Notes under the pieces: generated by a model
Seen by the model: only the letters and a program-made list of their open reading frames with translations
Told to the model about the DNA's origin: nothing
The model's database searches: none
Made by a program: the position numbers and the translations under genes
Part shown: positions 1-34,741 of the stretch, piece by piece
Layout of the letters: each line of letters begins with the position of its first letter
How positions within the stretch are numbered: position 1 is the first letter of the stretch
IMG/VR virus record: IMGVR_UViG_3300025327_000105
Span: 1-34,741 of that record
DNA length: 34,741 nt
Strand: one strand, 5' to 3'
Source: a virus

Positions 1-1941
1 ATGCCCCAAGTCGTCCCAATCCGTCTGGCGCTCAATGATCTCTTCGGGGTGAGGTAGGAACGCGCACTCGATCCAATGAATCTTAGGGCTGGAACCGTCA
101 TCCCCCTGCCAGTCGAATCGGTAGGCGATGTGGCGACCGTACAGCCCTTGGAGCGGCAGGATATATTTGCGCAACCCCGCTCCGGTGAAGGCGCTCACAT
201 GCGCAGGGGAGTTGGATGAGTTGAGAAATATCGAGACCGTCACTGTGCCATTGTCGCAGTTCATCCATACCGCGCCGTCGCCATATTCCTTGTCGGCGCG
301 TGGGAAGCCTTGGTCGTGGCCGCCTGTCTCGGCACGCGCAATCACTGGCGCTCCGTTTAACGACCCACGCTCGATGCGAACGACGCTGCTATCGAGTAAG
401 CCCAGGATCAGGTTCGATTGCGGCGTCTCGTCGGAGTAAGCGAACGTGGCGGTGTTGGCGCTCATGGACCGCCATGCTTTGGTGTCCGTAGCGTACACAA
501 GGGCCTGCTGGTTGCCGGATAGATCGCGGTAGAGGAGGTAGACCTCCTTGTTGTGGTAGGCCATGCGAATCGTCTTCACATCGCCGGTGCCTGTGCCGAA
601 CGAGATGGCGCGATAGAGCACCTCGCCGGATGGCCCCAGGATGTCCGAGCCTTCGCTAGCATGGTGGGGGAACAACGGGCGGATGTCTTCGCTCACTCGT
701 ACCGCCTCGCTGCCTGTGGTCTCGTACACGCCGTCCTCAGCGCAGAACCAGATGCGCTCGCCGACGCAGAATGCAAACGGGCCTACGATGCCGTGCCCGC
801 ATGGAGTCAACACAGGCGTCCATGTTACGCCTTCGATCAGGTTCGGGATAAGCCCGTAGAGACCCTTGCGCGTGAACACGAAGCTCTTGGAGTCGTAGGC
901 GAACCCATTCACCACCTTGAGTTGCGGTGCGTCAATCGGAATGATGTTGGCGGCAGGCCATGATTCGGGCCGTCCCTTCTTGGAATAGTACACCGTGTCA
1001 GGCCGGTTCACGTCCCCCGTGCCGAACAGGGTCTCGTCAACCGGCCCCCACAAGTAGGGCAGCGGGACAGCGAAGAAATCAGTGAGCGTTGTGCCGTCGA
1101 GCCAGTTCACGGTTGTCACGGGCACGTCGTTGTCGAGTTCCAGGATGCGCGCTGAGGCGATGCTGCTGTCGGTTGCGTTGTCTATGACGCCTCCCGATAC
1201 ATTGGCAACCTCGGTGACGAACCGCCAGTTGTCGTTCAGCGTGCCGCCGCGACGGTAGATGCGGATATGCGTCACTTGCGTGTCACTGGACGCAACTATG
1301 GGCACGTTGGCCTGCTCGTTAGTCAGCGAGAGTTGCGTGTTGTTCACATCGGACGGATTAGATTCGGCTTGCGTATACTGGTTGAGATAGGTGTAGCGCC
1401 AGTCATAAGACCCGGTGAGCACGCCCGCCCCCGCGCTCGTTGCGATGACTGCGGGCTGCCCGTTAATAGCTAGCGGACGCAGTATGCCCATCCTCTGGTT
1501 AATCGGTATCGCGGCCTGTACCACCTTGATGTTCTGAGTCGTGTCTCCAATGAATACGTAGGTCTGCCCGATTTGCTGCGTCTTGTAGGGGATCATGGAC
1601 AGCGGCTCGCCGCTCATGGTGGCGCTGAGCAGCGCAAAGGGACCGCCTGGCTCGGTTGCTGCCTCCAACCGGGGGCCAAAGCCGACGATGTACCAGGTCA
1701 CGTTGTCAGCGTAACGGATGAAGCGGCGCAGGCTATGGATAGGGTCTCCTGTTGCTGTGCTAAATATCTCAACGCCGCCAGGCGCAGCCTCCAACACACC
1801 CTCCAGCCGCGAGATCACATTGTCCAGCCGGTGGTATTGGTCGTTCGGGATCAGCTCTTGCGGCAAGACGAGATTCAGCCCACGGTTGCCTAGCCGGATG
1901 ATCTGATGCTCATACTTGCGGTCCTGTGGGTCGGTTGCCAT
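1..1941 (-). CDS. Putative tail nozzle / packaged-DNA stabilisation-like virion protein (partial)
   Basis: Open from an ATG at 1941 to the window edge: 647 codons with the C-terminus missing. A GAGG-type ribosome site lies just upstream. The protein is rich in beta-strand and aromatic residues with a possible fibronectin-like stretch (WRYTYLNQYTQAESNPSD) followed by HIRIYRRGG. Later parts show repeated short blades (PDTVYYSKKG, FVFTRKGLYGL, EDGVYETTG), which suggests a beta-propeller or nozzle fold as in podovirus tail nozzles and P22-like DNA stabilisation proteins. It is the last visible gene of the late operon and follows the receptor-binding candidates. The fold and role are inferred from general resemblance; virion structural protein is the safe call. 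Confidence 0.6.
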   Translation of the reverse strand, partial: MATDPQDRKYEHQIIRLGNRGLNLVLPQELIPNDQYHRLDNVISRLEGVLEAAPGGVEIFSTATGDPIHSLRRFIRYADNVTWYIVGFGPRLEAATEPGGPFALLSATMSGEPLSMIPYKTQQIGQTYVFIGDTTQNIKVVQAAIPINQRMGILRPLAINGQPAVIATSAGAGVLTGSYDWRYTYLNQYTQAESNPSDVNNTQLSLTNEQANVPIVASSDTQVTHIRIYRRGGTLNDNWRFVTEVANVSGGVIDNATDSSIASARILELDNDVPVTTVNWLDGTTLTDFFAVPLPYLWGPVDETLFGTGDVNRPDTVYYSKKGRPESWPAANIIPIDAPQLKVVNGFAYDSKSFVFTRKGLYGLIPNLIEGVTWTPVLTPCGHGIVGPFAFCVGERIWFCAEDGVYETTGSEAVRVSEDIRPLFPHHASEGSDILGPSGEVLYRAISFGTGTGDVKTIRMAYHNKEVYLLYRDLSGNQQALVYATDTKAWRSMSANTATFAYSDETPQSNLILGLLDSSVVRIERGSLNGAPVIARAETGGHDQGFPRADKEYGDGAVWMNCDNGTVTVSIFLNSSNSPAHVSAFTGAGLRKYILPLQGLYGRHIAYRFDWQGDDGSSPKIHWIECAFLPHPEEIIERQTDWDDLGH

Positions 1942-1949
1942 CCCTTACC

Positions 1950-2369
1950 TCATCCTATGTATAATACACCGCCTCTGCCTTGGGCGCGCACGACGCATGA
2001 CGGCACGATCAGGAGCACCACCTGCTGCGTCAGGCGCAAGGGCGGGTCGACGTATTCAACTGTGGACGCTACTGCCTGTTGTGTCAGCCGCATCGGTGGG
2101 TCGTCGTACTCGCCAATAGGCAGCACCGCCTCTTGCGTGTTGCGCAACGCCGGATCGGTCTCACCTGTAGAAACATCAATGAACTCCTGAGTGACCCGTA
2201 AAATCTCCGGGTCTTCCTCGCTCATAATGGAGCGACGGACCACCTGCGTAACGCGGGCAGCGGGCGTCGGCTCGATGATGGCGCGCCGCGTAACCTGCGT
2301 AACACGGGCAACGCGGTCTCCGCTTGCAATGAGCGTGCGCCGGACGACCTGTGTTACTCGCGCAGCCAT
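1950..2369 (-). CDS. RVTQ-repeat protein, phage structural-region protein of unknown function
   Basis: 139 residues built almost entirely of seven imperfect repeats of about 18 residues. The cores are ARVTQVVRR, ARVTQVTRR, ARVTQVVRR, LRVTQEFID, LRNTQEAVL, MRLTQQAVA and LRLTQQVVL, with the first Arg of each at residues 4, 22, 39, 58, 76, 94 and 112. Each core alternates polar and hydrophobic residues like a beta-strand, and acidic/proline linkers (EYDDPP, EYVDPP) separate the later ones. The ATG at 2369 follows the previous stop by one base and has no strong ribosome site, so it is probably translationally coupled. I recall similar RVTQ repeats in tail-region proteins of other phages, but I know of no established function. 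It sits between LamG-like proteins and the nozzle-like protein, so a virion or adhesin role is inferred. Confidence 0.7.
   Translation of the reverse strand: MAARVTQVVRRTLIASGDRVARVTQVTRRAIIEPTPAARVTQVVRRSIMSEEDPEILRVTQEFIDVSTGETDPALRNTQEAVLPIGEYDDPPMRLTQQAVASTVEYVDPPLRLTQQVVLLIVPSCVVRAQGRGGVLYIG
2007..2363 (-). repeat. Seven tandem degenerate ~54-bp coding repeats (RVTQ units)
   Basis: The coding repeats behind the RVTQ protein have spacings of 18, 17, 19, 18, 18 and 18 codons. The first three copies are closest at DNA level and share the coding for RVTQV followed by RR. The last four have drifted to RVTQE, RNTQE and RLTQQ. This pattern fits internal duplication followed by divergence. Confidence 0.75.
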
Positions 2370-2370
2370 G

Positions 2371-3405
2371 TTAGGTGATTAACTCCACGCCGCCTTCCAG
2401 CGCGTTCACGCCAGCAATGGTCCAAGCTACTGCCGTGTTCGGATCAGTCTCGAACGTGCCCACGTCGAAGGCGTAGTTGTCGGCGCACGGGATGTTCGCC
2501 CCGTTTGCCGCCGATGCTCCGCTCTCGACTCGCGCTGCGACAGTGCGCGCCCCAGCGTCATCCTTGCGGTGGCGTAACTCGATCTGCACTGCGTCTACCA
2601 CGCCGGTTACGATGCCGAGCGCAGGGAATGTAAAGACGCTGCGCTGCCCTACGGTGGACGACGTGATGTGATCGGTGTCCTCGTTCGGTGGGTTGTCGTC
2701 CACGCATTGGAAGTCGCTGGCCGCGCCCACAGCGGTCCAGTCTACGGGCGCGCCGTCAGCGTTCGCCACGTCTTCCTTGACACGGCGGTCCCCCATGAAG
2801 GTGTTGTTGGTTGCTCCGGTCGTATCCATGATAACGAAATCGTCGAAGCTGACGATGGATGGGTTAGAGCCAACTTCGCGTTGCAGGCGCACACCGTTCA
2901 CGCTCGCGTTGGCGGTGTTTTGCGTGTCCAAGCCGCCTGTCGTCGGTATCCAGCCGGTTGCGGTCCCGTCTACGCGCAACTCAATGGAGCCGGTGGCGTT
3001 GTTGATGGTCACCTGGAACTCTAGATGGTGGTACACATCTTCGATAATCGCGTTGGTGCTCTTGGCCCCGATCAGCGTTCCGTTGCGCGTAAAGAAGAAG
3101 TGCCCGGAAACATCCAGGCGCAGGTCCACTTGCAGCGTCCCGCCATCCCATAGAGCGATGATTGGGACATCCGCGCCGCTGCTGACCGTGTTGAGGATGA
3201 ATGCAACCGCTACAATCACCGTGCTCACAGCGGGGATGCCTGCCAGGATTCCCTCGTTGTTATTGTTGATCTGAACGCCGTTGGTGCTGTTGCGCCCGAA
3301 TGCGCCGATGGTTGGCGTACCCTCTACCGTGTACTTCTGGCTCAGCGTCGTATAGGTGTCGAACCCATCCGCGCCTTGATTAGTGGCAGCATCCAGAATC
3401 GCCAT
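2371..3405 (-). CDS. LamG/concanavalin-like virion protein, paralogue 1 of 3
   Basis: 344 residues from an ATG preceded by GGAGGCACG. The N-terminal ~200 residues read as a LamG-like beta-sandwich, with alternating strands, HHLEFQVTINNATGSIELRVDG, and a DDFVIMDTTGA strand before the hinge. The C-terminal ~140 residues begin FMGDRRVKEDVANADGAPVDWT and carry FQCVDDNPPNEDTDHITSS, shared with the two genes upstream. In those genes the same block reads DANGALQDFTPNAGVNHFDRINEHPPDDDTTYLE. No signal peptide is seen. As the third of three tandem paralogues in the tail/fibre region it may be a glycan-binding or receptor-binding virion protein. The glycan role is inferred from the fold type; no ligand is evident. 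Confidence 0.65.
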   Translation of the reverse strand: MAILDAATNQGADGFDTYTTLSQKYTVEGTPTIGAFGRNSTNGVQINNNNEGILAGIPAVSTVIVAVAFILNTVSSGADVPIIALWDGGTLQVDLRLDVSGHFFFTRNGTLIGAKSTNAIIEDVYHHLEFQVTINNATGSIELRVDGTATGWIPTTGGLDTQNTANASVNGVRLQREVGSNPSIVSFDDFVIMDTTGATNNTFMGDRRVKEDVANADGAPVDWTAVGAASDFQCVDDNPPNEDTDHITSSTVGQRSVFTFPALGIVTGVVDAVQIELRHRKDDAGARTVAARVESGASAANGANIPCADNYAFDVGTFETDPNTAVAWTIAGVNALEGGVELIT

Positions 3406-3414
3406 CGTGCCTCC

Positions 3415-4455
3415 TTATATCTCGAAGTGCCTGAATCCCCACTCGTTGGCGTCAATATCCGCTGCGCTGAATGGCAGCCCGTCCGCTGGGTTGAGCAGGA
3501 AACCAGCGCTGAAACGTTCGTAGGTGATCCCAGGCCGTAACTGCGTCGCTGCGTAGCGGTTCACACCGCCCTCGCGCACACCGATCTGAATTGCGGAGTC
3601 GTTCCCATCAGCGACTTTCTTAGCGTGGACGTTTACTACGACGCCGCTGATTTGCGTGGGGGCGACTCCGAGGTTCTCATGCGCGTTCATCTCTTCCTGC
3701 GTGAACGTAGAGGATTCTAGGTAGGTTGTGTCGTCGTCAGGCGTCGCCTCGTCAATCAGAGAGAAATGATCCACGCCTGTGTTCGGCGTCCACTGCTGAG
3801 ACGCGCCGTTGGCGTTCGGTCGGAGCGTGTAAACGCGCTGATCGCCCAGCCACTCCTCGAACGTGTCGGTGATGTACAATTCGTCGAATAGATCACCGGG
3901 GTCTATTTCAACGACGCCGCTTAACTGCACTATATTGATCGTTGGGAAATACCCGGCATGTGACGCACTCGGTCCGGTGAACACCTGCGTGCCATTGATC
4001 CGCACTGTGGCGATGACAGATGTCTCACCATCCGGGAGCGCTGGCGGATTGGGCGGTGTGGCGAATACTTGGCATGACATCTCCAGGTAGTACCAGTTGT
4101 CCTCCTTGAGCGCGAGTGCAATGGTGCCGAAGGTTCCCTCGCGCTCCATTTGGAAGCGCCCGTTCTGCCTCAGCATGAGCATGCATTGCTGCTGAATGCC
4201 AGCCCAGAACGAGAGGATCGGTTTATGCTGGTCGGTGAACTCATTCCCCTTGAAGAACACGCCTGCCGTTACCTGGTCAATGGGCGGGTCAATGAAGAAA
4301 TCCCAACCCGTATCGTTGCCGCCGCCTGCGTTCGTTGCCAACTCCGCACACGGGTCGCCAAACACGCCAGATGTGGCAGGGAACGTCAGATGGTCTCCGT
4401 CAAATGTCGTGCCAGCCCGTTGCGAGTCTAGCGGATCGAGATAGATCAAGCTCAC
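3415..4455 (-). CDS. LamG/concanavalin-like virion protein, paralogue 2 of 3
   Basis: 346 residues. The start is a GTG at 4455 whose GTGA overlaps the stop of the gene before it, so translation is probably coupled. The order matches its neighbours: a beta-sandwich with DNWYYLEMSCQVF and TVRINGTQVF in the first half, a DLFDELYITDTFEEWLGDQRVYTL hinge, then the shared C-terminal block ANGASQQWTPNTGVDHF and DEATPDDDTTYLESSTF. The C-terminal tail (ADIDANEWGFRHFEI) matches paralogue 3 (AAEVNALQYGIRVQS) and paralogue 1 (AGVNALEGGVELIT) in pattern. Likely tail-associated receptor-binding or decoration protein; the exact role is unknown. Confidence 0.65.
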   Translation of the reverse strand: MSLIYLDPLDSQRAGTTFDGDHLTFPATSGVFGDPCAELATNAGGGNDTGWDFFIDPPIDQVTAGVFFKGNEFTDQHKPILSFWAGIQQQCMLMLRQNGRFQMEREGTFGTIALALKEDNWYYLEMSCQVFATPPNPPALPDGETSVIATVRINGTQVFTGPSASHAGYFPTINIVQLSGVVEIDPGDLFDELYITDTFEEWLGDQRVYTLRPNANGASQQWTPNTGVDHFSLIDEATPDDDTTYLESSTFTQEEMNAHENLGVAPTQISGVVVNVHAKKVADGNDSAIQIGVREGGVNRYAATQLRPGITYERFSAGFLLNPADGLPFSAADIDANEWGFRHFEI

Positions 4456-5576
4456 GATTGCACCCGGATGCCGTACTGGAGCGCATTTACTTCGGCTGCG
4501 GTGTACTGCGCCGCAGTGAATGGGTTCCTGTCGGACGGCCCGTCGAAGTAATAGTAGTCGAGCACAGACGGGAAATAGATGTCGTTAAACTGATGCACGG
4601 TGGGACCGACCGACTCGCGGATGATATGCCGGAACGAGCGGTCCCCTGCCTGCTGCTTGTTGACGCGGGAGACGATGTTGTAGCCGATGATAGTGAAGGC
4701 GGTTGAGATGTCGCTGTACTCGTTGGTCTCTTGGCTGCCGGAGGTGGTCTCCTCCAAGTAGGTCGTGTCGTCGTCAGGCGGATGCTCGTTGATCCGGTCG
4801 AAGTGGTTCACGCCTGCGTTGGGCGTGAAATCCTGGAGCGCGCCGTTGGCGTCGGCGAACGCCGGAATCAGGACTTGCACGTCGCCCACGAAATCAGTCA
4901 ACCGCCCGTTCTCCAAGCCTAGTGATGCTTGGTTGTCAATGATTACGATGTCGTCAATCAGGTCAGGCCCGCCGTGCAACTCGCCGCCGAATGGCTCGCG
5001 GATACCAGAGAACTTGAACGTGTCTGCGGTTGCTACTCCGGTGACGTTCTGCGTGTCAATGCCAGATGCGGTCAGGACTGTGCTGCCGTTGACGCGCAAG
5101 GTGAAGCTGCCCGCGCTGTCATGGATGGTTGCCCTGAACTCCAGGTAGTACCAGTTGCCGCCTAGCAGCGCAAGCGAGGATGTGCCGAGCGATGTGCTCA
5201 GCCCGCGCCGCACGCTCAGCCTGCCATTCTCCTCCAGCGTGACGCTGAGTTGTACTTCTCCGAATTGTTGCAGCGTCAGCAGCGCATCGCGGGTCACCAC
5301 GGTGGGAGTTGATGGCCTGTAAGCCCACCCGACGACCCAGTAGTTGCGGGAGTCCAATGTCTTCCACAAGCCCATAGTAGTCGGGCCGATTACCTGACCC
5401 ACGTAGGCGATAGCGTCTCCGCCACAGCGCCCCGCTCCCAACACCACGCCGATACCGGCGGAGGTGCGGGTCAGACTTTGGCTGCTGGTAGGGCTAACGG
5501 CAACGGCGTTCCAGCGCTCATGCAGATGCGTGTGGTTGTAGAAGTCTCCGCAGGAGTCCGCCCATCGTAGCGCCAT
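4452..5576 (-). CDS. LamG/concanavalin-like virion protein, paralogue 3 of 3
   Basis: 374 residues from an ATG with a GAGG ribosome site (GTGAGGACCAACA). This is the longest of the three. Residues ~1-210 include GGNWYYLEFRATIHDSAGSF, LRVNGSTVLTASGI and DLIDDIVIIDN, typical of a LamG-like concanavalin sandwich. Then come FVGDVQVLIPAFADANGALQ and the shared PPDDDTTYLEETTSGSQE block. It is the first of the tandem trio in transcription order and overlaps paralogue 2 by four bases. The pronounced divergence of the N-terminal sandwich against a more conserved C-terminal block suggests that the N-terminus is the variable, ligand-facing part (inference). Confidence 0.65.
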   Translation of the reverse strand: MALRWADSCGDFYNHTHLHERWNAVAVSPTSSQSLTRTSAGIGVVLGAGRCGGDAIAYVGQVIGPTTMGLWKTLDSRNYWVVGWAYRPSTPTVVTRDALLTLQQFGEVQLSVTLEENGRLSVRRGLSTSLGTSSLALLGGNWYYLEFRATIHDSAGSFTLRVNGSTVLTASGIDTQNVTGVATADTFKFSGIREPFGGELHGGPDLIDDIVIIDNQASLGLENGRLTDFVGDVQVLIPAFADANGALQDFTPNAGVNHFDRINEHPPDDDTTYLEETTSGSQETNEYSDISTAFTIIGYNIVSRVNKQQAGDRSFRHIIRESVGPTVHQFNDIYFPSVLDYYYFDGPSDRNPFTAAQYTAAEVNALQYGIRVQS

Positions 5577-5585
5577 TGTTGGTCC

Positions 5586-6107
5586 TCACGTGCCGTCTGT
5601 ATTGCCGAAACTCTCTTGACCACGCTTGCAGAAGATGCCGACCGATAGGTGCTGCGCCCCGCCAGCGTTTACGATGTCGAGATAGATGGAGTCTCGGTAG
5701 CGTGGGTTGCGCGGTGTCGGCACGGCGGACGGCAGGATGTCCTGCGAGAGATACTCCCCTTGACGAATCGCCATCTCCGGCCCTAGCGGGATGCCTACGG
5801 GACCGACGGTGGATACGCGGAACGGGTTGTAGCGCGCCTGGATGATTAGGTTGCCCGTGCCTGGGGCGATCAGCACCTCGGCGTACATGAGCAGAAACGA
5901 TACGTTCTCGTTGATAAGGATGGGGGGCGTTGCGAACGCGCCGCTCACCACCTCGCCATGCACGTACAGAATCCAGACCATGTTGTCGGTCTTGATCTGG
6001 TCGGCGAACAGGCGCAACTCGCGGTTCAGCCGCAGACGCGCGTCGCGGTCAGACAACTCCAGCGGGATTTCGGGGTAGTGCCGCAGCGGTGGGGGCGCGT
6101 TGGGCAT
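5586..6107 (-). CDS. Conserved-looking phage structural-region protein, unknown function
   Basis: 173 residues. The ATG immediately follows the TAG of the preceding gene (TAGATG), which implies coupled translation; a separate ribosome site is weak. The N-terminal 40 residues are charged and helical (RDARLRLNRELRLFADQIKTDN). The rest is beta-rich with short hydrophobic strands (WILYVHGEV, FLLMYAEVLIAPG) and ends KRGQESFGNTDGT. There is no signal peptide and no motif I recognise. The helix-then-beta layout beside the fibre gene could suit an attachment or minor tail protein, but I assign no function. Confidence 0.55.
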   Translation of the reverse strand: MPNAPPPLRHYPEIPLELSDRDARLRLNRELRLFADQIKTDNMVWILYVHGEVVSGAFATPPILINENVSFLLMYAEVLIAPGTGNLIIQARYNPFRVSTVGPVGIPLGPEMAIRQGEYLSQDILPSAVPTPRNPRYRDSIYLDIVNAGGAQHLSVGIFCKRGQESFGNTDGT

Positions 6108-6440
6108 CTAGGGGCTGCGCTCCACAATCTCGCCTGTGACCCAATTAACACTCGCCTTGGCTGGGTCTTTGCCTTGCGACTTGACCACCTCCAAGGCGTG
6201 CTTGGCGAGTTGGCGCTGAAGCGCGGGGCGGTCTTCGCGTATCTTCTGGACGCGCTCGATAAGGATTTGCTCCTCCAGCGACATCGTGTTGATGCGGAGT
6301 TGCAGGTTCTCGCCTCTCAGCCGGGCGTCTTCGGCAATCTTGGCTGGGGCAGGCGTGGCGTCCTCCGGTGTCGTAGCTGGCTCCTGCGCCAGCGCAAGCG
6401 TGGCGGCTAAGAGCGGCAGTGCGATGATGAGTCTGGTCAT
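6108..6440 (-). CDS. Exported coiled-coil protein with Sec signal peptide
   Basis: 110 residues from the ATG at 6440, chosen over the upstream in-frame codon because it has AAGGAGACCC directly before it and exposes a clean signal peptide: MTRLIIALPLLAATLALAQ, cleavage expected after ALA. The mature part has a Pro/Ala-rich stretch (EPATTPEDATPAPAK) and then about 60 residues predicted as a charged coiled coil (DARLRGENLQLRINTMSLEE, ILIERVQKIREDRPALQRQL). It lies between the exported fibre and the LamG genes. An exported coiled coil could be a periplasmic accessory or fibre-assembly helper; this is inference and no family is recognised. Confidence 0.6.
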   Translation of the reverse strand: MTRLIIALPLLAATLALAQEPATTPEDATPAPAKIAEDARLRGENLQLRINTMSLEEQILIERVQKIREDRPALQRQLAKHALEVVKSQGKDPAKASVNWVTGEIVERSP

Positions 6441-6448
6441 GGGTCTCC

Positions 6449-8458
6449 TTAGTTGATGATGTAATAACTCAAGCAAAGTGGGTTCGTCGTCGGCCCTGCA
6501 TCAAGCGTGATCGTAAAGCTCGTTGCGGCAGTCCGTGCCGTGATTCGAGGAGAAAACACATCGGCATCCTGCGTGTTGCATGTCACGCTCAGCCGAGTTC
6601 CCAGCGATGCGTCCACCTGAAGGAATATCTGAGAGTTGGCGGTGACTGCCGTTGTTGAGACTACGGTGGTTGTGTCGGAGGCATCCACCACTACGGAGCC
6701 TGCGGGGGCAGCGGCGCAGGCTGCGTCCCCGGCACTATCGGAGCAGTTGGTGGCGGTGGAGTAAAGCGGGGCGTCGAATTGCACGCTGGAGACGAGCACC
6801 TCGGATATGTTCGCGCCAAGGGTAATGTCAGTGCCCGTTGGGGATGCTTCCCACGCGATAGCTTCGTTGTTGTCGAGACGCAGCGCCCCCGCGTCTGCCG
6901 GATCGGTAGCGTCAAGCTCCAGCGGTCCCGTGAGACCGAAGTTCTCGCTCGCGTCCAAGTCCAGTGATTCGTCGGTGCCAGCAGGCGATGCCTCCCATGA
7001 GATCAGCACAGCGTTCTCTAACCGGATCGCCCCTGCATCCGCGGGGTCGGTGACGCCGATGGTGAGTGAAGTGGCTGAGGCTGCGCCGAGCGAGAACGTC
7101 CCGCCCGTGATCGTGAATGCCTCTGATGAGTCGAATGTGATGCAGGCGTCAGTGCTGGCGGGGGATGCCTCCCAGCAGATCGTATCGGCGTTGTCGAGGC
7201 GGATGACGCCGGAGTCGGCTGGGTCAGTTGCTAACGGCACCAGGGCAGCAGAGAACAGGAACGTGTCCGCAGCGCCTACCTGCATCGTCAGGTCAGTGCC
7301 TGGAGCGGCTGCTTCCCATCCAATGGTCTCTGTGTTGGCAAGGCGTAAGATGACTGGCGTGTCGGCGGTATCGGCTGCTGTGGATGCGTAGAACGTCGAG
7401 GCTGCGCCAGCCCCGAACGTCTTGAGGCCCGCAAAGGTCTGCGCGCCCGTTGAGACTGCACCGCGCGCTGTGGCAGAAGCGGTGGGCACGTTGAGCACGC
7501 CGCTGATCCAATCAATGTCGGTGCCAGCAGTGCCTGGCGTGGCTGCGACGACAAGCGTGCCTGCGCTGTCGGGGAAATTGATGGTGCGCGCAGCGGTGGG
7601 ATTGCCGCCAAGCGTGAACGCGAACCCTGTGCCGGAACGCAGCAAGATGTCCTGTTGAAACGTCTGGTCAAGTGTGAACGAGTTGGCTTCATCTTCGTAG
7701 GCGACGTTGGCTGGGAGTTTGGTGCGCGTGGTGATGCCAGTGGCGTCAACCTCGGCGTCTGAGATGCAGGTCGTGCAGGCTAGTGTTGTCGCTGCGATCC
7801 CGCCCGTGCCTATGGCTTGGAGCAGCCCGGCGGTGGTCATCTCGACGCCGTTGGCGGTGCCTTGGGCGGTGAACTGGACGGGGTTCATGGTGGACGATGA
7901 CCCTGAGCGCACGTCGAGTACCGCGCCTGTGGACGTGGAGCCAGAGCCGTCCACCAGTGTCAGTCCGCTTACGGTCGTGGCGAGGTTGCCCCATGTAAAC
8001 GTTGTCGTGAACGTGGACATGGAGAGCGCAAGATTGCCTGTAGGGACGGTGAGGGCAGACCACGCGGTCGTAGATGCGCCAAGGCCAGCGGTGTCAATCA
8101 GGAATATGTCGCCGAGCGTGAACGGCGTGGCGATGCCGCCGCCGCTCAGTTGCACGTCGTAGCGGCCATTGTCGGCGTAGAAGAACCAGATGCCAGTCGT
8201 TGCGGACGCGGTGAACGGGTTGGCGAGCGGCGTGCCAACGTTGTCGCTAAAGATGGTGCTCAGGACTGCCGTGCCCGCGTTGAATACGGTAACTGTGCAG
8301 CCAGGGTAGGATTGCTGCCAGTCCGTAGTCGTCGTGCCCGCGCCCGTAATGGTGACGTTCTGGTTGCCAAGCTCGCAGAATCCTTGCCCGCGCGCCCGCG
8401 CCTCGCCCAGCGCGGGCAGACACACTACGAGCGCGAGCAACAGGATGAGTCGTCGCAA
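6449..8458 (-). CDS. Large tail-fibre-like protein with N-terminal signal peptide
   Basis: 669 residues. The start is a TTG at 8458 with a strong AGGAGGTGGACG before it; no better ATG exists. The N-terminus, MRRLILLLALVVCLPALGEARA, is a signal peptide, which is unusual for a virion protein. Then come a beta domain (GNQNVTITGAGTTTTDWQQS), the module TAWSALTVPTGNLALSMSTF shared with the other fibre (19657-22050), a Ser/Thr-rich shaft, four ~40-60-residue repeats around DPADAGxIRLxNxxxIxWEASPxGTD, and a beta-rich C-terminus with Cys residues (TNCSDSAGDAACAAAP). The repeated shaft fits a trimeric fibre or adhesin. Receptor binding is inferred; how a fibre with an export signal would be assembled is an open question. 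Confidence 0.65.
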   Translation of the reverse strand: MRRLILLLALVVCLPALGEARARGQGFCELGNQNVTITGAGTTTTDWQQSYPGCTVTVFNAGTAVLSTIFSDNVGTPLANPFTASATTGIWFFYADNGRYDVQLSGGGIATPFTLGDIFLIDTAGLGASTTAWSALTVPTGNLALSMSTFTTTFTWGNLATTVSGLTLVDGSGSTSTGAVLDVRSGSSSTMNPVQFTAQGTANGVEMTTAGLLQAIGTGGIAATTLACTTCISDAEVDATGITTRTKLPANVAYEDEANSFTLDQTFQQDILLRSGTGFAFTLGGNPTAARTINFPDSAGTLVVAATPGTAGTDIDWISGVLNVPTASATARGAVSTGAQTFAGLKTFGAGAASTFYASTAADTADTPVILRLANTETIGWEAAAPGTDLTMQVGAADTFLFSAALVPLATDPADSGVIRLDNADTICWEASPASTDACITFDSSEAFTITGGTFSLGAASATSLTIGVTDPADAGAIRLENAVLISWEASPAGTDESLDLDASENFGLTGPLELDATDPADAGALRLDNNEAIAWEASPTGTDITLGANISEVLVSSVQFDAPLYSTATNCSDSAGDAACAAAPAGSVVVDASDTTTVVSTTAVTANSQIFLQVDASLGTRLSVTCNTQDADVFSPRITARTAATSFTITLDAGPTTNPLCLSYYIIN
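6770..7377 (-). repeat. Four imperfect coding repeats (DPADAG/WEASP units) in the fibre gene
   Basis: Within the 669-aa fibre, four units follow one another: DTADTPVILRLANTETIGWE, TDPADSGVIRLDNADTICWE, TDPADAGAIRLENAVLISWE and TDPADAGALRLDNNEAIAWE. Each is followed by (A/S)PxxTD and an xSExF-type strand. Boundaries are approximate. Such repeats are commonly the strands of an elongated fibre shaft. Confidence 0.65.
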
Positions 8459-8468
8459 CGTCCACCTC

Positions 8469-8678
8469 CTACGCGCCAGGCTTCTCTACCTTCGGCCCTT
8501 CGATGCTGATGCCGCCAGGGGTTGCGCCCTCGATTGGCTCCAAGCCCTTGAATGGGGGCGAGCCGCCAGCGGGCGGTTCCCCGCCAGGCACAAATGGGTT
8601 CTTGTCGCCGCCTGTGCCAGACAGATCGTCAGGGTCGCCGACATAACCTTCAACAGGCGATTTGATGTAACCGGGCAT
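8469..8678 (-). CDS. Small Gly/Pro-rich protein, unknown function
   Basis: 69 residues from the ATG at 8678, which has a perfect AGGAGG six bases upstream; the longer in-frame extension would place that site inside the gene. The sequence opens MPGYIKSPVEGYVGDPDDLS and then is dominated by Gly and Pro (PGGEPPAGGSPPFKGLEPIE), so it is probably disordered. It lies between adaptor and fibre genes. A linker or assembly role is possible, but there is no recognisable domain. Confidence 0.55.
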   Translation of the reverse strand: MPGYIKSPVEGYVGDPDDLSGTGGDKNPFVPGGEPPAGGSPPFKGLEPIEGATPGGISIEGPKVEKPGA

Positions 8679-8689
8679 AATGAACCTCC

Positions 8690-9616
8690 TCAATAAACCT
8701 CATGCGTCTGCCGCCACGCATCGGATGGCGCGAACGGCAGAGCGAGCATGGATTGGTAACGGACGTTGGACATGAACACTTCCTCATCTTGACGTTGCGC
8801 CTCGGCGATCATCTGCTGCGCGCGGCGCTCGTGCCGGTCAGCTAAGCCGAGATTGAAATACGGGTTCTTGCGCGCTGTGTCGGGACCGGGCCAGCGAGCG
8901 CATTCTGCCAGCGCCATCTCCAACAGCATGTCCCCGCGCGCGTAGCGAGGCAGGACTGCGCCAGTGTCCTCTAAGTCGGTCGGACGTATCTCGTATAGGA
9001 ACGGGATCACATACTGCGATTTGACATGCGGCCATGCCTCATAGCGCGGTAGAGGCGGGCTGGTCACTGTGTCGTAGTCGTGGAACGAGAGTACCCACGG
9101 CTGACCGGAATCCGTTCGTTGCGGATCAATCAGGTCCAACTCGTCCTGGCCTACGTTGGTCGTGAGTTGCCACGCCTGCGCCTGGTCAACGGCGGTCAAG
9201 AACGAGTGGAAGTCGGATGGGACGGTCTGGTAGGCGCGGTAGATTTCGTAAGTCTGGCCTGTGAGTGTTGCCCCGCCCCATACGCGGTCAAGCGTGATCT
9301 CGGTATCGGAGACGCGGGTGGCGATGGTGTAAATCGGGTTGTTCGCCCCGGCACGGAATTGGCGGCCCACCATCGCAGCAGTCCATACCGTGAGCGTGCC
9401 CGTAACGGTTATGGAGTTGTTGGTGACCGCCGCGGTGCCTGTCGTGTATGCAGCCGGGAACAGGAACTGGCCCTCTCGAATGAGCCAACTCCACGCCCGC
9501 TTCTCGGCAAGCTGGCGAAACGCGAAGCTGATCCATTGGCGGGCGAGCAGATAGGACGTGCCCGGGCAGCGGAGCAGCACTGCCCGCGCGAGACCATCAT
9601 AATTTGAGAGCGCCAA
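8690..9616 (-). CDS. Putative head-tail adaptor protein
   Basis: 308 residues from a TTG at 9616, supported by GGGGGAGG seven bases upstream and by the lack of a nearby ATG. The N-terminal helices (LARAVLLRCPGTSYLLARQW, ISFAFRQLAEKRAWSWLIRE) resemble those of podovirus-type adaptor proteins that plug onto the portal ring. A beta insertion follows (YTTGTAAVTNNSITVTGTLT, ITLDRVWGG). The C-terminal region is helical (GDMLLEMALAECARWPG, RRAQQMIAEAQRQDEEVF). Its place after the capsid genes fits an adaptor/connector bridging portal and tail. The role comes from architecture and context, not from a diagnostic motif. Confidence 0.55.
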   Translation of the reverse strand: MALSNYDGLARAVLLRCPGTSYLLARQWISFAFRQLAEKRAWSWLIREGQFLFPAAYTTGTAAVTNNSITVTGTLTVWTAAMVGRQFRAGANNPIYTIATRVSDTEITLDRVWGGATLTGQTYEIYRAYQTVPSDFHSFLTAVDQAQAWQLTTNVGQDELDLIDPQRTDSGQPWVLSFHDYDTVTSPPLPRYEAWPHVKSQYVIPFLYEIRPTDLEDTGAVLPRYARGDMLLEMALAECARWPGPDTARKNPYFNLGLADRHERRAQQMIAEAQRQDEEVFMSNVRYQSMLALPFAPSDAWRQTHEVY

Positions 9617-9650
9617 TCAGGGCCTCCCCCGGCACGGGCCGTGAGCGACC

Positions 9651-9896
9651 CTAGTGCCCCATGACGAACAGGACGGCGTTCAATTCCGCGCCTGCCGTCT
9701 GAAACGTGATAACCGTATCAGTGTTGGTGCCGCCGATAGCGGTCTCGGCTGCACCGCGACAGTGCCAGAACTCGATCCTGGAGAAGCCGGGCGGAGTGTA
9801 GGTATCCGCGTCCGCTCCAATATCAATCTGCTGTACCAGCACTCGCTTGTTGCCCACAACGGTGCGCGTGATGGTTGAGTCTACAGTTACAGCCAT
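9651..9896 (-). CDS. Small beta-rich virion-type protein, unknown function
   Basis: 81 residues from the ATG at 9896, preceded by AAAGGAGGGCGC; the longer reading frame upstream lacks such a site. The protein opens MAVTVDSTITRTVVGNKRVL and continues as short alternating strands ending FQTAGAELNAVLFVMGH. It follows the decoration-like gene directly. Its small all-beta character suits a minor head or head-completion protein, but I recognise no family. Confidence 0.55.
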   Translation of the reverse strand: MAVTVDSTITRTVVGNKRVLVQQIDIGADADTYTPPGFSRIEFWHCRGAAETAIGGTNTDTVITFQTAGAELNAVLFVMGH

Positions 9897-9906
9897 GCGC
9901 CCTCCT

Positions 9907-10473
9907 TTATGGGACCACTGGCAGGTCAAGGTCAATGGACGTAAATCCGGCAGCTTCGGCCCCGGCTACCATCCCGACAATGGTGTGTGTCGGAGCGGTG
10001 CCAGCAACCATCCGGTCAATGTCAGCCGCGCTGGTGTTGCCGGGAATGGCGTAATCGCCGACCGTGAAGTCGCCGCCGCCGTCGGACGCTACGTTGCGCC
10101 GCCCACGCTGCTGAATGACGCAGTAGTTGCCAGCCGTCACCGCGTGCGTGAACACGCCAGCGACGTTGTTGCGTTTGTTGTCGTTGGTGGCGTCCGCTGC
10201 GCCGAGTGCCTGAACGACATCGTTAGTGACACGGTACGGATTGGCTCCCGTGCCTTTTGCCATCCAGAACGCCAAGTCCCCAGCCGCAACGACGCCCACA
10301 GCGGTAGCCGCTGTTGCGCCAGAGTCGCACTGGACGATCTGGTAAGCGCGATTGTTCGGCAGATACACCGCTTGGCCCAACTCCCCTGGACGCGGGAGTT
10401 CTGACACGTTCAGGCTCTCGATGGTGCTGCCCTGCCCGATATGAACTGTTTGCGATCCTCTTGATGCAGGCAT
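9907..10473 (-). CDS. Putative capsid decoration/head protein
   Basis: 188 residues, ATG with AAGGAGG eleven bases upstream. It immediately follows the major capsid gene, the usual place for decoration (cement) proteins. The sequence is a beta-rich, Ala/Gly-rich chain (GELGQAVYLPNNRAYQIVQC, ATAATAVGVVAAGDLAFWMA) with a Gly-rich turn (DGGGDFTVGDYAIPGN). Strand motifs such as GVVAAGDLAF and YCVIQQRGRR are typical of beta-tulip decoration proteins. The assignment rests on position and composition; it could instead be a head-completion protein. Confidence 0.5.
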   Translation of the reverse strand: MPASRGSQTVHIGQGSTIESLNVSELPRPGELGQAVYLPNNRAYQIVQCDSGATAATAVGVVAAGDLAFWMAKGTGANPYRVTNDVVQALGAADATNDNKRNNVAGVFTHAVTAGNYCVIQQRGRRNVASDGGGDFTVGDYAIPGNTSAADIDRMVAGTAPTHTIVGMVAGAEAAGFTSIDLDLPVVP

Positions 10474-10497
10474 GTGTGTCTGGTTCCTCCTTTGTCC

Positions 10498-11583
10498 TTA
10501 CGACGTGATGCCGTAGAGTTGCGCGTGATAACGCGGTGAGCCGGTGATCTGCGTGCCCGCAAGCACCTGACCGGCGACTTTGGTGTTGCCCGCGCTCCAT
10601 TTGAATCCGGTGAAGCCGAATCCAAACAGGGCGTCGCGCGAGACGTAGAAGTTGAGGTAAGGCTTGCGCGCGTTGATCCAGAACAGCGTCTCGGACGTGG
10701 CGACGGCAAGCGTTGGGTAAGCGGTGAGCGCCCCATTCGAGGATTGTGTCATGAACGTCACTGCGACTGGATCGGCTGCGCCCGCGCTGGCGGCGAGGTA
10801 GGAGCCTGGGCAGTAACGGGACACGATGATGGTTGCGCCCTCAAACTGTACGCCACGGAACCCGATGTTTGGCTCGACAGTCTCGAACCGTTGCTGCGGC
10901 TGGAAGTGGTTCTTGATGAAGACGAGGCCGGTAGGAGTGGTGACGCCGAGGTTCGGGGTCAGCGAGCCGTAGGACGCAGCGGCGTAGGACGTGGACAGGC
11001 GGTTGTAGGTAATCGCTCCGTTCACGTTCACGACGTTGGCGTTGTTGGCCGCGCCGATGGTGCCGTTGCGGGTCAATGTGCCGTAGAGCGCGTAGGTGTT
11101 GTTGTCCCACGACGCGGTTGTGCCGTCGTTGACCATCTCGGCTAGGCCGTTCAACATCGCGGTGAACCCGGCGCGCTGGCCGTTCATGTAGACGGCAAGC
11201 GCCAGATGCGCCCCCATCGTCATAAAGGCGGTGGACATGCGGGATTTCACCAGCGAGAAAGCGCGCTGGCGTCCTGTGTTGATGACGCGGATGTCTTCGA
11301 GCGACAGTGTGACGTTCACCTCGGAGAACCTGAGCGTGAATTGGTTGTTCTGCTCCACCTGCTTCTCGGTGATGTCGAACTCCTTGCCCTTGGCATACGC
11401 GCCGCCGACGAGTCCGTCGTAGATCAGCGGCTCGTCAATGCGGTAGCCGCCGTCGAAATCCTCGCGCAAGTTCTGGCGCAAGTAAGCGACTGTTGGGTCG
11501 GACTGAAACACAGCGTCAATGAGCGCCGGGTCTTCGCGGATCAACCGGCGCGTCGAGGCTGTTAACTGATCGAGTTCTGCCAT
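10498..11583 (-). CDS. Major capsid protein (HK97-fold type)
   Basis: 361 residues, ATG with AAAAGGAGAAGCA. It follows the coiled-coil scaffold gene, as in most phages. The chain has a helical N-arm (TRRLIREDPALIDAVFQSDP, VAYLRQNLREDFDGGYRIDE), a beta-rich E-loop-like stretch (AYAKGKEFDITEKQVEQNNQ), a long spine helix region (MSTAFMTMGAHLALAVYMNG) and a C-terminal P-domain with AVATSETLFWINARKPYLNF. Length and order agree with T7/P22-like HK97-fold capsid proteins. No protease gene was found, so it is probably not cleaved from a fused delta domain; the separate scaffold supports this. Confidence 0.8.
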   Translation of the reverse strand: MAELDQLTASTRRLIREDPALIDAVFQSDPTVAYLRQNLREDFDGGYRIDEPLIYDGLVGGAYAKGKEFDITEKQVEQNNQFTLRFSEVNVTLSLEDIRVINTGRQRAFSLVKSRMSTAFMTMGAHLALAVYMNGQRAGFTAMLNGLAEMVNDGTTASWDNNTYALYGTLTRNGTIGAANNANVVNVNGAITYNRLSTSYAAASYGSLTPNLGVTTPTGLVFIKNHFQPQQRFETVEPNIGFRGVQFEGATIIVSRYCPGSYLAASAGAADPVAVTFMTQSSNGALTAYPTLAVATSETLFWINARKPYLNFYVSRDALFGFGFTGFKWSAGNTKVAGQVLAGTQITGSPRYHAQLYGITS

Positions 11584-11626
11584 TGCTTCTCCTTTTCAGC
11601 CGACCCGCGCGCGTGCGTCAGGGCGG

Positions 11627-12445
11627 CTAGTGTGTGACGGCGGCGGCAGGCGTCTCCAGACCCTGCATGAAATCGGTCATCAGCGTCCGCTCGTCTTTGC
11701 TGGTTTCTGGTTTGGGCTTGCCCAAGTACAGCGGCGATGTCTCTTCAGGCGCGCCCTGAGTCGGCTCGCGCATCCTGCCTTTGGCTAGGCCCTCGTTGAA
11801 TGCCTCCTGGCGAATCTTGGCTTCGCGCTCGGTAGCCTGCTTCGTCTGCAACTCGGACACCTTGGGACTCACCCATGCGTTGAATAGATCATCGAATGAG
11901 CGACTCATGTTCTCCGGTTGCACAGCGAGCTTCTCCAACTCGTCTAGCGCCTCGTCGGGCAGCGGGGTGCCGAATTGCTTCTGGTAAGCAAGGTCGGCGC
12001 GACGGAGCTGGCGTTGAAGCACGTAGGTGTTGCGTTGCGCAGCAAGTAGTTCCTCGCGGGTGAGGTATTGCGGTTGCGTCCCGCCGTTCACTGACTGCGC
12101 TAGCGGATTCGCTGGCGGGTTGGCTGCGTCCAGCGGCCCGTACACCGACTCGTAAGCGGCCAGACGGCGCTTGGCTGCATCCAGTTGTGGGACGTTCGCG
12201 TTGTACCATTCGAGGTTCATGCGGTAGTCGGCTTCGGCTTGCGCCTTAACGCGGTTAGCTTCCTCTGTGACCTTGCGCGCATCGTCCACCTGCCTCATGG
12301 ACTCCTCTCGCGGGACGAGAGAGGCGTAGAGGCCGTTTGAAAATTTCTCGTTCTCGACCGCTTGCAGGAGTGCCTTCTGCGCAGCGTCGTCGAGGCCCGC
12401 TTCCTGCGACAGCTTGGTCCAGAAACCCTTTTCTCGTTTTGCCAT
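11627..12445 (-). CDS. Capsid scaffolding protein
   Basis: 272 residues, ATG with CAGGAGGAGTCA. It is strongly charged and helical, with coiled-coil stretches around residues 40-75 (EESMRQVDDARKVTEEANRV, KAQAEADYRMNLEWYNANV) and 125-160, and a disordered acidic/basic C-terminus (TSPLYLGKPKPETSKDERTL). Scaffolds direct procapsid assembly and leave or are digested before packaging. Position directly before the major capsid gene, size and composition all agree; sequence motifs are not diagnostic in this family. Confidence 0.7.
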   Translation of the reverse strand: MAKREKGFWTKLSQEAGLDDAAQKALLQAVENEKFSNGLYASLVPREESMRQVDDARKVTEEANRVKAQAEADYRMNLEWYNANVPQLDAAKRRLAAYESVYGPLDAANPPANPLAQSVNGGTQPQYLTREELLAAQRNTYVLQRQLRRADLAYQKQFGTPLPDEALDELEKLAVQPENMSRSFDDLFNAWVSPKVSELQTKQATEREAKIRQEAFNEGLAKGRMREPTQGAPEETSPLYLGKPKPETSKDERTLMTDFMQGLETPAAAVTH

Positions 12446-12469
12446 TGACTCCTCCTGGTCCGACGGTGC

Positions 12470-12859
12470 CTACGCCATTGGCGGCGCGACGGCCCCTGGA
12501 CCTGTCGGTGCGGGCGCGGGAGCTGCGCCCATCATGCCCATGCCAGGCGTTCCAGGCGCTCCCATGCCCATTGGTGATTGTCCGCCTTGCAGTTGCCCGG
12601 CAACGCTAGCGCGCAGCAGATCAATAATCTGCGCGACGGCAGGCGTGAGGCCGGGCGCTACGGAGGCGAGTGATTGCAAGACTTGCTCGACAAGCATGGC
12701 GCGCTCGATGATGGCTTGCGGGAGCGTCATGGATGAGACAGGAGGGGCCGCGCCCATCGCCGCACCCATTGGCGTATCCGGCACGCGGCGGGTAGCGCCA
12801 GGCGCTGGCGGTGGCGGGCTGTCGAGCGATGGTCGTTGTCCTGTCGTGTCAAGCGCCAT
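12470..12859 (-). CDS. Pro/Gly/Met-rich head-region protein, unknown function
   Basis: 129 residues. The ATG overlaps the stop of the 31-aa gene upstream (TAATG) and is preceded by AAGGGGAAATACTA. Both ends are low-complexity: SLDSPPPPAPGATRR near the N-terminus and MGMGAPGTPGMGMMGAAPAP near the C-terminus. A ~45-residue helical core lies between (LPQAIIERAMLVEQVLQSLA, LTPAVAQIIDLLRASVAG). It sits immediately before the scaffold gene, where an assembly helper would be expected; no family is recognised. Confidence 0.55.
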   Translation of the reverse strand: MALDTTGQRPSLDSPPPPAPGATRRVPDTPMGAAMGAAPPVSSMTLPQAIIERAMLVEQVLQSLASVAPGLTPAVAQIIDLLRASVAGQLQGGQSPMGMGAPGTPGMGMMGAAPAPAPTGPGAVAPPMA

Positions 12860-12954
12860 TAGTATTTCCCCTTCATCCCCTTGGGGCGTGTCTTCATGCC
12901 GCCTTTGCCGCCCTTGATGGGTGCGGCGGGTGATTTGATGATGTTGCGTGCCAT
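12859..12954 (-). CDS. 31-residue Lys/Gly-rich microprotein
   Basis: Short frame MARNIIKSPAAPIKGGKGGM followed by KTRPKGMKGKY and a TAA that overlaps the next ATG by one base. The start has GGGAAGGTG upstream, and it begins eight bases after the previous stop, so it behaves like a translated operon member. Strongly basic (about eight Lys/Arg against no acidic residue), it might bind nucleic acid or be a scaffold-like tail. Similar tiny basic frames sit near capsid genes of other phages, as I recall; the function is unknown. Confidence 0.5.
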   Translation of the reverse strand: MARNIIKSPAAPIKGGKGGMKTRPKGMKGKY

Positions 12955-12961
12955 GTGATGT

Positions 12962-13141
12962 TCACCTTCCCTTCATTGATGGAATGTGCGCGCCTGCTTT
13001 GCGCGCTTTGCTTAGTAAAATTGCGCGGCGTTGTTTCTCCGCTCGCGCCTTGCCAAACTTGCGGCGCGTGGAAGCGAGCACGGCAGGCGGATTCGTCTTG
13101 AGTTCATGGCCTATCCGTTGCATCGTTTCCTTAGCCGCCAT
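12962..13141 (-). CDS. Small basic protein resembling the phage DUF6496-type family
   Basis: 59 residues, MAAKETMQRIGHELKTNPPA at the start and KQRRAILLSKARKAGAHIPS near the end. The final pattern (basic, two helices, LSKARKAGxxIP) recalls DUF6496-like small phage proteins that end in AIAIGLSKARRAGxxLP; this is from memory and unverified. The ATG at 13141 lies within the last codons of the 134-aa gene upstream. There is no strong ribosome site (GGAGATTCT is the best), so coupling is likely. Location among head genes suggests a virion assembly role. Confidence 0.5.
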   Translation of the reverse strand: MAAKETMQRIGHELKTNPPAVLASTRRKFGKARAEKQRRAILLSKARKAGAHIPSMKGR

Positions 13142-13535
13142 AGAATCTCCGTAACATACGGCTGGTCAACCAATCCTTACCCAGCAATAGAGCATTAGGA
13201 GCTGTCACTGGCGCTAGTCCAGATTCAGGCCCGCCCGATCTTCGGTTCATGATCCAGTCTCGATAGGTAGAAAGCAGATTACCTAGCGTCAGTGCCCGGT
13301 TCTGATGATACGGTGCCCAACCTGCCTGTTGCTCTGTACCAGGGACTGGAGGCGACGGGACTTCCGTATCCGTCGGCATCCCCATGGAATCACGGAGTAT
13401 CGAGCCTTCGCGCTCCAGGTCAAGCCGCTGCCGTTCACTATCGTTCACGCCGAACATGGCAGATGGCCCGAATCCCCCCATGAATCTTGAACCTCGTCGT
13501 CTATCTAGTAATTGACTGAACAACCCAATCGCCAT
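13131..13535 (-). CDS. Head-region protein of unknown function, first gene after the terminator
   Basis: 134 residues from the ATG at 13535; a TTG further upstream would start inside the terminator stem, so the ATG is preferred, with a GGGGGC stretch as a modest ribosome site. The protein opens MAIGLFSQLLDRRRGSRFMG, has a helical charged stretch (NDSERQRLDLEREGSILRDS), a Pro-rich linker and a final helix (GKDWLTSRMLRRFYGG). Nothing diagnostic is seen. It is the first gene downstream of a strong terminator, so it leads the capsid sub-operon. Confidence 0.5.
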   Translation of the reverse strand: MAIGLFSQLLDRRRGSRFMGGFGPSAMFGVNDSERQRLDLEREGSILRDSMGMPTDTEVPSPPVPGTEQQAGWAPYHQNRALTLGNLLSTYRDWIMNRRSGGPESGLAPVTAPNALLLGKDWLTSRMLRRFYGG

Positions 13536-13549
13536 CTTGCCCCCGAAGC

Positions 13550-13586
13550 AAAAAGGCCCCAACCCGCATTCAGCGGATCAGGGCCT
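13550..13586 (-). terminator. Strong intrinsic terminator on the leftward strand
   Basis: On the minus strand, AGGCCCTGATCCGC pairs with GCGGGTTGGGGCCT across a five-base loop (TGAAT): fourteen base pairs including three G-T wobbles. Five T residues follow at once (the stem ends in a T, then TTTT). On the plus strand there is no T-run after the stem, so the site is directional. It separates the lysis cassette from the capsid genes. Confidence 0.8.
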
Positions 13587-13614
13587 CCAAGGAGTTCCCC
13601 TGCGATGCTCTTGC

Positions 13615-13767
13615 CTACGGTCGTTTCAGGCGGCGCTTCGTGCGCGTCTCGATGTCGAGCGCGATGCCGTCCTGAAAGTGTATTACCATGCTGCCCGTGA
13701 ACCTGTCAAGCGATTTGTTTGCCATGCACTTGAGCGCCTCGACCAAACGCGGGTCCAAATTGCTCAA
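13615..13767 (-). CDS. Small basic-tailed protein, unknown function
   Basis: Called from a TTG at 13767 that overlaps the stop of the zinc-ribbon gene (TTGA), giving 50 residues: MSNLDPRLVEALKCMANKSL, then DRFTGSMVIHFQDGIALDIE and a basic tail TRTKRRLKRP. An ATG at residue 15 is the alternative start. The strand pattern GSMVIHFQDGIALDIE looks like a small beta-hairpin domain. It is the last gene before the terminator, in the lysis transcript. Start choice is uncertain and no family is recognised. Confidence 0.4.
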   Translation of the reverse strand: MSNLDPRLVEALKCMANKSLDRFTGSMVIHFQDGIALDIETRTKRRLKRP

Positions 13768-13931
13768 CGAGACATTGGCTTGCGTACCTGGCTCGGCACC
13801 TGATCTTGCCAACCGCACGGGCACGCCCACGGGTCGGTCGGATGCGGCTTGGTCAGGATTTTGCCGCAGCGTGGACAGTGGCGCACCCATACTTTAGGCT
13901 CGTCTCCTGGTTGCGGCCGTGCGAGGGACAT
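13764..13931 (-). CDS. Small zinc-ribbon protein
   Basis: 55 residues from the ATG at 13931, which has GGAGGAACTTA upstream. Cys19-Pro-Arg-Cys22 and Cys37-Pro-Cys39 form a compact zinc-binding pair set (CPRCGKI and WACPCGW), with charged tails. It overlaps the end of the endolysin gene by 38 bases in another frame. Tiny zinc ribbons in phages often bind nucleic acid or act as anti-host adaptors; which applies here cannot be told. The cysteine pattern makes it a real gene despite its size. Confidence 0.6.
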   Translation of the reverse strand: MSLARPQPGDEPKVWVRHCPRCGKILTKPHPTDPWACPCGWQDQVPSQVRKPMSR

Positions 13932-14307
13932 TAAGTTCCTCCGGTGGTTTCCATTGGAAGTGCGGGCAGTCGCGTACCTTCCAACGCCCGCCCCACTCGA
14001 AGCCAAGCGACTCCCCCAACTCACCAAGGCGTGTCCAATCAGGATGCGCCGGTGCCCAGTTCTTCAGGACGGTAAGGTGTTTCGGGACAATATCAATAGC
14101 ATGGGACTTGCCACAGCATGGTTGCGGGAGGTGCTTAGAGCGGGTTGTCCACGACACGCCAATGCTAATGAAGTGCTCCTGCTCTGTTGGTGTGCGGAGC
14201 GTGTCCACGACGATGATGGTAAAGTTGAGATCATCGCGCACGCGCGTGAGCAGTTGAGCCACTGCTGCTCTCATGCGCGGGTCTAGGTCAGTCAGCAATT
14301 TGCTCAT
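13894..14307 (-). CDS. M15-family endolysin (L-Ala-D-Glu / D-Ala carboxypeptidase-type peptidase)
   Basis: 137 residues from the ATG at 14307, joined by ATGA to the stop of the gene before. Zinc-peptidase motifs of the M15 family are visible: RSKHLPQ (Ser57, His59), then CGKSHAIDIVP (Asp72), and the C-terminal FEWGGRWKVRDCPHFQW (Asp113, His116). Together these give the SxH...AxD...DxPHF zinc and catalytic set. It would cut the peptide stems of peptidoglycan at lysis. There is no signal peptide, so a holin is required for release, and several small membrane proteins lie just upstream. The basic tail (RTAATRRRA) may bind the cell wall. Confidence 0.85.
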   Translation of the reverse strand: MSKLLTDLDPRMRAAVAQLLTRVRDDLNFTIIVVDTLRTPTEQEHFISIGVSWTTRSKHLPQPCCGKSHAIDIVPKHLTVLKNWAPAHPDWTRLGELGESLGFEWGGRWKVRDCPHFQWKPPEELNVPRTAATRRRA

Positions 14308-14621
14308 TTCACAGCCGCCGTCATGCTGAAGACCACCGGGGCAAGCCGCAACGCCCACTGCCCGATGATGGTCCACTTGCCTTGTTTCACGCCGAGAGCC
14401 TGTTGCTGCTTCTCATTCGCCAGCGTCAAGACTTGGACGGCTTGCTGGTAGGTGAGAACCTGCGCCTCCAATGCTTCGATCTGGCCCTGCATGGCGATAC
14501 GCTCGCGGGCGTGGATGTTGAGGAGTTCCTGCACGTCAGCGCGTGGAACGTCCTGCCCCCATGCAACGGATGCGCACAGCAGGAACCACATCGCTACTTG
14601 AATCCGTGTCGCTCTTTCCAT
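14304..14621 (-). CDS. Exported coiled-coil lysis-cassette protein (possible spanin-like)
   Basis: 105 residues, ATG with GGAGGCGTC. The N-terminus MERATRIQVAMWFLLCASVAWGQ is a signal peptide or anchor. Next is a coiled coil (ELLNIHARERIAMQGQIEAL, EAQVLTYQQAVQVLTLANEK), and the C-terminus is hydrophobic (IIGQWALRLAPVVFSMTA). It sits directly before the endolysin. A periplasmic coiled coil between two hydrophobic ends would fit a spanin-like bridge that disrupts the outer membrane, but no lipobox is seen. The role is inferred from context and topology. Confidence 0.5.
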   Translation of the reverse strand: MERATRIQVAMWFLLCASVAWGQDVPRADVQELLNIHARERIAMQGQIEALEAQVLTYQQAVQVLTLANEKQQQALGVKQGKWTIIGQWALRLAPVVFSMTAAVK

Positions 14622-14824
14622 GACGCCTCCTCTTCTTGCGCCTTGTGGATGGCATGCAATCGCTCGCGGATGATCTTCTGCCTGCGCCGGTGTTCCTGCT
14701 CAGCGAGGCTCACTGCGTCCTCCGCCCGCTGTTGCGCTTTGCCCACCTCAACGCCCTTGGCGAACCAGCGGCGGGCGATCCATTGGCGTAAAAGGTTGAG
14801 CAACTTCAGCACCGTCAGATTCAT
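14594..14824 (-). CDS. Basic amphipathic/coiled-coil lysis-region protein
   Basis: 76 residues from the ATG at 14824 (ATGA overlap with the stop upstream). The N-terminus MNLTVLKLLNLLRQWIARRW is hydrophobic and amphipathic. It is followed by a highly charged helix (EVGKAQQRAEDAVSLAEQEH, RRRQKIIRERLHAIHKAQEE). The short membrane-like start plus coiled coil resembles small Rz-type inner-membrane spanin subunits, although the hydrophobic part is weak. It overlaps the next gene by 28 bases, an arrangement also seen for nested spanin pairs. The function is tentative. Confidence 0.45.
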   Translation of the reverse strand: MNLTVLKLLNLLRQWIARRWFAKGVEVGKAQQRAEDAVSLAEQEHRRRQKIIRERLHAIHKAQEEEASWKERHGFK

Positions 14825-15003
14825 TCCCACCACCTGAATTTCTCAGCCGACTTCGTGAGCAGCTCGAAGATGCTGCGCAGCAAACGGTCTAGCGGTCCCA
14901 CGTCCGCGCCTAGCCATGCGAATAGCCAGTAGATCAAAACCACCGTGCCGACAGCGACGGCGACGGATCGTAGGACGCCACGGACGGTCTCCAGGTTTAT
15001 CAT
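14821..15003 (-). CDS. Single-span membrane protein, holin candidate
   Basis: 60 residues, ATG joined by ATGA to the gene before. One clear transmembrane segment (SVAVAVGTVVLIYWLFAWLG, residues ~13-32) is followed by an amphipathic helix (DRLLRSIFELLTKSAEKFRW). Size and topology fit a small type III-like holin or antiholin. The nearby 60-aa two-span protein at 15497-15679 is the other candidate, so the two may act as holin and antiholin (inference). Confidence 0.5.
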   Translation of the reverse strand: MINLETVRGVLRSVAVAVGTVVLIYWLFAWLGADVGPLDRLLRSIFELLTKSAEKFRWWE

Positions 15004-15236
15004 CGGCTGAACATGTACGTTAATACTCCGCGCAGCACGTCGTCTTGGGAATACTCTTGCCCGTCCTCGCCAGGGAACGCGAGCACATGCCCGCTGATTT
15101 TCATGGACGCAAGCGGGGTCAGCTTGAGGCGCGCGATGGCCTCCTTCGGGACAACCCAGTACCGTTGCGGCTCCGCTGACAGAGCTGGAGATGCAGCGAA
15201 TGCGCCCAAAGCGGCTAGAGCTTTCCGACGATTCAT
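15000..15236 (-). CDS. Small exported protein with twin-arginine-type signal
   Basis: 78 residues; ATG overlaps the previous stop (ATGA) and has GGGAGGCACGCA. The N-terminus MNRRKALAALGAFAASPALS shows a twin-arginine pair, a hydrophobic run and an Ala-rich cleavage region (ALSAE). The mature part (QRYWVVPKEAIARLKLTPLA, ISGHVLAFPGEDGQEYSQDD) is a short mixed domain. A Tat-type signal suggests export of a folded or cofactor-bearing protein, but the R-R-K-A-L motif is weak and Sec is possible. It lies within the lysis cassette; function unknown. Confidence 0.5.
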   Translation of the reverse strand: MNRRKALAALGAFAASPALSAEPQRYWVVPKEAIARLKLTPLASMKISGHVLAFPGEDGQEYSQDDVLRGVLTYMFSR

Positions 15237-15490
15237 TGCGTGCCTCCCGGCCGGTAGAAGTAGCGGTCCAGTTCCTTCAGGTGCTCGTCCTGCTTGGCGT
15301 CATTCGCTTGGACCTGACCCAACCGCGCGTCCACGGTAGCCTGCCACGTCGCTTGATACCAAATGTAACCGCCAATCACGATGACCGCCGCGAGCACTTT
15401 CCATAGGTAACCTAGCAGGTTGACGTTCAGCGTGATCGTGCCGTTGGCATTGGCTGCGCGCACGACCCGCTTCGGCTTAGCCTTGCCCAC
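15233..15490 (-). CDS. Membrane-anchored coiled-coil protein in the lysis cassette
   Basis: 85 residues from a GTG at 15490 with AAGGAG nine bases upstream. A basic start (GKAKPKRVVRAANANGTI) leads to one transmembrane helix (LWKVLAAVIVIGGYIWYQAT, residues ~29-48). A charged helix follows (VDARLGQVQANDAKQDEHLK) and then a short tail. The inside-basic, one-span, outside-coil layout is that of i-spanins and other lysis accessory proteins. It overlaps the next gene by four bases. Confidence 0.5.
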   Translation of the reverse strand: MGKAKPKRVVRAANANGTITLNVNLLGYLWKVLAAVIVIGGYIWYQATWQATVDARLGQVQANDAKQDEHLKELDRYFYRPGGTQ

Positions 15491-15496
15491 GCAGAA

Positions 15497-15679
15497 CTAC
15501 TCCTTGTGGCCCACCGGAGTCGTCGTGATGAACCGTAAAACGAGGTTCACGCCGGTTACTACCGCAGCATAACCCGCTGCCATGTTCCCTTCCAAGCCCA
15601 AGTCAGCTGCGCCTGTGGCCTGTAGGATCGGTGCGATTGCCAGAAATGCATTGATCCCTAATGTCCGCCATCCCTTCAT
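15497..15679 (-). CDS. Putative holin (two hydrophobic segments)
   Basis: 60 residues, ATG with AAGGAGGCTCT. It has two hydrophobic stretches (GINAFLAIAPILQATGA and AAGYAAVVTGVNLVLRFIT) and ends TTTPVGHKE. I recall a common family of small phage membrane proteins starting MKGWRT and ending RFxTTTPxG, often annotated as holins. The two-span topology and lysis-cassette position agree. It would form pores that let the endolysin reach the wall. Confidence 0.6.
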   Translation of the reverse strand: MKGWRTLGINAFLAIAPILQATGAADLGLEGNMAAGYAAVVTGVNLVLRFITTTPVGHKE

Positions 15680-15688
15680 AGAGCCTCC

Positions 15689-15991
15689 TTATCTGTTCTG
15701 CTGCACGTATTCGACTAAGAGCCGGTTCATTGTGTCTACCTGCCGCTGGAGTTGAATGATGCGTTCGTCAATGACGCGCAACTCCTCCTTGCGGACGTAA
15801 TTCTCAACGATCTCCGTGCGCATCGCCCGCTGCGCCTCCTCCAGTCCAACGATCCGCTGCGCTTGTGTCGCGCCCTCACCCTCTACGCCGAGCCTGTCCT
15901 TGAAAAGAACAAAGAGCGCGCTCACCACCACTGAGATCGTGATGATGACAACGTGGACCTTGTGCCAAGGATTGGCGTTATCGTTAGGCAT
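15689..15991 (-). CDS. Membrane-anchored coiled-coil protein (Rz-like/holin-associated)
   Basis: 100 residues. An N-terminal transmembrane segment (VHVVIITISVVVSALFVLF, residues ~12-30) is followed by a long coiled coil (EEAQRAMRTEIVENYVRKEE, IDERIIQLQRQVDTMNRLLV). This is the topology of inner-membrane spanins (Rz) and of some holin accessory proteins. The ATG overlaps the end of the LuxR-type gene by eight bases. It is the first gene of the lysis cassette. Confidence 0.5.
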   Translation of the reverse strand: MPNDNANPWHKVHVVIITISVVVSALFVLFKDRLGVEGEGATQAQRIVGLEEAQRAMRTEIVENYVRKEELRVIDERIIQLQRQVDTMNRLLVEYVQQNR

Positions 15992-16361
15992 TCCGCAGCA
16001 CCGCCTTCTCTTTCAGCGCACGCAACCGCTGCTGCGGCAGGGGGAACGCATAGAAAGGAGCGGGGTTGGGAGCAATCCACCCCCGCTTCGACTTCCACTC
16101 ATGTACCAGAAGGTTTAGATTTACAGGCGATTCCTCCTTCCAAGTTACGCGATTTAACAACCGGCCTTCAATGAAGGCCCTAGCAACTTCAGTGCGATTA
16201 CCAAAACCGAACTTGCGAAACACAATTTCCAGGTGCCGCTTCACGGTAGTCTCCTTGATCCCTAAACGTGTCCCGATGTTCAGATTCGTGTAACCTCTGG
16301 AAACCAAATAGACAATCCGATGCTGCCTTGGTGTAAGTGCGCGTTTAGCTCGTTTACTCAC
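15984..16361 (-). CDS. LuxR/GerE-type helix-turn-helix regulator without sensor domain
   Basis: 125 residues from a GTG at 16361 that overlaps the lyase stop (GTGA); a TTG two codons upstream is the alternative start. Residues ~9-66 form a GerE domain: LTPRQHRIVYLVSRGYTNLN, then IGTRLGIKETTVKRHLEIVF, and FRKFGFGNRTEVARAFIEG. These are the four helices with the usual conserved Leu-Thr-x-Arg-Glu/Gln, Gly-x-T/S-N and TVKxH positions. There is no receiver or autoinducer domain. The C-terminal ~55 residues end in a basic helix (LPQQRLRALKEKAVLRNA). Coupling to the lyase and position before the lysis cassette suggest control of late or host genes (inference). Confidence 0.75.
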   Translation of the reverse strand: MSKRAKRALTPRQHRIVYLVSRGYTNLNIGTRLGIKETTVKRHLEIVFRKFGFGNRTEVARAFIEGRLLNRVTWKEESPVNLNLLVHEWKSKRGWIAPNPAPFYAFPLPQQRLRALKEKAVLRNA

Positions 16362-19126
16362 GGGCAACTATTCCACACCGTCAGCGCGTTCGGATTCCCA
16401 GCTAGATCAAGCACCGCCCCAGCCCGCACGCTCACAGACAGACACGGATTCAAGCTGTAGCTCGTCTCAGAGCCCGTCAGTAGGGGAGCCGTGCTCACGG
16501 TGATATCATCCAGCGCAAAACCCGTCACCGGCTCACTGGCGGTAATCGTGATCTGCGACGCGCTCACTACTGCGAGCGTCAGGACCGGCGGCGTGGTATC
16601 GGGCGGCGGCTCCCCGCCAGGCAACGAGATCACCACATTCGACAGTGTGCAGTCGCCCCACTCGACGGCGGCAGCATCGTTGTGCCAGCAGCCGAAGTCG
16701 AACGTGTACGTCCCTGCCGCGAGCGCATAGGTATTGCTTATGTTCGCATTCGTGCTGTGAGTTGCCGTGTCGCCGCTGGCCCCATTCAACTCAGCCGCCA
16801 GCACCACCGCGCCGGTTGCTGGATTGCGGTAATACATTCGGCTGCGCTCCCCAGCTTCGGTGTTGCCGGAAAGCCGTAGCGTGTAGTCAAATGAGATCGT
16901 CGCATCGCCCGCCTGAGTCAAGGTGAACGAAGTCTCCCATCCGCCAGAGCATCCCGCTCCATCGCATAATCCCGTTGCTGCTGGCGCAACCGATAAAGCA
17001 ACGCGGTAGCTCTCCGGCAAGATCAACTCTCCTTCGGCCAGTGGCGCATGATTGGTTCCCTGGTAGAGATCATCCACGTATGTGAATGTCAAATCTGGCG
17101 GAGGAGGCGGCGGTGGAGGTGGTGGCGGAGGCGGTGGTGGTGGGGGTGGCGGTTCTGTGCTACCCTCCCACACCGGCCCGCTAGCAACAGTGACGGTCAT
17201 CTGCTGCACGCCGGTCGTCAGCGGTGAGAGGGAAGGCGGGCCAGACAGCGCATAGCCAAACTGCCCGCCCGCGCTTGCAACGCCTTTGAGGAAACCAACT
17301 GCCGCCGATCCTCGCGTAGGATGTGAGAGCAGCAATTCGAAACTGTCAGTATCCTCGATCAAGAGCGCCTGCAAATCCGGTTCTGTCGTCCCGCGCCCCT
17401 GCAAGACGTGGAGCATGTGCGTCAGGGCGAACCCATCCACGTCCATCTCCAGCCGGTACTGGCCCACGAAGCTGCCCTCGGTGATGATTCGGTATGGCGG
17501 CGCGCTCGGAACCAAGGTCATCAGCCGCAACGCCTGATCGCCGTTGACGGCCAGCAATCGGCCCGGCCCGTCCACCACGGGCAGCCGCTCAAAGTGCGCC
17601 AGGAAGGTCTTGGTAACACCCGCGCTGGTAGACTCCAAGCGGTCCAGGATCACCAGCGTTTCCAGCGGGCGGATGAACAGGAACTCGCGCTCGATATGCG
17701 AGACGGCGGTGTTGTCCCACTGCGAGGGCGCTCCGACCAAGTTATTGCGGTAAGCCGGTGTCAGGTCCACCACGGCATAGAGGTAGTCCGGGCGGCTCTC
17801 CAACCGTTTCACTTGCGGGAAGCCATTGCGCGGCCCCACGTCCACGCCCCTGCCATTGAAGAGGATGCCGTTGTGCGCTGGCGCATGCAGCGTATCTACA
17901 TTGGAGCCGCCTGCATATCCTGCAATCTGGTGGTTGTAGCCCGTGGTCTCCCGCGATAGCCAGCGCCCGTTGCGCCACATCTGCCAGTTGCCCATGTCGG
18001 CATGGCGGTGCCCGGCAGGAGTCGCAATCATGTGCCCGCCCATCTGGAGGTGCAGCGCAGTGGCTTGCGGCTCCCAAGCGGTGCGGCTATAAACATAGGC
18101 AGCCCCTGAAGCGTAGTAATCCAGCGGCAGGGCCGAGAAGTCGCGCTCCGGCCCGCCCCGGTCCACTGCGCGGATATAGCGGCCACGGGCGGCATTGGTC
18201 AGGCTCAGCCAGCGCCGCGCATACTGTCCTGCCGCCTCATCGCGCCAATAGTCCGCCATGCCTCCCAGGAAGTTGCCGTACCGCTCCAGGCGCTCGATCA
18301 TCATGCCGCCGCCCGCAAACCGCTCGTCATCTCCAAAGGGGAACAGTTCCCAATACGACCCCCCGTTGTGGATGTTCACGGTGCGTCCTGGGGCTGTGGC
18401 GTAGATCACGTAGTAGACCGCCTCACGGAAGAAGTTGGTCTCCTCATAGATATCCCGCCCATAGAAGCTAGAAGTGGTGAACGGGATGACCGGATAGCGC
18501 GAAAGCTCCGCGCCGTAAGCGGTGCCTTCTTGCAGCACGCCGCCCCGTCCGCCGCCTGAGTTACCGTTATTAGCGTGCGGCACGAAGTTGGTTGCCCAGC
18601 GGGTAATCAGGGCGTCATCCAGGAACGTCTGCGCCATCGGGTTCTCATGGAACGTGGCCATGCCCCACTCGGCCTCGTTCCGCATAAAGCCCCAGTTATA
18701 GTTGTTCTGGACCTGCGTGGCATTTCCCCAGATATCCGCCATGCGCACTGCGATGTTGGTGTTCCAACGGTCAATGAGGGTCTGGCGCTGTGCAGCGGTG
18801 AAGCGGTCGTAGCACCAGTCATAGGTTGTAATCACACCTTCCACGCCGCCTCGCGCAGCGTCTGCGCTCGTGCCGTTATAGCCCATCGCCCAATCAACGG
18901 CGTTCTGCGCCGAAGTGATGTTCCCGCTCACGACGTAGTGGAAGCAGGCATCCACCGCTGGCTCGCCGCCCGTCACCGCGCCCGGAGTGAACGGGTTGGA
19001 GGCGTACCAAGCCTGGGCCTGGGCCACGCGCTCTGGCGTCCACCAGAGCCGGGGCCGCGTGGTGGGGATCGTTTGGGCCAGTGCCGATATACAAACAAAG
19101 AGCAAACCAATTAGGAATCGTTTCAT
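16358..19126 (-). CDS. Secreted heparinase II/III-like polysaccharide lyase with C-terminal binding domains
   Basis: 922 residues from the ATG at 19126, with AAGGAG ten bases upstream. In order: signal peptide MKRFLIGLLFVCISALAQ; an alpha-toroid region (~20-340) beginning PRLWWTPERVAQAQAWYAS, with NNYNWGFMRNEAEWG (142-156) and QEGTAYGAE (199-207); a heparinase II/III-type beta-sandwich with GHRHADMGNWQMWRNGRWLS (372-391), where His375 and Asp377 are likely functional residues; a linker of 19 prolines (659-677); a jelly-roll domain (~680-830); and an Ig-like domain (~840-922) starting after PPPDTTPPV. Such enzymes cleave uronic-acid polysaccharides by beta-elimination. It may degrade host capsule or matrix as a secreted depolymerase or a tail spike. 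Confidence 0.75.
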   Translation of the reverse strand: MKRFLIGLLFVCISALAQTIPTTRPRLWWTPERVAQAQAWYASNPFTPGAVTGGEPAVDACFHYVVSGNITSAQNAVDWAMGYNGTSADAARGGVEGVITTYDWCYDRFTAAQRQTLIDRWNTNIAVRMADIWGNATQVQNNYNWGFMRNEAEWGMATFHENPMAQTFLDDALITRWATNFVPHANNGNSGGGRGGVLQEGTAYGAELSRYPVIPFTTSSFYGRDIYEETNFFREAVYYVIYATAPGRTVNIHNGGSYWELFPFGDDERFAGGGMMIERLERYGNFLGGMADYWRDEAAGQYARRWLSLTNAARGRYIRAVDRGGPERDFSALPLDYYASGAAYVYSRTAWEPQATALHLQMGGHMIATPAGHRHADMGNWQMWRNGRWLSRETTGYNHQIAGYAGGSNVDTLHAPAHNGILFNGRGVDVGPRNGFPQVKRLESRPDYLYAVVDLTPAYRNNLVGAPSQWDNTAVSHIEREFLFIRPLETLVILDRLESTSAGVTKTFLAHFERLPVVDGPGRLLAVNGDQALRLMTLVPSAPPYRIITEGSFVGQYRLEMDVDGFALTHMLHVLQGRGTTEPDLQALLIEDTDSFELLLSHPTRGSAAVGFLKGVASAGGQFGYALSGPPSLSPLTTGVQQMTVTVASGPVWEGSTEPPPPPPPPPPPPPPPPPPPDLTFTYVDDLYQGTNHAPLAEGELILPESYRVALSVAPAATGLCDGAGCSGGWETSFTLTQAGDATISFDYTLRLSGNTEAGERSRMYYRNPATGAVVLAAELNGASGDTATHSTNANISNTYALAAGTYTFDFGCWHNDAAAVEWGDCTLSNVVISLPGGEPPPDTTPPVLTLAVVSASQITITASEPVTGFALDDITVSTAPLLTGSETSYSLNPCLSVSVRAGAVLDLAGNPNALTVWNSCP
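17096..17152 (-). repeat. Polyproline-coding low-complexity tract in the lyase gene
   Basis: Nineteen consecutive proline codons on the minus strand. All four CCN codons are mixed and the third base varies irregularly, so it is not a clean microsatellite. It joins the catalytic half to the C-terminal jelly-roll domain. Confidence 0.9.
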
Positions 19127-19139
19127 TCCATGTCACTCC

Positions 19140-19643
19140 TTACCGCCCGATCTCTCTGTACCTTAGTACGCTTCCGGCCTTAACCGTAACGCCGCTGCTG
19201 GCAATCTCGGAAGCAAATCGGAGCGTGAACGTACCTGCCGTACTCCCATTTCTAAAGAGGCAGTCTAACTTAACAAAGTTCCCCGTTGTGGCAAGCAATG
19301 ACGACGTATTTTGTCCCGTCTGGTTGTAGGAGGTGAACCCGCCTCCATCTAAAGTCCCGTTGCTCACAGTAGTACGAAAAAATCCCCCGATTTGGATCGG
19401 AGATGCCGGACCATTTACGCCGACAGCGATACCCGTCGTGGCTACGGCAGTATCCACGAGCAACCAAGCCTCAATCAGGTAGTCCCTGTTGGCTTCGACG
19501 GTAATGCTCATCCCCGCTACGTCAGCCAACGTCGTTGTGCTATTCGTCGTGTCCGCCAACTTACGTATCACGACTTCCCCGCGCGCAGGAGTTAGAGCGC
19601 CTATAAAAACGGTGAACAAGCCGACCAACAGAAGTTTTCCCAT
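19140..19643 (-). CDS. Exported small beta-sandwich protein
   Basis: 167 residues from the ATG at 19643, nine bases after GGAGG; the two codons upstream (GTG, TTG) sit too close to that site. Signal peptide MGKLLLVGLFTVFIGALTPARG is followed by a beta-rich domain (EVVIRKLADTTNSTTTLADV, MSITVEANRDYLIEAWLLVD, NFVKLDCLFRNGSTAGTFTL), ending RFASEIASSGVTVKAGSVLR. The pattern is typical of small tail-fibre tip or spike-associated domains. It lies between fibre and lyase genes, both with signal peptides. Function inferred: adhesin accessory. Confidence 0.6.
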   Translation of the reverse strand: MGKLLLVGLFTVFIGALTPARGEVVIRKLADTTNSTTTLADVAGMSITVEANRDYLIEAWLLVDTAVATTGIAVGVNGPASPIQIGGFFRTTVSNGTLDGGGFTSYNQTGQNTSSLLATTGNFVKLDCLFRNGSTAGTFTLRFASEIASSGVTVKAGSVLRYREIGR

Positions 19644-19656
19644 CAACACGATCCTC

Positions 19657-22050
19657 CTATTCCGTGATCCAAAGGACTGCCGAGTAGAACACAGTCGTCG
19701 GGTTGACTGAGAAGGTTGCTGCGATAATCTTGATCTCTACATAATCGCCTTGCGTAACTGCGATGCTCAGACCGGTGTTGCTCACCGTGTTGTAGACAGC
19801 GTTGTGCTCCAGTGTCGTAGATACGCTTGTATCTGTCGTATTGTTCAGCCGGATCAGCGCTTCGGAGTCTTCCCCGCCACTAGCTAGCGTACCACGGACC
19901 ACTACGCTTACAAACGCTTTTGTGATGGTGCCAGTTGTAGGTATGTAAAGCCGCATCTGGTCGGCTGTCGCAACGGCCGCTGCCGCTGATCCCCCGTAGT
20001 AATACGTCGTGGCATCAACAACTGATCCGAGATTTCCAGCATAGGTCGTCAAGGCGTATCCGACTGAACCCCCGCCCGCACCGCCATCGTCATCTATATC
20101 TTTCCAGCCTGCCGCGCCACGGCAGACCATGACGGAGCCGTCTGTATCGAGGTCTGGGTCGAACAGCAAGCGACCTGCCTCACCTGCCGCGTCGCAATCG
20201 GTTCCAGTTGGTGTCGCCTCATTCAGCAGGCGGGGCCAGGCGTTCGCGGCTCCCGCGTCAAAGTCTGCCTCAACTCCGGTGAAGATTAGGTCCGCCGTTT
20301 CTTTCGTGGCTGCTGTGCCCCAGTTGGCTTGGCCAGTAACAGAATCAATGTCTGAAGAAGCGCACAGGGCGGATTCATCAGAGAGGTCCGCGCAGGCGCG
20401 GCTCGCTAGGTTGGCAAGGCTGATCTCTTCGGCCTCGTTCGCGCCATTGATCGAGGCGTCAGGGACAGTGCCGCTAAGGTCGGCGGCATCCAGCGTGCAA
20501 TTCGCAAGTTGAAATATCTCGCTGGCGTCTAGTGTCATCGTGCAGTCAGCACCGGCAGGAGCAACTTCCACGCCAAGCACTGCGATGTTATTGGCTGCCC
20601 TGAGTACCCCGCTGCCTGCCGCAGCGCCAGAGCCGTCCGTGTAGGACGCGCTGACGAAGGTGTTTGTCGTAGCGGAAAAGGCGTAGGCCGTAGTCTCATC
20701 TATGTGCGCTGCCGTGATTGAATTGGCTACCACGGCCCATGAGATCGTGTCGGGCGTCGGGACAAGGTTCTCTGTGACGGACACGGTTCCTGTGGTGATG
20801 AAATCCGGGTCGGCAACGGCGGTTGTGTTGACGGTGATGGCGTCGCCTCCGCCCGCGCCAAGCTGGTCGGTCGTGCAAGTGATTACACCGAGAGCGGAAA
20901 TAGCAGAAACCTTGTCATCGCCTGTGCAAGTCAGGGGCTGCACGGTGTTGGAGTCGGCGTTCGGGATGGTAACAATGCGGTCTGCTACCGTGGGGTCAGT
21001 GACACGCAGCCGCGTCTCGAACGTGTCGTTGGTATCGCCTTCGAACACCACGCCTGCCGCGCTGGCACCCTCATTCGAGAACGTCGCGCCGCCTGCGCCA
21101 AGCGCCGGGTCCGCGCCCGCATCTGCGAACGTAAAGGCTACCGCCGCATCCGATCCCTCTGCAGGCGTGTGCGTAACCGCAATGCCGATTCCAGCCGTCA
21201 CGTCATCCACAAAGTTCCCGCTGGTATCCGTACCCAGGGCCAAGTCCGTGATCTCCGTTGGGCCAATACAGTTGGTGCAGGTCAAATCCGAGGACGACGT
21301 GGCCAAATCCACAGTGATCGTGTTGGGCACGTCGGCGTCTACAATGGCCCGGAAGCCCGCCGCACCCACCCCACCGCTAAACAGCGCCTGCGTGCTGGCC
21401 GCGCCGCCGTCATCCACACGACTCGCCGCCAAGTCTCCTGTCGTGTCGCCGATAGCCCGGTTGGTGATCTGTGTAATGTTAGTAAGTGTGATGGTGTTGA
21501 CTACCTCGGCGTCGGAGACGACTTCGGATGCGGCTTGCAGGTCTGTGGCGACGACCGAGGCCGTGCCTGCGGCGGACAGGGCGGCAGCGGATGAGATGAC
21601 GATGCAATTCGTGGTGCCATTCGCGCAGAAGCGGGCAAGATTGAGCACGGAGCCGGTGGCGCTGTCCACTTGCAGGGCATAGCCAGTGCCCGTGTTGTTC
21701 AGAGTATCGGTGAGGCGGTAGAGGTTGGCTGCGCCTGTGGCAGCATTGTAGGTGAACGTAGACGTGAACGCACCCATCGTCAGCGCCAGGTTGCCGGTAG
21801 GATTGGTAAGAGAGGACCACGTAGTCGCTCCCGCCGCGCCAGGGCCGACCAGGAACCAGCCCACACCAGGGCGGCAGGCATAGAGTTCGCTGGCGTCGGA
21901 GCGGTCGTAGAGCATGATGAACGGGCAGGAGCCGACGGGCGCGCCAGCGGCGGTAATGATGACGGTGTTGCCAGCCTGCGCCCGCGCGCGGGGTGCAATG
22001 CTCGCGCCAGCAAGCAGGAGCAGGGCGACGAGTATGACGATGCGCATCAT
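19657..22050 (-). CDS. Large tail-fibre-like protein with N-terminal signal peptide
   Basis: 797 residues from the ATG at 22050, which forms ATGA with the stop of the gene upstream; the longer upstream frame is spurious. Signal peptide MMRIVILVALLLLAGASIAP ends near RARAQ. Next comes a beta domain (NTVIITAAGAPVGSCPFIML, ELYACRPGVGWFLVGP), then TTWSSLTNPTGNLALTMGAF, shared with the fibre at 6449-8458. A long Ser/Thr/Ala/Asp-rich shaft follows (DAEVVNTITLTNITQITNRA, ITDLALGTDTSGNFVDDVTA), with a C-terminal beta domain (AVVRGTLASGG-like strands, ending FYSAVLWITE). It is probably a receptor-binding fibre. The export signal is unexpected for a structural protein. Confidence 0.65.
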   Translation of the reverse strand: MMRIVILVALLLLAGASIAPRARAQAGNTVIITAAGAPVGSCPFIMLYDRSDASELYACRPGVGWFLVGPGAAGATTWSSLTNPTGNLALTMGAFTSTFTYNAATGAANLYRLTDTLNNTGTGYALQVDSATGSVLNLARFCANGTTNCIVISSAAALSAAGTASVVATDLQAASEVVSDAEVVNTITLTNITQITNRAIGDTTGDLAASRVDDGGAASTQALFSGGVGAAGFRAIVDADVPNTITVDLATSSSDLTCTNCIGPTEITDLALGTDTSGNFVDDVTAGIGIAVTHTPAEGSDAAVAFTFADAGADPALGAGGATFSNEGASAAGVVFEGDTNDTFETRLRVTDPTVADRIVTIPNADSNTVQPLTCTGDDKVSAISALGVITCTTDQLGAGGGDAITVNTTAVADPDFITTGTVSVTENLVPTPDTISWAVVANSITAAHIDETTAYAFSATTNTFVSASYTDGSGAAAGSGVLRAANNIAVLGVEVAPAGADCTMTLDASEIFQLANCTLDAADLSGTVPDASINGANEAEEISLANLASRACADLSDESALCASSDIDSVTGQANWGTAATKETADLIFTGVEADFDAGAANAWPRLLNEATPTGTDCDAAGEAGRLLFDPDLDTDGSVMVCRGAAGWKDIDDDGGAGGGSVGYALTTYAGNLGSVVDATTYYYGGSAAAAVATADQMRLYIPTTGTITKAFVSVVVRGTLASGGEDSEALIRLNNTTDTSVSTTLEHNAVYNTVSNTGLSIAVTQGDYVEIKIIAATFSVNPTTVFYSAVLWITE

Positions 22051-22376
22051 CGGAATTGCACCGTAACATGCATGGGCTGCGAGTCGGTGTCGCAGCGCAG
22101 GAAGACGTGGTTCAGGATGATAGTGTCCTGCTCGTCTTCGTAGAGCACGGACTGGGTGGCGACGATTTCGACGCCGAAGATGGAGCCGGTCATGTCCGTG
22201 TTGCCGACGAAGAAGCGGGCCGCACCAGCATCGAAGTCGGCTTGGATAGCGAGGCGGCGGCAACGCTGGTAGGGTGAGTCATTGAACTCGGTATCTACCG
22301 CTTGGAGCAGCGTGAGCAAGTTGTAGTTCGTGTTCGCTGTGGTAAGCGTAACGGACAGGAATCTAGGGTTTTCCAC
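22047..22376 (-). CDS. Small phage structural protein, unknown function
   Basis: 109 residues from a GTG at 22376 with GGAGGCTCA upstream; it overlaps the 52-aa gene before it by 14 bases. Beta-rich sequence: RFLSVTLTTANTNYNLLTLL, RRLAIQADFDAGAARFFVGN and TIILNHVFLRCDTDSQPMHV. Small all-beta proteins of this kind, with a RFFVGN/DMTG centre, are common beside portal and fibre genes in phages and are probably minor virion proteins. The assignment rests on location and fold impression only. Confidence 0.55.
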   Translation of the reverse strand: MENPRFLSVTLTTANTNYNLLTLLQAVDTEFNDSPYQRCRRLAIQADFDAGAARFFVGNTDMTGSIFGVEIVATQSVLYEDEQDTIILNHVFLRCDTDSQPMHVTVQFR

Positions 22377-22521
22377 TGAGCCTCCACCAGTAACGCAGCC
22401 ATTGCCAGAAGGTGCGGGCGCGCAAAGCGGCGCATTCGAACTCCAAGGCTTGTACGCGGCGCTCCAAGAATATGAGTTTCACATCAGTAACGGGCGGCGT
22501 CGGGATTCCCCAAGCGGCCAT
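22363..22521 (-). CDS. 52-residue Trp/Arg-rich coiled microprotein
   Basis: A short frame between two small structural genes. The ATG at 22521 has AAGGAGG four bases upstream; a second ATG just before it is too close to that site. Sequence: MAAWGIPTPPVTDVKLIFLE, then RRVQALEFECAALRARTFWQ and WLRYWWRLSGKP. The middle is a short coiled coil and the end is very rich in Trp and Arg, which suggests membrane association or packing against another protein. It may be a small virion or assembly peptide. Confidence 0.5.
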   Translation of the reverse strand: MAAWGIPTPPVTDVKLIFLERRVQALEFECAALRARTFWQWLRYWWRLSGKP

Positions 22522-22530
22522 CATGCCTCC

Positions 22531-22803
22531 TTAGAACGGGACATAGGCAACGCGCACGACTTCAGCGTCGGTACCGTGCAGATAAACTTCGGTCAGGTCC
22601 ACCTTGCCGCCGATGAAGGAGCCAAGCGTAAGCGTGGCGTTGGCGGCGACAGGGATGCCTTCGGTTGCCGACACGCCAGAGTCGCCGACACGAATCGCTG
22701 CGTTGCCCGTAGGGTTATGAATGATGATCTGCTCGCAGGGCGTCCGCGTCGCGCTGAGTTGCGTCGCGCCAGAGAGAGTTACGTTCACGGAGACGAATGC
22801 CAT
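22531..22803 (-). CDS. Small beta-sandwich phage protein
   Basis: 90 residues, ATG with TTAGGAGGCCCT. Compact beta pattern: MAFVSVNVTLSGATQLSATR, CEQIIIHNPTGNAAIRVGDS, GIPVAANATLTLGSFIGGKV and DLTEVYLHGTDAEVVRVAYV. I recall related short proteins near portal genes in many phages (IRVG...GIPVxAxxxLxLG...YLxGTxxxxVxVxYV), probably head or tail decoration-type proteins. It is the first gene after the portal. Confidence 0.6.
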   Translation of the reverse strand: MAFVSVNVTLSGATQLSATRTPCEQIIIHNPTGNAAIRVGDSGVSATEGIPVAANATLTLGSFIGGKVDLTEVYLHGTDAEVVRVAYVPF

Positions 22804-22811
22804 AGGGCCTC

Positions 22812-24692
22812 CTAAGGTGATTCGGTGACGGTAGTGCGCCCGCCTTTCACGACCATGCGCGGAGCTTCCTGACCGCTAGCTTTGCGCCCTGCGGGGCTGA
22901 CAGTCGGTTGCGGGAGCGCCTCTGCTTCGGCAATCATGCGGTCAATAACGGTATGGGGATCGCCAGGGAGCTTGCCGTAGTTGGGGATGTCCAGTTTCTC
23001 GGCGAGCGTCACGCGGTCAATCAAGCCGCCGCGCCAGAGTTGAAAATACAGCATCTTGTTGGTGATCTCGGAGGCGCTCAGCAGCGAGCCGGGTGCGACG
23101 TGATAGGTGAACATGCGGAGCATAGCGCGGGCGCGTTCCTCGCGCGTGGAGTCCTCGGATACGCCTTCGATGTAATCAGGAATCAGCGTGCCGGGGTCGG
23201 TGTCGAAGTCCTCGAACGTCATCCCTTCCGGGCCGAGCAGGGCAAGGCGCTTCGGGAGGTTGTAGAACTGGCAGAAGTTCGAGAACGTCATCTGGGCGAA
23301 CTCACGCAGCATCGCTTCGATCACGCGAGAGCGCATACGTACCAGGGGAGTCATGGCCTCCATCATGCGCTCGATGGTCTCAGACGACGGGATTTGATTC
23401 AGCTTCACAAGGTTGGTTACATCTTGCACGCCAGAGAGCGTTTCCATCTCGCTAATGATGCCCTTGAGGACTTCGAGCACCCACGGCGGAACGTTTGGCG
23501 GTGGCGGGAAAATCACCGGGTTCGGGCCGCCCATTGGGTTCACGCGCAGCTTGAGACCGGGCAGGCGCGTGTTGATCTTGTTGTGCTCGGCGCGCGAGAT
23601 AGCTTGCGAGTTGGTCACCACGTCGGGATGCGCGAATTTCTGGATGGAGTCGCCGATGGCGCGCAGGATACGGTCAAGTTCGTCCTGGAGCGGGAGCAGG
23701 TCCCACAGAGGCGATTTGCCGAGGTATGACCAGGGCCACGGGTCGAGTGTAATCTTCACGAGCGGGATCAGGCCATGCCAGTAGGGGGACGGGTTGTCTT
23801 CCAGCACGGCAGAGCGCGTGAAGATAATGCGGCGCAGGCGCGGGTAGAGCAGATCGCCCTTGCGCACTTTGTACTTCCAGGCGTATTCGTTGTCGCCCAC
23901 CTCGACGGTGAACCCGGACTTGTTGCGTGTGCGATCCTTGACGTAGAGGGTGTACACATCCACGGTGGGGATGGACATTTCGCCTTGCTTGCGGCGCGTG
24001 CGGTCTACGTGAGACCAGAAGGGCGAGGCGTCGAGGCCGAGACGCTCGACTTGCTGGCTGATAATGTTGTGGCGCTGGACGGAGGCGAGGAAGCCGTCGC
24101 GGTCTGGTTTCACGAAAGCGGCGCGGTCGGGATACATCTGCTTGACCCAGTTCAGAGTGCGCTCGCGGCGGATGAGCACGGCAAAGCAGTCTTGCAGCGA
24201 GCCGATGGATGCGGGACGCACCGGGATCACGTCGCGAGGGTCTTCTGCTAGTTGGTCGAGATCGTCGGTGGTGGGGTCGTAGACAAGATGCGCATAGCCC
24301 GTGGCGGCAGCAAGCGCCCACTTCATCGAATCCAGGAAGCGCAAGTCAATCTGGCGCGTGAGCCACCAGGAGCGCGCGAATTTGTTACCCTTGACCGCTG
24401 AATCTTCATAGCGCGGGTTGTGCGTCTTGAACTCGAAGAAGGGCTTGATGTCGGTCATGGCACTGGCGAGATTGAGTGCGATGTGGGCGAAGCGGTTGGA
24501 GCAGACTTTGGAGAGTTGGGTTGAGCGCAACTCCGGGTTGTCCGACATGATGCGGCGCATCGTCGGGTCTATCTTGTCGTAGCCAGTTTGGGACTTGAGC
24601 CAAGCTTCGCCTTCGGTAAGCGCAGCGTTGGTCCAGTCGAGCACGCCTTGGAGGTGTGTGTGCTCAGGGATGCTTAGGGTCTCGTCAGCCAT
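22812..24692 (-). CDS. Portal protein (podovirus-type head-tail connector)
   Basis: 626 residues from the ATG at 24692, after GAGGTGGCGC. It has the helical wing and stem typical of portals: MRRIMSDNPELRSTQLSKVC, SNRFAHIALNLASAMTDIKP and FEFKTHNPRYEDSAVKGNKF early, a beta/turn region with WKYKVRKGDLLYPRLRRIIF, and stem and crown helices (DELDRILRAIGDSIQKFAHP, VLEVLKGIISEMETLSGVQD, SETIERMMEAMTPLVRMRSR). Size and order (after the large terminase, before structural genes) agree. A dodecameric ring would form the DNA-entry vertex. The C-terminal tail is Lys/Arg-rich. Confidence 0.75.
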   Translation of the reverse strand: MADETLSIPEHTHLQGVLDWTNAALTEGEAWLKSQTGYDKIDPTMRRIMSDNPELRSTQLSKVCSNRFAHIALNLASAMTDIKPFFEFKTHNPRYEDSAVKGNKFARSWWLTRQIDLRFLDSMKWALAAATGYAHLVYDPTTDDLDQLAEDPRDVIPVRPASIGSLQDCFAVLIRRERTLNWVKQMYPDRAAFVKPDRDGFLASVQRHNIISQQVERLGLDASPFWSHVDRTRRKQGEMSIPTVDVYTLYVKDRTRNKSGFTVEVGDNEYAWKYKVRKGDLLYPRLRRIIFTRSAVLEDNPSPYWHGLIPLVKITLDPWPWSYLGKSPLWDLLPLQDELDRILRAIGDSIQKFAHPDVVTNSQAISRAEHNKINTRLPGLKLRVNPMGGPNPVIFPPPPNVPPWVLEVLKGIISEMETLSGVQDVTNLVKLNQIPSSETIERMMEAMTPLVRMRSRVIEAMLREFAQMTFSNFCQFYNLPKRLALLGPEGMTFEDFDTDPGTLIPDYIEGVSEDSTREERARAMLRMFTYHVAPGSLLSASEITNKMLYFQLWRGGLIDRVTLAEKLDIPNYGKLPGDPHTVIDRMIAEAEALPQPTVSPAGRKASGQEAPRMVVKGGRTTVTESP

Positions 24693-24909
24693 GCGCCACC
24701 TCGCCGATAAGCATCTTACGACCACTGCCTCCGCTGAGCCGATTCACTTCGTTCCACCACGCATACATTGCCCACTGGACCCACCATGCTCGTGGGACAC
24801 TCACCGCTGTAGTATGCGCATACAATGGAGAGTTGCAACCCTGACACCGGCGAATATCCCTGAACGGCATAACGACCCAACCATGTTGCTGGCAAATCAA
24901 TATCTGCAT
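24685..24909 (-). CDS. Small zinc-binding protein
   Basis: 74 residues from the ATG at 24909 (TGATG overlap with the gene before). Cys6-x2-His9 and Cys22-x2-Cys25 (ICQQHGW and RCQGCNSPLY) form a plausible zinc site at the N-terminus. The remainder has several Trp (RAWWVQWAMYAWWNEVNRLS) and a basic end. The gene overlaps the portal start by eight bases. It may be a nucleic-acid-binding accessory to packaging, but this is not shown. Confidence 0.5.
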   Translation of the reverse strand: MQILICQQHGWVVMPFRDIRRCQGCNSPLYAHTTAVSVPRAWWVQWAMYAWWNEVNRLSGGSGRKMLIGEVAHG

Positions 24910-25322
24910 CAGTCGTCCAGCCTCAGCGGTGCCCACTTGGGCGGGGCTACGGGGCGTCCGTCGTGGCGGTCGCCGCTCTCGAAGCCGCGTCCGGTGCCTT
25001 TGTCATAGTGCATCGCCTCGTTGGTGACGTTGTAGTCGCGCTCGAAGCGAGTCATATCGGCAAGCGAGCGGATTTCGACGCGCTCGCAGTCAGAAGGCGT
25101 GGGCTGATCGTTGCGCCCTGGGTAGCGGATTTTGCCGCTGCGCTCGCGGTAAACGACGCATTTATCGCGCTCGTGCCATTGCGCGTTGCGGGTGCGGGCG
25201 CGGTAGAGGATTTCGATTTCGCCCCCGCAGTCCACGCAACGGATCACATCGGGGATGGTGGGCAGGGCGAAGTCGGTCAGTTCGTAGCCGCAGGTTGGGC
25301 AGCGGTAGTCGTGCAGGACCAT
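24909..25322 (-). CDS. FmdB-like zinc-ribbon protein
   Basis: 137 residues from the ATG at 25322, chosen because MVLHDYRCPTCGYELTDFA is the usual start of FmdB-type ribbons and GGGGGGAC lies upstream. Cys8, Cys11, Cys29 and Cys32 (CPTCGYE and CVDCGGEIEI) form the ribbon. The C-terminal ~90 residues are charged, with ERVEIRSLADMTRFERDYNV, similar in style to phage virion-associated ribbons. Such proteins occur near portal genes in many phages; the function is unknown and zinc binding is likely. Confidence 0.65.
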   Translation of the reverse strand: MVLHDYRCPTCGYELTDFALPTIPDVIRCVDCGGEIEILYRARTRNAQWHERDKCVVYRERSGKIRYPGRNDQPTPSDCERVEIRSLADMTRFERDYNVTNEAMHYDKGTGRGFESGDRHDGRPVAPPKWAPLRLDD

Positions 25323-25323
25323 G

Positions 25324-25749
25324 CTAATGTCCCCCCAAGGCGTAGTCGCCCAGCGCATTGTTGCAGATTTGCAGGACCAGATCGCGCAAGGGCGTGTTGG
25401 TCTCTTGCGAGCGGTCCTTTAGCAATGTGTAGACTTGCGGGTCGAGCTTAATCTGAGCGCCGCCGATACTGACGGTGTAGCTGGTGCGCAAGGCGCGCAA
25501 CAGGTCAGCAGGTTTAGCGAATACACCGCCGCCCAAGAGTTGCTCGACTTCCTCGCGTTCGATGTCGCTGAGGTAAAGCGGACGCGAGTCGTTGTGGGCG
25601 AGACACTTTTCGAGGCGAGCAACGAGGAACTCATCGAGCAGGAGCGCCGTGCGTGCGGCTTGAGCGCTGTAGGCATCGTAGAGCGCAGCGGGCAGATCAA
25701 GCGTGATGCGCACGCACGTTGTTGACTCGGACTTGGCGTGGGAAGCCAT
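25324..25749 (-). CDS. Ribbon-helix-helix-like DNA-binding protein (possibly two tandem units)
   Basis: 141 residues, ATG with GAGGACGTGTCCCT. Residues ~12-50 (TCVRITLDLPAALYDAYSAQ, AARTALLLDEFLVARLEKCL) show a short strand and two helices like CopG/MetJ-type proteins. Residues ~97-138 repeat this pattern (GAQIKLDPQVYTLLKDRSQE, TPLRDLVLQICNNALGDY). Two such units in one chain could let a single protein bind adjacent operator half-sites. It is the first gene behind a predicted internal promoter, so autoregulation is possible; a packaging role is an alternative. Confidence 0.5.
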   Translation of the reverse strand: MASHAKSESTTCVRITLDLPAALYDAYSAQAARTALLLDEFLVARLEKCLAHNDSRPLYLSDIEREEVEQLLGGGVFAKPADLLRALRTSYTVSIGGAQIKLDPQVYTLLKDRSQETNTPLRDLVLQICNNALGDYALGGH

Positions 25750-25888
25750 AGGGACACGTCCTCATGCGCCTCTCGCGCGCAAAGCCCGTTGCGGTCGGGG
25801 CGGGCAGGTGAGCCGGGATGCACTCACTCTTCGGGCGCTACCCTAGCCTGCCCCGCACGTCATACGCCGGTTCTGGTCATTGGTGAGA

Positions 25889-25918
25889 GGGATAACACGG
25901 CAAGCGGCGGGATGTCAA
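25889..25918 (-). promoter_or_regulatory. Putative internal leftward promoter before the RHH/portal genes
   Basis: On the minus strand, TTGACA (25918-25913) is followed after 18 bases by TATCCC (25894-25889) with a TG one base upstream of the -10 (extended -10). The 139-bp leader to the ribbon-helix-helix gene contains GGGGCAGG and CCTGCCC repeats that could pair. The perfect -35 sits in the only sizable gap between the terminase and portal genes. Confidence 0.5.
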
Positions 25919-25922
25919 GCGG

Positions 25923-26774
25923 TTAATCGGTGAACATACGAGCAAGTTGGTCGTCCACGCCGCTCCAGGCTTCACGGCCCGGCGCATCGTCGCAGCCTTC
26001 CATCATTTCTTCCACGCTGATTGGAAGAGCTTCGGGGCGGATGTGGGCGGGCGCGACGGCGGGCGTCTCAGCGGCGTAGTCGTCGGCGTTGGCCCAAGAG
26101 TGCGCCGCCCAGATCGCCAAGAAGATGGCGCGCACGCGGTCGTCGTGACGGCCCCATTTGGCGCGCAACGTGCCGAGAACCCAGTCGGAGGTGCAGTCGG
26201 CGAACTCGTCAACAAGCCAAGGGGAGCGCACCAAGATACGGTTGTTGTTGACGTGGCGCAGGCAGCGCGAGAACAGGGCCATGTTGGAGTCCTTCGTTGC
26301 CTGCCAGCCGATGTGCATGGTGCGTTTCACGGTAGCGCCGTCGAGGGTTTTCCAGAGGAACAGGTTCTGGTAGCCGTAGCGCGAGATCAGCTCGCGCTGC
26401 GTGATGACGCCGTGGCCTCCAGTGAGTTCGATGATGACTTCGGCTTGACCATCCTCGTTTGCGCCTGCATACATGCGGCCCATATAGTTCACGACGCGGG
26501 CGAGGTCTTCGGCGTCTACAGGGGCGGCGTATTCAGCGACTTGAGCGTCCGGCTCGCCACGCGCGCCGAGGCGGATCACTTCGATCACGCCGTTGTCGGT
26601 AGACTTGTCTCCTTTGGAGCGCAAGTGACGGTTCCAGCCGGTAATGCCTTGTGTAGGGTCAACGCCAACGTAGTAGGTGTGGCGTGGGGATGGCTCCTCC
26701 CATATGAGGCCGATGCCGCGCACGTCGCGCAAGTCTTCGCGGGTAGCGTCAATTTGCTGGAACGGCTTGGTCAT
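25923..26774 (-). CDS. terL: Large terminase subunit, nuclease domain (separate reading frame)
   Basis: 283 residues. RNase H-like nuclease features: YYVGVDPTQG with Asp39, AEVIIELTGGHGVITQREL with Glu116, and GRHDDRVRAIFLAIWAAHSW with Asp211/Asp212, the three acidic sites that bind metal for DNA cutting. It lacks ATPase motifs, which are in the preceding frame (26749-27972); the two overlap by 26 bases. The first ATG has only a poor ribosome site, so it may be made by a +1 shift from the ATPase frame or by reinitiation. Together they would give a ~690-aa packaging motor, a normal length. Two genes, a frameshift site or an assembly error are the options. Confidence 0.75.
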   Translation of the reverse strand: MTKPFQQIDATREDLRDVRGIGLIWEEPSPRHTYYVGVDPTQGITGWNRHLRSKGDKSTDNGVIEVIRLGARGEPDAQVAEYAAPVDAEDLARVVNYMGRMYAGANEDGQAEVIIELTGGHGVITQRELISRYGYQNLFLWKTLDGATVKRTMHIGWQATKDSNMALFSRCLRHVNNNRILVRSPWLVDEFADCTSDWVLGTLRAKWGRHDDRVRAIFLAIWAAHSWANADDYAAETPAVAPAHIRPEALPISVEEMMEGCDDAPGREAWSGVDDQLARMFTD

Positions 26775-27972
26775 AAGTCGGCTCGAAATATAACTTAGGC
26801 TCGGACGTGCCCAGGCGCAAACGGTCGAGGAGTTCCGGCGAGAACGATGCGACAGTGGAATGCTGGAATGACTCCTCCGGCGTAGCGCAATAGTTGGTCA
26901 GGAACAAATTCAACTCGTTCGCTTTTTGAGCTGAGGAGCGACGAGTCTCGTACCAGTAGAGTTGCTCGCGGTCCAATTCGACGACGCGCTGGCACCACTC
27001 GTGGGATGTGGCGCGCACCTTATCGGCGTGGAGCCGCGTGATCTGCGACGGGGACCAGTTGTCAGGCGGGTGCAGGCGGTACTTGGTGCGCTCAGCGTAC
27101 CACGGGATGAAGACGTAGGCCCATTCCGGGTGCGCGCCAGCGCGGGTCTCTTCGGTGTATTCGTGCCACCAGTTGCCCCGGCCCTGCGCGGTGGATTCCA
27201 GGATGGTGAGTGTGTGAATGGACTGCGGAATGGTCGGAAGGAAGTCGAGCGCGATGACTTGCGGGTTGGCCCACGATGCGCATTCGGTGAGGTGCGCGAT
27301 CTCGAATTGGCGGCCTTGGCCGAGACCCGATTTCTGCGACGCCTGTTGATAAAGGATGAGCGTGTTCAGGCCCTCGAAGCGAATGTGAGCGGCTTTCTCC
27401 TCGAAGCGCACCTGCGGGCGCATCCACCACGGCAAGTGGTCGTAGATCACTTTGTCGCGGTCGTAGAGTTCGAGCACTTTGTCCTCGTCCACTGAAGCAG
27501 CCATTGCGTTGATATGGCGCGTGAAGATCATGCGGTGAACGGTGAGCAGGCGCGCGAGGGCTGTGGCACCGAGCTGGCGGGCCTTGTGCAACAAAATGCG
27601 GATGCCTTCGATGGGCCAGCCCTTGGCGCGTTGCTCCCAAGCGCGCTCCTCGACACGGGCGATGTGAGATAAGATGAGTTCTTGCGATTCCCACGGGCGC
27701 GGATGGCCGAGGCCGCCGCCGTCGAGCTTGACGTAGGAGTAGCGAGCGACCCAATAGCGGAAGTCGCACATGGCGAGCAGGCATTCGTTACGGATGAACT
27801 CTGCTTCGTCGCGGGTGATGCGTCGGCGCGGGCGGTCGTTTCCGGCGTCCCAAGCGGCGTTGAGAGCTTGCACGCGCTCGTCAACGAGGGCGATGTCGTG
27901 GCGGCGGAGTTTGATGCCAGAAGCGCGCTCGATCTTAGCGATGCGCTCGGCGATGATGGATTCGGAGTACAT
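26749..27972 (-). CDS. terL: Large terminase subunit, ATPase domain (separate reading frame)
   Basis: 407 residues from the ATG at 27972; there is no strong ribosome site and the stop of the preceding gene is eight bases before, so coupled translation is likely. It carries the packaging-ATPase motifs: Walker A KARQLGAT (130-137), Walker B region FEIAHLTECASWANP with Glu230, and the coupling motif ILESTAQGRG (257-266). It powers DNA translocation into the procapsid through the portal. The frame ends VPAN then TGA; the nuclease frame continues if one base is skipped at AAT-TGA-C. Motif order and spacing are typical of TerL. Confidence 0.8.
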   Translation of the reverse strand: MYSESIIAERIAKIERASGIKLRRHDIALVDERVQALNAAWDAGNDRPRRRITRDEAEFIRNECLLAMCDFRYWVARYSYVKLDGGGLGHPRPWESQELILSHIARVEERAWEQRAKGWPIEGIRILLHKARQLGATALARLLTVHRMIFTRHINAMAASVDEDKVLELYDRDKVIYDHLPWWMRPQVRFEEKAAHIRFEGLNTLILYQQASQKSGLGQGRQFEIAHLTECASWANPQVIALDFLPTIPQSIHTLTILESTAQGRGNWWHEYTEETRAGAHPEWAYVFIPWYAERTKYRLHPPDNWSPSQITRLHADKVRATSHEWCQRVVELDREQLYWYETRRSSAQKANELNLFLTNYCATPEESFQHSTVASFSPELLDRLRLGTSEPKLYFEPTYDQAVPAN

Positions 27973-27980
27973 TCGCGCGG

Positions 27981-28205
27981 CTACGGCTCTTCTTCGACAG
28001 GCACGCCCTGCAAAGCTTCCCACTCTTGGCGGATCAGATCGCCCTCAGTGGCGTAGGACACGGCAGGGTCGGCGGCGGACTCGACAGGTTCAGGCGCGGC
28101 GGGGACCATGCCCACAGCCATCTCTAGCGCGGTGGCGATGCGGGCGAGTTGGCGCTCAACGCCTTTGAGGTCCACGCGCACGACCTGGATGAGCGGTTGC
28201 CTCAT
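27981..28205 (-). CDS. Small protein before the terminase, unknown function
   Basis: 74 residues, ATG joined by ATGA to the gene before. Two-part: a helical N-terminus with a basic face (MRQPLIQVVRVDLKGVERQL, ARIATALEMAVGMV) and an acidic Pro-rich tail (PAAPEPVESAADPAVSYATE, WEALQGVPVEEEP). The charge pattern could suit a small packaging accessory that binds the ATPase, but I recognise no family. It is the last small gene before TerL. Confidence 0.5.
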   Translation of the reverse strand: MRQPLIQVVRVDLKGVERQLARIATALEMAVGMVPAAPEPVESAADPAVSYATEGDLIRQEWEALQGVPVEEEP

Positions 28206-28402
28206 GCTGATTTCCGCCTTCCTTTAGCTTCATCGGCGATAACACAGAACAGAAGTGGTGACCGCATGAAGTCATATTTACACATCCAATAAGACAGTGA
28301 CCTCCGTCGAAAGATGAGGCGATCCGCTACCTGTCGGTGCGTTGAGCATAGGAACTCGCCAACGCGCACAAAGCGTCCATCCAAGCAGCATCGCGGCTTC
28401 AT
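28202..28402 (-). CDS. Small Cys/Arg-rich protein, unknown function
   Basis: 66 residues with stop-start overlaps on both sides (ATGA), so probably translated in the operon. Cys5, Cys6, Cys19, His22 and Cys41 occur in MKPRCCLDGRFVRVGEFLCS, THRQ and YWMCKY, and may bind a metal. The chain is very basic (RLIFRRRSLSYW and AKGRRKSA). A nucleic-acid role is conceivable. Arrangement supports it more than sequence does. Confidence 0.45.
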   Translation of the reverse strand: MKPRCCLDGRFVRVGEFLCSTHRQVADRLIFRRRSLSYWMCKYDFMRSPLLFCVIADEAKGRRKSA

Positions 28403-28554
28403 GTCAACACCACCACGCGCTGGTTGGGCCGATGAGTGCGCCCGCGCGTATCCTCATAGTCGTCCACATCGGTGACGTCGTGACCCTCGCTGGTGACGAC
28501 GGGCAAGCCAGGGGGCCACTTCTTCAACTCAACAATCAGTTCATGCACTGTCAT
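28399..28554 (-). CDS. Small phage protein with VHELIVELKKWPPGLPV-type start
   Basis: 51 residues from the ATG at 28554, with GGAGGTCTCCG upstream. The longer frame to 29028 is a shadow of the candidate small-terminase gene. The sequence MTVHELIVELKKWPPGLPVV and then TSEGHDVTDVDDYEDTRGRT follows a pattern I have seen in many small phage proteins (helix, ...PPxxPVxVxxxxxxxxDVxxV), of unknown function. It overlaps both neighbours. Confidence 0.6.
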   Translation of the reverse strand: MTVHELIVELKKWPPGLPVVTSEGHDVTDVDDYEDTRGRTHRPNQRVVVLT

Positions 28555-29167
28555 CGGAGACCTCCTGCGCGAATGCGTCAATGATCTCGCCTGCCTTGCC
28601 CACGAGGGCTTCAAACGATTCGATAGGCGCGCCGCCGAAGTTGATGTTGGTTGTGGCGAGCGGTCCGCGCCGGTTGATGAGGCCAGTGGATTCCCAGATG
28701 AGCTTGCGGTTCTCAATGTCGCCGCGCACGCGGACTTCGCCTTTGCCTTGGCACTCGGCGCAGACGACGGTGAATCTAGCTTTGCCCTTGCCCTTGGTGA
28801 TCTTACCATCGCCGTCGCAGACCCAGCACTCGACGGTCTCGGAGCGGGCGTCCACGGCGGTGTCTTCCATGATGTCCGGGATGTGGCGGGCGACGCGGAT
28901 CGCGCCGAGGTCAATCTGGTGCTTGCGGAACAGCGTGATGAGTTCAGGCGCGGTAAGACCGGCGCGGTGCGCGAGCGTAAACAGCGAGGCGTTGACGTGT
29001 GAAGGGCCAGGGTCGGTAAACAGTTCAAGCAGTTTGCGGGCGCGCTGGTCGTCGGTGGTTTCGAGCACGCCCATCAGTTCCTCGCGCGTGATGACAGATT
29101 CGATGCGCTTCATCACGGCCTTTTCTTGCAAGACGGGCAGCTTACGGCTGTTCTTCGCTCTAGGCAT
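28541..29167 (-). CDS. Zinc-finger DNA-binding protein, candidate small terminase subunit
   Basis: 208 residues from the ATG at 29167 (TGATG with the gene before). An N-terminal helical half includes a helix-turn-helix-like stretch (FTLAHRAGLTAPELITLFRK, HQIDLGAIRVARHIPDIMED). The middle has a DnaJ-like zinc finger, Cys114-x2-Cys117-DGDG and Cys136-x2-Cys139-QGKG. The C-terminal ~55 residues (IESFEALVGKAGEIIDAFAQ) are helical. Its place two small genes ahead of TerL and its DNA-binding character suggest the packaging-site recognition subunit, but a TerS fold is not proven; a transcription factor is an alternative. Confidence 0.5.
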   Translation of the reverse strand: MPRAKNSRKLPVLQEKAVMKRIESVITREELMGVLETTDDQRARKLLELFTDPGPSHVNASLFTLAHRAGLTAPELITLFRKHQIDLGAIRVARHIPDIMEDTAVDARSETVECWVCDGDGKITKGKGKARFTVVCAECQGKGEVRVRGDIENRKLIWESTGLINRRGPLATTNINFGGAPIESFEALVGKAGEIIDAFAQEVSDDSA

Positions 29168-29418
29168 CAGTTCCCCCAATCCGTGGCAGGAGCAATAATC
29201 GGGCGGTCCCACGCAAGAGGGCCGGTAAAGAGACGGCGCTGTTCAGCAAGAATCATCTCCTGGATGTACCGATTGATGTTGTCCAATGAGTCTAATGGAC
29301 AGTCCCATCCGCCTTGCGGGGGCAAGAATATCTTCCTATTTGGCGTCCACAACCCATGCGGAGCAGCCAGCGCCATCGCTTCCATTGCAGCTAAGATCAG
29401 GAAATCACGGCGACGCAT
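29167..29418 (-). CDS. Small protein with twin-arginine-like signal
   Basis: 83 residues from the ATG at 29418, with AGGAAGTGCAAC. The start MRRRDFLILAAMEAMALAAP has the RRxFL core of Tat signals plus a short hydrophobic run. The mature part reads HGLWTPNRKIFLPPQGGWDC and LDNINRYIQEMILAEQRRLF. The gene overlaps the XRE-type gene by 14 bases. It lies in the early end of the leftward operon, away from virion genes, so it may act on the host envelope. No family recognised; export is predicted from the N-terminus only. Confidence 0.5.
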   Translation of the reverse strand: MRRRDFLILAAMEAMALAAPHGLWTPNRKIFLPPQGGWDCPLDSLDNINRYIQEMILAEQRRLFTGPLAWDRPIIAPATDWGN

Positions 29419-29638
29419 GTTGCACTTCCTTTGCGGCGGCGACGATGCCACGCACTTCTAGCACCGACGGAGCAGTCTCGCCCGATTCCCACCGCATGAT
29501 GGTATTGCGCGACACTCCGATGAGGTCCGCGAACTTGGCCTGCGTGAGCGCCAAGGCGCGGCGGATGCGCTGGATGTCCGCGCCAGTGAGCATCCGAATG
29601 CGTCCATTGCGTTTTGGCACCACCCGGCCGCGTTTCAT
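29405..29638 (-). CDS. XRE/Cro-type helix-turn-helix regulator
   Basis: 77 residues from the ATG at 29638 (ATGA with the gene before). A basic arm (MKRGRVVPKRNGRIR) precedes a full HTH_3-type domain at ~20-72: IQRIRRALALTQAKFADLIG, VSRNTIMRWESGETAPSVLE and VRGIVAAA. Motif LTQxxFAxLIGVSRNTIxRWExG is diagnostic. It probably binds an operator as a dimer; targets could be the leftward promoter or the inverted repeats at 31258-31432 (inference). No lysogeny genes accompany it. Confidence 0.85.
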   Translation of the reverse strand: MKRGRVVPKRNGRIRMLTGADIQRIRRALALTQAKFADLIGVSRNTIMRWESGETAPSVLEVRGIVAAAKEVQHASP

Positions 29639-30369
29639 TGTGCCGTCTCCAACGCCTCGATGAGCGCATGATGAACGGTAAGCCAGAGTGCCGTCAAATC
29701 TTTCTGCGCATCTTCCGGTTCCCAGCACGCTTGAACAGACCGAATCAATGAACTATCCCGCGCAGCGTATTTATTCAAGTGGCGGTCGGCGATTTCTTTG
29801 GCGCGACGGTGGTTAGCGACCCGCTTGCCCTCTGCGGTCAGGTCATGGAACTGTTCCAGGCGCTTCTCCCAAGCAGCCCAATGCTCCTCATCGCTAGGAG
29901 CCGACAGAACAGCCACGGCCCGGTTAAGGATCAATTTCGCTTCTGGCGGATCGTCCGGGATGAACGACAGCAGCGGCCTCGCGGGAAGCGCAGGCGGCAC
30001 GCGCTCGACAGTCGTCATCTCGACTTCATGCTCGACGGTCGTGCGCATCATTTTGCGCTCGCGCTTGACGATCTGCCGGTCAACAACCGGCACGCTTGCC
30101 ACGCCACGGTGCCGCCCGCGATGGCGAGCAGGGCGACCACACGGACACTGCGTCTGAGCCAGCGCCTGTGGCGTAGGCGAGGCAATGTTAACAGGGGGAG
30201 GCGGCAACGTAGGCGGTGGCTCTCCTCGTTCTCTCCGCGCCAGTGCCTGTTGCATCGTCTCATACACGCGCACTGCTACCTGCTGTCCTTCTACATTGGC
30301 GACGCGCCAACCAATCTGAGCCGGGCGCAGCCTTGTATCGGTTGTCTGCTTGGCGACGATGTGCTTCAT
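29635..30369 (-). CDS. Large basic/charged protein of unknown function
   Basis: 244 residues with ATGA overlaps at both ends. Three parts: an N-terminal ~45 residues (MKHIVAKQTTDTRLRPAQIG), a Pro-rich linker (GEPPPTLPPPPVNIASPTP) with a CPCGRPARHRGRHRG stretch that could bind a metal, and a helical C-terminal half (SDEEHWAAWEKRLEQFHDLT, AEGKRVANHRRAKEIADRHL). Strong charge suggests nucleic-acid or partner binding. No family recognised. Confidence 0.5.
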   Translation of the reverse strand: MKHIVAKQTTDTRLRPAQIGWRVANVEGQQVAVRVYETMQQALARRERGEPPPTLPPPPVNIASPTPQALAQTQCPCGRPARHRGRHRGVASVPVVDRQIVKRERKMMRTTVEHEVEMTTVERVPPALPARPLLSFIPDDPPEAKLILNRAVAVLSAPSDEEHWAAWEKRLEQFHDLTAEGKRVANHRRAKEIADRHLNKYAARDSSLIRSVQACWEPEDAQKDLTALWLTVHHALIEALETAQ

Positions 30370-30587
30370 GTGGGCTGGCCCCCTTTCTCCTTGCGATGAA
30401 AGCGCGCCAGCAGCAACACCTCCAGCACACGCCGCTGACGTAGGCTGTTCTCAGAAGTTAGCACGGTGAAGCTGTCTAGCAGCGCTTGCAACTGCGCCTC
30501 GCTCCCGATCAAGCGCACAATCCGGTCGGCCCATTCGATGTGCCTCTGCGTTATCCTGTCGCCCCGTGCCCCACCCTTTATGTTCAT
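30366..30587 (-). CDS. Small basic helical protein, unknown function
   Basis: 73 residues from the ATG at 30587, with GAGGAGG upstream, in preference to a longer frame starting with MKRTWRRG. Sequence MNIKGGARGDRITQRHIEWA then DRIVRLIGSEAQLQALLDSF and a basic end (LLARFHRKEKGGQPT), two to three helices. It overlaps another frame (30451-30642) that also starts well. The two could instead be one gene interrupted by a shift; see findings. Confidence 0.5.
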   Translation of the reverse strand: MNIKGGARGDRITQRHIEWADRIVRLIGSEAQLQALLDSFTVLTSENSLRQRRVLEVLLLARFHRKEKGGQPT

Positions 30588-30642
30588 GCGCGGCCTCCTC
30601 ACTACCAGCATTGTCCCCCTGCGCCACGTTCTCTTCACTCAT
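30451..30642 (-). CDS. Overlapping 63-residue reading frame, doubtful
   Basis: The ATG at 30642 overlaps the stop of the 122-aa exported gene (ATGA), so ribosomes would reach it. It begins MSEENVAQGDNAGSEEAAHE, an acidic, plausible N-terminus, but beyond residue ~25 the frame lies across the better-looking helical gene at 30366-30587 and looks shadow-like (ending RQLHRANF). Either a true small overlapping gene or the start of one gene split by a frameshift. Confidence 0.3.
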   Translation of the reverse strand: MSEENVAQGDNAGSEEAAHEHKGWGTGRQDNAEAHRMGRPDCALDRERGAVASAARQLHRANF

Positions 30643-31007
30643 TCTGGCAGCCGTTCGGGGTCCAAGTGCGAATCTGGCGGAGCGTATCCGCGGGCGACAT
30701 ACAGAGCGTCGTACTGCCTCGCTTTTGTAACGGCCTCCGGCTCCGTCTTTCTCGTGTTAACCCATAGCTGGTTGCGCGTATCGCCGATACTCACGACGTC
30801 CGATGCTTTATCCTGCCTATAGGTGAACCCCACAACTGTTCCATCTACACGAATCTCGACCTGATGCCACTCACCATCCGCAAACATGCGCGCTGCTGTA
30901 GTTGGCTTAGGCGCGTCATCCGCTGGTGCACCGGACGGCAGCAACGCCACCATGGGCAACGCGAATAGACGCCCCAATAACGACCTGCGCCCTACCTTCT
31001 CCCCCAT
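30639..31007 (-). CDS. Exported protein with twin-arginine-like signal, first gene of the late arm
   Basis: 122 residues from the ATG at 31007; GAGG lies nine bases upstream, and the promoter at 31037-31065 would start RNA shortly before. The start MGEKVGRRSLLGRLFALPMV has a GRRSLL twin-arginine motif, a hydrophobic run and a possible cleavage near GAPADD. The mature part has a beta-rich domain (FADGEWHQVEIRVDGTVVGF, TYRQDKASDVVSIGDTRNQL) and a basic helix (KARQYDALYVARGYAPPD). As the first gene it would be made soonest and exported; a superinfection or envelope role is a guess. Confidence 0.55.
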   Translation of the reverse strand: MGEKVGRRSLLGRLFALPMVALLPSGAPADDAPKPTTAARMFADGEWHQVEIRVDGTVVGFTYRQDKASDVVSIGDTRNQLWVNTRKTEPEAVTKARQYDALYVARGYAPPDSHLDPERLPE

Positions 31008-31036
31008 GTTCTGATCCCTCCTCACTCAACGACTGC

Positions 31037-31065
31037 ATCGTATCCCCGCCCCCCGCCCGTGTCAA
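31037..31065 (-). promoter_or_regulatory. Near-consensus leftward promoter
   Basis: On the minus strand, TTGACA (31065-31060), exactly 17 bases, then TACGAT (31042-31037). A T-run lies just upstream of the -35 (UP-like). The expected start near 31030 leaves a ~20-base leader to the ATG at 31007. It drives the leftward arm. Confidence 0.8.
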
Positions 31066-31257
31066 GCAAAAAATGTACCACCATGCGACATGCGTGCGGA
31101 CGGCAGGATTTTTTGTGCGCCGAGGCCGAGCAGGTCCCCGTCTCGCCCTACTCATTGACCCCCAGGACAATCGAGGGTGGGGGCATTGCGGGCGTGGGTG
31201 CGGTCAACGGTGGTAGGGCCTGGCGCGCCGGGGAGCGGGAGGCGGGGGCGCTGGCGT

Positions 31258-31432
31258 GGTAGGTACTAGGTCGTAGTCCTACCGCCGCAATGGGACGCAC
31301 TAGGACAGTACTAGTGCGTCAATAGGACGGACTAGGCGATAGTCCTATGCGTACGGGGACAACAGCCGCCTGGCAGTACTAGTGGTCCTATCGCACTAGT
31401 AGGACGGTACGGTCCTATACCGTACTAGGACC
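31258..31432. repeat. Palindrome cluster: GTCCTA/TAGGAC sites and CTAG-rich inverted repeats
   Basis: Eight copies of GTCCTA or its complement TAGGAC start at 31276, 31301, 31323, 31342, 31385, 31400, 31412 and 31426, mostly in inverted pairs. Seven CTAG tetramers fall between 31266 and 31428. Clear inverted repeats: GGTAGG/CCTACC (31258-31283); GACGCACTAG/CTAGTGCGTC with a 7-base gap (31294-31320); ATAGGAC/GTCCTAT (31322-31348); GTCCTA/TAGGAC (31385-31405); GTACGGT/ACCGTAC (31407-31425) overlapping GGTCCTA/TAGGACC (31411-31432). Role unknown: initiator sites at an origin or a large operator. Confidence 0.85.
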
Positions 31433-31465
31433 ATGTACCTTATCTGAGTCAAGGGTACTCAATGA

Positions 31466-31485
31466 ACTGACGTCGGGCGGTCAGT
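31466..31485. repeat. Inverted repeat ACTGAC/GTCAGT
   Basis: Six-base arms with an eight-base spacer, between the palindrome cluster and the first rightward promoter. It differs in sequence from the GTCCTA sites and may be a separate operator; it could also be chance. Confidence 0.4.
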
Positions 31486-31559
31486 ACGTGGCATGGCGAA
31501 CAGCAGGCGAACGGCGCAGTCCTAGTACTCACAATCTGTCATACGGTGTACGATTTCAC

Positions 31560-31588
31560 TTGACAAGACATCGCCCGCGTGATACGGT
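31560..31588 (+). promoter_or_regulatory. Rightward early promoter 1
   Basis: TTGACA (31560-31565), 17 bases, then TACGGT (31583-31588) with TGA just before it (extended -10 TGATACGGT). The stretch TTGACAAGA...CAT..CGC...GCGT.TGATA is shared with promoter 2 at 32166, which argues for a real, phage-specific early promoter type. A GGAGG ribosome site and ATG follow at 31594-31609. Confidence 0.65.
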
Positions 31589-31606
31589 CATAATGGAGGT
31601 GCAGAA

Positions 31607-31758
31607 ATGACAACACAGATTGAACGCGATCCGTTTGCACGCGCATCGCTTGAGCGTGAGACTGTATCACGAACTGACAGGCCGTTTCACGACTAGGAAT
31701 GCCGTTGGATGACAAACCGTTCTGTTCTGTCGGATGCTTCCGTAGTTACTATGCGTGA
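31607..31758 (+). pseudogene. Remnant of a small zinc-finger protein gene (frameshifted)
   Basis: An ATG with TGGAGGTGCAGAA reads 29 residues, MTTQIERDPFARASLERETV then SRTDRPFHD and a TAG. The pattern RDPFAR..L.RE.V matches the start of a small zinc-finger family that I recall from phage and bacterial genomes, which continues with CxxCG and ends FCSxxCxxxYH. The matching end, PLDDKPFCSVGCFRSYYA, is present at 31702-31758 but in another frame, and the CxxCG middle is missing. So the gene looks decayed by shift plus deletion, or only the 29-aa peptide is used. The family match is from memory. Confidence 0.45.
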
Positions 31759-31769
31759 AACCATTATGC

Positions 31770-32078
31770 CTATTGGCTTTCATCGCTTGTCAAAACATGT
31801 ACAGGGCCATGAGGTCTCATATGACGCCGCATGCCTTGGGGCCAGCCCACATCGGGCGGCAAGTGTCTGGCCACGCCGGGAGGTAGGTTATGCAGCACGA
31901 AGCCATAACCGTACCGGGCGCGGCATGCGCTACTCGCGCAACGGATGGTCCACTTGTAGTATTGGAGCTGGGAAGTGTTTGGGTGTCCGCATCTTGGACA
32001 CGACCAGCGCAGTACGCCTACGGCTACGGCGCGGAAGGGATAGCGGTCGGGAACGGCACAGGGAACCGGGTCGCTCAT
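31770..32078 (-). CDS. Zinc-ribbon protein, antisense in the early arm
   Basis: 102 residues from the ATG at 32078. Cys27-Pro-Arg-Cys30-Gly and Cys47-x4-Cys52 (WSCPRCGH and IRCASSACRARYGYG) form a zinc ribbon. After it, VLHNLPPGVARHLPPDVGWP resembles the end of small phage ribbon proteins I recall (...PPGxRxxPPSD). No ribosome site is visible; instead an extended -10 lies six bases before the ATG, so the mRNA would be leaderless. Opposite orientation to its neighbours and its own promoter suggest independent control. Confidence 0.6.
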   Translation of the reverse strand: MSDPVPCAVPDRYPFRAVAVGVLRWSCPRCGHPNTSQLQYYKWTIRCASSACRARYGYGFVLHNLPPGVARHLPPDVGWPQGMRRHMRPHGPVHVLTSDESQ

Positions 32079-32084
32079 GGGCAG

Positions 32085-32093
32085 ATCATAGCA
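32085..32093 (-). promoter_or_regulatory. Extended -10 promoter for a leaderless transcript
   Basis: On the minus strand, TGCTATGAT ends six bases before the ATG at 32078, so transcription should start at or next to the A of the ATG. No good -35 is seen, which is usual for extended -10 promoters. It lies back to back with rightward promoter 2. Confidence 0.5.
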
Positions 32094-32151
32094 CAAAATC
32101 CCACGTCGGGCGGTGGTATCAAATTCGGCACGGGCTAGGGCGCAGTCCTAT

Positions 32152-32195
32152 TTGTCAAATGGGACTTGACAAGAGCATGTCGCGTCTGATAGCGT
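32152..32195 (+). promoter_or_regulatory. Rightward early promoter 2 with inverted repeat over the -35
   Basis: TTGACA (32166-32171), 18 bases, TAGCGT (32190-32195) with TGA before it (extended -10). A perfect seven-base inverted repeat, TTGTCAA-ATGGGAC-TTGACAA (32152-32172), covers the -35 box and could be a repressor site. A lone GTCCTA (32145-32150), of the kind found in the palindrome cluster, sits immediately upstream in the same GCGCAGTCCTA context as the copy at 31519. Confidence 0.6.
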
Positions 32196-32226
32196 GTTGT
32201 GTGTAAGGGAAAGGCAGGCGAGTGCG

Positions 32227-32307
32227 ATGACCTTAATTGAATTTGGCCGTTCGTTGTTCTTGGGAGTGCTGCTGGCGCTCTTGTGGGTTACTTGGCTGAT
32301 GGTTTGA
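32227..32307 (+). CDS. 26-residue single-span membrane microprotein
   Basis: MTLIEFGRSLFLGVLLALLW followed by VTWLMV and TGA. Almost the whole peptide is one hydrophobic helix after a short start. GGCGAG lies before the ATG as a weak ribosome site, and it is the first frame behind promoter 2. Tiny early membrane peptides in phages often alter host envelope or block other phages; that role is only a possibility. Confidence 0.45.
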   Translation: MTLIEFGRSLFLGVLLALLWVTWLMV

Positions 32308-32343
32308 CGCGCCTACGCGCGTGGAATGGGGGAGGGGGAAACG

Positions 32344-32646
32344 ATGGACCGGATTACTAAGACGACATTGCGACATATGACTGCACAACTGAACAAGCGG
32401 TTAGGGCGGCCGGAGGTGGCCTGGATCAACGGAAATGCTCAAGTCGGCCACCTAATGCTTGAGGAGTGGTCGCCAGGCGATGGGTTCACACGGTATAAAC
32501 TCGCAGAGGTTTCAGGCCTGGGTGGTGGCGTATGTGAGCCGCTAGGCAGTCTTGGGCATACAACCCAGGAAATGTATGCCCAACTGCGGGCGCTGCATGG
32601 AGCGCTGGATTCTGGATTGCTGTTCTCTCGCAAAGACAATCTCTAA
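32344..32646 (+). CDS. Small early phage protein, MxRITKxxL-type family
   Basis: 100 residues from the ATG at 32344, preceded by GGGGGAGGGGGAAACG. The start MDRITKTTLRHMTAQLNKRL followed by GRPEVAWINGNAQVGHLMLE resembles a widespread small phage family (M.RITK..L......LN...G.P......GH..L......GG...) that I recall from many early regions and whose function is unknown. The end is helical (TTQEMYAQLRALHGALDSGL). It lies in the early transcript. Confidence 0.65.
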   Translation: MDRITKTTLRHMTAQLNKRLGRPEVAWINGNAQVGHLMLEEWSPGDGFTRYKLAEVSGLGGGVCEPLGSLGHTTQEMYAQLRALHGALDSGLLFSRKDNL

Positions 32647-32657
32647 AGGAGGATACG

Positions 32658-33374
32658 ATGCTCAATAAGCACAATTTGGACGTAGCGAAGTTCGCAAGCA
32701 AAGAAGAATCGCGTTATACCATGAACGCGATCCTGGTCACTCCGCATGAGACGGTGGCGACGGATGGACACCGTTTGGTGCGCGTGAGTCTGCCGAAGCG
32801 CGAAGATTTCCCATCGCGCAATGGGTTTGAGGCATTGGAAACGTGGACGCCATTCTTGCTCCCTGTCAAGACGGCTCAGAACGTAGCTAAGGCAATCCCG
32901 CAACGGCAGACCATTCCAGCACTGGAAATGGTAGGCATTGGCAAGCCGCAAGGCGAGGATGAGACGACGTGTGAGCTGGTGGTGACTGATTTGGAAGAAT
33001 GGCGAACGTTTGCGGTGCGCAAGTTGACCGGGACGTTCCCTAAATGGTCCCAGGTTATTCCGCAAGGCGAGTTTGCGTTCGAGATCACCGTGGACGCGAG
33101 CTACCTGGCTGAGATGGCGGCGGCAGCGTCGAAGTTCACGGATGCTCCTACTTCATCACTGACCATTCGGTTCCGAGCGGACCACTGCGACAAGGCGATT
33201 CGCATGGATGCGCGGCGCAGCGATGGGCAGACCTGGGTAGGTGTGCTCATGCCAGTGCGTGACGCTGTGCCGCTGGCTGATTTGGACACTGTGCCAGCAC
33301 CGCAACCGGAGACAGTCCCGCAACCGGAGGCAGAATCGAAGGAGGCCCACAATGACGACTTGGCTGCTGAATAG
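32658..33374 (+). CDS. Phage sliding-clamp-like protein (DnaN-type domain)
   Basis: 238 residues, ATG with AAAGGAGGATACG. Residues ~19-46 (RYTMNAILVTPHETVATDGH, then RLVRVSLP) match the core strand motif of bacterial beta-clamp domains (...A.DGHRL....). A second domain (~95-200: ELVVTDLEEWRTFAVRKLTG, FEITVDASYLAEMAAAASKF, VGVLMPVRD) follows the same pattern. The C-terminal ~30 residues are Pro/Glu/Gln-rich repeats (PAPQPETVPQPEAESKEA). The chain is shorter than host DnaN (~370 aa), so it has two domains rather than three. It may tether a phage polymerase or regulate host replication. Confidence 0.65.
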   Translation: MLNKHNLDVAKFASKEESRYTMNAILVTPHETVATDGHRLVRVSLPKREDFPSRNGFEALETWTPFLLPVKTAQNVAKAIPQRQTIPALEMVGIGKPQGEDETTCELVVTDLEEWRTFAVRKLTGTFPKWSQVIPQGEFAFEITVDASYLAEMAAAASKFTDAPTSSLTIRFRADHCDKAIRMDARRSDGQTWVGVLMPVRDAVPLADLDTVPAPQPETVPQPEAESKEAHNDDLAAE

Positions 33375-33468
33375 CCTGCTGGCTGGGGTGCTGGCGGCTG
33401 CGTTCGCTTTGTACCTGAGCGCGGAGTTGGCGGAGTTGTTCGGACGCATTGCCGAGGGGCTGCGATGA
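33352..33468 (+). CDS. 38-residue single-span membrane microprotein
   Basis: ATG with GAAGGAGGCCCACA, overlapping the end of the clamp gene by 23 bases. Sequence MTTWLLNSLLAGVLAAAFAL then YLSAELAELFGRIAEGLR: one hydrophobic helix and a short amphipathic tail. The strong ribosome site and ATGA coupling to the next gene support expression. Function unknown; an envelope target is likely. Confidence 0.55.
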   Translation: MTTWLLNSLLAGVLAAAFALYLSAELAELFGRIAEGLR

Positions 33469-33758
33469 GCAGGCCAATGACTGCCGATTGGGGCAAGCTA
33501 CACTTAGGTTCCAGACAGGAGCTTTGCCATGCGGCTTGCCTCAAAATGAACATTGCGGAGCAGTCATGGGCTGAGATGGAACCGTGGCTCCAATGTCTTC
33601 TAGCAAGACACATGGAGCAGAGCAGCGGCGGGAAAGTAACTTTAGCCCACACCCATGTCCGCAAAGGTGGGAAGTGTTGGCGAGTGGATTTTGGGTTGCG
33701 GCGGGCAAGCGAGTTGCTGGGAGCGGAACAGGACCGAAAGGAGAAACCAAATGACTGA
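33465..33758 (+). CDS. Small early protein of unknown function
   Basis: 97 residues, ATGA overlap with the gene before. Contains several Cys/His (ELCHAACLKMNIAEQSWAEM, WLQCLLARHMEQSSGG) and a basic C-terminus (KCWRVDFGLRRASELLGAEQ). The Cys/His spread is not a clean zinc motif. It overlaps the next gene by eight bases. No family recognised. Confidence 0.5.
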   Translation: MSRPMTADWGKLHLGSRQELCHAACLKMNIAEQSWAEMEPWLQCLLARHMEQSSGGKVTLAHTHVRKGGKCWRVDFGLRRASELLGAEQDRKEKPND

Positions 33759-34128
33759 AATCAAGCTGAACATTACGGTTGAGGAGTTGGCTAGGTGGCT
33801 CTGCAATACGCACAATGTGGAGCCGCCTTTGCCCACTGTGCCTAAGTTCACAGGTATTTCACTGAATGAGGCCCGCCGCATCGCGGCTCGGATGCTGGCG
33901 GCTGAGGCGCTGTATGCCGCGCTAACAGACGTACCTAGTCCAGAAGATGAGGGGCGTTGCGACACCTGTAGCATTGAGCGCAGGCAAGACGGTTTCCACA
34001 AATGGCCTGCTCTTACCAGGGACAATTCCAAGGGATATCCACGCGTTTTCTTTCTGCACTCTGAATCTTGTTGGTACGGTAAGATTCAACAGGCCCTTGC
34101 GCTAGCCGACGGAAAGGAGGAGAAATGA
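33751..34128 (+). CDS. Small early protein with helical N-terminus, unknown function
   Basis: 125 residues from the ATG at 33751 with AAAGGAGAAACCAA; the upstream frame lacks a site. Starts MTEIKLNITVEELARWLCNT, a helical region, then SLNEARRIAARMLAAEALYA and a C-terminal half with GRCDTCSIERRQDGFHKWPA (CxxC) and SESCWYGKIQQALALADGKE. A single CxxC plus a later Cys could bind a metal. No recognised family; ATGA links it to the next gene. Confidence 0.5.
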   Translation: MTEIKLNITVEELARWLCNTHNVEPPLPTVPKFTGISLNEARRIAARMLAAEALYAALTDVPSPEDEGRCDTCSIERRQDGFHKWPALTRDNSKGYPRVFFLHSESCWYGKIQQALALADGKEEK

Positions 34129-34535
34129 GCGAACCCGATGAACGCCACGGCTCGGAGCACGGGGGCTATCCGCCGTGGTACGAGGACGAGGAGACAGTCG
34201 AACGGTACGGAGGCACAATGAGCGACACGAAACACACGCCGGGGCCGTGGCGAGTAGTGCAACGCGAAGGCGGGCAATTTTCAACTCCGTGCCCAGAGAT
34301 TCGGGCGGGTGATACTTCCATCGCCGACATTCGATGGAATGGGCATAACCGAGAGCACGGGCAAGCCAATGCACGCCTAATCGCCGCCGCCCCGGACCTG
34401 CTGGAAGCGGCTAAGGCGGTTTGTATGGGCGCGTCGTATGTAAGCGGATTCCCGAAATACATAATTGGAGTACAGCAACGATTTCTGGACAGGCTTCGCG
34501 CCGCCATCGCCAAGGTAGAAGGGCAAGTGAAATGA
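34125..34535 (+). CDS. Small early phage protein, HTPGPW...LIAAAPDLLEA family
   Basis: 136 residues from the ATG at 34125 (AAGGAGGAGAA). Residues ~32 onward, MSDTKHTPGPWRVVQREGGQ, then NARLIAAAPDLLEAAKAV, are the hallmark of a very common small phage and prophage family of unknown function. Before it lies an acidic 31-residue leader (MSEPDERHGSEHGGYPPWYE). A second good ribosome site (GGAGGCACA) stands before the internal ATG at 34218, so a shorter 105-aa form may also be made. Confidence 0.75.
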   Translation: MSEPDERHGSEHGGYPPWYEDEETVERYGGTMSDTKHTPGPWRVVQREGGQFSTPCPEIRAGDTSIADIRWNGHNREHGQANARLIAAAPDLLEAAKAVCMGASYVSGFPKYIIGVQQRFLDRLRAAIAKVEGQVK

Positions 34536-34741
34536 GTCTATACAAGCTGACCAACCAAGAGTTTGAGACGTACGGCGGCACCACCAAGTGGGGAGAGAAC
34601 GTAACCCACCACGCCGCCCCAGGTCCGCCTGTACTTTGCACCAACACCGTAATTCACATGTACGCCTCCCCGGAGGAAGCGGCATTGTTCAATTGCATTC
34701 ACGCACGAATTCCCAACCCCATCCTGTGGGAATGTTCTGAT
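34532..34741 (+). CDS. Small early phage protein, partial at the right edge
   Basis: The ATG overlaps the stop of the previous gene (ATGA); 70 codons are open to the window edge. MSLYKLTNQEFETYGGTTKW, GENVTHHAAPGPPVLCTNTV and IHMYASPEEAALFNCIHARI follow the pattern of a phage family I recall with MxLYKLTxxxxxTxGGxxWGExVTHxAxG (possibly DUF7666), of unknown function. The end is missing. Confidence 0.65.
   Translation, partial: MSLYKLTNQEFETYGGTTKWGENVTHHAAPGPPVLCTNTVIHMYASPEEAALFNCIHARIPNPILWECSD

Follow-up and report, generated by a model that had tools for sequence, protein, structure and literature searches.

The window analysed here, a 34.7-kb fragment of a viral genome (the rest of the early region lies outside the record), carries a dense array of short palindromic sites between its two diverging gene arms, and we consider that this array probably serves in cis as a cluster of operators through which one DNA-binding regulator controls early transcription. 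The core of the array (31258-31432) contains 12 exact matches to the half-site GTMCTA, which occur in both orientations, together with seven CTAG tetramers. The half-sites form a dyad, one copy of which abuts an early promoter, and several related phages keep the array at the corresponding position. That a protein binds these sites, that it is a single protein, that it acts cooperatively and in which sense it controls transcription, we infer from this arrangement.

A sequence-only reading of this DNA had counted eight GTCCTA/TAGGAC sites within 156 bases and seven CTAG tetramers within 163 bases, and both counts hold (31276-31431 and 31266-31428, respectively); one further CTAG lies at 31522. 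The motif as such is real, but it is better written as GTMCTA, since the array also includes four half-sites of the form GTACTA. In the core, half-sites in plus orientation begin at 31263, 31276, 31308, 31342, 31376, 31385, 31412 and 31422, and those in minus orientation at 31301, 31323, 31400 and 31426. The 361 bp from 31200 to 31560 contain 14 half-sites versus 1.45 expected from dinucleotide shuffles, a number that 0 of 1000 shuffles reached, and every other 361-bp stretch of the window contains at most two. The scarcity of CTAG, which had been presented as part of the surprise, was overstated: genome-wide, 59 copies are found where 69 are expected, which is only a mild scarcity. The surprise thus lies not in the tetramer but in its clustering, which is real (eight in 361 bp versus 3.1 in shuffled sequence, p=0.002).

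GTCCTA ranked first in an unbiased search of the window for over-represented 6-mers, and the count against shuffles that the earlier reading had proposed gave 16 occurrences on either strand versus 7.3 expected, with 0 of 100 shuffles reaching 16. The six GTCCTA sites of the window that remain lie in the leftward gene arm, in a single orientation and with GTAGGAC as their context, which is the pattern to be expected from codon usage. Equal frequency of the motif in coding regions had been named as evidence against a special array, and this is not what we found: outside the array, the motif does not reach the same frequency.

Pairs of half-sites make up a 21-bp dyad, GTMCTA-N9-TRGGAC. When the 34.7 kb were scanned with GTMCYA-N9-TRGKAC, counting as good copies those with at least 11 of 12 matching bases, four dyads were found, and all four lie in the control region, such that the dyad is repeated there and rare elsewhere, as is expected of an operator. 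Three of them are in the array, GTCCTACCGCCGCAATGGGAC (31276-31296, 11/12), GTACTAGTGCGTCAATAGGAC (31308-31328, 12/12) and GTCCTATCGCACTAGTAGGAC (31385-31405, 12/12), and the fourth is GTCCTATTTGTCAAATGGGAC at 32145-32165 (11/12), whose arms are complementary at nine of ten positions. A weaker dyad (10/12), GCACTAGGACAGTACTAGTGC at 31297-31317, overlaps the one at 31308 and lies within the inverted repeat at 31294-31320, for which perfect arms of ten bases (GACGCACTAG / CTAGTGCGTC) had been reported, rightly; this repeat extends to 13-nt arms at 92%. Most half-sites can be read within two arrangements, the 21-bp dyad or a 10-bp palindrome, GTMCTAGKAC, of which GTACTAGGAC at 31422-31431 is an example. 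The spacing of the half-sites is irregular and the dyad explains only part of it (common-spacing p=0.013).

Inverted repeats of this kind could also act as hairpins, in a structured RNA or in cruciform DNA, and the array does fold well when compared with shuffles (z of -4.3 for DNA, and of -3.9 and -3.3 for RNA). However, good folding is expected of any dense palindrome array, many of the units are loop-free (GGGGTACTAGTACCCC in L004, GTACTAGGAC in the window), the perfect 10-bp site at PR1 described below is both loop-free and too short to form a hairpin, and a search of the array against Rfam gave no match. We therefore regard a function as folded nucleic acid as highly improbable.

An operator is expected to have copies at the promoters it controls. 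From sequence, we placed a leftward promoter, PL, at 31037-31065 on the minus strand (TTGACA-17-TACGAT) and two early promoters on the plus strand, PR1 at 31560-31588 (TTGACA with the extended -10 element TGATACGGT) and PR2 at 32166-32195 (TTGACA with the extended -10 element TGATAGCGT). The two early promoters, which begin at 31560 and 32166, have the layout TTGACAAG ... TGATAnnGT in common, and the array is located between PL and PR1/PR2 and overlaps none of them. Outlying single sites had been noted at 31519 and 32145, and both are indeed present upstream of the rightward promoters. The first is a perfect 10-bp site of the form GTMCTAGKAC, GTCCTAGTAC (31519-31528), which starts 41 bp upstream of the -35 box of PR1. 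The second is not single: it is the left half of the near-perfect 21-bp palindrome mentioned above, which ends right where the TTGACA of PR2 begins. Furthermore, when relatives were examined for early promoters with this layout (TTGAC-N-TGnTAnnnT), six of eight had a site (GTMCTA or CTAG) 20-55 bp upstream of the -35 box, where 0.98 would be expected (p about 8e-5, with the 20-55 bp window having been set post hoc, after the first cases were seen).

The sequence-only reading had left the choice between an origin, a master operator and a site for recombination or packaging. Because a copy of the dyad directly adjoins the -35 box of an early promoter and sites lie upstream of the early promoters of relatives, the master operator is the best supported of these, while the origin and the packaging site have been weakened. 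The regulator would recognise GTMCTA singly, as the 10-bp GTMCTAGKAC, or as the 21-bp GTMCTA-N9-TAGGAC; it would most likely load cooperatively on the cluster between PL and PR1/PR2, and the outlying sites just upstream of the -35 boxes may be the route by which it acts on the early promoters. Since these sites are upstream of the -35 box and not over the -10 element or the transcription start, activation or bridging would fit better than simple occlusion.

The best candidate for the binding protein is a small XRE-family (HTH_3) regulator encoded in the leftward operon (29408-29593, minus strand). Its gene is found in five of the seven array phages (the window, L017, L020, L021 and L023), but was not found in the array-bearing G002 and G001, such that we regard it only as a candidate. 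One XRE-like domain is also present in L029, which has no array. LexA-type boxes were considered as well and discarded, because the window and L004 each gave one isolated match and none was systematic.

Two further stretches flank the array. On its terminase side, a short T-tract (ATTTTTTGTG-like) is found at 31110-31125 in the window and also in L004, L017, L020, L021 and L023. To its right, a ATGGCGAAC-type stretch is conserved, at 31494-31523 in the window, near the early promoter in L017 and L020, and at position 3873 in L002. A protein site was rejected for the latter stretch, since the differences between L017 and L020 fall at third codon positions (MAKVTFGL / MANVTFGL), which suggests that it is possibly a tiny leader ORF.

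Relatives of the window were found via its terminase large subunit (TerL, 26749-28023, minus strand) and a sliding-clamp-like protein (32658-33374, plus strand), which has a weak PHROG match to DNA polymerase processivity factors and is also present in the array-bearing G001. The motif was learned from the window, and its count at each relative's divergent gap was compared with shuffles. Ten half-sites were found in L004/G002 (1.3 expected) and six, scattered across about 400 bp, in L002/G001 (0.4 expected), both at p<0.001, though these two p values are descriptive, since L004 and L002 were first picked out by their site counts. L020 and L021 have four half-sites each (0.4 expected, p<0.001 for both), L023 has three (0.4 expected, p=0.007), and L017 has three (0.6 expected, p=0.03). 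G002 is complete, as judged by an overlap of 99 bp between its ends; there, GTACTA at the gap came first in an unbiased search for over-represented 6-mers, and the same array was recovered independently, as L176, in a scan of contigs for paired ACTAGTAC.

L017, L020, L021 and L023 are mutually close and, by their contig names, come from one metagenome, and thus amount to approximately one independent case; the number of independent cases is roughly four, namely the window, G002, G001 and this clade. The relatives come from metagenomes. No nucleotide alignment of the window array with the arrays of the relatives was obtained. The sites are thus kept while the DNA around them cannot be aligned, which means that they persist through sequence turnover, as binding sites do. 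A lack of conservation in related phages would have spoken against the array; it is kept in several relatives, while others are without it. The motif was absent at the divergent gap of six relatives (G003, L036, L039, L027, L044 and Tunturi_1, the last with a distant TerL), and L030 has two half-sites (p=0.035). A scan by clamp alignment gave three more loci, all of them without the array. A nucleotide search among annotated phages found no relative of the array region, and a search of a genome collection yielded a single distant TerL only.

Some of these loci show features of their own. In L023, an HNH-type gene, judged by eye (6634-6930), apparently sits inside the divergent gap, with array-type sites flanking it on both sides. 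In L002, an IS1595-family transposase (4795-5730) lies between the array and the clamp gene. Clusters of GTACGT/GTAC palindromes are found about 6-9 kb from a distant TerL in G017 (59.6 kb, L215), in L048 (2330-2520) and in L054 (1730-1960). In the window itself, three tandem paralogous genes, each matching phrog_2448, occupy 2371-5576 on the minus strand.

Similar clusters in unrelated viral contigs are mostly of another nature. The scan for paired ACTAGTAC gave at least 120 matches, and of the 13 loci inspected most are Ser/Thr-type coding repeats, while L091, L110, L124 and L166 appear to be unrelated non-coding clusters. A scan for the GTCCTA dyad with a third site gave 32 hits, and those inspected are nearly all collagen-like Gly-Pro coding repeats. 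As the unrelated GTCCTA clusters that we inspected are mostly, and the GTACTA clusters often, coding repeats, the non-coding array of the window is of another kind. In one contig, L244, the coding sequence of a short ribbon-helix-helix-like ORF itself includes several GTCCTA/TAGGAC sites (4320-4620).

The position of the array raises the question whether it is a packaging site, pac or cos, that is bound by the small terminase subunit. In all cases the terminase operon follows downstream of the array, and in the group to which the window belongs TerL is preceded by a protein with an HTH and a DnaJ-type CXXCXGXG zinc finger (28541-29167, minus strand), which adjoins the terminase, is kept in most TerL relatives and is likely the small terminase subunit (putative TerS). 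Its predicted structure has a mean pLDDT of 69, and its matches to known structures are limited to the zinc finger. However, the array of the window is about 2 kb from this TerS-like gene, several relatives with the same type of TerS-like protein and TerL have no motif, and G001 keeps the motif although its terminase pair (phrog_15 TerL and phrog_57 TerS) is unrelated. The array therefore does not travel with a cognate terminase, and its occurrence with two unrelated terminase modules makes a role in packaging very unlikely. Dense arrays of short palindromes are also known from recombination and partition sites, and G002 encodes a fusion of a ParB-domain protein and a DNA methyltransferase in its early arm (57.7-58.9 kb; L202:17663-18919, minus strand), which could point to a centromere-like site. 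On the circular G002, however, this gene is about 15 kb from the array; it was not seen in the window, and neither a recombinase nor a partition gene was recognised in the vicinity of the array, such that we hold this to be the least probable of the explanations considered.

A more serious contender is a replication origin, in which the sites would be initiator boxes, the DNA would melt nearby and bidirectional forks would leave the array. The cumulative GC skew, proposed by the sequence-only reading as a check, indeed has a minimum at or near the array: it is global in G002 (11.9 kb, with the maximum at 44.2 kb of 61.7 kb), global and no further than about 400 bp from the array in L017, L020, L021 and L023, and local in G001 and the window. 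For three sequences (the window, L002 and L017), the 60-bp stretch with the lowest GC content overall is no more than 600 bp from the array. The clamp-like gene is downstream of the array. The skew is confounded by gene direction, however, since its turn coincides with the switch in gene direction and is also found near this switch in G003, which has no array. Furthermore, none of seven phages has a DnaA box within 800 bp of the array, though phages may use other initiators, and the half-sites have no helical phasing (R(10.5)=0.07, best period p=0.6).

In G001, the array is at 27.5-28 kb, while 23 kb away, inside a replication-initiator gene (phrog_270, E 1e-18), there are separate iterons with exact 11-bp spacing at 50.56-50.64 kb (L206:10561-10634). 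This cluster is likely a lambda-type origin, and that G001 has an iteron cluster of its own in its initiator gene argues against the array being the origin. A comparable intragenic cluster, eight CGTTAC/GTAACG repeats in an initiator-like gene (L029:126-320), is found in the array-less L029, which is a relative by its TerL. We have thus lowered our estimate of an origin in the window itself, and an origin at the array seems possible but unlikely. Less likely again is a shared hub, in which one array-bound phage protein would govern the initiation of replication as well as the direction of early and late transcription. If true, origin and switch would be combined in one element, which unrelated phages keep via motif turnover rather than sequence identity.

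If the array is the operator cluster that we favour, a 21-bp recognition sequence with named candidate promoters becomes available as a control element for uncultivated phages about whose functions almost nothing is known. Furthermore, an array that holds its place in phages whose head and packaging genes differ, while the surrounding sequence turns over, would be a natural case of operator evolution, and also of a regulatory module that is exchanged independently of structural genes.

In the literature searched, whose coverage is incomplete, there was no description of the motif, though several known systems resemble the array in part. The TrpR operator has the form CTAG-N4-CTAG, and the GTACTAG/CTAGTAC core of the array is like a TrpR half-site. 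Unlike in the TrpR operator, the window array has no two CTAG half-sites at the 8-bp centre spacing that CTAG-N4-CTAG implies, one instance being found in L021 only, and none of the window proteins scanned near the array was recognisably TrpR-like. The P4 origin and crr consist of iterons bound by the alpha protein, and these share with the array a short motif that is clustered in both orientations in a non-coding gap. The motif differs, however, and that of P4 was not found; the array shows neither the phasing nor the DnaA boxes of an iteron origin, and G001 keeps its iterons within a gene.

The stoperators of cluster A mycobacteriophages, an asymmetric 13-bp motif dispersed genome-wide, are likewise many copies of one regulator motif in a phage genome (PMC9283540, PMC6550527). 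In contrast to them, the sites found here are palindromes restricted to one gap and to two promoters, i.e., neither the asymmetry nor the genome-wide spread is seen, and the stoperator sequence was not found. Multi-site operators for phage repressors and activators are known in the OL/OR type of lambda and in the operator/IAS of Mu. The array differs from these in having about 12-14 half-sites in mixed orientation and with irregular spacing, which overlap no recognised promoter. Nevertheless, it would appear to work like such a multi-site phage operator, with one dyad present in several copies between divergent promoters, and with more copies at individual promoters.
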